From Ignavibacteriales bacterium (GTDB lineage: Bacteria > Bacteroidota > Ignavibacteria > Ignavibacteriales > Melioribacteraceae): a DNA stretch of 64,000 nucleotides. Each line of letters starts with the position of its first letter. Position 1 is the stretch's first letter. The notes beneath the pieces were generated by a model. That model saw only the letters and a program-made list of their open reading frames with translations, searched no databases and was not told the DNA's origin. The stretch covers positions 1,178,001 through 1,242,000 of the forward strand of contig JAPLFG010000003.1 in NCBI GenBank assembly GCA_026390795.1. The letters run 5' to 3'. Made by a program: the position numbers and the translations under genes. This document shows, in pieces, positions 1 through 64,000 of this stretch.

Positions 1-1767
1 GTCAAGATTAACACCGTACTCTTTTCCGGTATAAGATATTTCACTCACTAAGTTAAGACCGGATTTAAATGAATAAGAAGGAATCAGAGAAATCAACTGT
101 TCGGGTCTGTATTCAAGTATATCGGATGCTGCCTTGTCGGATCTGTCTTTTGCTGAAAGAAATGTATAGCTAAAATTAATTATGAAATTTTCTATCTGAT
201 AATCTGCCGTAAATTCAAAACCGGATAAAACAGCTTTCCCTATATTTTGGAATTGCTTTAATCCGTCGTTTACCGAAACCTCTTGAATCAAATTTTTAAT
301 ATCAGAATAAAAAACTGTCAGCCCGATATTATTCTGTTTAGAATAAATGCATGAAATTCCAATTTCTGCATTCAAGCTTTGTTCCGGCTTCAGATACAGA
401 TTAGAAACATAGCGTCCTATTGTCTCGCTATAAAATTCCTTTAGATTTGGAAACCGGCTTTTGCTAGCAAGATTTGCATGAACACTTATCATCTCATTTG
501 GTTTATAATTTACACCAAAGTTTTCATTAAAAATAGAAGTTGATGATCGAAGTTCTCCTCCGTTTGCATAAACCGGTTTTAAGAAATTAATACCGGCACC
601 GGCTACAATAAATAAATTATTACCAATTTGAAGATCCTGTTCAGCGGCTAAACTTAAATTATCTGCTTCGTACTCTTTGAATCCCTGGTTGAAATTTCCC
701 TCCTCTTTATGAACATCTTTTCTGTATGAAAGAGATAATCTTGTTAATCCTGCCTGTTCTATATTAAAAGAAGAAGATAAATTTATGCCGAGAGAATGGT
801 CATCATAAGTTGAGCGAAATGCGTAAGGTTTCAATTGTGTTTTAAAGTTCGCGTCATCATAAGAATCTAGAATATTTTTAAATTGTTCGAAAAACAGATT
901 TCCTTTTATTTCAAAATCTTTTTCTACGGTTGTTTTAAACATCAGATTATTGATACTCTTTTTCCAATCGCTAAATCTCCAATAACGCGGCTTCGAAGTA
1001 TATATATCTGTTGGAATCCCCTTTTCGTTGTCTATTAGCATAAGGGTATAAGCTAAATCAATATTAAGAAAATCAGTAACACCAAGTTTTAACATACCGC
1101 CGCGGTTTTCAAATTGACTGTTCTTTCTCTCTCCTCCGTTTTCATTTTTTGCTGATGAAAAAGTTTTTGGAAGATCAAACCCGCCCGATTTTGAAAACGT
1201 TCCGTTCAATGAATAGAAAATTTTATCTATTATGCCATTTAGACCTACTGATTCTTTATTTCCAAATCCGTATTCCAGATTAACATCTACTTCTAGCGGA
1301 CGGTCGCTCGTTTTGGATAGAAGGTTTATGGTTCCACCCATCGAATTGGTTCCGTAAAGTAAAGAAGGCATTCCCTTACTAATTGTAATTTTTTCGATTG
1401 CATTAATCGGAATGTTGCTTAAATCAACTAGTCCGTCGTATGGCTGATAAATAGGAACACCGTCAATAAATATTGCGATTTCTCTTTGATCGAAACCGCG
1501 TAAATAAATTTTTGATTCGTTTTTCGAAGATGTTGATACATAAACCCCAGGATTATTCGCTACTGCCTTTGATAAATCAGTTCCGCCAGTAGATTCTATT
1601 CTGTCAAGATAGATATCAAATACACTTGATGATTTTATTATGTTACTCTGTTGAGAGGTTACGATTATTTCGCCCAGATTGTAAATCTTTAGCGAATCTG
1701 TTTTCACTTGTGAATAAATTTGTGGTGTAATTAACCAAGAGAGGATTAAACCGTAAATAATTTTCAT
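1..1767 (-). CDS. TonB-dependent outer-membrane receptor, C-terminus cut by window edge
   Basis: Read in reverse from an ATG at 1767, this frame stays open to the first base of the window (589 codons seen, no stop). It starts with a signal peptide (MKIIYGLILSWLITPQIYSQ) followed by a TonB plug: GEIIVTSQ, a YLRGFDQREIAIFIDGVPI stretch, LVDLSNIPINAIEKI, and the SLLYGTNSMGGTINL end of the plug. The remainder alternates polar and aromatic residues like a 22-strand barrel. The plug resembles those of vitamin B12 or metal receptors, but the substrate cannot be read from sequence. It lies downstream of, and in the same direction as, the polyferredoxin at 1921-3024. Copper uptake for the neighbouring copper nitrite reductase is an inference only. 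About 50-100 C-terminal residues are probably missing. Confidence 0.9.
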   Translation of the reverse strand, partial: MKIIYGLILSWLITPQIYSQVKTDSLKIYNLGEIIVTSQQSNIIKSSSVFDIYLDRIESTGGTDLSKAVANNPGVYVSTSSKNESKIYLRGFDQREIAIFIDGVPIYQPYDGLVDLSNIPINAIEKITISKGMPSLLYGTNSMGGTINLLSKTSDRPLEVDVNLEYGFGNKESVGLNGIIDKIFYSLNGTFSKSGGFDLPKTFSSAKNENGGERKNSQFENRGGMLKLGVTDFLNIDLAYTLMLIDNEKGIPTDIYTSKPRYWRFSDWKKSINNLMFKTTVEKDFEIKGNLFFEQFKNILDSYDDANFKTQLKPYAFRSTYDDHSLGINLSSSFNIEQAGLTRLSLSYRKDVHKEEGNFNQGFKEYEADNLSLAAEQDLQIGNNLFIVAGAGINFLKPVYANGGELRSSTSIFNENFGVNYKPNEMISVHANLASKSRFPNLKEFYSETIGRYVSNLYLKPEQSLNAEIGISCIYSKQNNIGLTVFYSDIKNLIQEVSVNDGLKQFQNIGKAVLSGFEFTADYQIENFIINFSYTFLSAKDRSDKAASDILEYRPEQLISLIPSYSFKSGLNLVSEISYTGKEYGVNLD

Positions 1768-1818
1768 TGGTTCATTCAATAATGGCTCGAAATATCCGAA
1801 GTATGTTTTTGTTATTGG

Positions 1819-1837
1819 TGATACGATTTCACTATCA
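1819..1837. promoter_or_regulatory. Inverted repeat upstream of the TonB receptor
   Basis: TGATA and TATCA half-sites separated by 9 bases lie about 52 bases upstream of the receptor start codon, where an operator would be expected. The spacing does not match the FNR/CRP class (TTGAT-N4-ATCAA), so no regulator can be named. It may be chance in AT-rich DNA. Confidence 0.25.
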
Positions 1838-1864
1838 AACGATAAGAGTGATTAATCCCGACCT

Positions 1865-1885
1865 CAAAATAATAAAATTATTTTG
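1865..1885. repeat. Perfect 9-bp inverted repeat between polyferredoxin and TonB receptor
   Basis: CAAAATAAT and ATTATTTTG flank a 3-base AAA spacer. The site lies 36 bases past the stop of the leftward polyferredoxin gene and upstream of the receptor gene. It could be a weak terminator or an operator. There is no GC-rich stem and no following U-run on the minus strand, so termination would be inefficient. Confidence 0.35.
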
Positions 1886-1920
1886 CCGGAATGCGAAAGA
1901 CTTATAATGAATCAATTTCT

Positions 1921-3024
1921 CTAATTGACTTTTTCTTCGACTTTAACTTTTCCTTGTTGAGTAGACTTATTAAGTTCTTCAAATTCGGAAGGACTTGTAG
2001 GATGCCCTATAGCGTCTAATTTTTTGTGTATAATCAAGTATTCATCTTTCGAGACTTTATTCTGCCAATTTCCGCTTAGCATACCAATTCCGGTTATCGC
2101 AATAAAAATTAATATCACACCCGCAGCAATAAATTTTTTCGAAACCTTTTTTCGGTTAAATATATTTTTTACTTCAAGAGTATTTTCTACTGGACACACA
2201 TCTACACAGCTCAAACACGAAGTACATTCATCCGAACGAACAGTAATAACCTTATCAACTTTTATAAATGAGGGACAAGCTTTTGCACACAATCCGCAAT
2301 CAATACAACTCGCTGAATTTCTTTTTATTTTATTCGGACTCAGAAATCCAACCAGCCCAAGCAGTGCACCGTAGGGACATAAATACCGGCACCAGAAATT
2401 TCTTATAAGTATTGATAGCATGAATAAAACGCCAATTACAATCAAAGAAAACCTGGAAATATTTGCAAAGAAGTAATACATTTTAACATCTGCAGCAATA
2501 TTGTATGTGTCGCTTAAGAAAAACGCTAGCGCAGTTTCTGTCATAGAAAAAATCGCGAAAGCAAAGAATGCGAGAAGTAAATATTTAACCATCCGTAATG
2601 GATAATCAATAAACCTTGGAAGTTTTATTCTGCGTTTAAAAAGTTTCTTCCATATTTTATCTCCAAAGTCCCCAACCAGTTCAGAAATAAAACCTACCGG
2701 ACACATCCAGCTGCAGAAAGCTTTTCCAAATACCAATGAAACTCCGGCAATAGCGAGAAAAATAAAAAAACCTGCCGGATGAACATTATGCACTTGCCCT
2801 GTTTGAATGAAATACACAACACTCATAAGTGAACTGATTGGTAAAAATCCTTCTACGCCGGGAGGTCTCTGGTGAAAAACACCCGATCCATGAGATTCTA
2901 GATAGGATACAAATTGTGAAAACTCAATTCCAATCCAGATGCAGAGAAGTGCAAAGATGATTTGAACAGCAAATCTGATCTTCTGGATGGGCTTGTCCAT
3001 ATTCTTTATATACTTTGAACTCAT
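1921..3024 (-). CDS. Membrane polyferredoxin, NapH/NosR/YccM-like 4Fe-4S protein
   Basis: The 367-residue protein carries two cysteine pairs of the NapH/NosR type (C104-x3-C108-P and C212-x3-C216-P) and two ferredoxin-type 4Fe-4S motifs (C240/C243/C246/C250 and C267/C270/C273/C277). Hydrophobic segments lie near residues 19-38, 85-103, 145-170, 190-207 and 297-315. Proteins of this family pass electrons from the quinol pool through the inner membrane to periplasmic reductases. In nos clusters such a protein (NosH or the C-terminal half of NosR) serves nitrous oxide reductase. The neighbouring denitrification genes fit that role, but no nosZ is visible in this window. The ATG at 3024 faces away from the ferredoxin at 3139, so both share a short divergent promoter region. 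Confidence 0.85.
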   Translation of the reverse strand: MSSKYIKNMDKPIQKIRFAVQIIFALLCIWIGIEFSQFVSYLESHGSGVFHQRPPGVEGFLPISSLMSVVYFIQTGQVHNVHPAGFFIFLAIAGVSLVFGKAFCSWMCPVGFISELVGDFGDKIWKKLFKRRIKLPRFIDYPLRMVKYLLLAFFAFAIFSMTETALAFFLSDTYNIAADVKMYYFFANISRFSLIVIGVLFMLSILIRNFWCRYLCPYGALLGLVGFLSPNKIKRNSASCIDCGLCAKACPSFIKVDKVITVRSDECTSCLSCVDVCPVENTLEVKNIFNRKKVSKKFIAAGVILIFIAITGIGMLSGNWQNKVSKDEYLIIHKKLDAIGHPTSPSEFEELNKSTQQGKVKVEEKVN

Positions 3025-3138
3025 TCTATTACTTTCAATTTACTTAACAATTTTTCTAACAACCCCTTTTTGAATAAAGAAAAAATCTTTCTATATTAAT
3101 ATCAGAAAAAAAACTCTGTTTATCAAGTGGGTAATAAA

Positions 3139-3981
3139 ATGCTTAGAAAAATCATAAAAATTGATGAAGAAAAGTGCGATGGTTGCGGAAATTGCGTTCC
3201 GGAATGCCATGAAGGTGCATTGCAGATTATAGACGGTAAAGCACGTTTGATCAGCGATCTCTTTTGTGATGGACTTGGAGCCTGTCTTGGAAACTGCCCT
3301 CTCGAAGCATTAACTGTCGAGGAGCGTGAAGCGGAACCTTACGATGAAAAGAAAGTAATGAAATATATTGCCGCCGGAGGAACAAACGTAATTAAAGCCC
3401 ACCTTGTACATCTCCGTAATCATCAAGAATTTGAATACCTAACACTCGCTCTTGAATATTTACGCGACAACAAAATTGAAAATCCCATCTCTTCAAATGA
3501 ACTTGAAGAAAATAAATCTCATCGCGGCTGTCCCGGTTCTCAAGAGATGAGTATTGAAAACATTGACGATAATGAAGATGGGAATGATTCCCGTGTTTCT
3601 CATTTAAGGCAGTGGCCGATACAGTTTCATCTTGTTTCACCGAACGCGGCATATTACAGAAATTCCGATTTCTTACTTGCAGCAGACTGCTGCGGATTTG
3701 TTTATCCCGATTTCCAAAAAGATTTCTTGAAAAGAAAATCACTTGCAATCGCATGCCCAAAGCTTGATTCCAATAAACAAGTCTATCTTGAAAAATTAGT
3801 AACAATGATTAACGAATCAAATCTAAAATCGATAACCGTATTAATAATGCAAGTACCTTGTTGCGGCGGTCTTGTACAGTTGGTTCAGCAAGCGATTGAC
3901 ATTTCTAATAGTAAGATTCCTACAATAATTACAATTTTGAGTCATACCGGAGAAATTTTACAAACCTCTAAATTGAATTGA
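3139..3981 (+). CDS. Cytoplasmic 4Fe-4S ferredoxin-domain protein with extra Cys pairs
   Basis: The N-terminus has a classic ferredoxin motif C13-x2-C16-x2-C19-x3-C23 and a second, irregular set C43-x5-C49-x3-C53. It belongs to the uncharacterised ferredoxin family with a MxRKIIKIDEEKC start. The C-terminal half adds paired cysteines at 184/185, 206 and 241/242 (ADCCGF, IACPK, VPCCGG), suggesting further metal or redox sites. No signal peptide or membrane segment is seen. A GTG at 3127 is in frame, but the ATG at 3139 is preferred because an AGTGGG lies 7 bases before it and relatives begin at that methionine. The role is probably cytoplasmic electron transfer. Its position next to the polyferredoxin and nirK suggests a link to nitrogen-oxide metabolism, but this is not proven. 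Confidence 0.85.
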   Translation: MLRKIIKIDEEKCDGCGNCVPECHEGALQIIDGKARLISDLFCDGLGACLGNCPLEALTVEEREAEPYDEKKVMKYIAAGGTNVIKAHLVHLRNHQEFEYLTLALEYLRDNKIENPISSNELEENKSHRGCPGSQEMSIENIDDNEDGNDSRVSHLRQWPIQFHLVSPNAAYYRNSDFLLAADCCGFVYPDFQKDFLKRKSLAIACPKLDSNKQVYLEKLVTMINESNLKSITVLIMQVPCCGGLVQLVQQAIDISNSKIPTIITILSHTGEILQTSKLN

Positions 3982-4233
3982 CCCCCAGCCGTTAGACTAC
4001 ATATTGAGTTTCTGAACTATTAAGCCCTAGCAGTACCTTCCCTCCAAATCGGACAAAGAGGACACGTTAAAAATATAACTTGACAGATCGTCCGAGTTCA
4101 ATTAACTTGTAATCGGAATTAAAATTCCTTTATCAAACAAAAGGATTTGAGCAACAAATCCCGAAAATAAAATAAATATTTTTTTGCAGTATAATAAGAC
4201 AAGACGTTCTCTTTATTTTGAAAGGATCAAAGT
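3982..4233. promoter_or_regulatory. Intergenic region upstream of nirK
   Basis: These 252 bases probably contain the nirK promoter. A TATAAT hexamer lies at 4190-4195, about 39 bases before the start codon, and an AAAGGA ribosome site precedes the ATG. No FNR/DNR-type palindrome (TTGAT-N4-ATCAA) and no hairpin terminator for the ferredoxin gene were found. Confidence 0.35.
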
Positions 4234-5760
4234 ATGAAATCAGCAATTGTTACACTTAGACTACTTTTAATAATTGTATTGTCAACCCTAATAATGAGTT
4301 GTGACAGTGAATCCTCAGATCAAATAATCGGAGAAGAGCATGCGCAACTAACTCAAGCACCTTATGTCCCACCGGCAATTACAAGGAAACATCCGACAAA
4401 AGTTATTGTTGATCTGGAAGTGCGGGAAGTTATAAAGCAACTTTCTGATGGAGTTGATTATGTTTTTTGGACTTTCGGCGGCGATGTACCTGGAAGTTTT
4501 ATTCGAGTCCGCGAAGGAGATTTAATTGAATTTCATCTTCACAATCATCCGCTCAATAAACTTCCTCACAATATTGATCTGCATGCCGTAACCGGACCTG
4601 GAGGAGGGGCAACATCTTCTTTTACGGCTCCAGGACATACATCAATTTTTTCATTCACAGTAAAAAATCCCGGACTATTTGTTTATCACTGCGCCACGGC
4701 TCCGGTTGGAATGCACATCGCAAATGGAATGTACGGTTTAATATTAGTTGAACCGAAAGAAGGATTGCCGCCAGTTGACCGCGAATATTACATAATGCAG
4801 AGTGAGTTTTATACAGAAGGAAATTACGGCGATGCCGGTCTGCAGCCGTTCAGTATGCAAAAAGCATTAACCGAAACACCGGATTATGTTGTATTCAACG
4901 GTTCGGTTGGTTCGTTGGTTGGCGATAAATCATTGAAAGCTAATGTCGGAGAAAAAGTTAGACTTTATATTGGAAACGGCGGACCGAATTTGATTTCATC
5001 ATTTCATGTTATTGGAGAAATTTTTGATCAGGTGTACACCGAAGGGGGAAATTATGCAACTCAAAAAAATGTTCAGACAACATTGATTCCCGCCGGAGGT
5101 TCATCAATTGTAGAATTCAAAGTCAATGTACCGGGAAATTTCATAATGGTAGATCATTCGATTTTCCGGGCATTTAATAAAGGCGCTCTTGGAATGCTGA
5201 CTGTTAGCGGAGCTGAAGATAAAACTATTTATTCGGGTAAACAGAAAGACGAACTTTATTCAGGCTCTATTTCTACTACCAGCGGGGTTAATCCTTTTAC
5301 GGGTGAATTAAGTAAGGAAAACGGAAAAGAAGGATATGCTTCGAAATACTCAGCTGGTGACAGCAAGGTTGATGAGAATCTTTTAAAGACAGCAATGGCA
5401 GAAGGATCTAAAGCCTCTTCCCCAACAGAAATGTTCAACATAGGTCAAAGCGTTTTTAATCAGAGTTGTGTTGCGTGCCATCAAGCAGATGGGAAAGGAA
5501 TTGCGAATGTATTTCCGCCGCTGGCGAATTCTGATTGGCTTAAAACCCATTCAAAAGAAGAAGCGATTAAAAATGTAATTGCCGGAAGAACAGGTGAATT
5601 GACAGTTAATAATAAAACATACAATGGCATTATGCCTCCACAAAATCTAAGCGATCTTCAGTCGGCTGCGGTTTTAACCTATGTTTATAAAAAATTTGCG
5701 GGCAAGGATGTTGCTGTCTCAGCCGAAGAAGTAAAAAAAGTTAGAGCCGCAAAGAAATAG
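4234..5760 (+). CDS. nirK: Copper nitrite reductase, lipoprotein, fused to C-terminal cytochrome c
   Basis: The enzyme reduces nitrite to nitric oxide on the periplasmic side. The signal peptide ends in a lipobox (LIMSC, C23), predicting a lipid anchor. The two cupredoxin domains keep the full metal set: type 1 copper H112, C153, H161, M166; type 2 copper H117, H152, H308; and catalytic D115 (NIDLHAV) and H258. After residue about 395 a cytochrome c domain follows with haem motif CVACH (412-416) and probable distal Met467 (GIMPPQ). At 508 residues it is longer than the roughly 340-residue classical NirK because of this fusion, which would feed electrons straight to the type 1 copper. Twelve bases separate it from the NirV-like gene, the usual nirK partner. 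Confidence 0.96.
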   Translation: MKSAIVTLRLLLIIVLSTLIMSCDSESSDQIIGEEHAQLTQAPYVPPAITRKHPTKVIVDLEVREVIKQLSDGVDYVFWTFGGDVPGSFIRVREGDLIEFHLHNHPLNKLPHNIDLHAVTGPGGGATSSFTAPGHTSIFSFTVKNPGLFVYHCATAPVGMHIANGMYGLILVEPKEGLPPVDREYYIMQSEFYTEGNYGDAGLQPFSMQKALTETPDYVVFNGSVGSLVGDKSLKANVGEKVRLYIGNGGPNLISSFHVIGEIFDQVYTEGGNYATQKNVQTTLIPAGGSSIVEFKVNVPGNFIMVDHSIFRAFNKGALGMLTVSGAEDKTIYSGKQKDELYSGSISTTSGVNPFTGELSKENGKEGYASKYSAGDSKVDENLLKTAMAEGSKASSPTEMFNIGQSVFNQSCVACHQADGKGIANVFPPLANSDWLKTHSKEEAIKNVIAGRTGELTVNNKTYNGIMPPQNLSDLQSAAVLTYVYKKFAGKDVAVSAEEVKKVRAAKK

Positions 5761-5772
5761 AATGACACGAAG

Positions 5773-6573
5773 ATGAAAATTAATAAAATCAATATCGTTT
5801 TAATCTTTTTTGTTTTGATGAGCTATTCTTCATTCGCTCAGAACAAAAAAATAAATGCTAATGAAGAGATGGTGTTTATTAAAGGCGGTATTTATACGCC
5901 ACTTTACATTTCGAAAAAAGAAGGTCCCGGAGTTGAAGTTACGCCGTTCTTCATTGATAAATACGCGGTAACAAACTCACAGTTTTTAAAGTTTGTTAAA
6001 GAGAATCCCAGATGGCAGAGATCAAAAGCAAAAAAACTTTTTGCCGATGAGAACTATTTAAGCAGCTGGAAAGACGATTTAGAATTAGGGGAAAATGTTC
6101 TGCCAAACGGTCCGGTAACGAATATTTCATGGTTTGCAGCAAAAGCCTATTGCGAGTACTACAAAAAAAGATTGCCCTCTGTGGCAGAATGGGAATTAGT
6201 GGCAAAAGCAAGCGTAAAACAAGCGGACGGATCTAAAGATCAGAACTATATCAAACAAATTTTAGAATGGTACTCACAACCGACAACTGAAAAAATTTCT
6301 CCAGTAGGTTCAAGAGGAAAAAATTATTGGGGCATCTACGATATGCACGGGTTGGTTTGGGAATGGACATCAGATTTCTTTAGTTCACTTGTCACAGGAG
6401 AATCCCGTGGTGACAGCGGATTAGAAAGAAATCTTTTTTGCGGTAGCGGATCTGTGAATGCATCCGATTTCAAAAACTACCCGGCATTCATGCGCTCTGC
6501 ATTCAGAAGCAGTTTGAAAGCAAATTACACGACGAGCAATCTCGGTTTTCGTTGTGCGAAAGATTACAAATAA
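5773..6573 (+). CDS. nirV: NirV-like formylglycine-generating-enzyme-fold protein
   Basis: An N-terminal signal peptide (MKINKINIVLIFFVLMSYSSFA) precedes a SUMF1/FGE-sulfatase domain with its hallmarks: NEEMVFIKGG start, VTNSQFLKF, VTNISWFAAKAYCEYYKKRLP, WEWTSD and the closing SNLGFRCA. NirV proteins of this fold lie next to nirK in many denitrifiers and their exact role is unsettled. The family's usual catalytic cysteine pair is not clearly kept (FCGSGS near residue 220 gives one cysteine), so true formylglycine synthesis is doubtful. It lies 12 bases after nirK and 15 before the SCO gene, so co-transcription is very likely. Confidence 0.85.
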   Translation: MKINKINIVLIFFVLMSYSSFAQNKKINANEEMVFIKGGIYTPLYISKKEGPGVEVTPFFIDKYAVTNSQFLKFVKENPRWQRSKAKKLFADENYLSSWKDDLELGENVLPNGPVTNISWFAAKAYCEYYKKRLPSVAEWELVAKASVKQADGSKDQNYIKQILEWYSQPTTEKISPVGSRGKNYWGIYDMHGLVWEWTSDFFSSLVTGESRGDSGLERNLFCGSGSVNASDFKNYPAFMRSAFRSSLKANYTTSNLGFRCAKDYK

Positions 6574-6588
6574 GAAAGGATTTACAAA

Positions 6589-7242
6589 ATGAAAAAAGCA
6601 TTAATAATTTCAGCGACTGTAAGCGTGGTTCTTCTTGGCGTTGTTCTTTATTTATTAATTGGAGTAAAAAATGTTGAAAGTGCCCCGCTTAAAGAAGTAA
6701 AACAATCATCGTCGGAAGTTAAATCATGTTGTGCAAATTTAAAAAATGATAAAGCTAATGATAATTCAATTTACCAATTGGAATCCGTTTGGAAAACCGA
6801 ATCCGGAAATAAAATTACTCTGAATAATTTAAAAGGCAAAAAACAAATAATGGCGATGATCTTTGCAAACTGCACTTATGCTTGTCCGTTAATTGTAAAC
6901 GATATGAAAAAAATTGAATCCAAAATTAAACAGAATGATGTAGACTTTCTTTTGGTCTCAATTGATTCAAAACGCGATACTCCGGAAGCATTAACTCAAT
7001 ATGCAAAGAACAACAAACTTGACATGAAACGATGGCATCTGCTAACCGGTGATGAAAACGGTATTAGCGAGCTGGCAGCTGTCTTAGGATTCAAATACAA
7101 AAAAGAACCTGACGGAAGTTTTTCACATTCAAACATTATTAATGTTTTGGATGAAAATGGAGTAGTGACATATCAGCATTTTGGACTGAATCAGGATGTT
7201 CAAGATGTAATAGAAGAAATTAATAAAAATAAGGAGCAGTAA
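6589..7242 (+). CDS. SCO1/SenC-type copper chaperone / thioredoxin-like protein
   Basis: This 217-residue protein starts with a membrane anchor (residues 4-25) followed by a thioredoxin-fold domain. The copper-binding set of SCO proteins is intact: C95-x3-C99-P (FANCTYACP) and H180 (SFSHSNI). SCO proteins deliver copper to oxidases and to copper nitrogen-oxide reductases. Here the operon position directly after nirK and nirV suggests metallation of NirK. An AAGGA ribosome site precedes the start, and its stop codon is one base from the next start. Confidence 0.93.
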   Translation: MKKALIISATVSVVLLGVVLYLLIGVKNVESAPLKEVKQSSSEVKSCCANLKNDKANDNSIYQLESVWKTESGNKITLNNLKGKKQIMAMIFANCTYACPLIVNDMKKIESKIKQNDVDFLLVSIDSKRDTPEALTQYAKNNKLDMKRWHLLTGDENGISELAAVLGFKYKKEPDGSFSHSNIINVLDENGVVTYQHFGLNQDVQDVIEEINKNKEQ

Positions 7243-7243
7243 A

Positions 7244-7996
7244 ATGAATACATTATCAGTAAAATCAACTAACGACTTTTCACTTTTGAAAGTGAAGGAC
7301 GTTGTAGCGGAGAATTTTTATGCGGTAGAGTTATTCGAAAAATTTGGAATCGATTTTTGTTGTAACGGAAACCGGTCTCTGCAGGAAGCACTTAAAGAAA
7401 AACAAATTTCAAACAACAAATTTCTTGAAGAACTTAACAAGGTAAATCAATCTATTTCGTCCGAGAGCCAGCGTTATACCGAGTGGGATTTGAATTTTCT
7501 GGCACAGTATATTGTTAACAATCACCATACATATGTAAAAAATGCAATTCCAGAGATTACCGCGCATCTTGAAAAAGTTAAGAGCGCACACGGGAAAAAA
7601 TATTCATACATTTCAGAGATTCAAAACATATTTGCTCTTGTTGCCGAAGAATTGACTAATCACATGATGAAAGAGGAGCGCATTCTCTTCCCGATCGTAA
7701 AATATTTAACGGAATCTCAAAGATTTAACGAGAAACCTAAAACCGGCGGATACGGAACAATTAAGAATCCAATCAGGCAGATGGAAGCTGAACACGTCTC
7801 TGCAGGCGGCGCAATGGAAAAGATTAGAGCTCTTACTAATAACTATTCTTTACCGGCGGATGCATGCACGACTTTCCAGGTAACATATAAAGAACTTGAC
7901 GAATTTGAGAAAGATCTGCACAAGCATGTTCATCTGGAAAACAATATTTTATTTCCACGAGCAATTGAGCTTGAAGAATTACTCTTGAAAATTTGA
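7244..7996 (+). CDS. ric: Di-iron Fe-S cluster repair protein (RIC; ScdA/YtfE/DnrN family)
   Basis: The N-terminal DUF542 domain carries the C39-C40 pair (GIDFCCNG). The hemerythrin-like domain that follows supplies histidine and glutamate ligands: H94/H95, H140 with E144 (NHMMKEERILFP), H184 (EAEH) and the C-terminal HKHVHLENNILFP block. RIC proteins repair iron-sulfur clusters damaged by NO or oxidants in the cytoplasm and are commonly induced by nitrosative stress. The length of 250 residues is slightly above the usual 220-240. The start codon is one base after the SCO stop, and its ribosome site lies within that gene's last codons, indicating tight coupling to nitrite reduction. Confidence 0.95.
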   Translation: MNTLSVKSTNDFSLLKVKDVVAENFYAVELFEKFGIDFCCNGNRSLQEALKEKQISNNKFLEELNKVNQSISSESQRYTEWDLNFLAQYIVNNHHTYVKNAIPEITAHLEKVKSAHGKKYSYISEIQNIFALVAEELTNHMMKEERILFPIVKYLTESQRFNEKPKTGGYGTIKNPIRQMEAEHVSAGGAMEKIRALTNNYSLPADACTTFQVTYKELDEFEKDLHKHVHLENNILFPRAIELEELLLKI

Positions 7997-8158
7997 GACA
8001 AATAGAAAACAAATTAATAATGTCTTCAACGGTTAAATACTTTATTAAAAACAGTATTATTTGCTATGCATGTGCTATTGTAACATTCTTGAACCAATTA
8101 AAGTACTGTGAAACGGAGTAAATAATACAATTGAAATTCTCTTTGAAAGGAATATTAA

Positions 8159-8617
8159 ATGCGTTTAGATTGGTATAAAACATCACCCGAAGGATATAAA
8201 GCAATGTTGGGCTTACAACAGGTAGTTGACCAAAACAGTCTTGACCACAAACTTCTAGAATTGGTTAAAATTAGAGCATCCCAGATTAACGGCTGTGCTC
8301 ATTGCCTTGATATGCATACAAAAGATGCAATTGCACTTGGCGAAAGCGAACAAAGAATTCACGTATTGTCTGCTTGGAAAGAGGCTCCATTTTATTCTCC
8401 GCGTGAACGCGCTGCTCTTGCATGGTGTGAAGTATTAACACTTATATCTGAATCCGGTGCACCCGAGAATATTTACAAAGAAGCTGAGAGTCTGTTTTCA
8501 CCTGAAGAATTGGTTGAATTAACATTGGCTATAGTTACAATTAATAGTTGGAACCGACTAGCAGTTGGATTTCGATCCGAAGTTGGAAATTATGTTTCGC
8601 ACCTATCAGCAAAATAA
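8159..8617 (+). CDS. Carboxymuconolactone decarboxylase / AhpD-like protein
   Basis: The 152-residue all-helical protein has the AhpD-type redox motif CAHCLDMH (Cys-x2-Cys-x3-His) near residues 46-53 and the family's SPRERAALAWCE segment. AhpD-like enzymes act as thiol peroxidases or disulfide reductases in oxidative and nitrosative defence. A GAAAGGA ribosome site precedes the ATG. It is followed after one base by the DUF488 gene, so the two form an operon. Location between RIC and NO reductase suggests a protective role during denitrification, which is an inference. Confidence 0.88.
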   Translation: MRLDWYKTSPEGYKAMLGLQQVVDQNSLDHKLLELVKIRASQINGCAHCLDMHTKDAIALGESEQRIHVLSAWKEAPFYSPRERAALAWCEVLTLISESGAPENIYKEAESLFSPEELVELTLAIVTINSWNRLAVGFRSEVGNYVSHLSAK

Positions 8618-8618
8618 T

Positions 8619-9176
8619 ATGAACAAATTAGAAGATAAAATTATCTGGACAATCGGTCATTCAACTAAAACTTTAGATGAATTTATTGGTAATCTCAAGA
8701 CGTTTGATATAAAATTAATTGCGGACGTACGTAGTCTTCCAGGTTCGAGTAAATTTCCCCAATTCAATAAAGAAAATCTCATGGTATCTCTTCCGGCGAA
8801 TGAGATCAATTATATTCATATTCCTAATCTTGGCGGCAGAAGAAAAGTTAATAAAAATTCTAAAAATACAGCTTGGCAGCATGCCGCTTTTCGCGGTTAT
8901 GCGGATTATATGGAAACAGCAAACTTTAAAATTGGTATTGATGAATTAATTTTTATTGCCGAGAAAAATAGAACAGCAATCATGTGTGCCGAAGTTCTCT
9001 GGTGGAAATGTCATCGTTCACTGATTGCAGATTACCTGAAATTAAATGATTGGAAAGTTATTCATATCCTATCAAATCATAAAACAGAAGAACACCCATT
9101 CACGCAACCGGCAAAAATAAAAAATGGTAAACTTGATTATTCCTCTGAAGAATTATCAGAGAATAAAACTGAGTAA
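8619..9176 (+). CDS. DUF488 family protein
   Basis: The protein (185 residues from the ATG at 8619) shows the DUF488 signature: IWTIGHSTKTLDEFI at the start, IADVRSLPGS, FPQFNKENL, a GLGG-like NLGGRR, and MCAEVLWWKCHRSLIADYL, where the conserved CAE...CHR block lies. The biochemical function of the family is not established. An upstream in-frame ATG at 8565 lies inside the preceding gene and would give a poor N-terminus, so the 8619 start, one base after the previous stop, is preferred. Confidence 0.85.
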   Translation: MNKLEDKIIWTIGHSTKTLDEFIGNLKTFDIKLIADVRSLPGSSKFPQFNKENLMVSLPANEINYIHIPNLGGRRKVNKNSKNTAWQHAAFRGYADYMETANFKIGIDELIFIAEKNRTAIMCAEVLWWKCHRSLIADYLKLNDWKVIHILSNHKTEEHPFTQPAKIKNGKLDYSSEELSENKTE

Positions 9177-9207
9177 AAAAATGTCCGACACAAAAAGAGA
9201 GAGACTG

Positions 9208-9238
9208 AAGGGAGGGTACTTAAGACCTCCTTACTTAC
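9208..9238 (+). terminator. Weak hairpin after DUF488 gene
   Basis: AAGG-G-AGG pairs with CCT-CCTT around a 10-base loop (7 bp with one bulged G). The tail ACTTACTTT is only moderately T-rich. It may end the two-gene operon before the DUF6448 gene, but it is not a strong terminator. Confidence 0.35.
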
Positions 9239-9325
9239 TTTCTCCATTGATAAAGAAATCACTCGGTTAAAAAAGGAACCAGCTATTTAAACGAAATAAT
9301 ATTTAGACCGATTTAGGAGGTTATT

Positions 9326-9919
9326 ATGTTACTCAATTCAAAATATTTACGGATGTTATTCTATGCATCATTCATTTTCATCTTTTCAAACACGGTTTCT
9401 GCTCATTGTGATTCTATGGAAGGTCCTGTTGTTAAGGCTTCTCAAAAAGCTCTTGAGACTGGAAACATTAATTATGTTTTAGTATGGGTGAAAGCTGGAG
9501 ATGAGAAAGAGATAAAGAGTTTGTTTGACAAAGTTTTACGCGTTAGAAAAGCGGGCGGAGAGGCAAAGGAATTAGCTGTGATGTATTTCTTTGAAACTGT
9601 TGTGAGGCTTCACAGAATGGGTGAAGGTGAAGGTTATACCGGTTTGAAGCCAATCGGCTATAAGCCCGAAAAAGGAATTGCAGAAGCAGATATTGCAATA
9701 GAGAAAAAATCTGTGAAAAATATCTTAGCTCATCTAGACAAAAAAGATCACTCTAAAGTGAACGAATTGTTCAACTTGGTTCAGGCTAAGACAGACTATA
9801 ATGTGAATGATGTAAAAGCGGGAAGAGAATATGTTGAAGCTTATGTTCATTTCATCCATTTTATTGAAGAACTTTATGGCACTAATGATAATGGTAAGAA
9901 AGGACACAATAAACATTGA
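9326..9919 (+). CDS. Exported DUF6448 family protein
   Basis: A signal peptide (cleavage near VSA-H) is followed by HCDSMEGPVV, a short metal-ligand-like motif found at the mature N-terminus of DUF6448 proteins. The rest is predicted helical with conserved segments VLVWVKAGDEKEIKSLF, LAVMYFFETVVRLHRMGEGEGYTG and EYVEAYVHFIHFIEELY. Several histidines and acidic residues could bind metal or haem, but no ligand set is proven. Function is unknown. A very strong AGGAGG ribosome site lies 7 bases before the ATG. It sits immediately upstream of the cupin and the NO reductase. Confidence 0.8.
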   Translation: MLLNSKYLRMLFYASFIFIFSNTVSAHCDSMEGPVVKASQKALETGNINYVLVWVKAGDEKEIKSLFDKVLRVRKAGGEAKELAVMYFFETVVRLHRMGEGEGYTGLKPIGYKPEKGIAEADIAIEKKSVKNILAHLDKKDHSKVNELFNLVQAKTDYNVNDVKAGREYVEAYVHFIHFIEELYGTNDNGKKGHNKH

Positions 9920-9960
9920 AAACACAAAATTAATTTTATTATCTAAAGGAGAAAAATGAA

Positions 9961-10296
9961 ATGGCCGAAGATACAAATGAATCAATGAATGATCTTTCAC
10001 CCAAGGAATTAATAAACGAAGTTCAATATCAATCGAACTCAATCGTGAGCAAACAGATCCTTAAAAAAACGAATGGAAATATTACTCTCTTTGCATTCGA
10101 TAAAGATGAAGCATTAACCGAACATACTTCTCCTTATGAAGCTGTTGTTTATATAATTGACGGCAAAATGGAAATTAGAATTGCCGGAAATCCTTATGAC
10201 GTTAGAGCTGGTGAAATAATTGTAATGCCGCCAAATATTCCACACGGGTTGAAGGCGATTCAAAAATCAAAGATGATTTTAATCATGATTAAATAA
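9961..10296 (+). CDS. Small cupin-domain protein
   Basis: This single-domain cupin (111 residues) contains TEHTSPYEAVVYIIDGKMEIRI-type first motif and a second motif with AGEIIVMPPNIPHGL. The metal ligands of motif 1 are reduced to H/E (EHTSPYEA) and motif 2 retains the histidine in PHGL. Cupins of this size bind small ligands or metal, and the substrate is not predictable. The ATG at 9961 is preferred over one five bases earlier in another frame, because AGGAG lies 9 bases upstream and only this frame is open. It precedes norZ by 105 bases in the same direction. Confidence 0.85.
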   Translation: MAEDTNESMNDLSPKELINEVQYQSNSIVSKQILKKTNGNITLFAFDKDEALTEHTSPYEAVVYIIDGKMEIRIAGNPYDVRAGEIIVMPPNIPHGLKAIQKSKMILIMIK

Positions 10297-10401
10297 TTAT
10301 CACGAAACATTCTGAGATCATAACTACATGTAAAAAGAATATGAACTCTAATTGAAAATTATAAATAATAATTAATCAAATAACTTTTAGGAAGGATAGT
10401 C

Positions 10402-12621
10402 ATGAAAAAGCATTGGATCGCCTTTGCATCGGTGATTGTGATATCATTTTCTGTACTTGGATGGGTTGGTACAAAAATTTATCAGTTAGCTCCTCCTATA
10501 CCAGATAAAATAGTTACATCCGATGGTCAAACGGTCTTCACAAAAAACGATATTGAAGAAGGTCAAAACATTTGGCAGGCTCTTGGTGGAATGGAAGTCG
10601 GTTCTGTTTGGGGTCATGGCAGTTATGTTGCGCCGGATTGGACAGCGGATTGGCTTCACAGAGAATCAATCTTTGTATTAAATTATTGGGCACAAGCGCA
10701 ATTTGGTAAAGATTATTCCAAACTGGGTAATGAAGATCAAGCCGCTTTAAAATCACGATTACAAAACTTATTTAGAAAAAATACTTTTAATGAGTCTGCC
10801 GGAACTATCACTATTGATCCAGTGCGCGCCAAAGCTATCGAAGATAATACCAAACATTTCAGCGACGTTTTTTCAAACGGCAGGAATGAATATGCCATTA
10901 GGAAAAATTCACTTACCGATCATGAAAAACTCCGCAAGCTAAGCGCGTTTTTCTTCTGGACTTCATGGGCAGCATCAACTAATCGCCCGAATGATGAGAT
11001 CACTTATACAAGTAATTGGCCACATGAAGAGTTAGTGGATAATCATCCAACTGGAGATGCTGTTGTGTGGACGGGTGTTAGTATTATTGTGCTTCTTGCC
11101 GGCATTGGCGGAATGATTTGGTATTACGGATCTCAAGAAAAAGAAAAACCTTATGGTGATGTCCCTAAAGACGATCCTTTACTTGGATCTGTTGTAACTC
11201 CTTCTCAAAAGGCTGTAATAAAATATTTTTGGGTTGTATCGGGATTATTGCTACTCCAAATAGTGATGGGAATAATAACGGCGCACTACGCAGTAGAGGG
11301 CAATGGTTTTTACGGAATTCCTTTATCAAAATATCTTCCGTATACAATAACAAGAACGTGGCATAATCAATTAGGAATTTTTTGGATTGCAACTGCTTGG
11401 CTCGCTTCAGGTCTTTACATCGGTCCAGCAGTAAGCGGTGTGGAACCAAAATATCAAAGACTGGGTGTGAATGTTTTATTCGGCGCTCTTCTTGTTGTTG
11501 TTCTTGGTTCGATGGCTGGCGAATGGCTGAGTGTTATGAACAAAATGTCTGACAGTAATTGGTTCTTGTTTGGTCATAGCGGATATGAATACATTGATCT
11601 TGGAAGATTTTTTCAGGCCGCACTTTTCATTGGTTTACTTCTCTGGTTAGTTTTAATGGTGAGAGCAATAAAACCTGCATTGAAAAAGAAAGATGATCAA
11701 AAACAGATTCTCACATTATTTTTAATTTCCTCTGTAGCAATTGCACTTTTCTACGGTGCCGCACTTATGTATGGTAAACACACAAATTTAACAATTGTCG
11801 AATACTGGCGATGGTGGGTTGTGCATCTTTGGGTTGAAGGATTCTTTGAAGTATTTGCTACAGTTGTAATTGCGTTTTTATTTGCCCGATTAAAATTAAT
11901 CAGCATAAAAACAACAGCTCGCGCAACAGTTCTGGCTTCGACTATATTTTTATCCGGCGGTATAATCGGCACTTTGCATCATTTATATTTCAGCGGCACA
12001 CCAATGATCGCTCTGACTTTGGGAGCCGTATTTAGCGCACTTGAAGTTGTGCCGCTTATTTTTGTTGGTTATGAAGCGTGGGATAACATTCGTATTTCAA
12101 AATCTAAAGAATGGGTTTTAAAATACAAATGGCCTATATATTATTTTGTTGCTGTAGCGTTTTGGAATATGCTGGGCGCGGGATTATTTGGGTTTATGAT
12201 TAATCCACCAATTGCTCTTTACTATATGCAAGGACTGAACACAACTCCGGTACATGCACACGCAGCATTATTCGGTGTTTACGGAATGCTTGGAATCGGT
12301 TTAATGTTGTTTACATTGCGGGCAATAAGACCAGATATTGAATGGAATGAAAAGCCGCTTAAATTTTCGTTCTGGTCAATCAACTTCGGTTTATTCGCAA
12401 TGGTTATTTTCAGTTTACTTCCGGTTGGTTTAATGCAAACATGGGCTTCAGTTCAATATGGTTATTGGTATGCAAGAAGTTCGGAATTTTTACAAACTCC
12501 ATTAATGGATACACTACGATGGACGCGAGCTTTTGGAGATACAATTTTTGCAATCGGTGTAATTGTTTTAGTTTATTTTATAGCAAGATTATCTATTAAG
12601 TTTTTTAAAACAAAAAAATAA
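10402..12621 (+). CDS. norZ: Quinol-dependent nitric-oxide reductase (qNOR)
   Basis: The 739-residue membrane enzyme reduces two NO to N2O using quinol. The N-terminal extension (residues 30-220, with DGQTVFTKNDIEEGQNIWQ) is the cytochrome c-like domain without haem that marks the quinol type. The catalytic subunit has all ligands: H321 for low-spin haem, H475 and E479 (HLWVEGFFE) plus H526/H527 for the FeB site, and H618/H620 for haems b3 and b. About 14 membrane spans are predicted. A GGAAGG ribosome site precedes the start. It ends the denitrification block and is followed by a strong terminator. Its activity would remove NO made by the NirK upstream. Confidence 0.96.
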   Translation: MKKHWIAFASVIVISFSVLGWVGTKIYQLAPPIPDKIVTSDGQTVFTKNDIEEGQNIWQALGGMEVGSVWGHGSYVAPDWTADWLHRESIFVLNYWAQAQFGKDYSKLGNEDQAALKSRLQNLFRKNTFNESAGTITIDPVRAKAIEDNTKHFSDVFSNGRNEYAIRKNSLTDHEKLRKLSAFFFWTSWAASTNRPNDEITYTSNWPHEELVDNHPTGDAVVWTGVSIIVLLAGIGGMIWYYGSQEKEKPYGDVPKDDPLLGSVVTPSQKAVIKYFWVVSGLLLLQIVMGIITAHYAVEGNGFYGIPLSKYLPYTITRTWHNQLGIFWIATAWLASGLYIGPAVSGVEPKYQRLGVNVLFGALLVVVLGSMAGEWLSVMNKMSDSNWFLFGHSGYEYIDLGRFFQAALFIGLLLWLVLMVRAIKPALKKKDDQKQILTLFLISSVAIALFYGAALMYGKHTNLTIVEYWRWWVVHLWVEGFFEVFATVVIAFLFARLKLISIKTTARATVLASTIFLSGGIIGTLHHLYFSGTPMIALTLGAVFSALEVVPLIFVGYEAWDNIRISKSKEWVLKYKWPIYYFVAVAFWNMLGAGLFGFMINPPIALYYMQGLNTTPVHAHAALFGVYGMLGIGLMLFTLRAIRPDIEWNEKPLKFSFWSINFGLFAMVIFSLLPVGLMQTWASVQYGYWYARSSEFLQTPLMDTLRWTRAFGDTIFAIGVIVLVYFIARLSIKFFKTKK

Positions 12622-12640
12622 CAGTTTTGCTTCCTTTAGT

Positions 12641-12672
12641 AAAAGGCTCGTACTTTCATGCGAGCCTTTTTA
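12641..12672 (+). terminator. Rho-independent terminator of norZ
   Basis: A perfect 10-bp stem (AAAAGGCTCG with CGAGCCTTTT) closes a 10-base loop 20 bases after the norZ stop. The T-run is part of the stem arm. It separates the denitrification block from the methyltransferase. Confidence 0.9.
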
Positions 12673-12730
12673 ATCCTATTAAATTTGTGAAGTGAACAAA
12701 TTGTAATTGACATTCGGAATAGATACTATG

Positions 12731-12740
12731 AAAAAAAAAA
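12731..12740 (+). repeat. A10 homopolymer at the methyltransferase start (possible frameshift tract)
   Basis: ATG at 12728 is followed by ten A residues. With ten, the frame stops after ten codons. With nine, it would read MKKKHLSILKVDSFYDEI and run directly into the methyltransferase frame, restoring the family's usual N-terminus. See the separate finding. Confidence 0.7.
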
Positions 12741-12800
12741 CATCTTTCAATTCTTAAAGTTGATTCTTTCTACGATGAGATTTCCGATTTTTATGAGAAG

Positions 12801-13496
12801 ATGATCGATTTCGAAAAAAATCTGGATCTTCGAGTAAAAGCTTATCAGAAAATATTTCCCACAAAAGGGTGTGCGGCAGATATTGGCTGCGGGATCGGTT
12901 TGGATTCAATTGCACTTGCTCTGAATGGTCATCATATGACTGCATTTGATATTTCACCTAAAATGATAGACGAAGTGAAACAAAATTCAATCAAATATAA
13001 AGTCGAGATAGAAACCCATATTCAATCATTCGATTCACTGCCCAAAAGCGACAAGGGCAAATACAATTTTATTGTATCGGTAGGAAATACAATTGCACAC
13101 TTAGAGAGCAAACAATTAAAAAGCGCAATTAAGAAAATTTATGGGCTGCTTTTGCCCGGCGGGAAAGTCTTTCTTCATATTTTGAATTACGGGTTAATCA
13201 AAAAGGAGAATAAAAGAATTAACAATATTGCCAACAGGGACGGAAAAATTATTATCCGCTTTTACGATTTCCGCAAGAACGATCTTGACTTCAACATTCT
13301 TTCGTTTCAACAGAACTCCCCAAAAGATTTTAAACTTGTTACTACAAAACATTACCCGCATACAAAAAATGAAATTGAATCTTACCTTAAAGCCGCCGGC
13401 TTTGAAAAAATAGAATTTATGAAAAATTTTGAAGACGAAAAATTCATTGCGAATAATTCTAAAGATATGTTTATCGAAGCTGTTAAGAAATTATAA
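12801..13496 (+). CDS. Class I SAM-dependent methyltransferase, N-terminus apparently split by frameshift
   Basis: The visible open frame gives 231 residues with SAM motif I (CAADIGCGIGLDSIALA), motif II FDISPKMI and the VSVGNTIAHLE segment after it, typical of small-molecule methyltransferases. Codons continue open upstream to 12732 and encode HLSILKVDSFYDEISDFYEKM, a sequence that matches how this family normally begins. They have no start codon unless one A is removed from the A10 tract at 12731-12740. The first ATG in the open frame (12801) lacks a ribosome site. The gene overlaps the convergent PH-domain gene by six bases. The substrate is unknown. Confidence 0.8.
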   Translation: MIDFEKNLDLRVKAYQKIFPTKGCAADIGCGIGLDSIALALNGHHMTAFDISPKMIDEVKQNSIKYKVEIETHIQSFDSLPKSDKGKYNFIVSVGNTIAHLESKQLKSAIKKIYGLLLPGGKVFLHILNYGLIKKENKRINNIANRDGKIIIRFYDFRKNDLDFNILSFQQNSPKDFKLVTTKHYPHTKNEIESYLKAAGFEKIEFMKNFEDEKFIANNSKDMFIEAVKKL

Positions 13497-14096
13497 ATCT
13501 CTTTTGCAGTAGCGGCAAACTTTTGCCTTGGCTTTAATTTTTTCCGCACAGTAAGGACATTCTTTCATCTCTTCGCCTATCTCTCCATCGACCGCATCTG
13601 CGAGTTTAAATGCCTGCTTATTCATTTGGAAATCTTTATACAATTCCTGAGCGGTGGAAAGGGCTTCCTTCAATTTCTGTGGACGCGAAATATAAATGTA
13701 ACTTGTTTCCCCCATCTCGGCAGCCGTTTGAATCTGTACATTTCCAAAACCAAACATTCTTCCCAAAAGAGACTGCTGATAGGATACGTTATTAATTTTA
13801 TCAATGGGACTTTCTTTAGAGTTGATTGAAAAAACGCCAAACTCATCTATAACTCTATGACTTGTAACAACCCATATATCAAATTTCCATGAAAAGTATT
13901 TGTAAATAAAGTAAAGGAATGCGAATACGGGTACTATAAAATGCCACCATATTTTTATTTCTAATTTTGTAAAAATGTATATAACGACTGAAGAGGTAAT
14001 GAGTATAAGTGTAATTATTAAAGGGAGTATTAAAACGAACCAATGCTTATGAGTTTCAAAAATAATTTTTTCTTCATTTCTTAAAGGCGTTCTCAT
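13491..14096 (-). CDS. Membrane PH-domain protein (bPH_2) with C-terminal zinc ribbon
   Basis: Two membrane spans near residues 20-43 and 50-68 are followed by a YdbT/bPH_2-type pleckstrin-like domain (WVVTSHRVIDEFGVF, SPIDKINNVSYQQSLLGRMFGFGNVQIQTA). The C-terminus has a zinc-ribbon motif CPYC-x10-CRYCKRDL. Such proteins sit in the inner membrane and their role is poorly known. It lies 25 bases downstream of the Rrf2 regulator on the same strand, so they may be co-transcribed. Confidence 0.85.
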   Translation of the reverse strand: MRTPLRNEEKIIFETHKHWFVLILPLIITLILITSSVVIYIFTKLEIKIWWHFIVPVFAFLYFIYKYFSWKFDIWVVTSHRVIDEFGVFSINSKESPIDKINNVSYQQSLLGRMFGFGNVQIQTAAEMGETSYIYISRPQKLKEALSTAQELYKDFQMNKQAFKLADAVDGEIGEEMKECPYCAEKIKAKAKVCRYCKRDL

Positions 14097-14121
14097 TTAT
14101 ACCTCAAATTAAATCGATAAA

Positions 14122-14550
14122 TTATAACGAAGCGATCTTTCTTGTTGTCTTCTCTCTTAAATTTTCTAATGTTTCTTCGCTCAGCATTGTGAAAGCTTCT
14201 TCACGCAACTTGCCCCACTGATGATGTACGGGACACGGTGTTTCATGTGAACAGCCCGGAAAACCAAGTACGCAAGACTTGAAAACATCTAATCCATCGA
14301 TTGCTTCAACAATATCAATTAACTTAATAATACTTGGTTCTTTGGCTAAAAAGAAGCCGCCATTTTTTCCCTTTTTAGATCCAATTATTCCACTGCCGGT
14401 AAGTATTTGCAAAACTTTAGATACAAATTCCTTGGGGACTTTTAATTCACCGGAAATCTCTTCGGCATTATAGATTTTTTTTTCTTTTGTAGATAAGAAA
14501 AGTACTGCCTGCAGACCTAACTCGCACGCTTTGGAAAAGAATACCGTCAT
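14122..14550 (-). CDS. Rrf2-family transcriptional regulator with three-cysteine cluster motif
   Basis: The 142-residue protein has an N-terminal winged helix (ACELGLQAVLFLS, VPKEFVSKVLQIL, KGKNGGFFLA) and a dimerisation helix. C93, C100 and C106 (CVLGFPGC then SHETPC) match the Rrf2 pattern that binds an iron-sulfur cluster, as in NsrR and IscR. Such regulators sense NO, iron-sulfur status or redox. The nearness of NO-producing and NO-removing genes makes it a candidate NsrR-like regulator of the island, but the spacing of its cysteines does not settle which signal it senses. No binding sites could be identified. Confidence 0.9.
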   Translation of the reverse strand: MTVFFSKACELGLQAVLFLSTKEKKIYNAEEISGELKVPKEFVSKVLQILTGSGIIGSKKGKNGGFFLAKEPSIIKLIDIVEAIDGLDVFKSCVLGFPGCSHETPCPVHHQWGKLREEAFTMLSEETLENLREKTTRKIASL

Positions 14551-14740
14551 ATTAGCCTATTGGATGTTTTCTATTTAAAGATAATTATTCTGGCTCTATA
14601 AATCATGCTATTTTATACTTATTTCTGAGCTTTCAAAGATTAAAATTTTTTAATCTTTCTTTAAGGAATTCTTAATACAGACAGAATAAGTTATGACCGT
14701 AAATTTTATTAAATATTTAATAACATAAATGGAGTCTCAA

Positions 14741-15085
14741 ATGAAGAAGTTAGTTGCATTAGTAGTATTGGTTGCCTTTACATCTTTAGCATTCGCTCAA
14801 GCTCAGCCACAAAAGAAATCTGAAGCAACAAAAGTTGCTACAGAAAAGAAAGTAGCCGAAAAGAAAGTAGAGGCTGCTAAACCAGTTGCTGAAAAGAAAG
14901 TTAAAGCAGCAAAAAATGTTGCTGAAAAGAAAGTTGAAGCAGCTGAAATGAAAGCAGAAAAGAAAGTTAAAACAGCTAAAAAAGTTGCTGAAAAGAAAAC
15001 TGAAGCGGCTGAAATGAAAGCAGAAAAGAAAGTCAAAACAGCTAAAAAAGTTGCTGAAAAGAAAGTAGAAGCTGCTAAAAAATAA
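14741..15085 (+). CDS. Exported Lys/Ala/Glu-rich protein of seven 11-residue repeats
   Basis: A signal peptide (MKKLVALVVLVAFTSLAFA) is followed by a short linker and then seven consecutive 11-residue units from residue 38 to the C-terminus at 114, with consensus VAEKKVEAAKK or KAEKKVKTAKK. Every unit has the same length, with no gap. The hydrophobic positions recur at 11-residue spacing, which predicts an undistorted amphipathic helix like group 3 LEA proteins or phasin-like coiled coils. It is strongly basic. The ATG at 14741 is chosen over 14729, because the GGAG at 14731-14734 serves as its ribosome site. It is a single gene with its own terminator. Function is unknown. Confidence 0.85.
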   Translation: MKKLVALVVLVAFTSLAFAQAQPQKKSEATKVATEKKVAEKKVEAAKPVAEKKVKAAKNVAEKKVEAAEMKAEKKVKTAKKVAEKKTEAAEMKAEKKVKTAKKVAEKKVEAAKK

Positions 15086-15104
15086 TTTCGATTAGTATAA
15101 TTAT

Positions 15105-15137
15105 AAAAAAGGAGAGTGAACAACTCTCCTTTTTTAT
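15105..15137 (+). terminator. Strong Rho-independent terminator
   Basis: A 13-bp perfect stem (A6-GGAGAGT paired with ACTCTCC-T6) closes a 5-base loop and runs into a T-tract. It follows the repeat protein by 19 bases. Its symmetric A/T flanks would also stop leftward transcripts. Confidence 0.93.
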
Positions 15138-15169
15138 TTTATAAACTCCTTTTTCTAAACTAGCTATCT

Positions 15170-16888
15170 TTATTTTAGACCCGATCGGAATGGATAATAC
15201 TGAGGTTCCCATTGAGCTTTTTTAATTACATTATCATATTCCTCATTACTCAATAATCGTCCCAGTCCAGATTCGCGCGCTTCAATAGCAACAGCTTTGG
15301 CTACATGAAAAGAAACATTTCTAATATTTGTAAGATCCGGAAGAAGCATATTCGCATTGCACTGATCCTCTGTAACCAGATCGCTAATTGCTTTACTCGC
15401 CTTTAAAAACATTTTTGTTGTAATTCTTGTTGATCGGCTGACAAGCGCTCCTAAGCCAACCCCGGGGAAAATGTAAAGGTTGTTGCATTGTGATGTAACA
15501 AATTTCTTTCCGGAGTATTCAAATGGAGCGAATGGACTTCCCATTGCAAATAAAGCTTTACCATTTGTGGCTTTTACGATTTCTTCCGGAGTGCATTCTG
15601 ATTTTGAAGTTGGATTAGACAAAGCAAATATTACAGGTCGTTCATCATTCTTTGCCATTTGACCTAAGATTTCGGAATTGAAAAGTCCGTTGTTTGCTGT
15701 AACACCGATCAAAATTGAAACTTTAGCGTTTCTAATAATATCTAATAAAGAAATTGAATTGGGGGATTCTAATTTCCAATTAGCAACCGATGACTGCTTC
15801 TGAGTAAAACGTTTTTGATTATCGGTTAAACCGGGAGTATCCTCTAATAGAAGTCCGCATACATCATATGCATAAATTTTACTAGCAGCTTCTTCTTTTG
15901 ACAATCCTTCTTCCATCAGCATATTTTGAATGTTTGATGAAATGCCAAAACCCGCTTGTCCCATTCCGACAATCAGAAATTTCTGATCAGAGAATTTTTG
16001 TTTTTTAATTCTCATAGCAGTAATTAAAGCAGAAAGCGCAACGGATCCTGTTCCTTGAATATCATCATTGAAAGAAAGAATTCTATCACGGTATCTTTCA
16101 AGCAGTTTAAATGCTTTATGCTTAGCAAAATCTTCCCACTGAAGCAATGCGTCCGGAAAATTTCGCTTTACACCCAGGACAAACCGTTCAATAAATTCAT
16201 CATACTCTTTTCCTTCAAGTCTCTTCTTTTTGTAACCTAGATAGAGCGGATCATTGAGAAGATTTTCGTTATTTGTTCCTACGTCCAAACTGATCGGAAG
16301 GCAACATGAAGGATGCAATCCTCCGGCAGCTACATACAAATTAATTTTACCAACGGGAATACCCATACCATCGGAACCGAGATCTCCTAAACCAAGAATT
16401 CTTTCGCCATCAGTTACAACGATTAAATAAACATCGGGCAAAGAGATTCCTTGAAATATCTTATCAATGCTTCCGATATTTTCCGGGGTGATATAAATGC
16501 CCCGGTACTCTCTTGTAATGTGACTTAACATTAAGCAGGCTTTTCCTACTGTTGGAGTATAGACAATCGGCAGCATTTCAATCAAATTGTTACAAAGAAG
16601 ATTGTAAAACAACGTCTCGTTTCTGTTAAGCAACCCTTGAAGAAAAATGTACTTTTCAATTTCATCGTGTTTGCGTGTAAACATTTCATAGCTTCTCTGT
16701 CTCTGATCCTCAATGTTTGAGATAGCCGGGCGAATTAATCCTGAAAGTCCTAAATTTAATCGTTCTTCTTCACTGTAAGCAGATGCCTTGTTGAGAAATG
16801 GATCGGTCACTAATTGCTGCCCGTGTAGATAAACTTCCAAATAGTTTTCTCCGGTTAATGCGTCAGTTTTCATCGAATAAGTTTTCAT
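15170..16888 (-). CDS. NAD(P)-dependent malic enzyme
   Basis: This enzyme oxidatively decarboxylates malate to pyruvate. The 572-residue protein has the long-form malic-enzyme layout: N-terminal YTPTVGKACL segment, ILGLGDLGSDGMGIPVGK, the divalent-metal motif LSFNDDIQGTGSVALSAL, the nucleotide motif VGMGQAGFGIS, and FALSNPTSKSECT. GMGQAGFG replaces the common GAGxAG. The ATG at 16888 has GGAGAG 8 bases upstream. A second ATG lies 15 bases inside. It stands alone, with a 328-base gap upstream. Confidence 0.95.
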   Translation of the reverse strand: MKTYSMKTDALTGENYLEVYLHGQQLVTDPFLNKASAYSEEERLNLGLSGLIRPAISNIEDQRQRSYEMFTRKHDEIEKYIFLQGLLNRNETLFYNLLCNNLIEMLPIVYTPTVGKACLMLSHITREYRGIYITPENIGSIDKIFQGISLPDVYLIVVTDGERILGLGDLGSDGMGIPVGKINLYVAAGGLHPSCCLPISLDVGTNNENLLNDPLYLGYKKKRLEGKEYDEFIERFVLGVKRNFPDALLQWEDFAKHKAFKLLERYRDRILSFNDDIQGTGSVALSALITAMRIKKQKFSDQKFLIVGMGQAGFGISSNIQNMLMEEGLSKEEAASKIYAYDVCGLLLEDTPGLTDNQKRFTQKQSSVANWKLESPNSISLLDIIRNAKVSILIGVTANNGLFNSEILGQMAKNDERPVIFALSNPTSKSECTPEEIVKATNGKALFAMGSPFAPFEYSGKKFVTSQCNNLYIFPGVGLGALVSRSTRITTKMFLKASKAISDLVTEDQCNANMLLPDLTNIRNVSFHVAKAVAIEARESGLGRLLSNEEYDNVIKKAQWEPQYYPFRSGLK

Positions 16889-17216
16889 TCACTACTCTCC
16901 ATAAATTGTGCACCGAAATATAAATAGAATAAGAATTGCAGAGAGAAAATTTAGTTGGATAAAAATTTCTTTTTTTTAAATGAAAATTGTGTTTGTCAAA
17001 TAATCCGATATGCAGACGAGATATAGTGTATGAAAACTGTGTTTGAGACTGTCAAATTAGGTACAGGGAGGTATTTTCTTTTCATTCCCGCTTTAATACT
17101 TGAGAATTACAGCTCAAACATTTCACAAATCTATTGATTACGGGCTGATGCCAAAACAACTATTCTAATACTAAAAAATATTTACGGAAATTTTCAAATC
17201 ATTCATTGCTAAGCAA
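16889..17216. other. Non-coding gap between malic enzyme and cstA
   Basis: These 328 bases hold no credible gene. They contain the malic-enzyme promoter region (leftward) and the 3' flank of cstA. The one notable feature is a 16-base direct repeat with one mismatch at 16980-16995 and 17030-17045 (ATGAAAAyTGTGTTTG), exactly 50 bases apart, each followed by a TCAAAT. No terminator hairpin was found after cstA. Confidence 0.5.
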
Positions 17217-18947
17217 TTACTTTTTTACTTTTTTTAAAAAAACATTTACTGCTAAAAACACAACACCAAGAGAAAGCATAAATAGAAAAGCATCCACCGC
17301 CATTAGAATATAATTTCCCTTCTTAACATAATCTAAAAATAAAATTATTAAAGCAGTAATAGTGGTTGCTAGCATAAATAGAGCCGGGAATAAAGCGAAG
17401 AAATATTTCTTTCCTTTCAAAACCAACCAGCTTGCAACTGTTATTAATGCAAGCGCAGCAAGAAGCTGGTTTGCGGTTCCAAAAATCGGCCAAAGTACTG
17501 AGAATGCATTTGAGTACGCAAGAATGAACATGAAAATGACCGTCAACAAAGAATTGAACCAGTAATTTTTAAGAAACGGTTTGGGGCTTTTAAAAAGAAT
17601 TACCCACAACTCTTCAAATAAATATCTGTTCAACCTAACTGCTGCATCAAGAGTTGTAATTACAAATCCTTCCACAAGTAAAATTCCAAAAACCGTTCCA
17701 AGCGAGACAGGTATTCCCAAACCTTGATGAAATAAATTTCCCGCAGCCAAAGAAAAACCTAAAATTGGATTTGATTTGACTAACGGATCTGACGGCCACA
17801 CTATTGATTTGTAATCCACAAAACTCAGCCCAACACCAATTGCGAGTAGAACGCAAATGGCAAGGAGTGATTCCAAAAGCATGGAATTGAAACTAACTTT
17901 ACGGGCATCTGTTTCATTTGTAAGTTGCTTGCATGTTGTTCCGCCTCCTACAAGAGAATGGAATCCGGATATAGCACCGCAAGCGATAGTTATAAACATC
18001 ATCGGCCAAATCATGCCAAGGCTTTGTGCTCCTTCTGCAAAATTAAAATTTGGAAGTGAAACAACTGCGCCGCCGAATCCTACAAATAATAAAGAGATTG
18101 CCATCAAAATAATTCCACCGTAAAGAATTTGTACGTTAATAAAATCTCGCGGTTGAAGAATTACCCAAACCGGGGTTCCGGAAGCAATCAAAACATAGAT
18201 TGAAATTATGATCATCCAATGAAAGGGTTGTAATGAAACCGGGAATTCGATTCCAAGGAAAACCGAAACTATGCAAACAGCGGAAGCGAGCAGGTAAGCA
18301 TATAATGTTTTTATTTCTCTTTTATGAATTAACCAGCCGAGAAACGGCGCACAAATAGTAATAAATATTACAGAAGTTGAAGCAATGCCGCCGATTCTTC
18401 CATATGTAATTCCATTTGCTGTTACGGTTTTTAATATTGTATCGGTCCCTTCAACGCCGAGTTTTGTAAGAGGCCAAAGGGATGTTAAAGAAATTGCCGT
18501 TGCACTCAAAAAAGATGAACAAACAAGAAGCAACATCATAATTGTAAAGGTGATCATTAAATTAAAACCGGTTTTGCCGAGAGTGGTTCTTGCAACTTCC
18601 GCAATCGATTTTCCTTTTTCACGAAGACTGATGAACATAGTTGTAAAATCATGAACCGCTCCGAGAAAAATTCCGCCGACAACAACCCACATCCATGCTG
18701 GAATAAATCCGTATAGAACCGCCATTGTAGGTCCTATAATTGGACCCGCGCCGGCTATGGCGGAAAAATGATGAGCAAATACAACGTAGCGTTTTGTAGG
18801 TACGTAATCCCGTCCATCATTGATTGTTACAGCGGGAGTCGGATGGTTTGCATCTTCTCCTAGAGTTTTTGCAACCCACTTTGCATAAAATTTACTGGCT
18901 AAATAAAATAAAACTATCGGAATTGCTAAAAAGAAAAGTACATTCAT
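17217..18947 (-). CDS. cstA: Carbon starvation protein A family transporter
   Basis: The 576-residue protein has about 14 to 16 hydrophobic spans and the family signatures HHFSAIAGAGPIIGPTMA, GGIFLGAVHDFTTMFIS and GTANQLLAALAL. CstA proteins take up peptides or pyruvate when carbon is short. The ATG at 18947 is preceded by a GAGG ribosome site. The gene is monocistronic and lies in the same direction as malic enzyme, giving a plausible pyruvate link, although no common operon is likely because of the gap. Confidence 0.93.
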   Translation of the reverse strand: MNVLFFLAIPIVLFYLASKFYAKWVAKTLGEDANHPTPAVTINDGRDYVPTKRYVVFAHHFSAIAGAGPIIGPTMAVLYGFIPAWMWVVVGGIFLGAVHDFTTMFISLREKGKSIAEVARTTLGKTGFNLMITFTIMMLLLVCSSFLSATAISLTSLWPLTKLGVEGTDTILKTVTANGITYGRIGGIASTSVIFITICAPFLGWLIHKREIKTLYAYLLASAVCIVSVFLGIEFPVSLQPFHWMIIISIYVLIASGTPVWVILQPRDFINVQILYGGIILMAISLLFVGFGGAVVSLPNFNFAEGAQSLGMIWPMMFITIACGAISGFHSLVGGGTTCKQLTNETDARKVSFNSMLLESLLAICVLLAIGVGLSFVDYKSIVWPSDPLVKSNPILGFSLAAGNLFHQGLGIPVSLGTVFGILLVEGFVITTLDAAVRLNRYLFEELWVILFKSPKPFLKNYWFNSLLTVIFMFILAYSNAFSVLWPIFGTANQLLAALALITVASWLVLKGKKYFFALFPALFMLATTITALIILFLDYVKKGNYILMAVDAFLFMLSLGVVFLAVNVFLKKVKK

Positions 18948-19124
18948 CGCAGCCTCACAAGTGCCATAAAAGAGTTAAAGAAATATAAAAATATTTACAG
19001 TGATTCATAAATATTTTAAAGGAATAATGCGCCGCTTTCTGCTCAATTGGACTTGTTCATTGTATCACATTAAGTGTGGATAAATAATTGCAAACTGGTA
19101 ATAGAGAGGCTTTATTTTTAAACG

Positions 19125-20264
19125 TTATCCGCGTGTTGAGTGGATCATTGCCTTAAGAATACCGGGAAAAGTTTTTATAAAACTGAAGCCGATCTTCCGA
19201 GCATGATTATTTAAGATGATCCTTTGAACAGTTTTTGCTGTCGCAATTCTTTTATTGAAAAGACTCCGCCATTCCTTGATATAAATTTTTTCTGTTTCAA
19301 GGTCATCTAATTTTTTAAATCTCTGTTTATGGAAAACATCCGCCACCAAACTTGCGCTCTCTACAGCCATTCCAATACCGTCTCCCGTCAATGGCGCAAT
19401 AACAGCAGCGGCATCGCCGATCATATAAATACCGTCCTTAACCAGTTCGCGGTTTCCAAAATAAATATTGCCGGTTCCGTAAACCGGCAATTCCTCAAGA
19501 ACTTTATAAATAGAATCGTTGAATAACGATCCGAAACTTTTGTTCGACATCATCAACTTCTTAAGCTGTTCCCTCGGATGAGCCAAACCGTTATTTCTTT
19601 TTTCCAAAAAACAAACCGTCACCTTATTTTCGTCAACGGTATTTATGCCGCAATAAATATCAGCTGATGTAAAAATTTTAATTGTGTCTTTTTCCAAATT
19701 ATGGAATGCTGAGTCGTCAACATGAAATTTGATGCCGTTGAGGTATGATCTGCTGTTCAAAAACTTTCTGTTCAATTTTTTATCAAGAATGTTCTGTCTG
19801 CCGTAAGCGGCAATAACTTTATCTGCCGTAATTTCACTCAAGAATGAGCCATCGTGAATTGTAATGTGGTATTTATCATTACGAAATTTAATTTCTTTAA
19901 CTTCTACCGGTTGAAGAACTTCAATTCCTTTTTCTTTTCCGGATTTGAGCAGAAAGTTATCAAAGCGACCCCGCTTTAATCCATAGCCCGTGAAATTTAA
20001 GTCAGATTTAATAAACTTGCCGTTATCATAAAAAAATTTGAATGAAGTAATAGGATTTGGCTGAAGTAGCAAAAAATTTTCAAACAAATCAAGCCGTTGA
20101 AGATTGGAAGTAACTTCTCTTGATAAGAATTCTCCGCACAATGTTTCTCTTGGAAAAGATTTTTTTTCAATAAGACAGACCTCAAAGCCTAATTTGTTAA
20201 GACTAAGCGCCGCTACTGATCCGGCGGGTCCGCCTCCGATAATTGCAACATCATACTTTTTCAT
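19125..20264 (-). CDS. FAD-dependent oxidoreductase, geranylgeranyl-reductase/PHBH type
   Basis: The N-terminal FAD motif VAIIGGGPAGSVAALSL and later GDAAAVIAPLTGDGIGMAVESA identify a group A flavoprotein monooxygenase or geranylgeranyl-reductase-like enzyme of 379 residues. It lies 6 bases after the methyltransferase stop, in an operon with the type III polyketide synthase. In the srsABC operon of Streptomyces the corresponding flavoprotein hydroxylates alkylresorcinols to quinones. The same role is inferred here, although a reductase role is possible. Confidence 0.88.
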   Translation of the reverse strand: MKKYDVAIIGGGPAGSVAALSLNKLGFEVCLIEKKSFPRETLCGEFLSREVTSNLQRLDLFENFLLLQPNPITSFKFFYDNGKFIKSDLNFTGYGLKRGRFDNFLLKSGKEKGIEVLQPVEVKEIKFRNDKYHITIHDGSFLSEITADKVIAAYGRQNILDKKLNRKFLNSRSYLNGIKFHVDDSAFHNLEKDTIKIFTSADIYCGINTVDENKVTVCFLEKRNNGLAHPREQLKKLMMSNKSFGSLFNDSIYKVLEELPVYGTGNIYFGNRELVKDGIYMIGDAAAVIAPLTGDGIGMAVESASLVADVFHKQRFKKLDDLETEKIYIKEWRSLFNKRIATAKTVQRIILNNHARKIGFSFIKTFPGILKAMIHSTRG

Positions 20265-20270
20265 ATGAAT

Positions 20271-20948
20271 TTATTTGGTTATTACGGCAAGCCATCGAAA
20301 TGCCCACCGGTATCTTATTGAGTAGTTGAAATTTATTTTTGAAAGAATTTTTTTCAATTCATTTTTTATAAATCCTCTTCTAACCGATAAAGGTCCATCG
20401 TTTTGTACCATTTTGCTTCGCGAGAAAAAAAAGGTTAGTAGTTTAATTCCCATAAGAGCAAAGATTGAGCGCTGGAGATCGTTGATAATAATTCCATATC
20501 TGGAAATTTTTAAAAATTTTTCCAGTAACTCATTTATTTCTTCTTCGTTAAAATGATGTAAAAACAGAGAGGCGTGTATAATATCAAAGCTCGAATCTTT
20601 AAAAGGAAGATAAAACACATCACCGCAAATTACGTTCCCAGTTAATTTTTGATGATTTGTGTATCTGCAAACACCTTTATTAATATCAAAACTGCAGATT
20701 TCAACATTTCCATCAAAGAATTTTCCGATTTTAAAATTATCGGAACCGCCTGCACCAACATCTAGAATTTTAATCTGATTGGGGAAAGAGTGTTTATTCA
20801 GAAATAGTTTTAACCCTTTTCTTGTTGTGGAATTTCCTCCAAGAAACTTATTTATGACACTTAATTCTTTCAATGCATAATTAATTCTTTCATCGGTGAT
20901 AGAAAAATCATCCATAATTTCTTTTTGATAACTTCTTTTAAGAAACAT
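20271..20948 (-). CDS. Class I SAM-dependent methyltransferase of the polyketide operon
   Basis: The protein (225 residues from the ATG at 20948) has SAM motif I ILDVGAGGSDNF, the acidic ICSFDIN loop and the FDIIHASLFLHHF motif, typical of the UbiE/Coq5-like superfamily. Its start overlaps the stop of the polyketide synthase by one base (TAATG), so translation is coupled. This fixes the start and rules out the longer in-frame extension to 21008, which would lie within the synthase gene. It probably methylates the phenolic product of the synthase. Confidence 0.9.
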   Translation of the reverse strand: MFLKRSYQKEIMDDFSITDERINYALKELSVINKFLGGNSTTRKGLKLFLNKHSFPNQIKILDVGAGGSDNFKIGKFFDGNVEICSFDINKGVCRYTNHQKLTGNVICGDVFYLPFKDSSFDIIHASLFLHHFNEEEINELLEKFLKISRYGIIINDLQRSIFALMGIKLLTFFFSRSKMVQNDGPLSVRRGFIKNELKKILSKINFNYSIRYRWAFRWLAVITK

Positions 20949-22039
20949 TAAACGCCTTTCATTAAAGCAACTTCCATGCTTAACCCCGGGCCAAAAGCTA
21001 CAGCGCAAATAAAATCGTTACTCTTGATTTCCCTAGTGTTAAATATTTCCTTCATCACAAACAGAATTGATGCCGAAGACATGTTCCCATAGTTCTTTAG
21101 AACATTGCGCGATGGCATCATTTCTTCGTTATCTAATTGAAGTCCGGTTTGTAAGGAATCTAAAATTGCTCTACCGCCCGGATGGAGTGCCCAATGTTTT
21201 ATATCATTTTGTTTTATTCCCCAGTTATCAAAAATCTTTATTAGAGCTGGAACCGCCTCTTCTAAAATTATTTTAGGAAGTTCTGATGAAAGAATCATCT
21301 CAAACCCAAAATCACCAATTTTCCAGCCCATGTAATTAGACGAGTTTTTAAAAAGGATTGAATTTGTTTTAAGAAGTTTCAATTTTGATTTGGACTTCAT
21401 TGATTCAGAGTTAGAAAATAATACGGCTGCGGCTCCGTCGGCAAAGATTAGATTTGCGAGAATATTATCTTTTGTAGCTTCTGTTTGTAAATGAAGACTG
21501 CATAGTTCAACAGAAACTAAAAGTGCATTCCCCTCTTCATTTGAATTATTCATTGCTTCAAGAACGGAATTAAAACCAATTAGCGAAGCGGCGCATCCCA
21601 TAAAGCCGATGTTAGTCCTCTTAATAGTACGCGGTAATTGAAATTTTTCGATTAGGTTATAATCCAATCCGGGTGCAAAGAAACCTGTACATGATATTGT
21701 TATTAATCTGTTAATTTTATCAGGATCGAAGTCTGTACTATCAAAAAGTTTTTTTACTGCATCTTCGGTAAGAGCAATAGACCATTTTTCATATTCTTCC
21801 ATCCGGGTTTTAGTGCTCGGTCGTATGTAATTCCCATCAGAAGAATAAAATTTATTATCTTCTGAATCATCGGCATCCGGTAAAACAAAATATCTTGAAT
21901 CAATTCCCGAATGAGCCGAAGCGGCGTCAATCATTCTTGCCACAGCTGGTCTTCCAGTCATTCTTTTTTTTAATTCTTCAGACACTTTTGATTGAAGAAC
22001 TTTATACGGAGGCGAAGCTGTGGCTATATCGATTAACAT
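20948..22039 (-). CDS. Type III polyketide synthase (alkylresorcinol/alkylpyrone type)
   Basis: The 363-residue enzyme has the chalcone-synthase catalytic triad: C149 in NIGFMGCAAS, H286 in HWALHPGGRAIL and N319 in NYGNMSSAS. Such enzymes extend an acyl-CoA starter with malonyl-CoA to make alkylpyrones or alkylresorcinols. The downstream methyltransferase and flavoprotein point to a methylated, oxidised phenolic lipid, possibly a quinone, placed in membranes. The start ATG at 22039 opens the three-gene operon. A 275-base gap separates it from the divergent response regulator. Confidence 0.95.
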   Translation of the reverse strand: MLIDIATASPPYKVLQSKVSEELKKRMTGRPAVARMIDAASAHSGIDSRYFVLPDADDSEDNKFYSSDGNYIRPSTKTRMEEYEKWSIALTEDAVKKLFDSTDFDPDKINRLITISCTGFFAPGLDYNLIEKFQLPRTIKRTNIGFMGCAASLIGFNSVLEAMNNSNEEGNALLVSVELCSLHLQTEATKDNILANLIFADGAAAVLFSNSESMKSKSKLKLLKTNSILFKNSSNYMGWKIGDFGFEMILSSELPKIILEEAVPALIKIFDNWGIKQNDIKHWALHPGGRAILDSLQTGLQLDNEEMMPSRNVLKNYGNMSSASILFVMKEIFNTREIKSNDFICAVAFGPGLSMEVALMKGV

Positions 22040-22274
22040 TTTATATTGATTCCCAAGGTTTAATAATCTTAACGATCAATCATTAACTGATTTTGATATA
22101 AGAACACTATTTTCAATTGAATGATTCCACTATATCCTAAAGGCTTAAAAATACAAGTAGCATGCAAAATTAGAGAGACGGATATATAATTAACTATTGC
22201 TATTTTTGATAATATTAAGCTTTAATCAAGAGTAGAATTGGCAGGTAATTCAAACAATAAAAAACTAAACACCC

Positions 22275-22299
22275 GGGAGTTTACGAACTCTCCTTTTTT
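22275..22299 (+). terminator. Terminator-like hairpin just upstream of response regulator
   Basis: GGGAGTT pairs with AACTC-T-CC (7 bp with one bulged T) around a TACG tetraloop and is followed by six T. It ends 15 bases before the ATG of the response regulator on the same strand, with no gene upstream on that strand. It may be an attenuator of the two-component operon or the end of an unseen small RNA. Confidence 0.6.
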
Positions 22300-22314
22300 G
22301 TTTATCTTAAGTAT

Positions 22315-22983
22315 ATGAGAATATTATTAGTAGAAGACGAGAAAAAGGTTGCTTCCTTTATAAAGAAAGGATTGGAAGAAGAGCTTTATGAAGTTGACAC
22401 CGCGTTCAACGGGAAGGATGGAGTTGAACTTGCTCTTACAGATGAGTATGATTTGATTATCTCAGACATTATGATGCCGCTGATGAACGGTTTACAACTC
22501 ACAAAGGAATTACGAAAAAATAAAATTATTACTCCAATACTTTTGCTTACTGTAAAAGATGGCACAAAAGATAAAGTTGAAGGACTTGATAGCGGTGCCG
22601 ATGATTATTTATCAAAACCGTTTGCATTCGAAGAATTGACAGCTAGAGTGCGTGCTTTGCTAAGAAGACAAGACTCGCAAAAAGATAATTTGTTAAAAGC
22701 AGATGATCTGAGCATCGACCTAGTAGCCCATAAAGTAACCCGGTCCGATAAAGAGATTATACTAACTCCGAAAGAATACTCAATCCTGGAATATCTTTTA
22801 AGAAATAAGAATAAAATCATTACGCGTACAAAACTTATTGAACATGTATACGATTTTCATTTCGACAGCGGCACAAATGTAATTGATGTTTATATCAATA
22901 AACTCCGGATGAAAGTCGATCATGGATTTGAAAAACAGATGATTCACACTGTACGAGGCGTGGGTTATATTATTAAAGAATAG
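22315..22983 (+). CDS. OmpR-family response regulator
   Basis: The receiver domain has the phosphoacceptor D51 (LIISDIMMP), the acidic pair ED at the start (LLVEDE) and the lysine in YLSKPF. The C-terminal winged helix contains LTPKEYSILEYLL, and its recognition part ends HTVRGVGYIIKE. It most resembles CusR/CopR regulators of metal and envelope stress. The stop is 13 bases before the kinase ATG, so the pair is one operon. A terminator-like hairpin lies directly upstream. Confidence 0.93.
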   Translation: MRILLVEDEKKVASFIKKGLEEELYEVDTAFNGKDGVELALTDEYDLIISDIMMPLMNGLQLTKELRKNKIITPILLLTVKDGTKDKVEGLDSGADDYLSKPFAFEELTARVRALLRRQDSQKDNLLKADDLSIDLVAHKVTRSDKEIILTPKEYSILEYLLRNKNKIITRTKLIEHVYDFHFDSGTNVIDVYINKLRMKVDHGFEKQMIHTVRGVGYIIKE

Positions 22984-22996
22984 TTTAGACTTGGTT

Positions 22997-24421
22997 ATGA
23001 TTACAAAGATTAAATTATTTTTCACTTCAACACGATTCAAAATAACAATCTGGTATTCTTCCCTTTTCTTTTTGATGGAATTTTTACTCGGCATGGTAAT
23101 CTATTTTTACATTTATAGCATTTCCCATATGAATCTGGATTCAAGCCTCAAAACGCAGGCAAATTCTATTCTACGAGTTATCGAAGAAAAACATGTTGAT
23201 TTGGATTCTTTTCAGCCTAGCACCGTATACAAATCTGAAGATGAGTTAATTTGGGATATTGCTTACGATGCAATTGTTTTCAATCGTAGAAACACTTTTA
23301 TAGAAGTTACTACATCGAACAGAATAATTTTCAAGACTGCAAATCTTGGTAAGATTACTTTATCCTTCCCGGATAAGAAAGAAAAAGCCGCTCTGTTCGA
23401 TTATAAGAATATAGATCTATCTGAAGGCGTGGTAAGAGTTTGTCAATTAAAAAGCAAAAAGTATGTTGTTATTGTTGCTTACTCCAAAGAATACATTTCC
23501 CAAACACTCAGCAATCTAAAAGAAATTTATATTCTCATCGCTCCAATATTTTTCCTTATTTCAATTGTAGGCGGCGCTCTTATTTCCGCCAAATCCCTCT
23601 CTCGTATTGATGCAATTATAAGGAAGACAGAAGAAATAACCGGTCAAAATTTAGATGAGACCATTCCTGGCGGTGAATATTTTGATGAGTACGGTAGGTT
23701 AGTGAAAAAAATGAATGAAATGGTTGGGAGAATTAAAACTTCTGTGGATTTTATGAACCAATTCTCTATTTCGGCAGCGCATGAATTAAAAACTCCTTTG
23801 ACAATCTTGCGCGGTGAAATCGAGATTGCTCTTAAGTCTGAAAAAACCCCGCAACAATACATTGAGGTTTTAAAAAGCAATTTCGAAGAGACAATAAGAA
23901 TGATTAAGATCATTGATAATCTTTTCTTTATTTCGAAGAGCGATAACGCAATGATCAATATAGACTATCAAGAAGTCGAGCTTAAATCATTCTTAAGTTC
24001 TTTGTCTAAAAGTTTGGGAATATTAGGTCAAGAAAAAAACATGTCTTTGGTTTTAGAGGACTTGCCAAATTTATATATACAGATTGATATTAATTTGATG
24101 AAACAAGCATTATCCAATATCATCGATAATGCATTCAAGTTTGGAGATGAAAATACGGATGTGACCATTTCGGCAATTGATTTGGGAGAGGAAATTAAAA
24201 TTTGCATCACTAATACCGGAGAAAGAATTCCAGCAGAGGAAGTCGAAAAAATATTTGATCGATTTTATCGTGCAGATATATCTAGAACAAGGAAAACCGG
24301 GGGTGTAGGACTGGGATTGTCTGTGGTGAAATCAATTGTGAATCTTCACAAAGGAACAGTAGAAGTGCAAACAACGAACAATTCATTAACAAAATTAATT
24401 ATATATCTTCCAAAAATCTGA
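22997..24421 (+). CDS. Sensor histidine kinase, CusS-like
   Basis: Two membrane spans (about 16-42 and 180-200) enclose a periplasmic sensor of some 140 residues. A HAMP domain follows, then HisKA with the phosphoacceptor in SAAHELKTPL (H262), and a HATPase domain with NIIDNAFKF and GGVGLGLSVVKSIVNLH. A TTG at 22991 is in frame, but the ATG at 22997 is the more usual start. It pairs with the preceding OmpR-type regulator. The signal is unknown. Metal resistance genes are not adjacent. Confidence 0.92.
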   Translation: MITKIKLFFTSTRFKITIWYSSLFFLMEFLLGMVIYFYIYSISHMNLDSSLKTQANSILRVIEEKHVDLDSFQPSTVYKSEDELIWDIAYDAIVFNRRNTFIEVTTSNRIIFKTANLGKITLSFPDKKEKAALFDYKNIDLSEGVVRVCQLKSKKYVVIVAYSKEYISQTLSNLKEIYILIAPIFFLISIVGGALISAKSLSRIDAIIRKTEEITGQNLDETIPGGEYFDEYGRLVKKMNEMVGRIKTSVDFMNQFSISAAHELKTPLTILRGEIEIALKSEKTPQQYIEVLKSNFEETIRMIKIIDNLFFISKSDNAMINIDYQEVELKSFLSSLSKSLGILGQEKNMSLVLEDLPNLYIQIDINLMKQALSNIIDNAFKFGDENTDVTISAIDLGEEIKICITNTGERIPAEEVEKIFDRFYRADISRTRKTGGVGLGLSVVKSIVNLHKGTVEVQTTNNSLTKLIIYLPKI

Positions 24422-24436
24422 AGCGCTAATTACTAA

Positions 24437-24466
24437 AACGGCGCCTTAATTGGCGCCGTTATTTTC
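24437..24466. terminator. Bidirectional terminator between kinase and rlpA
   Basis: AACGGCGCC and GGCGCCGTT form a perfect 9-bp stem around a TTAATT loop, followed by ATTTT on the plus strand. On the minus strand the A-rich flank reads as TTTAG. It stands between convergent genes. Confidence 0.88.
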
Positions 24467-24472
24467 TTGATA

Positions 24473-24955
24473 TTAATTGAGGGTGCTGATTGGATTTATC
24501 TCTGAATTAAGGGCAACTACTGCGACTTTCACTCTTATAACACCTCTGCCAATCATTCCGAGTGCAAGAGCTGTTCCTTTCGATAAGTCCAGGTCGCGTC
24601 CATCAACATAGGGACCCCGATCGTTAATTCTAACGATTACGGATTTACTATTTCTGATGTTTGTTATTTGGAGGATTGTACCAAAGGGCAAATATTTATG
24701 AGCAGCTGTTAGAGCCATCTGGTTATATTGTTCGCCGTTAGCGGTTGCTTTTCCATGAAAACGCGGACCGTACCATGATGCCGTCATAACTCCCATTGGG
24801 TTTATGTTCACAGCTGTCATGCTTGGTTCAGCATCTCTGCTTATGATTATTTTAGCTGCACCATTATTCTCGCTCGCAGACGTATCGCCAAAACCAATAA
24901 ATCCTACGCTTGCGGCTATTAGACTAACGATGATAACTATTTTTAATCTTTGCAA
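24473..24955 (-). CDS. rlpA: RlpA-like double-psi beta-barrel protein
   Basis: After a signal peptide comes the RlpA domain: ASWYGPRFHGKATANGE, ALTAAHKYLPFGT, and VRINDRGPYVDGRDLDLSKGTA, which includes the aspartates typical of the fold. RlpA proteins are septal peptidoglycan lytic transglycosylases that cut glycans lacking stem peptides. At 160 residues this one has no SPOR domain. The start is TTG at 24955, supported by a GAGG ribosome site 6 bases upstream. Confidence 0.88.
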   Translation of the reverse strand: MQRLKIVIIVSLIAASVGFIGFGDTSASENNGAAKIIISRDAEPSMTAVNINPMGVMTASWYGPRFHGKATANGEQYNQMALTAAHKYLPFGTILQITNIRNSKSVIVRINDRGPYVDGRDLDLSKGTALALGMIGRGVIRVKVAVVALNSEINPISTLN

Positions 24956-25032
24956 ATATTACCTCTTTTTTATTGAACATACGTTTTAAAGTTGGAGTAA
25001 AGGAAAAACTTCAGTTCGAAATACAGGTGGAG

Positions 25033-25368
25033 TTAATTCTTGAGTCGCGACGTGAACCAGATACTGATTCGTCTTGTATTCTCTGCAAATGGCAATGAAA
25101 TATTTGAAAGAATATAATTTTTGATAAGATAGTTCGATAATTTTTCTGAGAGGGCTGGTTGATTATTTCCTAAATTTTGGATTGAATCGGTAATAGAATC
25201 ACTCTGACACATAGCCGAAAGACCAATAATAGTCCTTTCAGCGATTTTCAATGGTGCCTTTCCAGAAACCCGTGATGGATAAAACTCAGACACAGATTTT
25301 GAAAAAGCTGTTCCTGCGGAGAACATAAGAACCAGGATAAAGAAATATGTCAGTTTTTTTTGATTCAC
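25033..25368 (-). CDS. Small exported hypothetical protein
   Basis: A likely signal peptide (MNQKKLTYFFILVLMFSAGTAFS) precedes about 88 residues with no recognised domain. The start would be GTG at 25368 without an obvious ribosome site. It lies in the same direction as rlpA, 77 bases upstream of it. Function is unknown, and an over-called frame cannot be excluded. Confidence 0.55.
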   Translation of the reverse strand: MNQKKLTYFFILVLMFSAGTAFSKSVSEFYPSRVSGKAPLKIAERTIIGLSAMCQSDSITDSIQNLGNNQPALSEKLSNYLIKNYILSNISLPFAENTRRISIWFTSRLKN

Positions 25369-25745
25369 TAAAGCACTTGTAAGTTTGATTCATATATTGA
25401 TGCCGCTAATTTAATCATTTAGGAGTATAAGAGACAACCTTTGGGATCTATCGCAAGAAGAATTGAAAACGTAAAAGCGCTGTTTTTAGACGATTTTTAA
25501 AGAATTTTTACAAGAGACAAAATTTTTTGTCTCCCCTTTCATAAAATTACTACCTAATTTCCGCTGCCGGTCTATTTCATGACTAATATCGGGCAACTTG
25601 TCCTCTGTAGGCTTCCGTTCATTTTTAGAACAATTTTAATTTTGCTTCTCTCCATCACCCTTTCCTAAGGAAGTACTCTTTGTAACTTCCAATTTAAAGT
25701 CTCTCCTCTTTTTCATAAGTTATAGATGATTAAAAAAGAAAAATG
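25369..25745. other. Non-coding gap with a perfect palindrome
   Basis: This 377-base gap separates divergent genes. It contains a perfect 9-bp inverted repeat at 25514-25533 (GAGACAAAA, TT, TTTTGTCTC), and GAGACAA also occurs once more at about 25430. No credible gene of useful length was found. The sequence just before 25746 is AT-rich and lacks a clear ribosome site. Confidence 0.5.
25514..25533. repeat. Perfect 9-bp inverted repeat, possible operator
   Basis: GAGACAAAA and TTTTGTCTC are separated by two T residues. The site is about 146 bases upstream of the leftward hypothetical gene and 210 bases upstream of the glycosyltransferase. It could be an operator or a transcript hairpin. The stem is followed by CCCTTTC, so it is not a good rightward terminator. 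Confidence 0.45.
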
Positions 25746-27203
25746 ATGGCAAAGGTTACTGCATTTATTCCGTTTGTAGATGAATCAACAACAAAGGGTT
25801 TAGTTAACCAACTTAAGCTAACTCAATCAGTTGATAAAATTTTTGTACTCTCAAATGAAATCGCGGCATTACCGATTAGCGGAACTGAAGTATTACATAT
25901 TGATTGTTTAGAAAGTTCTAAGACAGTCCAAATTATTGCCGAAAAAGCTGAAACCACGTTTATTTTATTAATGACAAAGCCGCTAAAGATTGACTTAGGG
26001 AATTTTACGGTCGAGAGATTTATTAATGTTGCGAATGATACCGGTGCGGGAATTCTTTATTCAGATTATTATGAGATAAAAGCGGGGAATCCTGAGAAAC
26101 ATCCCACGATTGATTATCAGCTTGGAAGTATCCGCGATGATTTTGATTTTGGACCTCTCCTTTTTATAGACTCAAAGACGTTGAAAAGTGTTGCAGAAAC
26201 AATGCACGGCACTTACAAGTACGCGGGTCTTTATGATTTGCGTCTGAACATTTCACGGAAAAGTATAATTAGCAGAATTCCGGAATATTTTTACCATGCG
26301 ACAGAAACAGACTTTCGAAATTTCGGAGAAAAACAATTTGATTATGTCGATCCAAAGAACAGAATTGTGCAAATCGAGATGGAACAAGCGGCGACAAATC
26401 ATTTGAAAATGATAAATGCTTTTATAGAATCAAATTTTTTAGAGATTGAACCGCTTAAAAATGAATTCGAAGTTGAAGCTTCAATAATTATTCCGGTAAA
26501 AGACAGAATAAAAACAATTGGCGACGCGGTTAAATCCGCGCTGAAACAAAAAACAGATTTCCAGTATAACGTACTAGTTGTTAATAATTATTCAACTGAC
26601 GGAACAACAGAGTTATTAAATTCTATTGGAATCAAAGAGAAGAGGTTAATTCATATTCTTCCAAATAGAAAAGATTTATTGATTGGCGGATGCTGGAATG
26701 AAGCGATTCACAATAAAGCATGCGGAAAGTTCGCAGTACAACTTGACAGCGATGATCTCTATACCGACGAGAACTCACTCCAGTCCATTGTTAATGTTTT
26801 TAGACAAGAAAAATGTGCAATGGTGATTGGCTCATATAAATTAACAAATTTCTTATTAGAAGAAATTCCGCCGGGTTTAGTGAGTCACAGGGAATGGACA
26901 GACGAGAATGGTGCAAATAATGCATTAAGAATAAACGGACTAGGTGCACCCCGAGCGTTCTACACTCCAATTCTTCGAGATATCAAAATTCCAAATGTCA
27001 GTTACGGAGAAGATTATTTTCTTGGAATAACTATTTCGCGTAATTATATAATTGGAAGAATCTTTGAACCAATCTATTTTTGCAGGCGGTGGGAAGGCAA
27101 CACGGATTCGGCTCTTGATATTTATAAACAAAACAGCAACAATATTTACAAGGACAGGCTCAGAACATTTGAAATTTTAGCAAGACAAAAGAAGAATAAA
27201 TAA
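25746..27203 (+). CDS. Family 2 glycosyltransferase with degenerate N-terminal GT-like half
   Basis: The C-terminal half (about residues 245-485) is a GT-A glycosyltransferase: [32 protein letters not shown], and the metal-binding [13 protein letters not shown]. The first 240 residues resemble a second, eroded GT-A fold (ILYSDYYE in place of the DXD motif). ATG at 25746 is used, and another ATG lies 3 bases earlier. One base separates the stop from the next gene's start, so it forms a two-gene operon with the DUF4922 protein, a pairing that recurs in the Bacteroidota group. The acceptor is unknown. Confidence 0.88.
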
Positions 27204-27204
27204 T

Positions 27205-28200
27205 ATGCTGATTGAAGAAAAATTAGAAAAGAATTCCGGCACCGATTGGTGGGCTGAGCGTACAAAAAGGTTGCTAATAGAACAAACTTCTGCTTGGCCG
27301 TTATTAAAAAATAATTATGAAAATCTTGCAAATATTCAAATTCGAAAGTTTCTTTTTGATGACTTCGAAATTAAGATTCAATTCAACCCGGACAGAATAA
27401 TATCTTCTTCCGCCGATGTTAGCGATAAGGCAATTAAAGCTAGAAAATGTTTTTTATGTCAAGAGAATCTTCCTACTGAGCAGAACAGTTTAGTTTATAA
27501 CAAACATTTTTATATACTGGTTAACCCATATCCCATATTTCCGGAACATTTTACTATTTCGAAGAGAAACCATACTCCGCAAACCATCATCGGAAATTTT
27601 GAAGAGTTATTAGATCTCACCAGATCAATCGGAAAATATTATACTATCTTCTATAATGGTCCCAAATGCGGTTCTTCTGCACCGGACCATATGCATTTTC
27701 AGGCGGGAACAAAAAATATTATGCCGGTTGAATATGAGTTTAATAAGATGGTCAACATGCTTCCGAGAGCGGTTGTCGGAAATGGGAAAATCGAAGTAAG
27801 ATTTTTCGAGAATTTTTTAAGGTACTTTATTTCTTTCGAATCGAGAGATAAAGGTGAATTGTTGTTTGCTTTCAAAACATTTGTAAATTCATTTAAAAAA
27901 ATTTCCGCACCACATAACGAACCGATGATGAATTTGACAGTCAGTTTTCAGGAAGATGTTTGGCGGCTTATTATTTTTCCGCGACAAGTTCACAGACCGG
28001 TTCAATTTTTTGAAGATGTGAAAAATCAATTGCTTATCAGTCCAGCGGCAGTTGATATGGGAGGTCTATTTATAGCACCTCGCCTAGAAGATTTTGAAAA
28101 ATTAAAAAAAGAAGATGTAATTAATATTTTCAAACAGGTAACTATCCCAAAAGAATATTTTGAGTTTTTAAGAAAAAAAATTGGTGAGATTTTTATATAA
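27205..28200 (+). CDS. DUF4922 / HIT-like nucleotidyltransferase protein
   Basis: The 331-residue protein has a zinc-type CFLC motif, a YILVNPYPIFPEHFTI segment and a histidine-triad-like PDHMHFQAG, typical of the GalT/ATP-adenylyltransferase (HIT) superfamily and DUF4922. Members are thought to act on sugar nucleotides. It may make or break the donor used by the glycosyltransferase one base upstream, which is an inference from the pairing. Confidence 0.85.
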   Translation: MLIEEKLEKNSGTDWWAERTKRLLIEQTSAWPLLKNNYENLANIQIRKFLFDDFEIKIQFNPDRIISSSADVSDKAIKARKCFLCQENLPTEQNSLVYNKHFYILVNPYPIFPEHFTISKRNHTPQTIIGNFEELLDLTRSIGKYYTIFYNGPKCGSSAPDHMHFQAGTKNIMPVEYEFNKMVNMLPRAVVGNGKIEVRFFENFLRYFISFESRDKGELLFAFKTFVNSFKKISAPHNEPMMNLTVSFQEDVWRLIIFPRQVHRPVQFFEDVKNQLLISPAAVDMGGLFIAPRLEDFEKLKKEDVINIFKQVTIPKEYFEFLRKKIGEIFI

Positions 28201-28231
28201 CAACTGCTTTGGGATATGTCTTTGAAATATT

Positions 28232-29374
28232 TTACAATACTTTCACATTAATAACACTAACATCATCGTCCATTTCGCCGCCGGTATAATCAAATATTTC
28301 TTTTTTCAATTGATCAAGAGAATCATTCTTAGAATTGAGTCTGCCGATAAATTGCATTAATCTTTCTTCGCCGTAAAGATCACCTGCTTTGTTGCGCGCT
28401 TCAGTAATTCCGTCGGTTACCAAAAATAATTCATCTCCGCTTTCGAGGTTAAGTTCTATATCTTCATATTCGCCGGATTTACTAAAACCAAGCAGTACTC
28501 CGGTAGAAACTATTCTCTTTACTTCTTTGGATTTGAAAATAAGCGGCAGGTCTCCGGCTCCCGAATATCGTGCTGTCTTATTTTTTTTATCTAGTATAAT
28601 TATAGAGAGTGTTATAAACACTTCTGAAATTCTCTCGTCCTTAAAAACCGAATCGTTTACTTTTTGTAATATGTGACTTGGCTGATAATCATTCGATGAT
28701 TCCAGGACAAACCGCGCGGCACTTCGTACATATCCGGCATAAGCCACTGCAAAATACCATGCGCCCCATCGTTTACCCATTACATCGCCCATAATTATTG
28801 CAATGTTATCGTCATCCAATTTAAAGTAGTCAATAAAATCCCCACCGGGAACATTCTTAAACGGCATATGCCAATGTTTGATTTGAAATCCTTCGAACTG
28901 TGGAAAATCTTCCGGAACAACTTTTGTTCCCATTGAATCAGCTGCCCTTTGGACTTCGTCAACAACTTTAACACGTTCCTTTTCCAAACTCTTTAATATA
29001 GCCGAGACTTTTGCTATTACCACCTTTGGGCTGGATGTTTTAATAATATAGTCTTCTATCTCGAGATCATATCCTTGGAGTATATCTTCTTCTTCTCCTT
29101 TTGCGGTAAGAAAAACGAATGGAATCTGTTTGAGCTCGGCATTTCCTAACAGACGTTTGCGGAATTCATACCCATCAACTTCAGGCATCATAACGTCGCT
29201 TAAAATCAAATCCGGTTTAATTTTTTCTGCAAGTTCATATCCCTCTCTTCCATTACTTGCAACCTCGCAACGGAACCCGGCTTTAGTAAGATTATAATTA
29301 AAAAGCTTTGCAATGTTGAACTCATCTTCGACAAGAAGAATGGTGCTCAGAAATTTTGTGTTTTCTTGTTTCAT
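28232..29374 (-). CDS. Response regulator with PP2C/SpoIIE phosphatase domain (RsbU-like)
   Basis: The receiver domain (residues 11-130) holds D60 in LILSDVMMP. The SpoIIE-type PP2C phosphatase follows, with VPGGDFIDYF, IIMGDVMGKR, YSGAGDLPLI and DELFLVTDGITEA carrying the metal-binding aspartates. Such proteins dephosphorylate STAS anti-anti-sigma factors in partner-switching circuits. A STAS gene lies 77 bases upstream on the same strand, followed upstream by an NtrC regulator and a PAS kinase. No RsbW-like kinase is present. Confidence 0.92.
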   Translation of the reverse strand: MKQENTKFLSTILLVEDEFNIAKLFNYNLTKAGFRCEVASNGREGYELAEKIKPDLILSDVMMPEVDGYEFRKRLLGNAELKQIPFVFLTAKGEEEDILQGYDLEIEDYIIKTSSPKVVIAKVSAILKSLEKERVKVVDEVQRAADSMGTKVVPEDFPQFEGFQIKHWHMPFKNVPGGDFIDYFKLDDDNIAIIMGDVMGKRWGAWYFAVAYAGYVRSAARFVLESSNDYQPSHILQKVNDSVFKDERISEVFITLSIIILDKKNKTARYSGAGDLPLIFKSKEVKRIVSTGVLLGFSKSGEYEDIELNLESGDELFLVTDGITEARNKAGDLYGEERLMQFIGRLNSKNDSLDQLKKEIFDYTGGEMDDDVSVINVKVL

Positions 29375-29451
29375 GAATTATCTAATAAAATTTTATGAAT
29401 CGTTTCAGAATCTTTGATCGGTCTTGATTTCTTGTTAACTGTAAAAGCATT

Positions 29452-29793
29452 TCATTTACTAAAGCTTCTTATTGCATCTTGTAAATCACTGAAAGATTCG
29501 AAAACTCTAAACAAACGAGTTAGCTCAAACATAGATCTAATTGCTGGTTTAAAACCAACTAATTTTAAATCACCGCCCAGCTTTGCTACTTTTTTGAGGG
29601 TGTTAACGATTACTCCAAGAAATGTAGAGTCTATAAACTCAACGGCAGTAAGATCAATAATTATTTTTTTATAGCCGGCGTTAATTTTCTCATTTACGTT
29701 AAATTTCAGTTCTTCGGCTTCTCGTAAAGTTGCTCTATCAAGATTAATTATTTCTACTATTACATCATCAATTATTTCTTCGACTATTTCCAT
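29452..29793 (-). CDS. STAS-domain anti-anti-sigma factor
   Basis: This small STAS protein (113 residues) carries the phosphoacceptor motif FIDSTFLGVIV, with Ser in the DS position used by RsbV/SpoIIAA. The ATG at 29793 is preferred to a TTG at 29832, which would overlap the upstream regulator. It shares the NLDRATLREA segment with the second STAS protein at 35672-36037. It probably switches an anti-sigma factor according to its phosphorylation, controlled by the PP2C regulator downstream. Confidence 0.88.
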   Translation of the reverse strand: MEIVEEIIDDVIVEIINLDRATLREAEELKFNVNEKINAGYKKIIIDLTAVEFIDSTFLGVIVNTLKKVAKLGGDLKLVGFKPAIRSMFELTRLFRVFESFSDLQDAIRSFSK

Positions 29794-29812
29794 TTTGTCT
29801 TTTTTTCCCCGG

Positions 29813-31195
29813 TCAATCCTTAGGTGAATCAATTTTGTATTTATCCATTAATCGGTAAAGAGTGGCTCTGCCGATTTTAAGTTTGCGTGCCGCTTCAACA
29901 ATATTTCCTTCGGAAATCTTTAATGCATGGCGAATTGCTTCTTCTTTTAATTTTTCAAATGGAATAATCGGGGAGTCGTCTCCGAACATAACACCGTTAC
30001 TGCCGACATTAAAAGTTTTAAATTGACCCGCAATATTTGCCGGCAAAGAATCAATCTCAATATGATCGCCCTCGCTTAAAATCATACATCGTTCAAGAGT
30101 GTTTTCAAGTTCACGAACGTTACCCGGCCAATCGTAATCGTACATAATTTTCAGAGCATTTTTAGAAACCCCTTTAACTTTTTTATTAAGTTTTATATTG
30201 AAGTGGTCGATAAAATGGTTGATCAGAATTACGATATCCCCTTTTCTTTCGCGCAAAGGAAGTATATGAATTGGGAATGAGCTTAATCTATAATAGAGAT
30301 CTTCTCTAAAATTTTTATTTTCAACTGCGGTTTTCAAATTCCTATTTGTAGCAGATATAATTCTTACATCAGTTTTAATTACCTCATTTCCACCGACCCG
30401 CTCAAATTCTTTTTGCTGTATCACGCGTAAGATTTTTGCTTGAAGAGCCATCTCCATTTCACCAATCTCATCCAGAAAAATCGTACCGCTTTTTGCAAGT
30501 TCAAATTTTCCAATCTTTCGAACATGCGCTCCTGTAAAAGCTCCCTTTTCATGACCGAATAATTCGCTTTCAAGAAGTTCGCGGGGAATTGAAGCGCAGT
30601 TAACAACAACAAATGGTGCCGCTTTTCTTTTTCCGTTGTAATGAATTGCACGTGCTATTAATTCTTTACCTGTCCCGCTTTCTCCTTCGATCAGAACGGT
30701 AATATCATTATCAAGAACTTTCGAAACCATCTTGAAAGCTTCCTGCATTTTTTTATCTGCAGAGATGATGTTATCAAAACTATATTCTTTAGTAAGATTC
30801 TCTTTTAACTTTTCAACTTCCCGTTCAAGGTCGTAATGCTTTATAGCATTCCTAATTGCGGGTTCTAACCGGTTTTTATCAATCGGTTTGGGAAAATAAT
30901 CAAATGCGCCGAGCCGTATCGACTCCAGGGCAACTTCAACGCTTCCTTGAGCAGAAAGCATTATTACTGGGACCTTTGGGTTTTTCATTTTGATTCTACT
31001 TAAGACTTCGTTTCCATTGATATCCGGAAGCATAATATCGAGTAGAATTAAATCAGGATTATTCGAAAGCGCATTTAGTGCATCGGTTCCGTTAATAAAT
31101 GTTTCGCAATTATAGTTCCATTGATTTTTGACCCAATGCGAAAGCATTTTAAGAATTGAGTCTTCGTCATCAACAATAAAAACTAATTTTTCCAA
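29813..31195 (-). CDS. NtrC-family sigma-54-dependent response regulator
   Basis: Domains run receiver (D53 in LILLDIMLP), AAA+ ATPase with Walker A GESGTGKE (171-178) and the sigma-54 contact loop GAFTGA (218-223), and a C-terminal Fis-type helix-turn-helix (NIVEAARKLKIGRATLYRLM). It activates sigma-54 promoters when phosphorylated, most likely by the PAS kinase encoded 20 bases upstream. The start is a TTG at 31195 with a GAGGG ribosome site 5 bases before it. No ATG fits better. Confidence 0.93.
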   Translation of the reverse strand: MEKLVFIVDDEDSILKMLSHWVKNQWNYNCETFINGTDALNALSNNPDLILLDIMLPDINGNEVLSRIKMKNPKVPVIMLSAQGSVEVALESIRLGAFDYFPKPIDKNRLEPAIRNAIKHYDLEREVEKLKENLTKEYSFDNIISADKKMQEAFKMVSKVLDNDITVLIEGESGTGKELIARAIHYNGKRKAAPFVVVNCASIPRELLESELFGHEKGAFTGAHVRKIGKFELAKSGTIFLDEIGEMEMALQAKILRVIQQKEFERVGGNEVIKTDVRIISATNRNLKTAVENKNFREDLYYRLSSFPIHILPLRERKGDIVILINHFIDHFNIKLNKKVKGVSKNALKIMYDYDWPGNVRELENTLERCMILSEGDHIEIDSLPANIAGQFKTFNVGSNGVMFGDDSPIIPFEKLKEEAIRHALKISEGNIVEAARKLKIGRATLYRLMDKYKIDSPKD

Positions 31196-31214
31196 TATAC
31201 CCTCAACTAAAATT

Positions 31215-33176
31215 CTATTTGGGAAGTCTAATAATAAATGTAGCGCCTTTGTTTACCTGGCTTCTTACTTTGATAAATCCCTTGTGCAGATCTATTATTT
31301 GTTTGGCAGTTACTAGTCCAAAGCCGGTTCCGCTTATTTGCATTCCTGCTTTTTGAACCTTATTAAATTTTTGGAATAGATTAGGTAAATCTTTTTCCGG
31401 AATACCAACACCCGTATCGCTGACGGCTATTTCAATTTCTTTCCCGTAATCTTGAACAATAACGGAAATCCTTCCGCCGCTGTTTGTATATTTAATTGCA
31501 TTTGTTATCAAATTCCATAATACTTTAGAGATTCTCTCTTTATCCGCATTTATTGTTATTTTTTCTTCCGGGTATTCTTTTGAGATAACTAGTTTTTTTT
31601 CAACTATTAATTCATGTAGATTTTTAACCACTTCATCAATTACATCAACTACATTCATACTTGTTTTTTGAAGCTCCTCTTCGCCGGATTCTAGTTGTGA
31701 AAAATCAAGAATATCATTTATTAGTTTAGCTAGACGTTTTCCTTCCATCAAAATAATATTGCTAAATTCATGGACTGTATCTCTGGAAAGGTCCGAATCT
31801 GATGAAATTGTTTCTGCAAAGCCAACAATTGAAGCCAGCGGGGTTCTTAATTCGTGTGAAACATTCGAAATAAATTCATTTTTGAGTTTATTGACTTCTT
31901 CGAGCACCGTAATCTTATTTCTAGCTCTTTCTCTTTCAATCAAAATAATACGATTCGCTTCAATCAGTTTGTAGTTTAAATCTTTTATTTTTTGTTCATC
32001 AAGTTTTCTCTTTGTGATGTTCCTGCCAAAACTTAGCATACCAGTTACTTCACCGTTGGTCATCATCGGCTTAGCGCTTATCTCAAATGTAATTCCTTTG
32101 TCAAACCTGTCCAAGAAAATGGTTTCAAAAGTTGTTATGCCGCTTGAATTTAGAATTTTATTAAATGCTTCCGCGATTTTTACTTCATCTTCTTTATCAA
32201 TGAATTCAAGAAAATGTTTGCCCAGCATTTCTTCGGGAGTAAGGCCAAGTGCCGCCGCTCCGTTTTTGTTTACCATGCTGAAATAGCCGAATCCATCTAA
32301 AATAAAAATCAAATCATCCGCAGTATCAATCAATAGTCTAAAACGTTCCTCAGAGCTTTCAAGACGAAGTTGAACTTCTTTCTCTTCTGTAATTTCCTGA
32401 ATTACTCCAACTATACGTACTACCTTATCATTTTTAATAATCGGGTTTGCGGAATGACGTACCCAGTGTTCCTTTCCGTAACGGTCCTTCATCCGGTATT
32501 CAACAACCGCTTCTTCTTTGTTTCTTAGTTTATTTATAAATTCTTTGAACCGTGCGAAATCTGATTCGTGAATTGATTTAAGCACGCGATACTTGTTCTG
32601 ATAAATTTCTTCTGGCGAGAAGCCAAAAAGAGTTCTTACGGCTTCGGTGATGAAATTAAATTCCGAACCATCCGGACTAGTTGAGAATAAAACTGTATTA
32701 ATACTGTTAATGGTTTCTTTTATTGTCTGTTGAATTTCGGATTCACTAAGTAATTGCTCGGGTTTTTTATCCTGCTTCAAAATTTGTGGCTTCGATATTT
32801 TTTTCTTAAAATTATTTATTAGAGGAACAATTTGGGAATGAATCGTTTCTGATGCAGGCATCTTTTTTTTCGAAAACAATAATAGATAGTATCTTGAACT
32901 CTTTTCTTCTAAAAATAATTCTTTATAGAAAGATTTATACCCGAATTGACGGGCAAATGTTTTATATGCATCCAGTTGTTTAATATAAGCAGCGGGCGGT
33001 TCCTTTTTTGAAGCAATGGATCTAAGTAAAGTCTGAAGATTTTTATCATCTCTTTTAATGCCGCCGACTGAGGATAAAATAATTTTCTTCAAACCATTAG
33101 ATTTAAAAACTACACCGGCATCGCTTTCGGTTATCTGGCAGATCTTATTAAGAATATGTTCCTCTTTGTTACCCAT
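31215..33176 (-). CDS. Soluble PAS-PAS sensor histidine kinase
   Basis: About 150 N-terminal residues of unknown fold are followed by two PAS domains (roughly 165-270 and 275-395), a coiled coil, a HisKA domain with phosphoacceptor H441 (NVSHELRTPLASI) and a HATPase domain with NLITNAIKY and GTGFGLVTAKQII. No membrane segment is seen, so it senses a cytoplasmic signal. It pairs with the sigma-54 response regulator 19 bases downstream, and the unit continues to the STAS and PP2C genes. Confidence 0.92.
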   Translation of the reverse strand: MGNKEEHILNKICQITESDAGVVFKSNGLKKIILSSVGGIKRDDKNLQTLLRSIASKKEPPAAYIKQLDAYKTFARQFGYKSFYKELFLEEKSSRYYLLLFSKKKMPASETIHSQIVPLINNFKKKISKPQILKQDKKPEQLLSESEIQQTIKETINSINTVLFSTSPDGSEFNFITEAVRTLFGFSPEEIYQNKYRVLKSIHESDFARFKEFINKLRNKEEAVVEYRMKDRYGKEHWVRHSANPIIKNDKVVRIVGVIQEITEEKEVQLRLESSEERFRLLIDTADDLIFILDGFGYFSMVNKNGAAALGLTPEEMLGKHFLEFIDKEDEVKIAEAFNKILNSSGITTFETIFLDRFDKGITFEISAKPMMTNGEVTGMLSFGRNITKRKLDEQKIKDLNYKLIEANRIILIERERARNKITVLEEVNKLKNEFISNVSHELRTPLASIVGFAETISSDSDLSRDTVHEFSNIILMEGKRLAKLINDILDFSQLESGEEELQKTSMNVVDVIDEVVKNLHELIVEKKLVISKEYPEEKITINADKERISKVLWNLITNAIKYTNSGGRISVIVQDYGKEIEIAVSDTGVGIPEKDLPNLFQKFNKVQKAGMQISGTGFGLVTAKQIIDLHKGFIKVRSQVNKGATFIIRLPK

Positions 33177-33243
33177 TCAGCAGCAATTATAAATAATTTT
33201 AATGTAAGATAATAAATTAGTCTGAGGAATAATAGGCAATGCT

Positions 33244-34371
33244 TTAACGAGTACTAGCGTTATGATAAAATTTAAAAAGCAGGTAAAAGCAAATGCATAG
33301 TGAAGAGGCAAAGATCCAGAAGCCATACTGCTTATTAAAATCTATTAATACAGCTCCAATAAGCGGCCCTAAAATAGTACCTGCTCCGTACATCATAACA
33401 AAGTATCCATTGGCCTGTGTCATATATTTTTTCTCAACTTGTTCAATAGTATAATTCAATCCTACAGTATAAAAGGCCGGAACAAACCCTCCTATTAAAA
33501 AGAAAACGATAAGAAGAAAAATAAAGTCTTTTGCAAAAGTCGGGAGTAAAAAAAGAAATCCTAACAATGTCGAAATAATTAAAAGCAGTTTGTATTTGGA
33601 AATTTTGTCTGCAAAATGACCAACGATGTATAGTACAACAATTCCGCCAATAACGAATGAAGCAATAAAATACGAAACTTGGTCGCTGGTAAAATAATTC
33701 CTCAGCCCATACAATGGAAGAACAACTATTACAGATGACTCAAACAGGCCATAAATGGAAGCGGCAAGTAAACTCATCAAAGGCATTTTTGCCATCGGCA
33801 TCTTCTCTATTTTTTCATTATTATCTTTCAAGTTTATTTCATCCATAAACACAGTTTGAACAATAAAAACAAGCAGCACAATTGAAGACCCGATAACAAA
33901 CGGAACCCAGTTCCCGAGTTTTATTGTCCATATTAACATGGAGCCGACTGCAATTCCGATAGAAAGAATTACAACATATAATCCGATATTTTTTCCGCGG
34001 TTTGTATCATCACTGTAGTAATTGATCATCACTTCTGTGGAAACAAAAATAAATGTTCCTCCAATACCCATTATTATTTTAACAAGGTATAGAAGCGGAT
34101 AGATACGCCAAAAGATGTGCCCTAATGCACTTATCATCCAGATGAATAGTCCCGATGCTAAAATCATTTTAACATTATATCGGTCTATTAATCTTCCCGT
34201 AAGACGTGAAAAAATGAAAATGCTTATATATCCGGCCATCGCAGTAGAGCCGGTAATAAAACTAGGTGCGTGGTTTAATTCTAACAACATAACTGTTACA
34301 GGAGTAACAAGCCCAAAACCAATCCCTCCAATTCCAATTCCGACAAGCGCAAGTATAAAATTTTTTCGCAT
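33244..34371 (-). CDS. Major facilitator superfamily transporter
   Basis: The 375-residue protein has 12 predicted membrane spans and the MFS inter-helix motif in RLTGRLIDRYNVK. The shortness and the GxGxxG pattern in the first helix (LALVGIGIGGIGFG) suggest a drug- or sugar-efflux type. The substrate cannot be read. It is transcribed divergently from the U32 gene. Confidence 0.88.
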   Translation of the reverse strand: MRKNFILALVGIGIGGIGFGLVTPVTVMLLELNHAPSFITGSTAMAGYISIFIFSRLTGRLIDRYNVKMILASGLFIWMISALGHIFWRIYPLLYLVKIIMGIGGTFIFVSTEVMINYYSDDTNRGKNIGLYVVILSIGIAVGSMLIWTIKLGNWVPFVIGSSIVLLVFIVQTVFMDEINLKDNNEKIEKMPMAKMPLMSLLAASIYGLFESSVIVVLPLYGLRNYFTSDQVSYFIASFVIGGIVVLYIVGHFADKISKYKLLLIISTLLGFLFLLPTFAKDFIFLLIVFFLIGGFVPAFYTVGLNYTIEQVEKKYMTQANGYFVMMYGAGTILGPLIGAVLIDFNKQYGFWIFASSLCICFYLLFKFYHNASTR

Positions 34372-34460
34372 ATATGTATTAATTATTAATAGGAAAAATA
34401 GCTTAACAAGAAATAATTACACAACTTTTCTTATTATTACATTGTATGGAAAAAGATAAA

Positions 34461-35669
34461 ATGAAAAAGCCCGAGCTATTGGCTCCTGCCGGTAACTGGA
34501 CCATGCTAAGTGCCGCAATTGAAGCGGGCGCCAACGCTGTTTACTTTGGTGTGAAATCCTTAAATATGCGTGCCGCTGCAAATAATTTTGATCTTCCCGA
34601 CCTTCCCAAAATTGTTGAGTACTGCAAAGAACGCAATGTTAAAACTCATTTAACACTTAACACCATTGTGTTCGAAGAAGAATTAGATGAGCTTGATAAA
34701 ATTGTATCTGCCGCCAGAGATGCCGGAATAGATATGATTATATGCTGGGATATGGCGGTAATTCAAAAATGTGTTGATTACAAAATACCTTTTTGTATTA
34801 GCACTCAGGCTTCATCATCAAATTCTTCTACTGTAAAATTCTATGAGCGCTTGGGAGCTAAACGAGTTGTTCTTGCCAGAGAATGTACTCTAGATAAGAT
34901 CAAAGAGATAAAAAGCAAATCCAACATCGAGATCGAAACATTTGTGCACGGGGCAATGTGTATTGCAGTTAGCGGAAGATGTTTTATGAGTCACGAGGTC
35001 TTTGGCAAAAGTGCGAATCGTGGAGAATGTTTACAGCCATGCAGAAGAGAATATCAAATTATTGACAGCGATGAAAAATTCGAGCTGACATTGGGCGAAG
35101 ATTATGTTTTATCGCCTAAAGATTTATGCACCATAGAATTTTTAGATAAACTAATCGAATCAGGAATAGATTCTTTCAAAATCGAAGGAAGGAAGAGAAG
35201 TCCAGAGTATATTGCAAATGTTGTTTCATCTTACCGGAAGGCAATAGACTTATATTTTGAGAACAAACTAGACGATGAAAAGAAAAAGGAATTTGTTGAA
35301 AAATTAAAACGAGTTTATAACCGCGGTTTCTCTTCAGGTTTTTATTTAGGTCAGCCTGGATCTGAAAGCTATGCTAAAATTTACGGCAGCATTGCCACCA
35401 CCAGAAAAGCATATATTGGCAAAGTTCTTAATTACTATAAAAAGAGCGGTGTTGCGTCGATAAGGATTGAAGCTGACGATTTAAAAACCGGCGATCCCAT
35501 TTATATTATTGGCAGCACTACCGGTGTTGTGGAACTTATGATCGATAAAATGATGAAAGATGAGATTGAATTGAGCTTTGCGCCTAAAGGAAATGATATA
35601 ACAATTTTATGCAGTGAACGTGTACGTCAATATGATAAAGTTTATAAAATTGTTTCTCTAGAAAGTTAA
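34461..35669 (+). CDS. U32 family protein, TrhP/YegQ-like tRNA hydroxylation factor
   Basis: The protein begins PELLAPAGNWTMLSAAIEAG and has ADAVYFG-like and FVHGAMCIAVSGRCFMSH with GECLQPCRREY, the cysteine set of the U32 group that includes TrhP/YegQ. Those proteins take part in prephenate-dependent hydroxylation of tRNA uridine 34, although U32 members were first called peptidases. The ATG at 34461 gives the family's usual start; an in-frame ATG at 34446 is 15 bases upstream. Length (402 residues) is close to TrhP. It ends two bases before the convergent STAS gene with no terminator between them. Confidence 0.88.
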   Translation: MKKPELLAPAGNWTMLSAAIEAGANAVYFGVKSLNMRAAANNFDLPDLPKIVEYCKERNVKTHLTLNTIVFEEELDELDKIVSAARDAGIDMIICWDMAVIQKCVDYKIPFCISTQASSSNSSTVKFYERLGAKRVVLARECTLDKIKEIKSKSNIEIETFVHGAMCIAVSGRCFMSHEVFGKSANRGECLQPCRREYQIIDSDEKFELTLGEDYVLSPKDLCTIEFLDKLIESGIDSFKIEGRKRSPEYIANVVSSYRKAIDLYFENKLDDEKKKEFVEKLKRVYNRGFSSGFYLGQPGSESYAKIYGSIATTRKAYIGKVLNYYKKSGVASIRIEADDLKTGDPIYIIGSTTGVVELMIDKMMKDEIELSFAPKGNDITILCSERVRQYDKVYKIVSLES

Positions 35670-35671
35670 AA

Positions 35672-36037
35672 TTATTTCCATTCGAGTTTTGGTTTCCCGC
35701 CGGAAAAACTTTCCACCGCTTCATCAAGTCCGGGAAAAACTTTGAATACTTTATCCATACGTGTTAAAACAAAAACCAGAGAGGGCATTTCTTCATTATA
35801 AACTAAGCGCAAGTCTCCATTAAGCGAGTTTGTCTTTTTTAATAATGCAACCATAGCACCAAGAAATGTTGAATCTACGTACTCGCAGATACTCAGATCT
35901 ATAACAATCTTAACTGTTCCGCCAGAAATTATATCTGAGACAAAGTCTTTGAACAATATTGCCTTGGCAAGTGTGGCTCTGTTCAAAAAAACATGAACAA
36001 TAGCAACCTCACCAATTTTTTCTAATTTGAAATCCAT
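35672..36037 (-). CDS. Second STAS-domain anti-anti-sigma factor
   Basis: This 121-residue STAS protein has the same phosphoacceptor motif as the one at 29452-29793 (YVDSTFLGAMV) and a similar FLNRATLAKA segment near its start. It stands alone, and no phosphatase or anti-sigma kinase is adjacent. It probably belongs to the same partner-switching circuit or a parallel one. Confidence 0.88.
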   Translation of the reverse strand: MDFKLEKIGEVAIVHVFLNRATLAKAILFKDFVSDIISGGTVKIVIDLSICEYVDSTFLGAMVALLKKTNSLNGDLRLVYNEEMPSLVFVLTRMDKVFKVFPGLDEAVESFSGGKPKLEWK

Positions 36038-36257
36038 ATAAGTTTATTACTTCTTCAATACAATAATTTTGTGTGCCAATATATGAATTCCAGATTAAAT
36101 AGAAAACTAACTGAGGATGATTTCAATCGGTTTTGAAAAATAATTTCACGGGTTATATTTTATGAAATCATTTTGTCCAAACTGGGTTTTTCTTTTCGCC
36201 GGAAGAATTATCAACCATTAACAAATCAGTAATTAAGTTTTAACTTACAATGGAAAA

Positions 36258-37079
36258 TCAGAGTGGAATACGAAAACTCAATTGGAATTTATTTCCGTAA
36301 GGATTTATATCAACATTGCTGCCGATCGGCTTCAATTGATCTGATTCATTATCGCTTGTAAATAAAAGAAGGTCAATTTGACTATAGAGCCAAAGAACAG
36401 CGTATGTAATTATAAATGTATTTCTAAGTTTGAATGATTTATTATACTCATCATATTTCTGCTGAATAAGAAAGCTATCCGTTTCTTTCAAATAATTGTC
36501 TTGTTTCTTGTTCGCATCAATTGTAAAATAAATTACTGCACCAATATTGAGAGTAGACGCAACCGTATTTAACCAGCCCTTGGTTAAATTTCCGTGATGA
36601 AGTTGACCAAGCCCCGGCAGCAATAAATTTTTTACAACTGCGCTTACAGCCGGAACCGGAGCTAAATATTTTACTTCTTGTTCCCGCCTTGTAGAATCAG
36701 CCGGTTGAATAACATCCAAATCCGGATTCTTTCTAATGAATTCAGCTTTAACTTCATTGAAAATAGTGATTAATTTAGGTGAAGTTGTTAATGGATCCGG
36801 AAGATAATTTCTTTTGATCTTTAGAATGCTTTCGAAGCTTTTCCTTGTAGATGAGTCTGCGCCAGTAGAATAGAAGACTATAGCGCGCATCATATGAAGT
36901 TCGATTAAAAGAGAATCGCTAATATTTCCTTTTGCTATCAATTGATCGGAAAGATTTATGACTTTATCATATTCAAAATTCTCATATTCCTGTTGAACTT
37001 TATCAAAAGTAACTTCTTGAGAATGGATTAAGGAGATCCCCAGTAAAAAAAATATTATCAGAAATAATTTTTTTATCAT
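36258..37079 (-). CDS. Exported DUF5683-type protein
   Basis: A signal peptide (MIKKLFLIIFFLLGISLIHS) precedes a helical TPR-like region (YENFEYDKVINLSDQLI, residues 30-110). The second half has PGLGQLHHGNLTKGW and two membrane segments, as in DUF5683 proteins common in the Bacteroidota. Its function is not known. Its ATG overlaps the kelch stop (ATGA), so it is the last gene of the kinase/kelch operon. Confidence 0.75.
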   Translation of the reverse strand: MIKKLFLIIFFLLGISLIHSQEVTFDKVQQEYENFEYDKVINLSDQLIAKGNISDSLLIELHMMRAIVFYSTGADSSTRKSFESILKIKRNYLPDPLTTSPKLITIFNEVKAEFIRKNPDLDVIQPADSTRREQEVKYLAPVPAVSAVVKNLLLPGLGQLHHGNLTKGWLNTVASTLNIGAVIYFTIDANKKQDNYLKETDSFLIQQKYDEYNKSFKLRNTFIITYAVLWLYSQIDLLLFTSDNESDQLKPIGSNVDINPYGNKFQLSFRIPL

Positions 37080-38362
37080 TTGAGCAAAAGCATTTTTTTA
37101 GTTAATGAATAATTACCCGCTGTCATTCTATAAAAATAAATTCCGCTTGGAACCTTATTGCCGTTTTTATCCTCGCCGTTCCAGCCAACTTGATATTTGC
37201 CCGGTGATTTTTCCTCGTTAACTAATGCGGCTATTTCTCTTCCCAGAAAATCATAAATTTTCAACTGAACCTGGCCGACAGTCGACACTTGGTAGCTGAT
37301 AACCGTAGATGGATTAAACGGATTAGGAAAATTTTGGTCAAGTGCAAATTCATTCGGCAAATTATTACCATCTTGAACCGATGAAGCTTCATCAAGAATT
37401 TCAATATAAGGAACAACTTTGCCAAGATGCCCGCGGTCTGTTCTGCCCCCGAAAACTGCAACAAATCCATTTTTGTAAGCAACTGCCATTAAGCCGGCGC
37501 GTGCGTATGTCATCGGTAAAGATTGCGTAATTTTTAATGAGCCGTCCGGTTGAATTTCAACTTGTTCAACTGTGTTCAACGCTGTTAATGTTTCATTATA
37601 ACCGCCAATGAGAAATCCCTTTTTGCTAAGCGGGTTGTAAACTGCGGATCCCGCAGCGCGAGACTCGTTTAATTGTTCGGGCATATCCGCTAATGTTTGC
37701 GTGCTTATGTTAAATTTTTGAATTGCTTTCATAACACCGTTTATTACACCGCCAAAAATATAAATGTTATTGCCCACGATAAACGTCATACGCTGGCGAG
37801 GAGGATCCGGTGAAGGAGAATTAAAAGAAATTCCATTTTGTTTAGTACTTAAGTTATATGCTTGAATGTATGAGAGTGTGTCTCCTGCAGTGGCCGGATC
37901 ACCTCCAATGATATAAAAATTCTCTCCTACAATTTGGCCAGTAGAAAATAATCTTCCAAAATTTTTATTCCGGTCATATACTGAAGCAAGATTTGAAACA
38001 ATTTTATAATCCCAAGATTCCAATGTATTTTTATCTGTTGAGGCATCAACCGTACCGCCGAAGTACATAATACTGTTCTTCCAAAGATCCGCAACAAATT
38101 GATCCCTTGGTTGAATCATTCTTCCAACCATTTGCCAAGAATTTTTTTCCACATCATATTCTTGAATCCAATCAACGGCGCTTTGCAATGAATCCGAATA
38201 ACCGCCGAGGATATATATTTTATTGCTTTGCGCTGCAATATCGTAGATAACTTGACCGCCCGAGACCGGATAAGGCATTTTACCAACTACACGCCACCGT
38301 AATTGCGCTTCCGTGATTGCAGCGGTAAATAATATCAATATTACAACTAATATTTTTTTCAT
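37076..38362 (-). CDS. Secreted kelch-repeat protein with type IX sorting domain
   Basis: Residues about 20-320 contain six or so kelch units, seen as repeated GG turns (YILGGYSD, MYFGGTVD, YIIGGDP, YIFGGVI, FLIGGYNE, AVFGGRTD), forming a beta-propeller. The C-terminus is a type A T9SS sorting domain (FALDQNFPNPFNPST, LKIYDFLGREI, GIYFYRMTAGNYSLTKKMLLLK). It is predicted to be exported by Sec, then by the type IX system to the surface. The ATG at 38362 is preferred over a TTG at 38371. Following the kinase gene by 47 bases, it may be the operon's output or sensor. Confidence 0.9.
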   Translation of the reverse strand: MKKILVVILILFTAAITEAQLRWRVVGKMPYPVSGGQVIYDIAAQSNKIYILGGYSDSLQSAVDWIQEYDVEKNSWQMVGRMIQPRDQFVADLWKNSIMYFGGTVDASTDKNTLESWDYKIVSNLASVYDRNKNFGRLFSTGQIVGENFYIIGGDPATAGDTLSYIQAYNLSTKQNGISFNSPSPDPPRQRMTFIVGNNIYIFGGVINGVMKAIQKFNISTQTLADMPEQLNESRAAGSAVYNPLSKKGFLIGGYNETLTALNTVEQVEIQPDGSLKITQSLPMTYARAGLMAVAYKNGFVAVFGGRTDRGHLGKVVPYIEILDEASSVQDGNNLPNEFALDQNFPNPFNPSTVISYQVSTVGQVQLKIYDFLGREIAALVNEEKSPGKYQVGWNGEDKNGNKVPSGIYFYRMTAGNYSLTKKMLLLK

Positions 38363-38409
38363 CGTTATCAAGATATTTATGAAAAAGTTTTTCTTTGCAT
38401 TGCGAAAAA

Positions 38410-40002
38410 TTAATTGTTTTTGAATCTGAACTTAAGTTTCAGTGTATCTCTTGCCTTTATAACAAACGAAGTATCAATGTCCTTGAACATCGGGTTTTTT
38501 ATTTTCAGATCAACCGGACCAGGAACAACTTTAATAAATTTATTTGCAATCATCGGTGCTTCAGCTTTTATGGTTCCGCCAATGTATATATCACCAACTG
38601 GCGGGAAAACTGAGCAGTAAATGAACCCCATCGTTTCCTCTTCAATATTAACATGAACCAAAGTTACTTTACCAGCTTCAACTGTAACATTTTTATAAAA
38701 GGTCGGGTATTTAGGATGAGTAAACACTACTGAATATTCTCCCGAAAGTATGGGAATTCTTTTATCAAATGGAGTTGGTCCATAACTTTCTCCACTTATT
38801 GAGACACCCGCGTTTACAGGAAAAGATTGGACATCAAGCCAGCCCATACCAACTTTATTATCCTGTTTTGGGGATGAATCTGTATTCTGATCTTGAGCGG
38901 GTATTGAATTTTTATTATCAACAAGCGGTTTATTAAGATTATTCAAATCAACTTGATCTTTTGCTTGTTGATTCTCTTGCTGTGTGCTGTTCGGTTCAGA
39001 AGAATTATTATTTAATATATTTCCTTTATCGCCGCCGGGTATAATTTTATTCTGACCCGGTTGATTCAACATCGGCACAACAAAAATTGCAACTATTCCA
39101 AGAAAAATTACCGCAATAAAGATCCAGGCAAGTTTAGATTTATTCCCCTCTCTATCAACATTGTTAATTACAATCGTTGGCTGGTCAACGTGAACGTTTA
39201 ATTCATCTAAAATTTCTTCTGCGGATTCATAACGCTGCGTCATATTCTTCTTCAACATATTGAAGAGAATTTCTTTTATTAATTCCGGCTGATCTCCGGT
39301 CATTTTAGCAACTTCGTTTTCATCGTAAGCCATTATTACATTCAACGTAAGACTAACATTATCCCTCAAGAATGGATTCTTTCCGGTAAAGAGTTCAAAC
39401 AATACAACGCCGGTAGAAAAAATATCGCTCTGGGGTGTAAGTTTTGCACCGCGTACCTGTTCAGGGCTCATATAGCTCGGCGTTCCAACAATTGAATACG
39501 GATTTGTAACGAAATTATCTTCAGCAGAAAGAGCTAATCCAAAGTCGCCCAATTTTACATTGAGATTCTTATCTACAAAAATATTCTCCGGTTTGATATC
39601 TCGGTGTATAATTTGATTCTTGTGTGCATAATCCAACCCCTTTAGTATCTGGATCATCACATGTTCTTTCTGTTCCGGTGAAAGAGTTTTTGTTTTGAAG
39701 ATATTACGGAGAGATTCTCCTTCAATATATTCAAATGAAATGTAGAAGAATTCTTTGCTCATCCCGAAATCGAGAACCTTTATGATATTCGGATGATCTA
39801 GTTTGGCAAGAATTTTTCCTTCACGCTTGAAACGTTCTACCATCGAAGGGTCGGGCAGTTTCTGCGTGTTAAGAACTTTGAGAATAATTTTTTTGCTTAG
39901 ATAAATATGATTGGCAAGAAAAACGGCAGCATGCTCATCTTTCTTGAGAACTTCAATGATCTGAAACTTTTCGAATAATATTTCCGATGTAAGAGAAGAC
40001 AT
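38410..40002 (-). CDS. Ser/Thr protein kinase with transmembrane and PEGA domains, glycine-free nucleotide loop
   Basis: The kinase domain (residues 10-265) keeps the catalytic residues: K42, the HRDIKPEN loop (D135) and DFG at 153-155, followed by GTPSYMSPEQVRG. The usual glycine-rich loop is replaced by VLKKDEHAAVFLA with no glycine at all, which is unusual. One membrane span lies at 291-310, followed by an Asn/Gln-rich linker and a C-terminal PEGA domain (SGESYGPTPF). PEGA domains often face the periplasm. Only one base separates it from the upstream GAF-sigma-54 regulator, so the two act together. Confidence 0.9.
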   Translation of the reverse strand: MSSLTSEILFEKFQIIEVLKKDEHAAVFLANHIYLSKKIILKVLNTQKLPDPSMVERFKREGKILAKLDHPNIIKVLDFGMSKEFFYISFEYIEGESLRNIFKTKTLSPEQKEHVMIQILKGLDYAHKNQIIHRDIKPENIFVDKNLNVKLGDFGLALSAEDNFVTNPYSIVGTPSYMSPEQVRGAKLTPQSDIFSTGVVLFELFTGKNPFLRDNVSLTLNVIMAYDENEVAKMTGDQPELIKEILFNMLKKNMTQRYESAEEILDELNVHVDQPTIVINNVDREGNKSKLAWIFIAVIFLGIVAIFVVPMLNQPGQNKIIPGGDKGNILNNNSSEPNSTQQENQQAKDQVDLNNLNKPLVDNKNSIPAQDQNTDSSPKQDNKVGMGWLDVQSFPVNAGVSISGESYGPTPFDKRIPILSGEYSVVFTHPKYPTFYKNVTVEAGKVTLVHVNIEEETMGFIYCSVFPPVGDIYIGGTIKAEAPMIANKFIKVVPGPVDLKIKNPMFKDIDTSFVIKARDTLKLKFRFKNN

Positions 40003-40003
40003 T

Positions 40004-41494
40004 TTATTGCTCGCCCATTTCTTTCAGTTTCAGCTGAATCCATCTAACAGAAACATCCAAAGATTTAGCGGTTGATGTTCTATTATGATTGAATTCCTCC
40101 AGCCGTTTTTTGAGAAGCAGCATTTCATATTCTCTAAGTGTGCCTTGAAAAGTAGCCACCACTGCTTGATCTTCAAGAATAATGTGGTCGGTGTGTAATC
40201 TATTTCCGTCGCAAAGTATCAGAGCTCGCTGAATAACATTGATCAGTTGCCGAATATTTCCCGGCCAGTAATAACTTTCTAATTTTTTTATTGCGGCAGA
40301 ATCAATTAACATATCTTTAGAGCCGAGTTTTTTAATAAAGAAATCTACGAGCAATGGAATATCGCTTCTTCTTTCACGAAGAGGCGGAACGCGAATTGGG
40401 AATACATTCAATCTGTAGAATAAATCTTCTCTGAAAGATCCGTCTTTTACAAGTGCTTGCAAATCCTTGTTCGTTGCTGTAATTATGCGAACATTAATCT
40501 TTCTTACTTTCACATCACCGAGACGGATAATTTCTCTATTCTCAAGCACCCGCAAAAGTTTTGCCTGAAGAGCAATGGAAATATCTGCAATTTCATCAAG
40601 GAAAAATGTTCCGCCATCGGCGGCTTCCAGCAAGCCCTGCTTATCTGTATTTGCGCCCGTGAATGCGCCCTTTTTATAACCGAACAGTTCACTTTCCAGA
40701 AGATTGTCCGGAATTGAGCCGCAGAACTGTGCAAGAAATGGTTTATCCTTTCTTTTACTCAAATCATGAATTGCTTTTGCCGCAATTTCTTTTCCCGTTC
40801 CGCTTTCTCCGGTAATTAACACTGTTGTATCTGTAAGTGCCACCTTATAAAGAATTTGAGAAAGATTACGCATAACAGGACTTTCACCAATCATGTCGGG
40901 AATTTCGAATAGTGATTGCAGCCGATTGGTGAGAATCTGATTTTCTTTTTCAAGTTCTTCCAATTTAATTATACGGTCCAGTGCGAGTGAAACTAGATTT
41001 GAAAAGAAACTTAAGAATAAAAGATTTTCGTCTGTAAACTCGCGGCGGTCTAACTGGCTATCCGCAACTATTACTCCCCAAACTTTTTCATCTCTAACAA
41101 TCGGAACGCCGATAACAGATTTAATTCGTTGTATCTGTACGCTTTCAAATTGTGAGAGATGAGGATCTCCCATAACATCGTGATAAAGAAGAGGTTTCTT
41201 TTCTTTAATTACTTTCTGAAGAATACCGGAAGAAAATTCGTGAAGATCAGTAATTGTTTCGTTAGAAATCTTACGCGCAGAAATTATTGAAAAATTATCA
41301 TTCTCTTCATCATACTTAACAAACAAACCCCGTTCCGCATTTATAACATTAATGACAATATCAATCGCGTCTTCTATTAATAAATCCTGGCGGGTAGCCG
41401 AATTTAATATCTGTGTGAATTCATAAAGTGATTCGAACTCATCCTTAGAAAGATTTTTTATGTGATTAATATTTTCTTTAAAAAAATCACTCAT
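40004..41494 (-). CDS. GAF-domain sigma-54-dependent transcriptional activator
   Basis: An N-terminal GAF domain (about residues 20-175) replaces a receiver. The AAA+ core has GESGTGKE (229-236) and GAFTGA (276-281). The C-terminal Fis-type helix-turn-helix (NRTSTAKSLDVSVRWIQL) completes an NtrC-type activator. It binds sigma-54 promoters on receipt of a ligand or kinase signal. It is encoded one base upstream of the Ser/Thr kinase, suggesting that the kinase phosphorylates it or reports to it, as known for kinase-linked enhancer-binding proteins in myxobacteria. NorR is also GAF-type, but nothing here ties this one to NO. Confidence 0.92.
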   Translation of the reverse strand: MSDFFKENINHIKNLSKDEFESLYEFTQILNSATRQDLLIEDAIDIVINVINAERGLFVKYDEENDNFSIISARKISNETITDLHEFSSGILQKVIKEKKPLLYHDVMGDPHLSQFESVQIQRIKSVIGVPIVRDEKVWGVIVADSQLDRREFTDENLLFLSFFSNLVSLALDRIIKLEELEKENQILTNRLQSLFEIPDMIGESPVMRNLSQILYKVALTDTTVLITGESGTGKEIAAKAIHDLSKRKDKPFLAQFCGSIPDNLLESELFGYKKGAFTGANTDKQGLLEAADGGTFFLDEIADISIALQAKLLRVLENREIIRLGDVKVRKINVRIITATNKDLQALVKDGSFREDLFYRLNVFPIRVPPLRERRSDIPLLVDFFIKKLGSKDMLIDSAAIKKLESYYWPGNIRQLINVIQRALILCDGNRLHTDHIILEDQAVVATFQGTLREYEMLLLKKRLEEFNHNRTSTAKSLDVSVRWIQLKLKEMGEQ

Positions 41495-41513
41495 TGATAG
41501 AACGTCTCACTTT

Positions 41514-42491
41514 TTATTGAACAACAAAAGATGCAGGCAAAGAGCGGGCACGGTTCTGAAAATCATCTATAACCCAGATTACCCAGAAATATTGGCCTGC
41601 GGGCAAATTATTTATTTCGGTTATGTCGGCTGTAAATTCAACTTTTTCTTTTGAAAAATTTATAGGTCCAAAAACTAATTTCGGAGAATTACCTTCTGTG
41701 TATATCTCAAAATTATAACTGAAATTAAATCCAGGTAAAAATCTATTCCAGACAAATTTAATGGGCTTATTTACAATTTCGAGATTTGCCGGAGATTTGA
41801 AAATGATATCTTGCCGTATGGTTCTTTTAATTGTTGAAAAACCGATTTTAAATTCTTTACCCGCCGCGTTATATACACTAATTTCAAAATTTTTACCGAT
41901 TCCTTCATCCATCGAAGTTAAATTCAAATCGGATGATGTAAATTTATTTTCATAGAATCCGGAAGAAGATTTAAATGAAAGACTTTTATTAATGTTCAGT
42001 TCGGTACAGCGGATAAAAACAGTAGCTATATCATTTTCAAGATCTGATATTTTCGCTTTCACATAAAGTGTGTCGCTCTGAACAGTTGGATATCTATTCA
42101 CAACGCTCGTGTAAATTACAAGACTGTCAAGCTGTGGAATTGCATTTAAAGTAGCATCAATGTGCTGAGTTCTCTGATTTATAAGGTTGATAAGAAGAGA
42201 ATCATTGCTGTATCCATTTTTTTCAAAATAGATCCAACCCTGTTTCTGCGGCAGCTGATCAATCAAAAATTTTCCCGCGGCATTTGTTTCAACCAATAGA
42301 TTTTGATTTTTCCAGTAAACTTTTACTCCTTCAATAGGTTGATGAGGTAAAGCAGCCGTTTGAATTGTACCTTCAATTGAAGCAAGCTGGTATCCTGGAT
42401 TTAGTGGATCGAGCGGATTTAATCTTGGAGCGTCGCACGAAAGTGCGACACCGATCAAAACTAGAGACAGCATACCACGAAAAATTTTCAT
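41514..42491 (-). CDS. Lipoprotein with carboxypeptidase-like beta domain
   Basis: The N-terminus MKIFRGMLSLVLIGVALSC is a lipoprotein signal with C19. A region of about 70 residues (SIEGTIQTAALPHQPIEGVKVYW, FLIDQLP) resembles carboxypeptidase regulatory-like or cna-B-type folds, followed by beta-rich segments with no clear family. It is the first gene of the unit with the sigma-54 activator 19 bases downstream, so it may be the extracytoplasmic sensor. Function is not known. Confidence 0.8.
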   Translation of the reverse strand: MKIFRGMLSLVLIGVALSCDAPRLNPLDPLNPGYQLASIEGTIQTAALPHQPIEGVKVYWKNQNLLVETNAAGKFLIDQLPQKQGWIYFEKNGYSNDSLLINLINQRTQHIDATLNAIPQLDSLVIYTSVVNRYPTVQSDTLYVKAKISDLENDIATVFIRCTELNINKSLSFKSSSGFYENKFTSSDLNLTSMDEGIGKNFEISVYNAAGKEFKIGFSTIKRTIRQDIIFKSPANLEIVNKPIKFVWNRFLPGFNFSYNFEIYTEGNSPKLVFGPINFSKEKVEFTADITEINNLPAGQYFWVIWVIDDFQNRARSLPASFVVQ

Positions 42492-42590
42492 ATCAGATTA
42501 AATCCACTGGACAAAAAGCCGTTGCCTTGTTAAAACAAAGATAAATAAAAGCCAAAAGACTTGCGGCAAATATGCAGGAAATAATTCTAA

Positions 42591-43379
42591 TTATAAACTC
42601 AAAAATAGACTTCCTGTGGAATAGAGCACAGCATTGCCGGAGATTCTAACGCGGTTTCCTCTCTCCTCGCAAAAGAGTTCACCCATTCTTTTTGAAACTT
42701 GAAGTACACGAAAATTTTTCTTATTGAATTTTTCGGACCAATAAGGAACCAGAACCGTATGTGCAGATCCGGTTACCGGATCTTCGTCAATTCCTTCATT
42801 CGGCGCAAACATGCGAGAGACAAAATCAACATCGTCTCCTCTAGAGGAAATTATAACCGCGTGCGGATGGATCTTTTTAATTAATTCAATTTTAGGCTCA
42901 TAATTTCGAATAAACTTTTCCGAATCGAAAACAACTAGAAGATAAAATCCGTTTTCTAAAACTTCTACCGGTTCCTTATCAAAACATTTTTTGATTGCAT
43001 CGCTCATCTTCACCGGTCTCGGCTTGTGCAGCGGAAAATCGAGTGTAAGCAATTCTCCGTCCCGCTCAACAATTAATTCGCCGCTCTTAGACATAAATTT
43101 AATTTTTGTAGAATTCTTTTCAATGAAATTAAAAATCACATAAGCCGATGCTAGGGTTGCGTGTCCGCATAAGGGAACTTCGTTTGCGGGCGTCATCCAC
43201 CTAATATGGTAATACTCATTCTCCTTAACAAAGAATGCTGTCTCTGATAAATTATTTTCTGAGGCAATTTTCTGAAGAATATCGTCATCGAGCCATTTTT
43301 CAAGCGGAACAACTGCCGCGGGATTTCCGCCAAATAATTTTGAAGTGAACGCATCAACTTGATAAATTGGAAACGTCAT
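42591..43379 (-). CDS. PhzF family isomerase/epimerase-like protein
   Basis: The 262-residue protein has the PhzF family marks: GGNPAAVVPLE near the start, the catalytic glutamate E46 in NNLSETAFF, the VPLCGHATLASAYVIF motif, and DEDPVTGSAHTVLVPYW. PhzF acts in phenazine biosynthesis, but most bacterial homologues have other, undefined isomerase roles. The gene stands alone, 77 bases downstream of yjjX in the same direction. Confidence 0.9.
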   Translation of the reverse strand: MTFPIYQVDAFTSKLFGGNPAAVVPLEKWLDDDILQKIASENNLSETAFFVKENEYYHIRWMTPANEVPLCGHATLASAYVIFNFIEKNSTKIKFMSKSGELIVERDGELLTLDFPLHKPRPVKMSDAIKKCFDKEPVEVLENGFYLLVVFDSEKFIRNYEPKIELIKKIHPHAVIISSRGDDVDFVSRMFAPNEGIDEDPVTGSAHTVLVPYWSEKFNKKNFRVLQVSKRMGELFCEERGNRVRISGNAVLYSTGSLFLSL

Positions 43380-43456
43380 GAAATACTCCTTTCATTTATT
43401 TATTCTATACCAACTCTATGTTCAATCAAGCTGTTCTATAAATTAGCAGCAAGATT

Positions 43457-43990
43457 TTAAAAAAATATTTCTCTATGCAAAAAAGGAATTAGAGCAACTT
43501 TTAATCCTTCGATATAAAGTTCTTTTCTATTCATTACACCGTTTGTAAAAAATCCAATGGCTCCGTGTTTCTGTTTTGTGTTCTGCTGATTCATAATTTC
43601 ATCCATTACATCGCCAAGCTCAATCCCCTGTAAAAGTTTTTCAACTATGCTCATGGGTAATTCAAAATGAGGAGACAATCCAAACCCGATTCTTCCTTCT
43701 TTATCAATAACGCACATACAGCCAAACGCAAACCACTTTTCAAATTGTTTGGCAATACCACCTTCAATGCCTACGAAAAAATCAGCGGATAGATTTTGAG
43801 TCTGGTTTAATTCTTTGAGTTTTATTGCCCGGTTTTGAGCACCGATGAAAGATTGATCTCCTACCGGTTGAGAAGAAACACCGGATTCGACATTAATACC
43901 TATGGTTTCAACACTATCATAATAATTTGCGAACGCTTCCTTAACAGAATCTATTTTAACGGGATTTTTTGATCCTACCAGCACTTTCAT
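43457..43990 (-). CDS. yjjX: Inosine/xanthosine triphosphatase (YjjX/DUF84)
   Basis: The 177-residue protein begins VLVGSKNPVKIDSVKEAF, has GVSSQPVGDQSFIGAQNRA, FVGIEGGI, and ends with HGAIGFFTNGVMNRKELY, the DUF84 signature. It hydrolyses deaminated purine triphosphates (ITP, XTP), protecting nucleic acids. Deaminated purines can arise under nitrosative stress, which fits this organism's denitrification genes but is an inference. Confidence 0.92.
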   Translation of the reverse strand: MKVLVGSKNPVKIDSVKEAFANYYDSVETIGINVESGVSSQPVGDQSFIGAQNRAIKLKELNQTQNLSADFFVGIEGGIAKQFEKWFAFGCMCVIDKEGRIGFGLSPHFELPMSIVEKLLQGIELGDVMDEIMNQQNTKQKHGAIGFFTNGVMNRKELYIEGLKVALIPFLHREIFF

Positions 43991-44124
43991 ATTACCGCCT
44001 TTAAAAAGAAATAATGCTTTAAAGAATACAAAAATAATTTGTTATTTTTCCATGTGATTGTTCATTACAATCTCTTAGCTATTCTAGCATATTAAAACCA
44101 ATATAAAATTATCACGGAGAATTT

Positions 44125-45783
44125 ATGAAGAATCAACTCTTTTTTGTCTTCTTGATATCATCCCTTCTTTTGGTTAGCTGCAGTAATGGTCAAAAAGAAA
44201 TTCAGACTGCGTTGGATAAAATTAACGCTGACGGATTAAAAGAAAAGATTTCAATATTGGCTTCCGATGATTTTAGGGGACGCGCTCCTGCAACTCTGGG
44301 AGAAGAGCGGACTATCAATTATCTTCAAGAACAATTCAAGAAGATTGGGCTGCGTCCAGGTAACGGGAATAGTTATTTGCAAGAAATTCCTCTTGTCGAA
44401 ATTACTACAAACCAAAATTCGGTAACCGCAGTAGTTAAAGACAAGAAAGAAACTATAAATCTTTCCGTTTCAAAAGATTTTGTTGTTGGTACAACAAGAT
44501 TTGTAGACAATACTTCATTGAAAAACTCAGAAATGATTTTTGCCGGTTACGGAATTGTTGCACCGGAATATAATTGGAATGATTACCGCGGACTTGATGT
44601 AAAAGGTAAAACGGTTGTTGTTCTTGTTAACGATCCCGGATTCGCTACGGGCGATAAAAATTTATTCAACGGCAAAGCAATGACATACTACGGAAGATGG
44701 ACTTATAAATATGAAGAAGCCGCAAGACAGGGCGCTGCGGGCTTAATAATTATTCACGAAACCGATGCCGCGGGTTATCCATGGGGCGTTGTTGAAAATA
44801 GCTGGACAGGCACCAGATTCTATTTAGACTCACCGGACAAAAACATGTCAAACTGCGAGTTTAACGGTTGGGTTACCACAGAAACCGCACAGAAAATTTT
44901 TGAAATGTCCGGGTTAGATTATAATAAAGAAATTGTATCCGCCTCTCAAAGAGGATTTAAACCTGTTGTTCTTTCATCAAAAATGTCAATCTCATTCAAG
45001 AGTAAATTTGCTTACATAAAATCGAATAACGTCATTGGAATACTTCCCGGAAAAGAACTTGCCGATGAATATATTATCTATACAGCTCACTGGGATCATT
45101 TCGGTGTTAAACCAAATCCAGCTCAGGGCGATTCAATTTTAAATGGTGCGGTAGACAATGCAACCGGTGTGGCTGGAATTTTAGAAATCGCCGAAGCATT
45201 TGCCTCTCTAAGGCAGCCTCAGAAACGTTCTATCGTTTTCCTTTCGGTTACTTGTGAAGAAGCGGGATTACTCGGAAGTGATTATTATGCAAAACATCCT
45301 CTCGTTCCATTAAAGAAAACCGCAGCCGAAATAAACCTGGACGCGCTGAACGTATTTGGAAAAACAAATGATATCACTCTAGCAGGTTTTAAAGATTCCG
45401 AATTAGATGATTATGCCGAAAAGGTAATTAAGGAAAACGAGAGGTATGTTGTACCAGAACCAACTCCTGAAAAGGGAATGTACTTCAGAAGCGATCATTT
45501 TAGTTTTGCAAAGGTCGGTGTTCCTGTTCTCTATTTTGGAAGCGGCATGGATAACATCGAACATGGCAAACAATGGGGCCTGGATCAATCAGCAAAATGG
45601 CTGAGAGAGAATTATCATAAACCTTCCGATGAGTATAAACCGGACATCTGGAAATTCGACGGAATGTTAGCCGACTTAAAAATTATTTTTGAAGTTGGCT
45701 ACGATCTAAGCATGACAAACAAATTCCCGAATTGGCTGGCAGGCTCCCCATTTAAAGCCAACCGGGATGCAATGATGAAATAG
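44125..45783 (+). CDS. M28 family zinc aminopeptidase, lipoprotein
   Basis: A lipoprotein signal (LLLVSCS, C19) is followed by an M28 core carrying the zinc ligands: TAHWDHFG (His), GAVDNATGVAGI (Asp), TCEEAGLLGSDY (Glu), NLDALNVFG (Asp) and FRSDHFSFAKVGVPVLYF (His). A PA-type insertion lies in the middle (KTVVVLVND, GAAGLIIIHET). The enzyme removes N-terminal residues of peptides outside the cytoplasm. Length (552 residues) is usual for the PA-M28 group. It ends 3 bases before the convergent esterase. Confidence 0.93.
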   Translation: MKNQLFFVFLISSLLLVSCSNGQKEIQTALDKINADGLKEKISILASDDFRGRAPATLGEERTINYLQEQFKKIGLRPGNGNSYLQEIPLVEITTNQNSVTAVVKDKKETINLSVSKDFVVGTTRFVDNTSLKNSEMIFAGYGIVAPEYNWNDYRGLDVKGKTVVVLVNDPGFATGDKNLFNGKAMTYYGRWTYKYEEAARQGAAGLIIIHETDAAGYPWGVVENSWTGTRFYLDSPDKNMSNCEFNGWVTTETAQKIFEMSGLDYNKEIVSASQRGFKPVVLSSKMSISFKSKFAYIKSNNVIGILPGKELADEYIIYTAHWDHFGVKPNPAQGDSILNGAVDNATGVAGILEIAEAFASLRQPQKRSIVFLSVTCEEAGLLGSDYYAKHPLVPLKKTAAEINLDALNVFGKTNDITLAGFKDSELDDYAEKVIKENERYVVPEPTPEKGMYFRSDHFSFAKVGVPVLYFGSGMDNIEHGKQWGLDQSAKWLRENYHKPSDEYKPDIWKFDGMLADLKIIFEVGYDLSMTNKFPNWLAGSPFKANRDAMMK

Positions 45784-45786
45784 TTT

Positions 45787-46938
45787 TTATTTACCGAAAA
45801 ATATTTTTAGAGGCCGCCATACTCGTTTAGCCCAGGCGGCTTCGTTGTGTGTTGCCGCTTTATCAATATAAACGAACAGATCTTTATCAATTGAAAATTC
45901 TTTTTTCTCAAGAATGTTGACCATCTCGTTAACCCCGGGCATAAGTTGCGCATCCAGATCAACTCCGCCGTTATCAATATAAAGAGTGATCTTTTTTTTC
46001 TTCCCGGTATATTCCAAAACCTTGTTTACATAATTGATGTCTCTGAATTTGAATGCCGGGGAAAAACAAGCCGCCTTTGAAAATACTTCGGGGTGTTCCC
46101 ATGCGCACATCATAGAGATCAGCCCGCCCATTGATGAACCGGCAACCGCAGTGTTCTTAGCATCTGCCAAAGTTCTATATTTTGAATCAACGAACGGTTT
46201 TACTTTTTCAATAATAAATTTCATGTAAAGTCGGCCAAGGGGTGTATCGGAATATTCTATACTTCTGTCAACGGTATTATTCATCCCTACCATTATAATC
46301 GGCTGGATCACACCGTTTCGAATTAAACTATCCGCAGTTTCATCAACTTGCCAATCGATAAAATTGGTTGATGTTCGGGGATCGAAAATATTCTGCGCAT
46401 CGTGCATGTAGAGAACCGGATACCTTTTGTTGATTTCTTTTTCATAATCCGGCGGCAGCCAGATAATTATGTCTCTCGGTTTTAATCCGTCTATTGCAAA
46501 ATTTTTATAATATTCAACTTTGCCGGTTATCTGCCCCTGAACTTTGAAATTAGCCGTTACCTTGGAATTAAATTTATCCCTCCAATAGTTAATGACGGAA
46601 TTAATAGTTGTATCATGTTCAACTTTCAAAACTGCGTTTGGCGGAACAGTTGTATCGGCTTTCAATGCTTCCGTTTGCCAGCTTCCTTTTGTGAATTTGT
46701 ACTCAATTGTTGTCCCTTTTTCAAAAGTGAGAGTCTTCTGCCGTAATTCATTTGAAATTTTATCGAGCATTACTTTTGACGGATTCCAATTCCCGATCTC
46801 TTCCGTGTTCCCAACAATGTATACTCTGTCGCTGTCGCTCAATGTCGGCGTTTCAATTTTAAATGTTACGCTAATCTTTTCCTGCGAGTACACAGACAGC
46901 GATGCGGCAAAAATTAAAATCAATAAAATGCGTTTCAT
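45787..46938 (-). CDS. Secreted esterase with N-terminal CBM20-like domain
   Basis: A signal peptide precedes a starch-binding-like CBM20 domain (residues about 25-115: VYIVGNTEEIGNWNPS, TIEYKFTKGSWQTEA). The C-terminal half is an alpha/beta-hydrolase of the esterase D/Fes class with nucleophile motif GSSMGG (VAGSSMGGLISMM) and a terminal histidine in THNEAAW. It probably hydrolyses acyl esters of carbohydrates or siderophores. The ATG at 46938 is preferred over 46950, because AGGA lies 5 bases before it. Confidence 0.88.
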   Translation of the reverse strand: MKRILLILIFAASLSVYSQEKISVTFKIETPTLSDSDRVYIVGNTEEIGNWNPSKVMLDKISNELRQKTLTFEKGTTIEYKFTKGSWQTEALKADTTVPPNAVLKVEHDTTINSVINYWRDKFNSKVTANFKVQGQITGKVEYYKNFAIDGLKPRDIIIWLPPDYEKEINKRYPVLYMHDAQNIFDPRTSTNFIDWQVDETADSLIRNGVIQPIIMVGMNNTVDRSIEYSDTPLGRLYMKFIIEKVKPFVDSKYRTLADAKNTAVAGSSMGGLISMMCAWEHPEVFSKAACFSPAFKFRDINYVNKVLEYTGKKKKITLYIDNGGVDLDAQLMPGVNEMVNILEKKEFSIDKDLFVYIDKAATHNEAAWAKRVWRPLKIFFGK

Positions 46939-46998
46939 GATGATCCTCAATTACATTATTAAAAGTTTCTCTTGTTAAAATAATAATAGAGATGGAGT

Positions 46999-47439
46999 TT
47001 ATCTTTGAACATACTTTGGATTTTGTTTTCGCATGAATCTCTTTGGATTTTTCAAATTCTCGAAACCGAATTTTGCATATAAGCCGTGAGCATCCTTGGT
47101 TGCAAGCATCCACGATTTTAGGTCATTCAGTTCTGGATAATTTAGAATACACTTCATGAGCCATTTGGACAACCCGCGCTTGCGATATTCTTCAATTATA
47201 AAAACATCAGCAATGTAACCAAAGCTTGCGCGGTCAGTGACAACCCGTGCAAATCCAATTTGCACCTCATCGTAGTAAACGCCAAAACAGATTGAGCCAT
47301 GAATTGCCTTCTTAACTCTTTCCACTGAAATACCCTTAGACCAATATGCATCAATAAGAAACCCATGAATGGTTTTGATCTGCAGTCTCCGCTTGTCGGT
47401 GCTGATTGAGTATTTCCCCTTTTTGAATTCGTAGATCAT
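46999..47439 (-). CDS. GNAT family N-acetyltransferase
   Basis: The 146-residue protein has the GNAT core: VFIIEEYRKRGLSKWLMKCIL (motif A with R/Q-x-x-G-L) and a C-terminal AHGLYAKFGFENL. It transfers an acetyl group to an unknown amine. Its ATG overlaps the arylamine acetyltransferase stop by 4 bases (ATGA), so the two are co-translated. Confidence 0.9.
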   Translation of the reverse strand: MIYEFKKGKYSISTDKRRLQIKTIHGFLIDAYWSKGISVERVKKAIHGSICFGVYYDEVQIGFARVVTDRASFGYIADVFIIEEYRKRGLSKWLMKCILNYPELNDLKSWMLATKDAHGLYAKFGFENLKNPKRFMRKQNPKYVQR

Positions 47440-48188
47440 AACAACTCTATTTGAAAATTTTTTTTCAACAAATTGTAAAATTCATTTTTGTTTTTCACTT
47501 CTGTTTTCGTTTTAGTTCCGTTATCGGTAATTGTTAAAGATGAATTACTTAGTGTAATCCTACCTGTCTGAGTCGCAATTGTACAAAGCATTCTTGTTCG
47601 AAATATTGAATCTGGAAATGTCTGCTGATATTTACACATTTCTTCAAAATCTGTAAACATGCGTAAAGTTAAAGAAAATTTATACTGCAGCCTCCATTCG
47701 TAATTTTCTCTCCTCCTCAGATCAAATTCGTTTTCTGCAACGCGGATAATTTTATAATATCCGCTTACATCCCACAGTTCCCCGTTTGGAAATTCCAAAG
47801 GAATCCGGAATGAATCACCGAAGCCAACATCTACCATATATTTTTTTTCAAGATGAACAAGAAGAGTCATGTGATCAAACTCGGGACCTAGATCTTTCCT
47901 TTCATGATTAAAGACGCGTGCAGACAACATATCAACTTCAAAACCGAGTTGAGTAAGCAGCCAATGAAATAATCCATTAAGCTCGTAACAAAATCCGCCG
48001 CGCTTTGTTGGAATTATTTTTTTATAAATACGCTCAAGATCCAGTACAATATTATCCCGCTCCGGTATATCTAAATCCTCAAACGGAATCGAGAGCATGT
48101 GGGCATTTTGAAGTTCCGTCAGAAAATCAAGAGACGGCGGTTTGATCTTTTCTATACCAATCCGATTTAGATATTCTTCAATTTTCAT
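47436..48188 (-). CDS. nat: Arylamine N-acetyltransferase
   Basis: The catalytic triad is C67 (RGGFCYEL), H106 (FDHMTLL) and D120 (MVDVGFGD). The fold marker IPFEDLDI and length of 250 residues match the NAT family, which acetylates arylamines and hydrazines from acetyl-CoA. It overlaps a GNAT gene downstream, forming an acetyltransferase pair. Confidence 0.94.
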   Translation of the reverse strand: MKIEEYLNRIGIEKIKPPSLDFLTELQNAHMLSIPFEDLDIPERDNIVLDLERIYKKIIPTKRGGFCYELNGLFHWLLTQLGFEVDMLSARVFNHERKDLGPEFDHMTLLVHLEKKYMVDVGFGDSFRIPLEFPNGELWDVSGYYKIIRVAENEFDLRRRENYEWRLQYKFSLTLRMFTDFEEMCKYQQTFPDSIFRTRMLCTIATQTGRITLSNSSLTITDNGTKTKTEVKNKNEFYNLLKKNFQIELL

Positions 48189-48222
48189 AAAATGATCTTC
48201 TGCAATATTGAAAAGATCGGAA

Positions 48223-48618
48223 TCATTTCTTTTCGGTTCTCATCAACGCTACGCCATAAGGGAAAACCTCAACCGTCATTATTTTAGCTTTAACGGCGGG
48301 GTCATTCTCTGCTATTGTTTTTGCTTCTTCAAACGAATCTGCTTCATAAATAACAATTCCAAATGTTTTATCGAGAGCATTTTGTGTTCTTCCGGCTAGA
48401 ATTAAAGTTCCATCGGAGAGCATTTTTTGCAGATTCGCAAAGTGCTCCTGTACAATTTTATTTTTTTCCGGTGTCCAAGCGGCGGTATCAAGCATAGTTT
48501 TGTCGAGACGTAGAAGATAGAGATATTGCTTTTTTGATGATTGAGTTTCTTTGCTTTGTGAAAAAGAAATATTTACAACAATTAGAAAAATAATTGAAGT
48601 AAAGATCATTTTTTTCAT
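48223..48618 (-). CDS. Exported YciI-like protein
   Basis: A signal peptide (MKKMIFTSIIFLIVVNISFS) is followed by a YciI-like fold (YLYLLRLDK, LQKMLSDGTLILAGRTQ, FGIVIYEADSFEEAKTIAENDPAVKA). YciI-like proteins are small dimeric enzymes related to muconolactone isomerase; an exported form is less common. Function is unknown. Confidence 0.85.
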   Translation of the reverse strand: MKKMIFTSIIFLIVVNISFSQSKETQSSKKQYLYLLRLDKTMLDTAAWTPEKNKIVQEHFANLQKMLSDGTLILAGRTQNALDKTFGIVIYEADSFEEAKTIAENDPAVKAKIMTVEVFPYGVALMRTEKK

Positions 48619-48856
48619 ACCGACTCCTTTTCAAAATTAATTGTATGATGAAATTGGTCTAGTCTTACATAAATATTAATCTTAGAAGCAAATTCGACCC
48701 GCTGGACGAATAGTGCGACTCTTTGGTTGAATGTTAAATCCTCTCTTAGAAAATTCGTATAAAATTTTATTAAATTCATACAAATTCTTCCTGGCACGTT
48801 TTTTTACTTATGTTATTTGAAACAATACAATATTTACATTAACCCAGGAGTTTAAA

Positions 48857-49285
48857 ATGAAAAAGTTCGTATCACTGGTGGCTCTCTTCGCAATTCTAAT
48901 TGCATATTCAAACATCTACGCACAAACACAAAACCCAAATCCTCCGGCTCAACATGGCAAGGGATTCGTGGATAAAAACGGAGACGGTTACAACGATAAC
49001 GCGCCCGACCATGACGGAGATGGAATTCCAAATGGAGTTGATCCGGATTATAAAGGTCCAAAACTTCAGAAAAATAAATTTGTTGATTTGAATGGTGACG
49101 GAATTAACGACAATGCAGGCAAAGGTAAACGCGGCGGGAAAAACGGTAAGGGCGGATACGGTCCCGGCAATGGCACCGGCAATAATGGCGTTGGTCCTAA
49201 AAACGGAACCGGTAATGGGGTTGGAACTGGAACTTCTACAGGAACTCATGGAACAAACGGACGCGGACATAGAGGCGGAAAGTAG
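48857..49285 (+). CDS. Small secreted Gly-rich protein with calcium-loop repeats
   Basis: A signal peptide (MKKFVSLVALFAILIAYSNIYA) is followed by three Asp-rich loops: DKNGDGYND, DHDGDGIPNGVD and DLNGDGIND, which match thrombospondin type 3 or EF-hand calcium motifs. The C-terminal half is a Gly/Lys/Asn-rich low-complexity tail ending HRGGK. A related layout occurs at 57604-57939. Ribosome site AGGAG precedes the ATG, and a strong terminator follows. Function is unknown. Confidence 0.85.
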   Translation: MKKFVSLVALFAILIAYSNIYAQTQNPNPPAQHGKGFVDKNGDGYNDNAPDHDGDGIPNGVDPDYKGPKLQKNKFVDLNGDGINDNAGKGKRGGKNGKGGYGPGNGTGNNGVGPKNGTGNGVGTGTSTGTHGTNGRGHRGGK

Positions 49286-49315
49286 TATGTAGTAAAATCG
49301 AAAAATCAGTTAACC

Positions 49316-49342
49316 GGGACTCTTTGGAGTCCCATTTTTTTT
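49316..49342 (+). terminator. Rho-independent terminator
   Basis: GGGACTC and GAGTCCC form a perfect 7-bp stem around a TTTG loop, followed by ATTTTTTTT. It ends the Gly-rich protein gene. The next gene's GAGG ribosome site begins right after it. Confidence 0.92.
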
Positions 49343-49352
49343 GAGGTTATAA

Positions 49353-50492
49353 ATGTATCAACTTGTAAGCAGCAAAGTAATTATTTTTTTCATCACATTA
49401 TTTTCAATCTTCTCAATTAGCACTGCTCAGTGGAGTTTTAAATTATCCACAGATCAAGAATATAATGACAATCCTTTCCGCACTCAGCTTGCAACAAAAA
49501 CATTTCTCTCATCAGTAGATTTCGGATTAGAAAACCATATTGGAGATTTTTCCGTTGGTTATTACGGAAGTTACCTGAATTTTGATGTTGTACCCGAAAG
49601 AAATTTTTATTGGCATCAAATTGCCGCATGGAAAGACTATGAAAACTCCGCTTTAGGTATTTATGCAGAGCAAGGATTGAACAAAGATATTTATACATAC
49701 TATGATTACTCGAATATCACTGCGTATTATCGTCACCAATTCAGTTTGAAAGATTTTCACTTTACTTTGTCTCCGAATCTAAGTCTTACCAAGTATAAGA
49801 ATATAAGTATAATGGATAATTACAAAGGAAGTTTGGGTTTGAATATAAACCATGGTTTTGAGAGCGGAACAACGCTTATAACCGGCGGTTCATTTAATTA
49901 CAAAAAATATCTTAACCCCGTACAATCAGGCACATATACTTATCTTGATGAGAACAACACACTAATAACAGATACTTATATAGATAAGAATGTTTCATCA
50001 ATTACACAGTTGGTTTCCTTCGGAAGAATCGCTCAATCGATTACACCAACAACCGGGCTGGCAGTACAATTTACGAACCGAAGTATTCTGAATGGATTCG
50101 GCGCCTTTGTGAAAGATCTGAATATGATCTACGGTGATGAATCCGAAATGTTTGATGATCCGGTAAATTATGAGGGCAACAATCTTTCTGTTGAACTCAC
50201 TCAGATATTTTTCGATGACTTAGAATTAAAATCTGGATTATATTTGAATCAAAAACACTATCCTTCTCAAGGAATCTATGACGTTCTTTACAATTACGAT
50301 ACCGGTGTAATGCGAAATGACACTCAAAATATTTTTAACTTTTCAATCAAGAAAAGTATTCCTTTGGGATTCTTAAATGACACCAATCTATCGATAGGGC
50401 TAAACTATCAACTCATTGATAACAAATCGAACAGCGTTCCATTCAATTATAAAAACAATTCACTTAGTCTAAATCTGGGGTTTCAATTTTAA
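49353..50492 (+). CDS. Predicted outer-membrane beta-barrel protein
   Basis: After a signal peptide, the 379-residue sequence has alternating hydrophobic and aromatic residues over its full length (FSVGYYGSYLNF, LSLTKYKN, LSIGLNYQL, and a C-terminal LSLNLGFQF ending in phenylalanine), as expected for a beta-barrel. No named family is recognised. It lies directly after a terminator, so it is expressed from that site or by read-through. A GAGG ribosome site is present. Confidence 0.75.
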   Translation: MYQLVSSKVIIFFITLFSIFSISTAQWSFKLSTDQEYNDNPFRTQLATKTFLSSVDFGLENHIGDFSVGYYGSYLNFDVVPERNFYWHQIAAWKDYENSALGIYAEQGLNKDIYTYYDYSNITAYYRHQFSLKDFHFTLSPNLSLTKYKNISIMDNYKGSLGLNINHGFESGTTLITGGSFNYKKYLNPVQSGTYTYLDENNTLITDTYIDKNVSSITQLVSFGRIAQSITPTTGLAVQFTNRSILNGFGAFVKDLNMIYGDESEMFDDPVNYEGNNLSVELTQIFFDDLELKSGLYLNQKHYPSQGIYDVLYNYDTGVMRNDTQNIFNFSIKKSIPLGFLNDTNLSIGLNYQLIDNKSNSVPFNYKNNSLSLNLGFQF

Positions 50493-50590
50493 AGCCGTTA
50501 AATCAAATATAGCTGAATCCATTTGCAAAGCTTCGCTTCTTATTATTGATGAATTTTTCAGTAAATTGAATTTATAGATTGAGGATTGAA

Positions 50591-52606
50591 GTGAAGGTTT
50601 TTAAGAATTTTTTTGTCCAAACGAAAAGTCTGATCTTAATTTTCTTTGTAACCGCCGTAATTGTCATCTCTTCCAGTCTTATCGAATTGAACCAAAGCAA
50701 AAGCGAGATGCTGGAGTTGATGGAAAAACAAGGACATTCCTTGCTCGAAACTCTTCTTGCCTCATCCAACATTGCTCTCCTCTCATACGAGAAAATAGAA
50801 AATGAATTAAAACAAAAGCTGCTGAGTAATGCCGTAATGATCCGAATGATGTATGAAAACGGTTTAGTTAACAATTCCCTTTTAGAAAATATTACAAAGA
50901 ATAATCAGATTTACCGGATAAACATTTTTGATAGGAATGGAATTAAAAGATTTACCAGCCATAGAGAAATTCATTCCGACTTACCCGAAAAGGAAAATCC
51001 TATAAAGTATATTGAACCAATTTTGAATGGTGAAGCCGATACACTTATTATCGGCATTAAGTCTGCTCGGTTTCAAGAAGGACAAAGATTTGCGGTTGCA
51101 GTATCAACAAAAGACGGCGGTGCAATTGTGCTTAATGTTGACGCTGAAGATCTGTTAAAATTTAGAAAACAAGTTGGTTTTGGTATTCTGCTGAAAAAAG
51201 TAACCGAGAATTCACAAATTGTATATGCGGCATTGCAAGATGAAAAAGGAATAATTGCAGGTTCCGGTGAAGTTCAAAATTTAGAAGCAATTGATTCTTC
51301 AGAAGTATTAAAAAAAACTCTCTCAGAAAATTCATATAAATGGCGCATTGCAAAAATAGGTTCGCTAGAAGTTTTTGAAGCGTTGCATCCATTCGTGTAT
51401 AACAACAAAACAATTGGAATATTCCGGCTGGGGATTTCGATGGAACCGCTGAATAAAATAAATGAGCGGTTAACAAGAAGAGTTATCTTTATAGGAATCG
51501 TTCTTTTTATTTTTGGATTTGTAACCATGACGTTGATCTTTGTAAGACAAAACTTCGATCTGCTTTCAAAAAGATTTACCGCAATTGAATCCTACTCGAG
51601 CCGCATAATAGATAATGTAAGTGATGGAATTATTGTCTTAGATTCAAGTAAGAAGATCCAGACCATTAATAAAGCCGGTGAAATCCTTCTTGGTATTGAT
51701 GAAGGAAAATCAAAAGGAAAAGAGTTCTTTTCTTTTTTTGCAGGCAGTAAGTGTGAAAAGATTTTGCATTCAACTTCCTCAATAGAAGAAATCGAGTGTA
51801 ATATTGCTGGAAAGGAAAAAGTATTTTTAGTCTCAATGAGCGACTTCTATGATGAGAACAAAGAGAACAGAACAATATTGGTGTTAAGAGATTTAACCGA
51901 ATTGAAATTGCTTGAGAAACAAATTGAAAGAAGTGAACGGCTTGTGGCAATGGGCGAGTTAGCTTCCTCGGTTGCCCATGAAATTAGAAATCCTTTGAAT
52001 TCTATTGGTACCATTGCTCAACAGTTAGGAAAAGACTTCGCTCCGAAAGAGAATGAAGATGAATTTAAAAGTCTGACTCAAGTTGTCTATAAAGAAGTGA
52101 GGAGGATAAACGAGACAATAGAGAGCTTCTTGAAATTTGCTAAGCCCCAGCCGATTAATGCAACTGATTTTTTTATAAATGAATTATTTGATCAGTTAGA
52201 GAAACAGTATCAGCCGCTCTTAGCACAGAAAAAAATCAAACTGAATATTAGTCTAGGTTATGACGGCAGTGTTCTCTGGGATAAAACACAGATGACGCAA
52301 GTATTCATAAATTTATTTGAAAATTCCATTGATGCGGTTGCCGAGAAAGGAGAAATAAATATTGATGTTACAGAACTGAAGAATAATCAAGTCGAAATTA
52401 AGTTCGCGGATAACGGAAAAGGAATTTCATCCGATGATCTGAAACGGATTTTTAATCTTTACTTCACAACAAAATCAAAAGGAAGCGGAATCGGGCTTAG
52501 CATTGTTCAGAAAATAATTTCCGAACACAATGGATTGCTCTCTGTACAAAGTGAACAGAAAAATGGAACTGTTTTTACAATTGTTTTACCGAAGTATTAT
52601 TCATAA
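50591..52606 (+). CDS. NtrB-like membrane histidine kinase with PAS domain
   Basis: Two membrane spans (about residues 8-30 and 300-320) enclose a long periplasmic sensor. A PAS domain (about 335-440), a HisKA domain with LASSVAHEIRNPLNSI and a HATPase domain with INLFENSIDAV and GSGIGLSIVQKII follow. It phosphorylates the NtrC-type regulator encoded 10 bases downstream. The start is taken as GTG at 50591, which has GAGGA 5 bases upstream; an in-frame TTG at 50579 lacks such a site. Confidence 0.92.
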   Translation: MKVFKNFFVQTKSLILIFFVTAVIVISSSLIELNQSKSEMLELMEKQGHSLLETLLASSNIALLSYEKIENELKQKLLSNAVMIRMMYENGLVNNSLLENITKNNQIYRINIFDRNGIKRFTSHREIHSDLPEKENPIKYIEPILNGEADTLIIGIKSARFQEGQRFAVAVSTKDGGAIVLNVDAEDLLKFRKQVGFGILLKKVTENSQIVYAALQDEKGIIAGSGEVQNLEAIDSSEVLKKTLSENSYKWRIAKIGSLEVFEALHPFVYNNKTIGIFRLGISMEPLNKINERLTRRVIFIGIVLFIFGFVTMTLIFVRQNFDLLSKRFTAIESYSSRIIDNVSDGIIVLDSSKKIQTINKAGEILLGIDEGKSKGKEFFSFFAGSKCEKILHSTSSIEEIECNIAGKEKVFLVSMSDFYDENKENRTILVLRDLTELKLLEKQIERSERLVAMGELASSVAHEIRNPLNSIGTIAQQLGKDFAPKENEDEFKSLTQVVYKEVRRINETIESFLKFAKPQPINATDFFINELFDQLEKQYQPLLAQKKIKLNISLGYDGSVLWDKTQMTQVFINLFENSIDAVAEKGEINIDVTELKNNQVEIKFADNGKGISSDDLKRIFNLYFTTKSKGSGIGLSIVQKIISEHNGLLSVQSEQKNGTVFTIVLPKYYS

Positions 52607-52615
52607 GAGGAAAGA

Positions 52616-53977
52616 ATGAATAGCTTTTCAATTTTAGTTATTGATGATGAAGAATCTCAGCTACAATCCTTAAAAAGTTTTTTAACTAAGCGCGGGTTTA
52701 TTATTTATACAGCGAGTAACGGAGAAGATGGGTATAGAATCGCCGGATCAAATTTGGTCGATATTGTACTGACTGATTTTAATATGCCCGGCTGGAACGG
52801 TTTGCAAGTTCTTCAAAAAATGAAAGGACTAAATACTGAGATTGACATTGTTGTGATGACCGCCTTCGGAACTATTGAAAGCGCCGTAAACCTTATGAAA
52901 GAAGGCGCGTTTGATTATTTGACCAAACCGATCGATTTGGATGAATTGGAAAATATTCTTGGAAAGATTAAAGAAAGAAAACTGCTGATCGGCGAGAATA
53001 AATTATTAAGAGAGCAGCTTCAAGATAAATTCCGGTTTGAACAGATCATTTCTCAAAGCAATTTGATGGAAGCCGTATTAAACACTGCCGGAAGAGTTGC
53101 GAATTCCAAGGCAACCGTATTAATAAGAGGCGAAAGTGGAACCGGAAAAGAATTGATCGCTAAAGCAATTCATTTTACCAGTCCGAGGAAAGATAAACCG
53201 TTTATAACTGTAAATGTAGCTTCGCTTTCCGAAAATTTGCTCGAAAGCGAATTGTTCGGACACGAGAAAGGATCTTTTACCGGCGCTACAAATCAAAGAA
53301 TCGGCAGATTTGAAGAAGCAAACGGCGGAACAATTTTTATTGATGAAGTAGGAGATGTTCCGTTATCTGTACAAGTAAAGCTTCTTAGAGTCATTCAATT
53401 CGGAGATGTACAAAAAATCGGCAGCAGTAATTTAATTCACACAGATGTAAGAATAATTGCGGCTACTCATAGAAATTTAGAAGAGATGATAAAGAACGGA
53501 GAGTTCAGAGAAGATCTATTCTATAGATTAAACGTTGTTGAGATTGTTCTTCCGTCTCTTCGTCAGCGTAAGGAAGATGTTCCCGTTTTGGCAGATCATT
53601 TTATAAAGAAATATGCAAAAGAAAATCAGAAAGAGATAAAAGGAATCAGCCGGGAAGCATTGGACCAATTGATGAAATATAATTTTCCCGGCAATGTACG
53701 CGAACTTGAAAACATAATTGAACGCGCCGTAGTTTTGACGAGAAATGAATTCATCGCGATAGAAGATTTGCCAATACTTACAAACATCAAAGAGATTGAT
53801 AAAAAAATGGATCCTTACAATTTTGACGACGGATATGAAGAAAAAATTAAATCGTATGAACGAACAATGATTCAGGAAGCATTAACTAGAACAAACGGCA
53901 ACAAAAGCGCCGCAGCACGAATACTTGGAATCAGCGAGCGGCATTTGAGATCGCGGTTGGAAAGAATTAATAATTAA
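52616..53977 (+). CDS. NtrC-family sigma-54-dependent response regulator with GSFTGA loop
   Basis: Receiver D54 (VLTDFNMP), AAA+ with Walker A GESGTGKE (172-179) and contact loop GSFTGA at 219-224 in place of the usual GAFTGA, and a Fis-type helix-turn-helix (NKSAAARILGISERHLRSRL). It pairs with the membrane kinase 10 bases upstream. The alanine-to-serine change in the loop is found in some active members, so function is probably kept. Confidence 0.93.
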   Translation: MNSFSILVIDDEESQLQSLKSFLTKRGFIIYTASNGEDGYRIAGSNLVDIVLTDFNMPGWNGLQVLQKMKGLNTEIDIVVMTAFGTIESAVNLMKEGAFDYLTKPIDLDELENILGKIKERKLLIGENKLLREQLQDKFRFEQIISQSNLMEAVLNTAGRVANSKATVLIRGESGTGKELIAKAIHFTSPRKDKPFITVNVASLSENLLESELFGHEKGSFTGATNQRIGRFEEANGGTIFIDEVGDVPLSVQVKLLRVIQFGDVQKIGSSNLIHTDVRIIAATHRNLEEMIKNGEFREDLFYRLNVVEIVLPSLRQRKEDVPVLADHFIKKYAKENQKEIKGISREALDQLMKYNFPGNVRELENIIERAVVLTRNEFIAIEDLPILTNIKEIDKKMDPYNFDDGYEEKIKSYERTMIQEALTRTNGNKSAAARILGISERHLRSRLERINN

Positions 53978-54070
53978 TCCCATTACGTATATCCCGCCCC
54001 GGCAATCGTAGTTGACTAATAACAAATTAAGCCATAAGTTTGTTATGAGCATATGCTCATTATAAATATT

Positions 54071-54472
54071 ATGCCGAGAAACAAAAAACATAGAACCGTT
54101 AAATGCAATCCAACCGCTTACTATTATAAGCCGCAGTCAATTCCTTTATCAGAACTGGAAGAAGTAATTCTCGAAATCGACGAACTGGAATCACTTCGTT
54201 TGGCAGACTATCTGGCGCACTCGCACGAACAGGCAGCCGCAAAGATGACAATATCCCGCTCAACATTTGGCCGTATAGTTGAAAGCGCTAGGAATAAAGT
54301 TGTTGATGCAATTCTAAACGGCAAGGCGATTAAAATAGGAAATGAGTTCCCGGAAAAGTTAAAAGAAAAGCGCGCGGTTAAGTGCAAAAATTGCGGTTCA
54401 CCAAGAAAAAATGTTCCATCGGACAAAAACGAAACTTGCCATAAGTGCAAAAAAATAAATAAGGAGAAATAA
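54071..54472 (+). CDS. DUF134 family DNA-binding protein
   Basis: The protein starts MPRNKKHRTVKCNP at 54071 and has the DUF134 helix-turn-helix (LESLRLADYLAHSHEQAAAKMTISRSTFGRI) followed by a zinc-ribbon (CKNCG and CHKC). An upstream in-frame ATG at 54053 is not preferred, because relatives begin at MPRNKK or MPRPRK. DUF134 proteins are often next to NifX/NifB-domain proteins, as here (one base gap), and may regulate them. Confidence 0.88.
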   Translation: MPRNKKHRTVKCNPTAYYYKPQSIPLSELEEVILEIDELESLRLADYLAHSHEQAAAKMTISRSTFGRIVESARNKVVDAILNGKAIKIGNEFPEKLKEKRAVKCKNCGSPRKNVPSDKNETCHKCKKINKEK

Positions 54473-54473
54473 A

Positions 54474-54860
54474 ATGAAGTTTGCAGTACCCACCACACAA
54501 GAAAACCAGGTTGATGCTCACTTCGGACATTGCGAATTTTTTACTGTGTTCTCCGTTGAAGATGGGGAAATTAAAAACTCTCAGATTGTAGAATCGCCGC
54601 AAGGCTGCGGATGTAAATCAAACATTGCATCTGTTCTTCAGGAAATGGGCGTCAGCATTATGCTGGCCGGCAATATAGGAGGCGGTGCCGTTAATGTTCT
54701 AAATCAAAGTGGAATAGATGTTGTTAGAGGATGCGGCGGTGATGTAAATGAACTTGTCAAAGAATTTGTTAAGGGAGAACTTGTTGATTCGGGTGAATCA
54801 TGCCGTCAACACGAAAGTCATACTCATGACGACGGCCATCAATGCGGACATAATAATTAG
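54474..54860 (+). CDS. NifX/NafY-type dinitrogenase iron-molybdenum cofactor family protein
   Basis: The domain begins FAVPTTQENQVDAHFGHCEFFTVF and has GCGCKSN and the VSIMLAGNIGGGAVNVLNQ core of this family. The tail from residue 100 is rich in Cys and His (ESCRQHESHTHDDGHQCGHNN), a possible metal-binding extension. No nitrogenase gene is in the window, so it probably binds another metal cofactor or Fe-S carrier. A GGAG ribosome site overlaps the DUF134 stop. Confidence 0.9.
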   Translation: MKFAVPTTQENQVDAHFGHCEFFTVFSVEDGEIKNSQIVESPQGCGCKSNIASVLQEMGVSIMLAGNIGGGAVNVLNQSGIDVVRGCGGDVNELVKEFVKGELVDSGESCRQHESHTHDDGHQCGHNN

Positions 54861-54906
54861 AAAGACGCTGCCGCAGAATTTATCTGCGGCAGCTTTTACT
54901 TTTTCT
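54861..54906. terminator. Strong bidirectional terminator
   Basis: GCTGCCGCAGA and TCTGCGGCAGC make a perfect 11-bp GC-rich stem (54867-54877 and 54883-54893) with an ATTTA loop. TTTT-A-CTTTTT follows on the plus strand. It lies between the NifX-like gene and the convergent porin-cytochrome gene. Confidence 0.94.
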
Positions 54907-54913
54907 TTAGTTC

Positions 54914-56086
54914 CTAAAAGGCAGAAAGAACTCCAATCCCCATCTGACCATATTCCTTATCGAAGTTGTAAGTGTATTCGCTTACAAGCCGGATGTTCCT
55001 TCTTAAAAGATAACCTAAACTAAGTGTGCCTGCTTTATAGTTAAGCGCTTTATCATCAGAATCTACCCAATTGTATAATGCAACTCCGTACCATTTGCTT
55101 TCATCTCCATTAGGAGTGTAAATAAGCTCACCGAATAATCCTTTTGTATTGGTTTCATTAGAAAAGAAATCTGCTTTATTATCTTTTCTCTGTGCGTATT
55201 GAAAATTAAACTCCAATTTATCTTTTAAGTTCAGAGTTACATCCGGTCCCCACATAGAAAAACTATTTGTGAATTTGCGGCTGAAATTATCTTCAAGATC
55301 TTCTTTTCCGAAATATCCGAATGCGCCTACTCTAATTCCTTCCGCAACATTTTGTGAAATCCTGCCAAAAAAGTTTTTGTATTTGTCGTCATCAAAGATG
55401 TTAAAGTTATTCGCTTTACCAATTCCATTTCCATTTAGAATCTCAAGAGTAAGACTGGTTTCCGTTTTCGTGTTGTAAGTAACCATTACTCCGCGATCGT
55501 AAACAAGATCTGCTTTTGCGTAGCCCGGCTTTGCACCGTAGATATGATAATCTTCAAATGTAAGTCTAAGCTCCCGCTTGAAGAGCGGATCGGAAACTTG
55601 AAATTGTCCGACGTATAGATCGAGATCTTCATCGAAAAGATTGTTAAACATTAGGAACGCATCTTCAACACCAACTATTTCTCCCTTTTCGCTAAAGAAA
55701 AAATAAAAGTAGTATGAGATATTGCTTGTAAGAGCGCCGCCGGAGAGAAATTTTAAAATATATGGCGCACTGAAATCGAGTTTTTCGGATTGTTCAAGAT
55801 TGTAAGTCATATATCCTTCCAATCTTATTGCTAAAGGAAGCTCTCTAATCAACGAGAGTCTTTCGTCTCCGGTATCCAAAAAGTAACGGGGTGCATCTTT
55901 ATCTGCCAAAGTAAATCCGTTGCGCGCAAATTCATCTCCGTATGGTTTTAATTTTGGGAAAGGTGAATGACAAGTCTGGCAGCTCATACTGTATTTGCGT
56001 GCGAACGCGGGAATTGCATTAGAACTTTCTTGAAAGATCAAGAGCAAGAATATGAGCATGAGCAAGAAAGAAATTAATTTTTTCAT
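54914..56086 (-). CDS. Outer-membrane porin with N-terminal haem-binding motif
   Basis: After a signal peptide, one c-type haem motif CQTCH (C36-C39-H40) lies near the N-terminus (YSMSCQTCHSPFPKLKPYGDEF). The remainder is rich in aromatic, alternating strands ending in LSAF, as in a beta-barrel. This cytochrome-porin arrangement is known in bacteria that pass electrons across the outer membrane. The gene is followed (in transcription order after) the multihaem cytochrome with a 10-base gap, so they form an operon and probably a redox conduit or an outer-membrane reductase unit. Confidence 0.85.
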   Translation of the reverse strand: MKKLISFLLMLIFLLLIFQESSNAIPAFARKYSMSCQTCHSPFPKLKPYGDEFARNGFTLADKDAPRYFLDTGDERLSLIRELPLAIRLEGYMTYNLEQSEKLDFSAPYILKFLSGGALTSNISYYFYFFFSEKGEIVGVEDAFLMFNNLFDEDLDLYVGQFQVSDPLFKRELRLTFEDYHIYGAKPGYAKADLVYDRGVMVTYNTKTETSLTLEILNGNGIGKANNFNIFDDDKYKNFFGRISQNVAEGIRVGAFGYFGKEDLEDNFSRKFTNSFSMWGPDVTLNLKDKLEFNFQYAQRKDNKADFFSNETNTKGLFGELIYTPNGDESKWYGVALYNWVDSDDKALNYKAGTLSLGYLLRRNIRLVSEYTYNFDKEYGQMGIGVLSAF

Positions 56087-56096
56087 AGCAACCTCG

Positions 56097-57437
56097 TTAT
56101 GGTAAAATTGTAATTTCGGTTGAATGCTCGTTAACTTTTAGAATTTGAGATTCGCTCGCCGGAACGCCGAGAAAATCCGCCACGGGCTTAACCAGCAATT
56201 GATAATTAAGCGTGGCTGTTACTTTTAATTTACCGGGTGCAATTTTATCCGGAACTTTGAAAGTGAGCGTTTCCGTCTTTGTTTCTCTCGGACCAATTCT
56301 ATAGTCCACACCTTGAGATGCTGTGTTCCATTGCTGAATTGTCATTCTTCCTTGCGGGTCAAAATATGGTTTTCTAAAAATTCTATCACCAATCGGAATT
56401 CCATCGCGTTGAACGCCTTTGAAATTCGGATCGTTAAGCGCTATCCCCATATCCTGGTAAGCAAGTACATCCGCACCGATTAAATACTCTTCTCCTTCAA
56501 AACCTTTTTTATCAACGGGAAGATGATAGACATTTCCCTTTTCGTCAACCGCCTCAACGTGCATCCAAACAATTCTATCTTCAACGGAACCGGTGGGAAA
56601 TTTGTGTCCCGTTTTTTGATTGAAAAGCGCAACGGTAAATTTAACAACTCCGCCCGGTTCAACTTCGCGAACATCGGGATGAATTCTTAATTCAATCACG
56701 CCTTTAACTTTACCGGGATCGTGCGCGCCATGAAACAGATGCAGCTTTGCATCTTGATATTTCGTTCCCATCGAAGCAGTTTTAAATTCAGTCTTTGTCA
56801 TGTGACAATCCTGACACTGAACTCCCTCTTTGAAATACGGTCCCTCTTTCCATTCTAGATGAGTGGATTTAACCCATAGACCGTAAGGATCTTTTTCATT
56901 ATGACAAATTCCACAGAAGTCACCGGTTTTCATTATCGGGTTAATTTCAATTTCATGAGCCGGAGATTTAATATCGGGGATGCGGGATGCAAATTTTGTT
57001 CTGCCGGGCTTCATAATGTAATTAAAATTAAACGGTGTATCTCCGCTGAATCCTGTAATACTATGACACACTTCGCACGATACAGATTCATTAGCTCTGG
57101 AATTATTATTTGGAAGCGGGGGCGGAACATCGCCTGATGTAAATGCAATTGGAGTGTGGCAGCCGTTGCATCCGGCTTTTACTTCCGCAACTTTAGAATC
57201 CTTTTCGGCATGAGGAACGGCTAATTTGAAATACTCAATTTCATCCCATTCGTGAGTGTATGCTTGAGACATCATTGCTTGTTTCCACTGCTGGTAAAAA
57301 TCAGTGTGGCATGATGTTCCGCAAAACTCCGGTTTCTTAAAATCATCATACTTTAGTGAACCGAGTGCTGTTTGAGAATAAAGCGAGGTTGAACTAGACA
57401 ACAGCAAGAAAGCGAGGAATAAAATTTTCTTATTCAT
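56097..57437 (-). CDS. Periplasmic multihaem cytochrome c (four CX2CH plus one CX3CH)
   Basis: Residue positions after the signal peptide: CGTSCH at 39-44 (three residues between cysteines), CNGCH at 90-94, CEVCH at 121-125, CGICH at 175-179 and CQDCH at 208-212. About 220 C-terminal residues form a beta-rich domain with the conserved FNQKTGHKFPTGSVEDR segment found in cytochrome c554-like proteins. The ligand substrate is unknown; such proteins often act with porin-cytochromes, like the gene 10 bases downstream. Confidence 0.9.
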   Translation of the reverse strand: MNKKILFLAFLLLSSSTSLYSQTALGSLKYDDFKKPEFCGTSCHTDFYQQWKQAMMSQAYTHEWDEIEYFKLAVPHAEKDSKVAEVKAGCNGCHTPIAFTSGDVPPPLPNNNSRANESVSCEVCHSITGFSGDTPFNFNYIMKPGRTKFASRIPDIKSPAHEIEINPIMKTGDFCGICHNEKDPYGLWVKSTHLEWKEGPYFKEGVQCQDCHMTKTEFKTASMGTKYQDAKLHLFHGAHDPGKVKGVIELRIHPDVREVEPGGVVKFTVALFNQKTGHKFPTGSVEDRIVWMHVEAVDEKGNVYHLPVDKKGFEGEEYLIGADVLAYQDMGIALNDPNFKGVQRDGIPIGDRIFRKPYFDPQGRMTIQQWNTASQGVDYRIGPRETKTETLTFKVPDKIAPGKLKVTATLNYQLLVKPVADFLGVPASESQILKVNEHSTEITILP

Positions 57438-57547
57438 TTTTCTCCTCCAACTTAATTGTGATATGTTTGTAGCCGATTAAAACATACTCAAAATATCGTG
57501 GATCATCAAGACCTTGTTATCTTAAATAATATTTAGAGTTTATTCAT

Positions 57548-57580
57548 AAAAAAAAGAAGGCATGTGTCATCATGCCTTCT
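57548..57580 (-). terminator. Rho-independent terminator of the small Gly-rich gene
   Basis: On the minus strand a 10-bp stem (AGAAGGCATG with CATGCCTTCT) has a six-base loop and runs into eight or more U residues. It lies 24 bases after the stop of the gene at 57604-57939. Confidence 0.93.
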
Positions 57581-57603
57581 TCATAACCAGCCGGGTTAAT
57601 TAT

Positions 57604-57939
57604 TTATTTACCGCCTCTGCGTGCCGCAGATCCCTTTGGACCTGAGCCATCACACACGCCGGTGCCGCTTAAATTTCCGCTTTTTGCACCGAAGCCGGTT
57701 CCATCTTGTGGTCGAAGTGGATTTCCGGTTCCGTCCTTCTTTCCGTAACCCTTGCCGGATCGGTTAGCACCTTGGAGTGACGTACCGACTTTATCGCAGA
57801 TACCGTCGCCGTTTGCATCAACCCAATTAGTCTTTACACCCTTGCCCTGACCGTTACCTGTTGTTTGTGCATTTGCTGTTGATGCCAAGAAAAGAATTGA
57901 AAAAATTACTACGATTGTTAATAATGCCGTGCGTTTCAT
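57604..57939 (-). CDS. Small secreted Gly-rich protein with single calcium-loop motif
   Basis: A signal peptide (MKRTALLTIVVIFSILFLASTANA) precedes a Gly-rich domain with WVDANGDGICDKVG, a calcium-loop-like motif, and repeated KDGTGNP, QDGTGF, SGTGV and DGSGPKGS turns; it ends ARRGGK. The end RGGK, the loop motif and the Gly-rich tail are shared with the protein at 48857-49285. It has two cysteines. A strong terminator follows. Function is unknown. Confidence 0.85.
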   Translation of the reverse strand: MKRTALLTIVVIFSILFLASTANAQTTGNGQGKGVKTNWVDANGDGICDKVGTSLQGANRSGKGYGKKDGTGNPLRPQDGTGFGAKSGNLSGTGVCDGSGPKGSAARRGGK

Positions 57940-58240
57940 TTTACTTCTCCTTTTATATTGTTATTAAATTATTGCTACGGCTCTCATATGGTAAAGATCA
58001 TGCCAAAAAAAATTTCAAGCATTTCAATTAAAAATTAGGTTATTCATCAGAAAAAATATTTCGAACAGATCTTTGAGTCGAAGTATTCGTCAGTGAAGTC
58101 GAATTCAAATGCAGTTACTTCATACATACGTAAAGATTTTCAAGGCAAGTTGGAGATAGGAAATAAAAAAAACTGGCTTGAATCGTTCCCCGTTTAATAT
58201 CATCAAATACTCAGAAGAAATTATTAACAAGGAGAAAAAA
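57940..58240. other. Divergent intergenic region upstream of the thioredoxin-like gene
   Basis: About 301 bases lie between the start codons of the Gly-rich protein (leftward) and the thioredoxin-like gene (rightward), and must contain both promoters. No clear operator, hairpin or gene was found. A longer reading of the thioredoxin frame from 58178 is possible but lacks support. Confidence 0.5.
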
Positions 58241-58585
58241 ATGCTTAATACAAATCTTACACATGTTCTTTCCGAACAGGAACACTCAAAACTTTTACAA
58301 GAGAATGAAAACGTAATGATCTGCTGCGGAAGAATGGGACCGATGTGCATTCCCGTCTACGAAGTAATGGAAGATCTTGAAGGCGAATATAAAAATGTGA
58401 AATTTGCCGACATGGAATTCGACACAGCCGACGCTAAAGTAATACGCAATCTGCCGGAAGTACGCGGCTTTCAAGGAATTCCTTTTGTTATCTATTATAA
58501 GAATGGAAAAGTTGTAAAAGCAACAAGCAGTATTCAAAGCAAAGAACAAGTAACTACAATACTTGACGAAAAATTTGGTAAGTAA
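58241..58585 (+). CDS. Atypical thioredoxin-family protein
   Basis: The 114-residue protein has a thioredoxin fold (DLEGEYKNVKFADMEFD, VRGFQGIPFVIYYKNGKVV with the cis-proline). The active site is not WCGPC. Instead the sequence is ICCGRMGPMCIP, with a vicinal CC and a third cysteine seven residues after the first. The ATG at 58241 has GGAG six bases before it; an upstream ATG at 58178 lacks a ribosome site. It is followed by a thioredoxin-reductase-like gene, its likely partner. Confidence 0.87.
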   Translation: MLNTNLTHVLSEQEHSKLLQENENVMICCGRMGPMCIPVYEVMEDLEGEYKNVKFADMEFDTADAKVIRNLPEVRGFQGIPFVIYYKNGKVVKATSSIQSKEQVTTILDEKFGK

Positions 58586-58612
58586 ATAATTGCAAGGTTA
58601 ACTCAAAAATCA

Positions 58613-58683
58613 TGAAAGTCATTTCGAGCGAAGACGAGAAATGGGATAACCGAATCACACCTCGACTCCGCTCGGTGTGACAG
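58613..58683. repeat. Intergenic repeat of the 'TCACACC...GGTGTGA' type
   Basis: The block begins TCATTTCGAGCGAAG and contains an inverted TCACACC / GGTGTGA pair (58655-58661 and 58674-58680) around CTCGACTCCGCTC. This resembles a short repeat found in many Bacteroidota and Ignavibacteria genomes between genes. It is GC-richer than its surroundings. Function is unknown. Confidence 0.55.
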
Positions 58684-58724
58684 AAAAATTGTTTTGATAT
58701 AGCTTTTTTCATTTAGAGGTAAAA

Positions 58725-59678
58725 TTGGAAAATCATTTTGATGTAATTGTAATCGGCGCGGGTGCCGCTGGTTTAACCGCCGGAATTTATTTATCACGCG
58801 CAAAAGTAAGCACTCTTATCCTTAACGAAGGAGCTGTAGGCGGGCAGATGGTTCTGACACACGAGATCGCGAATTATCCCGGTGTTGAAAGTATCAGCGG
58901 GTATCAGCTTGCGCGTAATATGAAAACTCAAGCGCAAAAATTCGGCTGTGTTATCAAGTCTAATATCAAAATCACAAAACTTGATCTTGAAGGCGAAATA
59001 AAATCCGTCGAAGTAAATAACAAAGAAGTTTATACGGCTCACTCGATCATTCTGGCGACCGGTGGAAAATCAAGAACTCTCGGTGTTCCGGGTGAAGAAC
59101 AATTTAAAGGAAAAGGAATTTCCTACTGCGCCACTTGCGACGGAGATTTTTTTCAAGATAAAGAAATTATTGTAGTAGGCGGCGGAAACTCCGCTTTGGA
59201 AGAAGCCGTCTCTCTTACAAAATACGCGTCAAAAGTAACCATTGTTCATCAATTTGATAATTTCCAGGCGCTTGAACACTACGTTGAAGAAGCAAAGAAT
59301 AATTCAAAGATCAATTTCATTATGGAATCCAAGATCATTGAATTTGCAGGTGATGAAAGTCTGAAGAAAGTACGCATACAGAATCAGGCAACACTAAAAA
59401 TTATAGAGATGAGTGTTGATGGTGTTTTCATTTTTATCGGTTACGTTCCGAATACGGAAAAGATCGGGGATAAAATAGCTCTCAATAATTACGGTGAAAT
59501 TATTGTTGATAAGAATATGGGAACTAACATTGCGGGTGTTTATGCCGCAGGTGATTCGATTGCAAAAAGATATAGACAGGTTACAACTGCTGTTGCCGAC
59601 GGAACGATCGCCGCATTAAGTTCTTCCGAGTATATTAATAATATTAAGAAAGAACTGAACCTGGTTTCTGCAAACTGA
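58725..59678 (+). CDS. Thioredoxin-reductase-like flavoprotein without the usual NADPH motif
   Basis: The 317-residue protein has FAD motifs (VIGAGAAGLTAGIYL and GVYAAGDSIAKRYRQVTTAVADG), the redox-active CATC (C135-C138) and a nucleotide motif VVGGGNSALEEA. At the NADPH-phosphate site, where NADPH enzymes have HRRxxFRA, it has VHQFDNFQALEHY, with H175 and Q176 but no arginines. This suggests NADH or another donor, such as ferredoxin. Start TTG at 58725 has AGAGGT 4 bases upstream. It pairs with the atypical thioredoxin 139 bases upstream. Confidence 0.92.
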   Translation: MENHFDVIVIGAGAAGLTAGIYLSRAKVSTLILNEGAVGGQMVLTHEIANYPGVESISGYQLARNMKTQAQKFGCVIKSNIKITKLDLEGEIKSVEVNNKEVYTAHSIILATGGKSRTLGVPGEEQFKGKGISYCATCDGDFFQDKEIIVVGGGNSALEEAVSLTKYASKVTIVHQFDNFQALEHYVEEAKNNSKINFIMESKIIEFAGDESLKKVRIQNQATLKIIEMSVDGVFIFIGYVPNTEKIGDKIALNNYGEIIVDKNMGTNIAGVYAAGDSIAKRYRQVTTAVADGTIAALSSSEYINNIKKELNLVSAN

Positions 59679-59717
59679 AGATGCACTGCAACAAGTTGTT
59701 TTAAAATTTTTTAGATC

Positions 59718-59813
59718 TTTCTTAGAGACTTGGTGTCTTCGCGGCATAAAAATTTACTTACAGAACAACGCCTCTTGTTGCCACTAAGACTCAAAGGCAC
59801 AAAGCGGTTCGAA
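59718..59813. repeat. Intergenic repeat with inverted, degenerate arms
   Basis: TTCTTAGAGACTTGGTGTCTT and, about 50 bases on, GCCACTAAGACTCAAAGGCA form roughly inverted, degenerate arms. Sequences of the CACTAAGACACAAAG kind recur between genes in many unrelated bacteria. No coding potential is seen in the gap from 59679 to 59847. Confidence 0.5.
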
Positions 59814-59847
59814 GATTTTTTCAATTATACATCGAAAGGTTTGTTTT

Positions 59848-60042
59848 ATGGATAAGAGCAGGAAAATAAGAATTGGTATTGGCGCAGTAATTATTATGGC
59901 CGGATTAATTTCTCAAGCCGGATGGTGGTTCATTGGAATCATTCCGTTGTTTACCGGAATCTTTAATACATGTCCGGGCGGATCGTGTGAAGTCCCCGCG
60001 CCAAAAGTTAAACCGCCGGTAATAGAGAAAGAGATTGAATAA
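59848..60042 (+). CDS. Small DUF2892-like inner-membrane protein
   Basis: The 64-residue protein has two short hydrophobic segments (IGIGAVIIMAGLI and WWFIGIIPLFTGIF) followed by NTCPGGSCEVPAP. The IG(I/L)IPLxTGxFxxCP pattern is the DUF2892 signature, seen in proteins next to rhodanese and stress genes. Function is unknown. No clear ribosome site is visible. Confidence 0.75.
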   Translation: MDKSRKIRIGIGAVIIMAGLISQAGWWFIGIIPLFTGIFNTCPGGSCEVPAPKVKPPVIEKEIE

Positions 60043-60173
60043 TAATTTTCGTCTAATAGATTTACCCAAAGCACCTTTTATAACCGTTCCTCGCATTTGA
60101 ACTTCTTGCGTACGATTTAAGTTTTGTTGTAAATTATGACCGATCATTAAAGCCAAAAGAAAAAGAGGCAATC

Positions 60174-61094
60174 ATGAATTTGACAAGAAAAGAATTCCTA
60201 AAGGCTTCCTCGTTAATCGCCGGTGGTTTGATGCTGCCCGGCACAAAGAATTTCGGAAAAATGTTTCAGCAGTCAACCGGAAACTTTAAAAATCTGCGCG
60301 ACAACCTGGGCATCTACACAGAACGTGGCGGAACGATCGGCTGGCTTGTAACCGATGACGCTTTTGTTGTGATTGACACTCAATATCCGGACACGGCTAA
60401 AAATATGCTTGCAGGTCTGCAAAAGAAAACTTCTCGCAAGCTCGATCTCGTCTTTAACACACATCATCACGGGGATCATACAAGCGGCAACATTTATTTA
60501 AAAGATTTTGCCGGGAGAATAATCGCTCACGAGAACTCCAAAGCGCTCCAGGAAAAAGCATACGGGAACGATCCGGCAAAACCGCAGGCGTACCCCAATT
60601 TTACTTTTAAGAAAGAGTGGAATCAAGAGATGGGCAAAGAGACCGTCTCGGCAAAATATTTCGGCGCAGCGCATACGGGCGGAGATTCCGTAATTCATTT
60701 TCAGAACGCAAATGTTGCGCATGTTGGCGATCTTGTATTCAATAGAATTTTTCCGGTAATCGATTCGAACGGCGGCGGTTCCGTTGCCAACTGGTCTACG
60801 GTACTTGAGCGGGTAATCGATTATTACACAAAAGGAACAGTTTTCATATTCGGTCACGGTGCGTCGGATGATCTGGTCACCGGTACGATCGACGATGTGA
60901 TAGCAATGAAAGATTATATGTCTGCGCTTGTTGATTTTGTTTCGAGAGAAATAAAGAACGGAAAGACAAAAGAGCAGATCGCATCGGCAAGTGAAATTCC
61001 CGGTTTCGGAGGACTTAAAGAGCGATGGGCAGGCGCGCGCAAAATGAATCTTGAAAAAACATTTGATGAGTTGAATTCAAAACAAAACAATTGA
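60174..61094 (+). CDS. Exported metallo-beta-lactamase-fold hydrolase
   Basis: An N-terminal signal with a twin-Arg-like TRKEF pattern precedes the MBL core. The metal-binding motif is HHHGDHTSG (H97, H99, D101, H102), followed by further ligands in GAAHTGGDS, VAHVGDLVF and FIFGHGAS. At 306 residues it resembles the quinoprotein-relay/glyoxalase-like group of MBL enzymes rather than true beta-lactamases. Substrate unknown. A GAGG ribosome site precedes the ATG. Confidence 0.9.
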   Translation: MNLTRKEFLKASSLIAGGLMLPGTKNFGKMFQQSTGNFKNLRDNLGIYTERGGTIGWLVTDDAFVVIDTQYPDTAKNMLAGLQKKTSRKLDLVFNTHHHGDHTSGNIYLKDFAGRIIAHENSKALQEKAYGNDPAKPQAYPNFTFKKEWNQEMGKETVSAKYFGAAHTGGDSVIHFQNANVAHVGDLVFNRIFPVIDSNGGGSVANWSTVLERVIDYYTKGTVFIFGHGASDDLVTGTIDDVIAMKDYMSALVDFVSREIKNGKTKEQIASASEIPGFGGLKERWAGARKMNLEKTFDELNSKQNN

Positions 61095-61115
61095 CGCTTG
61101 AAGATAACAACAGCA

Positions 61116-61181
61116 CACAGATGAATATTGTTCAAGCGGATCCGTGTAAATCCTTTTAATCCGTGTCATCCGTGTGCTATT
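61116..61181. repeat. Intergenic ATCCGTGT repeat cluster
   Basis: Three copies of ATCCGTGT (61140-61147, 61159-61166, 61168-61175) sit in a stretch that reads like the 'ATCCGTGTCATCCGTGTGC' repeat common between genes in many bacteria. A CACACAGATGAAT complement-like arm lies just before it at about 61114. It lies between the MBL and lipoprotein genes. Confidence 0.6.
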
Positions 61182-61272
61182 GGGTATTTTACCGCGACGA
61201 ACGAGACTTAATTTTATCCTTTCTTTTAATTTAGCAATTGCTAATTTTTCCGCTGAACTTTTGGCTACATCC

Positions 61273-62094
61273 ATGAAGTTGATTACCCGATTAACAATAT
61301 TTTTTTTCTTCTTTTTTTTATCAGGCTGCACTCAAGACTCGGGACTCTTATATCCGGAGTTAATTGGTTTTAGACTCGGTAATGAATCTTTGGTCATTCC
61401 CCTACGGTACAAAGAGGAAATCGCTTTAAATGATTCGATCAAAATTAGATTTGACGGTGTTACGGCGGATTCCCGGTGCCCGATAGATGCTGTCTGCATC
61501 TGGGCCGGAGACGGTGAAGTTAATTTGAATGTATCTTCGAATAATTCTTCAAAAAAATATTCTCTTCATACCGGGCTTGAGCCGCGTGAAATTATAACCG
61601 GCGGTTATATGATTCAGCTTGTAAATCTAATGCCGGCGCAGCGGACAAGTCTTCGGATTAGGCAGGAAGATTATAATATAGAATTGAGGGTTACAAAAGT
61701 CGGAGGAAATTATATACGTCCGGTTCAGTTGATTGATGCGAATTATTCCGGCATGATAAGAAGAGACATGTTGAATGTATCGAATGTTACACTCGCAAAT
61801 GATCTTTTGAATTTTTCTGTAGGATACAGCGGCGGATGCAGAGAGCATATTATCGAATTGTTCGCGCAGAAGGAAATTGCAAAATCAAATCCCGCACAGG
61901 TTACAATTAATTTGTCCCACTTTGCGGATGGAGATATGTGCGAAGCTTACGTCACAAAAGAAATAAAATTTGATCTATCCCCGCTTAAAACTTTTTTAAA
62001 AAATAATTATAACATAACAGACAGAATTATTTTAAATATTCTAGACACAAGCGGAAGGCCGGTTAAAAATCCCGGAATTGAGTATAAGCTTTAA
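61273..62094 (+). CDS. Lipoprotein with DSRCP-type beta domain
   Basis: ATG at 61273 gives MKLITRLTIFFFFFFLSGC, a lipoprotein signal (C19). A longer frame from 61174 has no better start. The region IRFDGVTADSRCPIDAVCIWAGDGEVNL is a known but uncharacterised pattern in Bacteroidota lipoproteins, with two cysteines that could form a disulfide. The rest has no known domain. Its 3' end overlaps the convergent gene by 4 bases. Confidence 0.8.
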   Translation: MKLITRLTIFFFFFFLSGCTQDSGLLYPELIGFRLGNESLVIPLRYKEEIALNDSIKIRFDGVTADSRCPIDAVCIWAGDGEVNLNVSSNNSSKKYSLHTGLEPREIITGGYMIQLVNLMPAQRTSLRIRQEDYNIELRVTKVGGNYIRPVQLIDANYSGMIRRDMLNVSNVTLANDLLNFSVGYSGGCREHIIELFAQKEIAKSNPAQVTINLSHFADGDMCEAYVTKEIKFDLSPLKTFLKNNYNITDRIILNILDTSGRPVKNPGIEYKL

Positions 62095-62645
62095 GATGCC
62101 ACCGCTACGACCGCACCGGCCGATGAATCCATCTGAAGAACAATAATCAAATACCATCCAAGCAGAAGAATGATTGAAAGTTCGGGAAGATCATTTTTGT
62201 GCTCGGCAATTTCAACGCGTGCCTGTGTTTTGAACCAGTCTTTTAATTTCGGCTCATCCACGCCGGAACGGAATGTAACCACCGTTTCTCCTTCTCCGTC
62301 TTTGAACTCAAATTTAGTTTCCCAAAAATTTGCCGAGTGCCAGTGATATTTTTTTCCGTTTGAAAATTCCAAAATTCCGGTTGTAGCCATAAGATTTGGT
62401 TTGAACGCAGCAATATCGATTTCTTCTCCGCTCTTTCTAACCGTTATTCTTGTACTGAAAAACCCGACCCGTTTAAAAGTCCATTTTCCTTCGAAGGTCT
62501 CGGCTTCTGCTAGCGAGCCGACCGATTTCGGGAATATTAATGTTCCAAAGAGATCATCTTTTATGCGCAGTTCAAATGATTGATGAGTGGCTTTTGGCTG
62601 TGTCCAGCTTAAATGTTCTTGTCCTGCCTCTTTCAGTGATTTCAT
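62091..62645 (-). CDS. Hypothetical beta-rich protein with C-terminal membrane span
   Basis: The 184-residue protein is mostly beta-strand-like (LFGTLIFPKS, KWTFKRVGFFSTRITVRK, KFEFKDGEGETVV) and ends with a hydrophobic segment (LSIILLLGWYLIIVLQM). The pattern resembles tubby-like or LURP-type folds, but no family is recognised. The tail places it in the membrane with the domain in the cytoplasm. Confidence 0.7.
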   Translation of the reverse strand: MKSLKEAGQEHLSWTQPKATHQSFELRIKDDLFGTLIFPKSVGSLAEAETFEGKWTFKRVGFFSTRITVRKSGEEIDIAAFKPNLMATTGILEFSNGKKYHWHSANFWETKFEFKDGEGETVVTFRSGVDEPKLKDWFKTQARVEIAEHKNDLPELSIILLLGWYLIIVLQMDSSAGAVVAVAS

Positions 62646-62685
62646 TTATTCTCTCCAAAATCTAAATTTCTTAATCAAAGCTGAA

Positions 62686-63180
62686 TTAATTTTCGTCGAT
62701 CGAATTCTTTTTAAATATAACATTCAAATGATGCTTCATATGATCAAAATAATCCCGCACAAGATATTCCAGACTTGACGGCTCTTCTTTAGGAACTTCC
62801 ATCCATGCGATCACATCATAATTGTGTAATTCATGCGGGCGGCTGAAAACATAGTTGGGAATCGCTTCTATTATCCGTATGATCTGCAGATTATTTTGCT
62901 TCCAGAGATCAATTATAAAATTCCAATCCGCGTTTTGATAATTCTGCGCTTCAACCCATTTATTTTGGTCATACCCAGCAAAGATAAGGTCTTCTTGAAA
63001 TTGCCCGTTAACAAACCGGATCATATTATTAATAGAAGAATCAACAAGGTGACCGAGAATTTCTTTCGATGACCAAATATTATGCGAAGATTTTAAAGCG
63101 CTTTTTTCATCGCTGATGTTTCTCAGTTTAGCTTCGGACGATTCAATCACACTTTTAAATTCATCTAAAAATTTTTTCAT
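62686..63180 (-). CDS. DinB family protein
   Basis: The 164-residue helical protein has the DinB/YfiT four-helix signature: WSSKEILGHLVDSSINNMIRFV early and DYFDHMKHHLNVIF at the end, supplying histidine metal ligands. DinB-like proteins are metal-dependent thiol transferases or of unknown role. It lies 23 bases downstream of the RluA-like gene in the same direction, so they may be one operon. Confidence 0.88.
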   Translation of the reverse strand: MKKFLDEFKSVIESSEAKLRNISDEKSALKSSHNIWSSKEILGHLVDSSINNMIRFVNGQFQEDLIFAGYDQNKWVEAQNYQNADWNFIIDLWKQNNLQIIRIIEAIPNYVFSRPHELHNYDVIAWMEVPKEEPSSLEYLVRDYFDHMKHHLNVIFKKNSIDEN

Positions 63181-63203
63181 ATCAAACTCATATATATTCG
63201 CTG

Positions 63204-63881
63204 TTAACCGTTTCCCGTTAATTCTTTTAATTCCTTCCGGAATGAATCCGGCAGCGGTGCTTCTACTGAAACTAGTTTGCCTTCCGGAAGAAGAAACTCG
63301 AGCCGTTTTGCATGAAGCATTATGCGAGAAAATTTTTCCTGGATTATCTTATCTCCGTACCGCACATCGCCGACAATTGGATAACCGATACTGTAGAGAT
63401 GAACGCGCAGTTGATGACGGCGACCTGTCGACGGATTTAATTCAAGCATAGTATAGTCGCGGTACCTTTCAACAACTTGAAATTTCGTTTCGCTCGGTTT
63501 TCCTTTTCTGTCGTCAATTCCCATTCGTCCGGATCCAAATTCTCTAATCGGTTTTTTAATTACGCCTTCGCTTTCTTTAATAACTCCGAGAACAAGAGCC
63601 GTGTAATATTTCTTTACTTTTCTCTCGGCGAATTGATCATTTAAAAATTTATGCGTAGCCGAATTTTTAGCGAAAAGGATTATGCCGCTCACTTCCTTAT
63701 CAAGTCGATGTACAATAAAAAGTTTTTGCGCCAAACGTTTTTCTAAACGCGAGTGAAGGGAATCGATGGCTGCATCATTTTCCGCGATTGATGCAATCCC
63801 TTCGGATTTATTTACCGCAATTAAATTGTCATCCTCATACAAAATTTGTAACGAAAGAAGTAGATCCTGTTTATCTGTCAT
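63204..63881 (-). CDS. RluA-family pseudouridine synthase
   Basis: The catalytic motif HRLDKEVSGIILFAKN contains the active-site aspartate. GRRHQLRVHLYSIGYPIVGDVRYGD is the family's second signature. It lacks an S4 domain and is 225 residues long, near the RluA/RluE size class. The target is rRNA or tRNA. Its start overlaps the stop of the preceding gene (ATGA). Confidence 0.93.
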   Translation of the reverse strand: MTDKQDLLLSLQILYEDDNLIAVNKSEGIASIAENDAAIDSLHSRLEKRLAQKLFIVHRLDKEVSGIILFAKNSATHKFLNDQFAERKVKKYYTALVLGVIKESEGVIKKPIREFGSGRMGIDDRKGKPSETKFQVVERYRDYTMLELNPSTGRRHQLRVHLYSIGYPIVGDVRYGDKIIQEKFSRIMLHAKRLEFLLPEGKLVSVEAPLPDSFRKELKELTGNG

Positions 63882-64000
63882 TTAATATTTTCCTTAATTG
63901 CGCGGATTCTTGCTGCAGAAGTTACCATAGTTTCATACTCCGGCATATTCTTGGAATCGCTCATTGTTGTTTTTGAATTACGGAATTTCATCCGGCTCTC
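63878..64000 (-). CDS. C-terminal part of an unidentified protein, cut by window edge
   Basis: A frame of 41 codons stays open from the right edge to a TGA at 63878-63880 (ends TMVTSAARIRAIKENIK). It overlaps the RluA start by four bases in the ATGA manner, which supports translation coupling. It is too short to identify. The visible part has no membrane segment. Confidence 0.5.
   Translation of the reverse strand, partial: ESRMKFRNSKTTMSDSKNMPEYETMVTSAARIRAIKENIK

Follow-up and report, generated by a model that had tools for sequence, protein, structure and literature searches.

The window, a 64,000-nucleotide stretch of an Ignavibacteriales genome (contig JAPLFG010000003.1), carries a gene for a small secreted lysine-rich protein with a conserved region on either side, and the genes for a two-component system. 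The features are listed here with window coordinates.

14639..14675, + strand: TTAA box, ATTAA-N6-TTAAT-N6-TTAA-N7-TTAA, a putative response-regulator array (alignment of upstream regions, box searches)
14687..14692, + strand: TAAGTT, a conserved TAnnTT after the box and a putative -7/-10 element by its conserved position in the alignment
14731..14734, + strand: GGAG, a putative ribosome-binding site conserved in the upstream-region alignment
14741..15085, + strand: repeat gene for the secreted lysine-rich protein (ORF translation, orthologs), with a signal peptide at residues 1-19, a conserved linker QAQPQKK.EA and seven 11-mers at residues 38-114
15103..15137, + strand: terminator hairpin, AAAAAAGGAGAGT-GAACA-ACTCTCCTTTTTT, conserved in sequence and locus-specific in nearly all genomes checked
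15170..22039, - strand: malic enzyme, CstA, FAD oxidoreductase, methyltransferase and type III polyketide synthase, which separate the repeat gene from the regulator in this lineage
22275..22300, + strand: degenerate second hairpin copy with a T-run directly 5' of the regulator, probably left behind by a gene copy next to the regulator that has since been lost
22315..22983, + strand: OmpR-family response regulator, CusR-like (Pfam domains, family models, comparison with E. coli)
22991..24421, + strand: sensor histidine kinase (Pfam domains, family models, orthologs)

The repeat gene is translated without stops into 114 amino acids. Its start at 14741 is preceded by GGAG 7-10 bases upstream. 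An alternative in-frame ATG at 14729 has no comparable GGAG support. The N-terminus is a predicted signal peptide, MKKLVALVVLVAFTSLAFA, with cleavage before QA, in support of the export claimed in the original prediction. Signal peptides were called by eye and with a hydropathy rule. The mature protein contains two Met and neither His nor Cys. In the first 58 codons, the synonymous to non-synonymous changes against two congeners are 15:3 and 14:4. This preponderance of synonymous changes shows that the repeat gene is real and translated.

The original prediction described seven 11-residue units without a gap, and translation confirms them exactly at residues 38-114: VAEKKVEAAKP, VAEKKVKAAKN, VAEKKVEAAEM, KAEKKVKTAKK, VAEKKTEAAEM, KAEKKVKTAKK and VAEKKVEAAKK. 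At lag 11 the mature part has a self-identity of 0.57, whereas 5000 shuffles reach at most 0.46 over all lags from 3 to 29. At lag 22 the self-identity is 0.72, which exceeds both lag 11 and all shuffles. The true unit is thus 22 residues or 66 bases, and the seven 11-mers amount to 3.5 copies of a 22-mer. The predicted 33-base DNA unit is detected by Tandem Repeats Finder (period 33, 7.1 copies, 70%), but the period of 66 bases is stronger (3.5 copies, 85%). The 66-base near-duplicate is also present, with 61 of 66 positions identical between 14942-15007 and 15008-15073.

The repeat protein is found in most members of its genus. A scan of a contig collection with the single protein returned only three close relatives, named Bacteroidetes MAGs and a Melioribacter sp. 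Among relatives, the signal peptide and the linker (AQAQPQKK) are nearly unchanged, while the body changes. Six congeners, the window included, have an 11- or 22-mer body. Proteins of the same genus with an equal signal peptide, promoter and gene position consist of KAEKAP 6-mers in G006 and of 14-mers in G009, and the body in G011 and G002 is a short K/A/E/P-rich tract. Remoter relatives have 7-, 12- or 14-mers or are aperiodic, and G039 carries an 11-mer of its own. Repeat counts, proposed earlier as a check, do differ between species. All relatives are lysine-rich with a net charge of +9 to +25, and it is the repeat period that differs. Cys is absent in 27 of 27 proteins compared, and the relatives have 0-5 His. 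L002, a second match within this genome (E=0.07), was not taken as a relative, and two weak matches by composition (L011 and L012) were excluded, as the box is absent there.

The amphipathic helix suggested earlier is borne out in this clade, where the hydrophobic moment is 0.90 against 0.34 +/- 0.14 in shuffles. Values well above shuffles are mostly confined to the 11-mer clade, and in most other relatives the moment is not significant. Together with the exact 11-mer period, this is the ground for reading the protein as an exported counterpart of group 3 LEA proteins (LEA_4), whose 11-residue periodicity and K/A/E-rich amphipathic helix it shares, the helix forming upon drying or on membranes. 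The AlphaFold model is a single helix from 35 to 113, in which the ten-residue mean pLDDT rises from 63 to 91 after residue 50. The overall mean pLDDT is 69, and the model is weak evidence for such a composition. AlphaFold tends to render K/E/A-rich repeats as helices. The window protein differs from LEA_4 in being exported, and it matches no Pfam family at E<=1, LEA families included. Outside the six congeners, most orthologs that share its promoter and position have periods of 6, 7, 12 or 14 or none, and no significant moment. There is thus no ground for the 11-mer as a conserved LEA-type unit, and we regard an LEA-like protein as quite improbable.

Judged from these comparisons, the 11-mer repeat is one clade's filling of a fast-changing, positively charged secreted protein. 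The original prediction called an exported LEA-like helix unusual in this lineage. The protein is not confined to this genome: the family of secreted lysine-rich proteins is class-wide and tied to a two-component system. The accompanying suggestion of a periplasmic stress protein is plausible. Rather than being of the drought type, the protein probably serves in envelope stress and is controlled by a circuit of its own.

In most relatives, the lysine-rich gene lies directly upstream of the genes for the OmpR-type regulator and the kinase, on the same strand and at a distance of 13-160 bases. In the window, the regulator and kinase genes (22315-24421) are displaced 7 kb from the repeat gene, and the lysine-rich gene is also away from the two-component system in G056 and G052. 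G010 has two gene copies, one at the malic-enzyme position and the other (L025) beside the regulator. These positions are most simply explained by a duplication of the gene, an insertion, and the loss of the copy next to the regulator. Two other arrangements were observed. In G039, two box-driven lysine-rich genes (L107 and L110) flank the regulator gene, the second between regulator and kinase. In G042 (L069), the box, the lysine-rich gene and the response regulator are followed by a peptidoglycan glycosyltransferase-like gene instead of the kinase. The type III polyketide synthase, methyltransferase and FAD oxidoreductase at 19125-22039 of the window make up a small biosynthetic cluster.

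With a single exception, the family loci examined carry the hairpin GGAGAG(T)...(A)CTCTCC with a T-run, kept in sequence as well as in shape. It is located between the gene and the regulator, or behind the gene where the gene has moved. In a scan of 15 genomes, nearly every match fell at a family locus, with one extra site in G006. All Rfam matches of the hairpin are sub-threshold.

Upstream of the gene, alignment shows that the box block is much better conserved than its surroundings. The box consists of four TTAA half-sites 10-11 bp apart and lies 65 bp 5' of the start codon. It contains TTTAAT-N5-TTTAAG-N5-CTTAAT (14649-14676), the only exact YTTAAK-N5 triple in the genome. The half-site spacing fits head-to-tail OmpR/PhoB binding (PMC4117788), and YTTAAK is the repeat half-site of PmrA (PMC10927774).

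The box alone was used as the query, so that no selection was made on the protein. A looser form of it has 27 sites in 57 related genomes, against 2 for a control pattern. At 24 of the 27 sites, a signal-peptide protein with 20-47% K and a net charge of +9 to +25 is encoded 58-95 bp downstream. One of the other three sites precedes a TPR-like gene that stands just upstream of a lysine-rich gene, and two, both in G047 (L095 and L109), precede other secreted proteins, one of them with BON-like repeats. The G047 sites suggest a wider envelope regulon in that genome. The box also precedes lysine-rich genes away from the two-component system, in the window and at L091 and L094.

At the phylum level, 7 sites were found in 395 genomes against 0 for the control, and at the class level 9 sites against 6. 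Two of the new class-level sites, in G450 and G431 of a further family, are both followed by a secreted K-rich gene, a regulator and a kinase. At the third (L116, in G473), the box lies 53 bp before the start codon of a P-type ATPase gene in a genome without the kinase ortholog, and it may reflect chance or another regulator. The ATPase resembles magnesium/calcium transporters. A search of the own genome for other regulon members, allowing one mismatch, gave 8 matches against 5 for the control. Three of them were inspected and are intragenic or have no sensible downstream gene.

With the promoter and the hairpin better conserved than the protein body, the ORF might be a fast-evolving low-complexity sequence of little function riding on them, while a short regulatory RNA would be the actual product. 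The 15:3 and 14:4 ratios, the retention of a signal peptide and a net positive charge across the 24 box-linked genes, and the lack of any Rfam family at threshold all stand against this, and we consider it very improbable.

The regulator and the kinase have the layout of an OmpR/PhoB-type two-component system in Pfam, with receiver and winged-helix output domains in the former and HAMP-HisKA-HATPase in the latter, HAMP scoring below cut-off. The regulator is identical to E. coli CusR at 108 of 222 residues, and to BasR at 81. The kinase has an N-terminal transmembrane helix and an outer sensor region of ~130 residues before HAMP, HisKA and HATPase. It is closest to the heavy-metal CusS/SilS subfamily, under the cut-off of that model. 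The sensor region is well conserved among orthologs. A fold search with a weak model (pLDDT 66) gave matches to CusS, HprS and HK853 that are dominated by the cytoplasmic core, and nothing firm on the sensor domain.

The family models raise the question of a periplasmic metal sponge, which would bind the metal sensed by the kinase, like SilE or PcoE. The best models for the regulator and the kinase are those of the copper/silver heavy-metal subfamilies, but both score below their curated cut-offs: TIGR01387, the best model for the regulator type (copper/silver), at 260.3 against 279.2, and TIGR01386 at 245.6 against 292.55. As in silE-silRS and pcoE, a small disordered periplasmic protein is encoded beside a heavy-metal-type system, and SilE becomes helical upon Ag+ binding (PMC5008109). 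HHKK motifs occur in some relatives. SilE, however, acts through His and Met motifs (PMC5008109), of which the lysine-rich family has few or none; the mature window protein contains two Met but lacks His and Cys, and its relatives have 0-5 His and no Cys. Because His and Cys are scarce, SilE-type metal binding is less likely, and we hold the sponge to be improbable.

Among the 57 genomes, a kinase ortholog (E<=1e-100) and the box are both present in 22, the kinase only in 2, the box only in 1 and neither in 32. Fisher's test gives p=1.7e-12, a value that overstates the evidence as the genomes are related. One of the kinase-only genomes, G006, has a box with one extra base of spacing, and the sole box-only genome is 66% complete.

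Genes for small secreted proteins adjacent to OmpR-type two-component systems are known in cpxP-cpxRA and ygiW-qseBC, and DbfQ, CpxP and YgiW-type proteins are folded and conserved. The lysine-rich family differs in that only charge and composition are conserved. The arrangement is also like that of dbfQ-dbfRS (PMC12714742), and in V. cholerae the small periplasmic protein encoded beside dbfRS controls that system (PMC12714742). The main rival to a target gene is an accessory regulator, in which the small protein would bind the sensor domain of the kinase and form a feedback loop, as in CpxP/CpxA or DbfQ/DbfS. The adjacency and co-occurrence of the gene with the kinase fit this reading. Against it, the body, with a period from 6 to 14 or none, is too variable for a specific interface with the well-conserved sensor region, and the gene is apart from the system in this lineage, G056 and G052. 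We consider the accessory role unlikely, if less so than the sponge.

It is rather probable, in our judgement, that the small secreted polycation is the main, dedicated target of the CusRS-like system and protects the envelope as Asr does in E. coli, regulator binding and protective function being read from the promoter and by analogy. E. coli Asr is an intrinsically disordered periplasmic chaperone that supports outer-membrane integrity and is ~1000-fold induced at pH 4.4 (PMC10746267). It is controlled by RstA and PhoB (PMC4117788). Asr (b1597) has a signal peptide, 21% K, 28% A, no Cys and a net charge of +14. Side by side, both proteins are small, K/A-rich, Cys-free and cationic, and both have a signal peptide. 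Asr has imperfect repeats, and the OmpR-family regulators RstA and PhoB act on it through tandem boxes, much as proposed here. It differs in having more H/P/Q and less E, and its gene is not beside its regulators. The Pfam profile of Asr matches neither the window protein nor eight relatives. By analogy, the repeat protein would be most like Asr in its working, and homology is not claimed. Matches to Wag31 and histone H1-like models in NCBIfam are compositional and far below cut-offs.

Under the proposed regulation, an envelope signal would activate the kinase (22991-24421), and the phosphorylated regulator (22315-22983) would bind head-to-tail on the box, the last half-site of which may overlap the -35 region, and activate transcription. 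The hairpin would halt most transcripts after the small gene, with slight readthrough into regulator and kinase in the ancestral order, so that the small protein would be expressed at a high level and the two-component system at a low one. Once exported, the protein would act by bulk charge, not fold, binding and shielding anionic or unfolding envelope material. Since it is mostly composition and charge that would count, the body would be free to drift and to expand through repeat slippage. The seven 11-mers would then be one slippage expansion, which here could also fold into a long amphipathic helix. On the other side, the shared low-complexity composition could also reflect weak constraint, and the repeat gene no longer adjoins the two-component system in this genome.

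The comparison with PmrA/BasR extends to the box, whose TTTAAT-N5-TTTAAG-N5-CTTAAT (14649-14676) equals the direct-repeat half-site YTTAAK (PMC10927774). The differences are that the regulator here is nearer CusR (108 identities) than BasR (81), and that there are three to four half-sites. More tentatively, and with some doubt, we suggest a class-wide envelope defence, in which a bulk polycation free to drift and expand is secreted instead of lipid A modification or a folded chaperone. A CusR-like regulator would read PmrA-like TTAA arrays, and the disordered protein would be a functional counterpart of PmrAB-type charge neutralisation.

A literature search on lysine-rich secreted proteins with two-component systems in Ignavibacteria found nothing relevant, and the module of box, secreted polycation and two-component system appears to be undescribed. 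It offers a concrete, testable regulon for a poorly studied class: one box, one two-component system and one main target. Within the family, the repeat period varies against a constant promoter, export and charge, a natural series that can test bulk composition against sequence or fold in a secreted disordered protein. A further lesson is that drift in a charge-constrained family can, as a by-product, leave one genome with a tidy repeat.

Two other loci were observed in the window. A nitric oxide reductase with a fused cytochrome c-like domain (NorB type) is encoded at 10402-12621, near an Rrf2 regulator at 14122-14550. The secreted product of 48857-49285 has a glycine-rich tail and DxNxDG repeats that resemble calcium-binding ones.

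What the first reader, a model, noticed from the sequence alone, without database searches (positions are those of the whole stretch)
20271..22039. srs-like type III polyketide operon in a non-actinobacterial genome
A chalcone-synthase-type enzyme with an intact Cys-His-Asn triad is coupled by TAATG to a methyltransferase and then by 6 bases to a flavoprotein. The order matches the phenolic-lipid operon srsABC of Streptomyces and suggests a membrane phenolic lipid or quinone. The product in this lineage is not known to me.
Basis: partly seen in the sequence, partly recalled or inferred. Interest (0 to 1): 0.55.

Follow-up and report, generated by a model that had tools for sequence, protein, structure and literature searches.

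The report
Phenolic-lipid operon common in Bacteroidota
Three adjacent genes that most likely build and finish a greasy phenol-type membrane lipid really are there, but the arrangement is widespread and resembles a published cyanobacterial and planctomycete operon type more than the Streptomyces one first suggested.

Summary
On the minus strand a type III polyketide synthase (PKS; 20948-22039, triad C149-H286-N319) overlaps a methyltransferase (20271-20948) at TAATG. Six bases on follows a flavoprotein (19125-20264), outside the reported coordinates. Orthologous synthases (55-74% identity) occur in 17 of 95 other related genomes. All 17 have the methyltransferase directly downstream, and 16 show the flavoprotein.

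"Srs-like" is only partly right. Order and likely chemistry fit, but the methyltransferase is a class I enzyme, not the isoprenylcysteine type (ICMT) reported for SrsB, and the synthase lies outside the clade of ICMT-linked synthases. The closest described kind is hidABC of cyanobacteria and the planctomycete operon whose synthases make alkylresorcinols.

W239 sits at the ArsB Trp281 position that directs resorcinol cyclisation; it is Trp in 23 of 23 clade members.

The operon is ordinary in its phylum sample: 95 of 136 type III PKS places carry both a class I methyltransferase and a flavoprotein. One point I did not find described: the flavoprotein slot holds one of two subfamilies, switching once on both the synthase and methyltransferase trees.

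Best reading: a methylated, oxidised long-chain alkylresorcinol. The product is untested. New member of a known kind.

The parts
20948..22039 (-). Type III polyketide synthase, 363 aa; triad C149, H286, N319; W239 at the position of CHS-fold PKS18 L266 and PKS11 Trp, M248 nine residues on; C117 and C180 at PKS18 tunnel positions S143 and C205
20271..20948 (-). Class I SAM-dependent methyltransferase, 225 aa; start overlaps the PKS stop (TAATG); E10, D13, N33, G67, H131, H132, D157, R160, D184, S188, R218 invariant in 40 of 40 aligned operon methyltransferases
19125..20264 (-). Flavoprotein, 379 aa, GGGPAGS start, CGEF motif, no DGxxSxxR motif, GDAA..PLTGDG motif: 'type B' flavoprotein of this operon kind
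22040..22314 (.). Spacer between the operon and a divergent response regulator gene (22315-22983 +); sigma-70-like matches over 18900-22350 no more than in shuffles

Best explanation
A three-gene phenolic-lipid operon. Step 1 (inferred from active-site residues and relatives): the synthase takes a long-chain fatty acyl thioester, adds three malonyl units and closes the tetraketide by aldol condensation to a 5-alkylresorcinol. Step 2 (inferred): the class I methyltransferase adds a methyl group to the ring or to a ring oxygen. Step 3 (inferred, least certain): the flavoprotein oxidises or hydroxylates the ring, giving a methylated alkyl-hydroquinone or benzoquinone that sits in the membrane. 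Shown here: the genes, their coupling, their co-conservation as a unit, the catalytic triad and the cyclisation Trp. Not shown: substrate, product and role. The menaquinone gene menA is present in this genome, so the lipid would be an extra membrane compound, not a replacement quinone.
For: Conserved unit: in 17 of 17 other ortholog genomes PKS then MT, in 16 of 17 then flavoprotein. In the 23-row clade (SH-aLRT 100) PKS and MT families are shared by all 23 loci and the flavoprotein by 22; other neighbours are shared by at most 6 loci, apart from reading frames antisense to the PKS (frames of 90 aa or more, flanks of unequal length). W239 lies where PKS11 has Trp, PKS18 Leu, THNS Tyr and CylI Leu. 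It is Trp in 23 of 23 clade rows and 53 of 53 other P>M>F rows. ArsB W281G switches resorcinol to pyrone, and ArsC G284W the reverse in part (PMC6274091 passages). M248 lies 9 residues after W239, the spacing of ArsC 284 to 293, whose Met is part of that switch. Of the small PKS18 tunnel residues, C205 is kept (C180) and S143 is another small residue (C117). Synthases of the planctomycete trio made pentadecyl- and heptadecylresorcinols, and co-expressed MT and flavoprotein of Gimesia maris gave one further methyl, probably on carbon (PMC10896814). A Sphingobium operon of the same kind is preceded by acyl-carrier protein and ketosynthase genes, as expected for an acyl-ACP starter. menA.
Against: No product is known to me for any member of this clade. 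CylI has Leu at the Trp position; that it too makes a resorcinol is recalled, so the Trp would not be necessary. Other PKS18 tunnel residues are not kept: A209 is L184, N208 is H183, H221 is N196, L348 is S321. The ICMT-linked synthases have the same Trp (15 of 15), so it does not separate operon kinds. The best PDB sequence match is 4b0n, recalled as a brown-algal phloroglucinol synthase. The planctomycete paper could not assign the flavoprotein step. The window flavoprotein lacks the DG motif of classical NAD(P)H-dependent aromatic hydroxylases, and its nearest folds are halogenases and a reductase-like protein as well as hydroxylases.
Confidence: 0.7

Rival explanations
1. A true srsABC-type operon making the same methoxy-methyl-alkylbenzoquinone as Streptomyces griseus by the same enzymes.
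For: Same order PKS-methyltransferase-flavoprotein; Trp at the ArsB W281 position, also reported for SrsA (PMC5916927 passages).
Against: Methyltransferase of another fold class (SrsB-type is ICMT). ICMT-linked synthases form a separate clade and differ at pocket positions: C117 is S/T, A122 is T and M248 is V/I in 15 of 15.
Confidence: 0.07
2. An alkylpyrone synthase operon: the tetraketide lactonises, and the two tailoring enzymes modify a pyrone.
For: ArsC, 71% identical to ArsB, makes pyrones; residue changes at one site can switch the outcome.
Against: Trp239 and Met248 are both kept in all 23 clade members; synthases of the planctomycete trio gave resorcinols.
Confidence: 0.1
3. The flavoprotein is not a ring hydroxylase but a reductase or a halogenase, so the end product is a reduced or halogenated phenolic lipid.
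For: NCBIfam best hit is the geranylgeranyl reductase family, 129.8 bits against a cut-off of 158.8. Top folds are halogenases FasV, PltA and ChlB4 at Z 38. CGE motif and no DG motif.
Against: The halogenase motif WxWxIP (recalled) is in 0 of 102 flavoprotein hits of these loci. The reductase score is below its cut-off. Class A hydroxylases such as 3-hydroxybenzoate 6-hydroxylase are close behind at Z 35.
Confidence: 0.2
4. A short-starter or malonyl-only enzyme (phloroglucinol, 3,5-dihydroxyphenylacetyl-CoA), unrelated to lipid.
For: Top PDB match is 4b0n at 165 bits, recalled as a brown-algal phloroglucinol synthase; NCBIfam best hit is DpgA at 162.9 bits.
Against: DpgA cut-off is 425 bits, far above. 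The 4b0n residue at the Trp position is Leu. Of the 10 NCBIfam families listed, DpgA is the only type III PKS model, so the hit is not specific.
Confidence: 0.08

Closest known systems
hidABC, hierridin operon of cyanobacteria (HidA methyltransferase, HidB oxidoreductase, HidC type III PKS)
   Same: Same three functions; [quoted passage not shown]
Planctomycete methyltransferase-oxidoreductase-type III PKS operon (58 of 96 PKS genes, PMC10896814); here Paludisphaera borealis L063
   Same: Same three families; alkylresorcinols shown on expression of the synthases; class I methyltransferase; flavoprotein with a PFTGEG motif like the window's PLTGDG.
   Different: Order MT-FAD-PKS; identity to the window only 36% PKS, 25% MT, 26% flavoprotein; CGA in place of CGE.
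srsABC of Streptomyces griseus and pkq of Mycobacterium smegmatis
   Same: Order PKS-MT-flavoprotein and resorcinol-type Trp; products are methylated alkylbenzoquinones, electron carriers in mycobacteria (PMC9927152, PMC5916927 passages).
   Different: SrsB-type methyltransferase is ICMT; here it is class I.
PKS-methyltransferase-flavoprotein operons on plasmids of Deinococcus radiodurans, Paracoccus, Roseomonas, Falsirhodobacter, Microvirga and Sphingobium
   Same: Same order and families.
   Different: PKS identity only 32-38%; Deinococcus has the other flavoprotein type, GGQG.
PKS-ICMT pairs (Stenotrophomonas, Nitrobacter, and 22 of 136 places of the phylum sample)
   Same: Type III PKS with Trp at the same position (15 of 15, 8 of 8 more).
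   Different: Different methyltransferase, no flavoprotein next door, separate PKS clade.

Membership tests
Type III polyketide synthase (chalcone synthase superfamily) | Cys-His-Asn triad and family profile | tested here: met
   C149/H286/N319 align to PKS18 C175/H313/N346; PF02797 98.7 bits, cut-off 27
Alkylresorcinol synthase | Trp at ArsB 281 / ArsC 284 position | tested here: met
   W239; 23 of 23 clade rows, 53 of 53 other P>M>F rows; PKS11 W, PKS18 L, THNS Y. ArsB and ArsC themselves were not aligned; the position is taken through PKS11 and the papers
Alkylresorcinol synthase | Makes alkylresorcinol from a long-chain acyl starter | not testable with these tools
   needs enzyme assay or lipid analysis
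srsABC operon | Order PKS, methyltransferase, flavoprotein | tested here: met
srsABC operon | SrsB is an isoprenylcysteine carboxyl methyltransferase | tested here: not met
   window MT hits only class I Methyltransf_25/11/12/31; SrsB as ICMT from PMC6669644
srsABC operon | SrsA clade of the synthase | tested here: inconclusive
   ICMT-linked PKSs are a separate clade, SH-aLRT 98, but SrsA itself was not in the tree
hidABC / planctomycete operon | Type III PKS with class I methyltransferase and flavoprotein in one operon | tested here: met
   similarity to the Paludisphaera trio E 6e-76, 1e-15, 3e-21
hidABC / planctomycete operon | Close sequence kinship (48-55% between published hid and planctomycete proteins) | tested here: inconclusive
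   36/25/26% to Paludisphaera; HidA-C and the tested planctomycete enzymes were not held
DpgA (3,5-dihydroxyphenylacetyl-CoA synthase) | NCBIfam equivalog cut-off 425 bits | tested here: not met
   162.9 bits
Class A NAD(P)H-dependent aromatic hydroxylase (flavoprotein) | DG motif DGxxSxxR (recalled family mark) | tested here: not met
   window has IAAYGRQNILDKK there; 43 of 43 GGQG-type flavoproteins have the DG motif and 0 of 48 GDG/GNG-type do
Flavin-dependent halogenase | WxWxIP motif (recalled family mark) | tested here: not met
   0 of 102 flavoprotein hits, the window's included
Geranylgeranyl reductase family | TIGR02032 cut-off 158.8 bits | tested here: not met
   129.8 bits

The most novel reading that the evidence does not exclude
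The 'type B' operons, to which the window belongs, are a separate branch of the phenolic-lipid operon kind. Synthase, methyltransferase and a CGE-motif, DG-less flavoprotein diverged together, and the branch makes a not yet described alkylquinone or reduced or halogenated phenolic lipid that serves as a second electron carrier beside menaquinone in low-oxygen Bacteroidota. The third step would use reduced flavin from a separate reductase or need no oxygen, unlike the classical hydroxylase of the 'type A' operons.
Probability: 0.15. Interest if true: 0.55.

Novelty: new member of a known kind. Interest (0 to 1): 0.3.

Why it matters
It shows that the alkylresorcinol trio described in cyanobacteria and planctomycetes is also the commonest type III PKS setting in the Bacteroidota sample read here (95 of 136 places), where my paper searches found no product or description. 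The A/B flavoprotein split gives a concrete prediction (two end products from one scaffold) that two expression experiments could test.

Tried and rejected
Operon as orphan or chance neighbours: rejected by conserved order and by the lack of other widely shared neighbours. Foreign island: G+C of the stretch is 0.34-0.38, within the window's 0.335-0.414; no tRNA in the window. Replacement of menaquinone: menA matches in 88 of 92 genomes searched, the window's own included, 87 over the cut-off, with or without the operon. Halogenase: motif absent. Promoters: sigma-70-like matches equal to shuffles (13 found, 12.9 expected); the Bacteroidetes-type TANNTTTG box, a recalled motif, was also at chance in L001 (6 found, 5.83 expected). 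Terminator-like sites: 5 found against 1.8 expected in 18900-22350, but none just past the flavoprotein gene. The genome-contig scan with the single sequence gave only one relative, L003. Papers: PMC6051517 (Anand 2015) and PMC3294851 (Nakano 2012) are not held; a search for T3PKS with Ignavibacteria gave 3 papers, seen only in the listing. The organism is not identified by name. It is placed in Bacteroidota because L003, titled Bacteroidota bacterium, shares flanking genes with L152 of the window's class. No ICMT structure is in the list; that is no test, the point was decided by Pfam.

Full report
WHAT IS THERE. Three minus-strand genes lie head to tail: type III PKS 20948-22039, methyltransferase 20271-20948, flavoprotein 19125-20264. 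PKS stop and methyltransferase start share TAATG, and six bases separate methyltransferase and flavoprotein. The reported range leaves out the flavoprotein. The PKS scores 98.7 bits for the chalcone synthase C-terminal domain, and its triad C149-H286-N319 aligns with PKS18 C175-H313-N346. The window genome has one such PKS; the other hit (24% identity, E 1e-4) I read as an ordinary ketoacyl synthase III.

IS IT REAL AS A UNIT. One search covered 96 genomes, the window's own included; 17 of the 95 others carry the synthase at 55-74% identity. All 17 have the methyltransferase next to it and 16 of 17 the flavoprotein after that. L008 ends 266 bases past the methyltransferase match without a flavoprotein match. 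Three further synthase places (in G003, G061, G069) are only 29-32% identical; the remaining matches are 22-29% identical, E 8e-11 or weaker, and I read them as ketoacyl synthases. Presence is patchy: 4 of 12 genomes of the window's genus (its own included), 2 of 44 others of its family, 3 of 5 and 9 of 35 in the two other families of the order (counted; some of these genomes are incomplete). Beyond the trio, no real neighbour family is shared by more than 6 of 23 clade loci; the one family shared by 14 consists of frames antisense to the PKS (frames of 90 aa or more, flanks of unequal length).

HOW COMMON. In a phylum sample, 135 of 296 genomes hold a type III PKS, at 136 places. All 136 were read. 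63 are PKS>MT>FAD, 22 FAD>MT>PKS, 22 PKS>ICMT, 12 PKS alone, 6 FAD>PKS>MT, 5 PKS>MT, 6 other. Both a class I methyltransferase and a flavoprotein are present at 95 of 136. One of the PKS>MT calls (L219) rests on an 18-bit match, and some lone PKS genes lie near contig ends. Outside the phylum the same order occurs on plasmids of Deinococcus radiodurans, Paracoccus, Roseomonas, Falsirhodobacter, Microvirga and Sphingobium (annotations; third genes matched to the flavoprotein profile, Microvirga's only at 123 bits). Psychrobacter has the two tailoring genes convergent, and Paludisphaera, a planctomycete, has MT>FAD>PKS. So the trio is widespread and ordinary.

WHICH KIND. SrsB-type enzymes are isoprenylcysteine carboxyl methyltransferases (PMC6669644, passages). 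The window enzyme matches only class I families, as do 40 of 40 operon relatives for Methyltransf_25 and _11. On the PKS tree (133 rows, quick method, SH-aLRT) the window lies in a 23-row clade (100), all from its own class as far as placed; the 15 ICMT-linked synthases, with 2 lone ones, fall in another clade (98). Several rows have long branches, and the deep order is unsure. SrsA, HidC and ArsB were not in the tree. [quoted passage not shown] Identity to the Paludisphaera trio is low: 36, 25 and 26%.

WHAT IT LIKELY MAKES. PMC6274091 (passages) reports that ArsB W281 directs aldol closure to resorcinol, and that Trp at ArsC 284 repositions Met293. The window has W239 and M248, nine apart. 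W239 is Trp in 23 of 23 clade rows, 53 of 53 other P>M>F rows and 15 of 15 P>ICMT rows, but Phe in 13 of 13 F>M>P-type rows, which also differ at A122 (Ile) and C180 (Pro); 11 of 11 further F>M>P rows also have Phe. PKS11 has Trp, PKS18 Leu, THNS Tyr, CylI Leu. Of the PKS18 tunnel residues named in PMC6274091, C205 is kept (C180) and S143 stays small (C117), but A209, N208, H221 and L348 are changed (L184, H183, N196, S321). PMC5916927 and PMC9927152 (passages) use the same Trp as a resorcinol mark and report that the finished alkylbenzoquinones carry electrons at low oxygen. In planctomycetes, co-expressing the Gimesia maris MT and flavoprotein gave one methylation, probably on carbon, and left the flavoprotein unassigned. 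The model of the window methyltransferase (pLDDT 93.5) lies close to plantazolicin methyltransferases (Z 20.1, rmsd 3.0, 208 aligned) and to CouO, titled a C-methyltransferase (Z 19.3, 2.9, 204), and NovO (Z 18.9, 3.0, 204). This fits, but does not show, ring methylation.

THE FLAVOPROTEIN. Operon flavoproteins fall in two sets. Type A has DGxxSxxR and GGQG (43 of 43), the marks of classical NAD(P)H-dependent hydroxylases (family marks recalled). Type B has CGE[FY] and lacks the DG motif (52 sequences, 51 of them on the PKS tree; the window is one); two, L063 and L114, fit neither. The type changes exactly once on the PKS tree and once on the methyltransferase tree (on the MT tree the split has SH-aLRT 100 and the shuffled mean is 31 changes). 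So synthase, methyltransferase and flavoprotein appear to have diverged together. Of 18 further flavoproteins read later, 17 are type B and 1 type A (not placed on the trees). The type B model (pLDDT 89.7) is nearest to FasV (Z 38.4, rmsd 2.8, 360 aligned), PltA (Z 38.0, 2.6, 363) and other halogenases, and close to squalene epoxidase and 3-hydroxybenzoate 6-hydroxylase (Z 35). The halogenase WxWxIP motif is absent in 102 of 102. I therefore favour ring oxidation, but with less certainty than steps 1 and 2.

LITERATURE LIMITS. Searches showed no paper on a product of this trio in Bacteroidota. The library holds open-licence papers only, and most hits were seen only in the listing.

VERDICT. 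A sound observation with a nearly right idea of chemistry, filed under the wrong closest relative. It is a new member of a known kind, with one modest new point, the two co-diverged flavoprotein branches.

Noticed in passing
L089, L091, L165, L171, L173, L177, L182, L183, L187, L189-L192, and L196-L203, L205, L210, L214: Synthases in FAD>MT>PKS operons have Phe for the resorcinol Trp in 13 of 13 and 11 of 11; the first 13 also have Ile for A122 and Pro for C180: a different pocket and perhaps a different product.
   Followed up: partly
L180:1993-3237 and L180:4198-5463, minus strand: Two PKS-like genes close together; in one the His-Asn of the triad reads Gln-Tyr, like a non-condensing partner.
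   Followed up: no
L195 (Sphingobium yanoikuyae plasmid pKN1): The same trio is preceded by acyl-carrier protein and ketosynthase genes, hinting at a dedicated acyl-ACP starter.
   Followed up: no
window 14729-15085 +: Small Lys/Ala/Glu-rich protein with a signal-like start, built of 33-base tandem repeats (7.1 copies at 14849-15082).
   Followed up: no
window 22315-24421 +: A response regulator and histidine kinase pair divergent from the operon; not tested as its regulator.
   Followed up: no
L140, L146, L134, L158, L153-L155: A separate clade of lone type III PKS genes (7 rows, SH-aLRT 100) without methyltransferase or flavoprotein neighbours.
   Followed up: no
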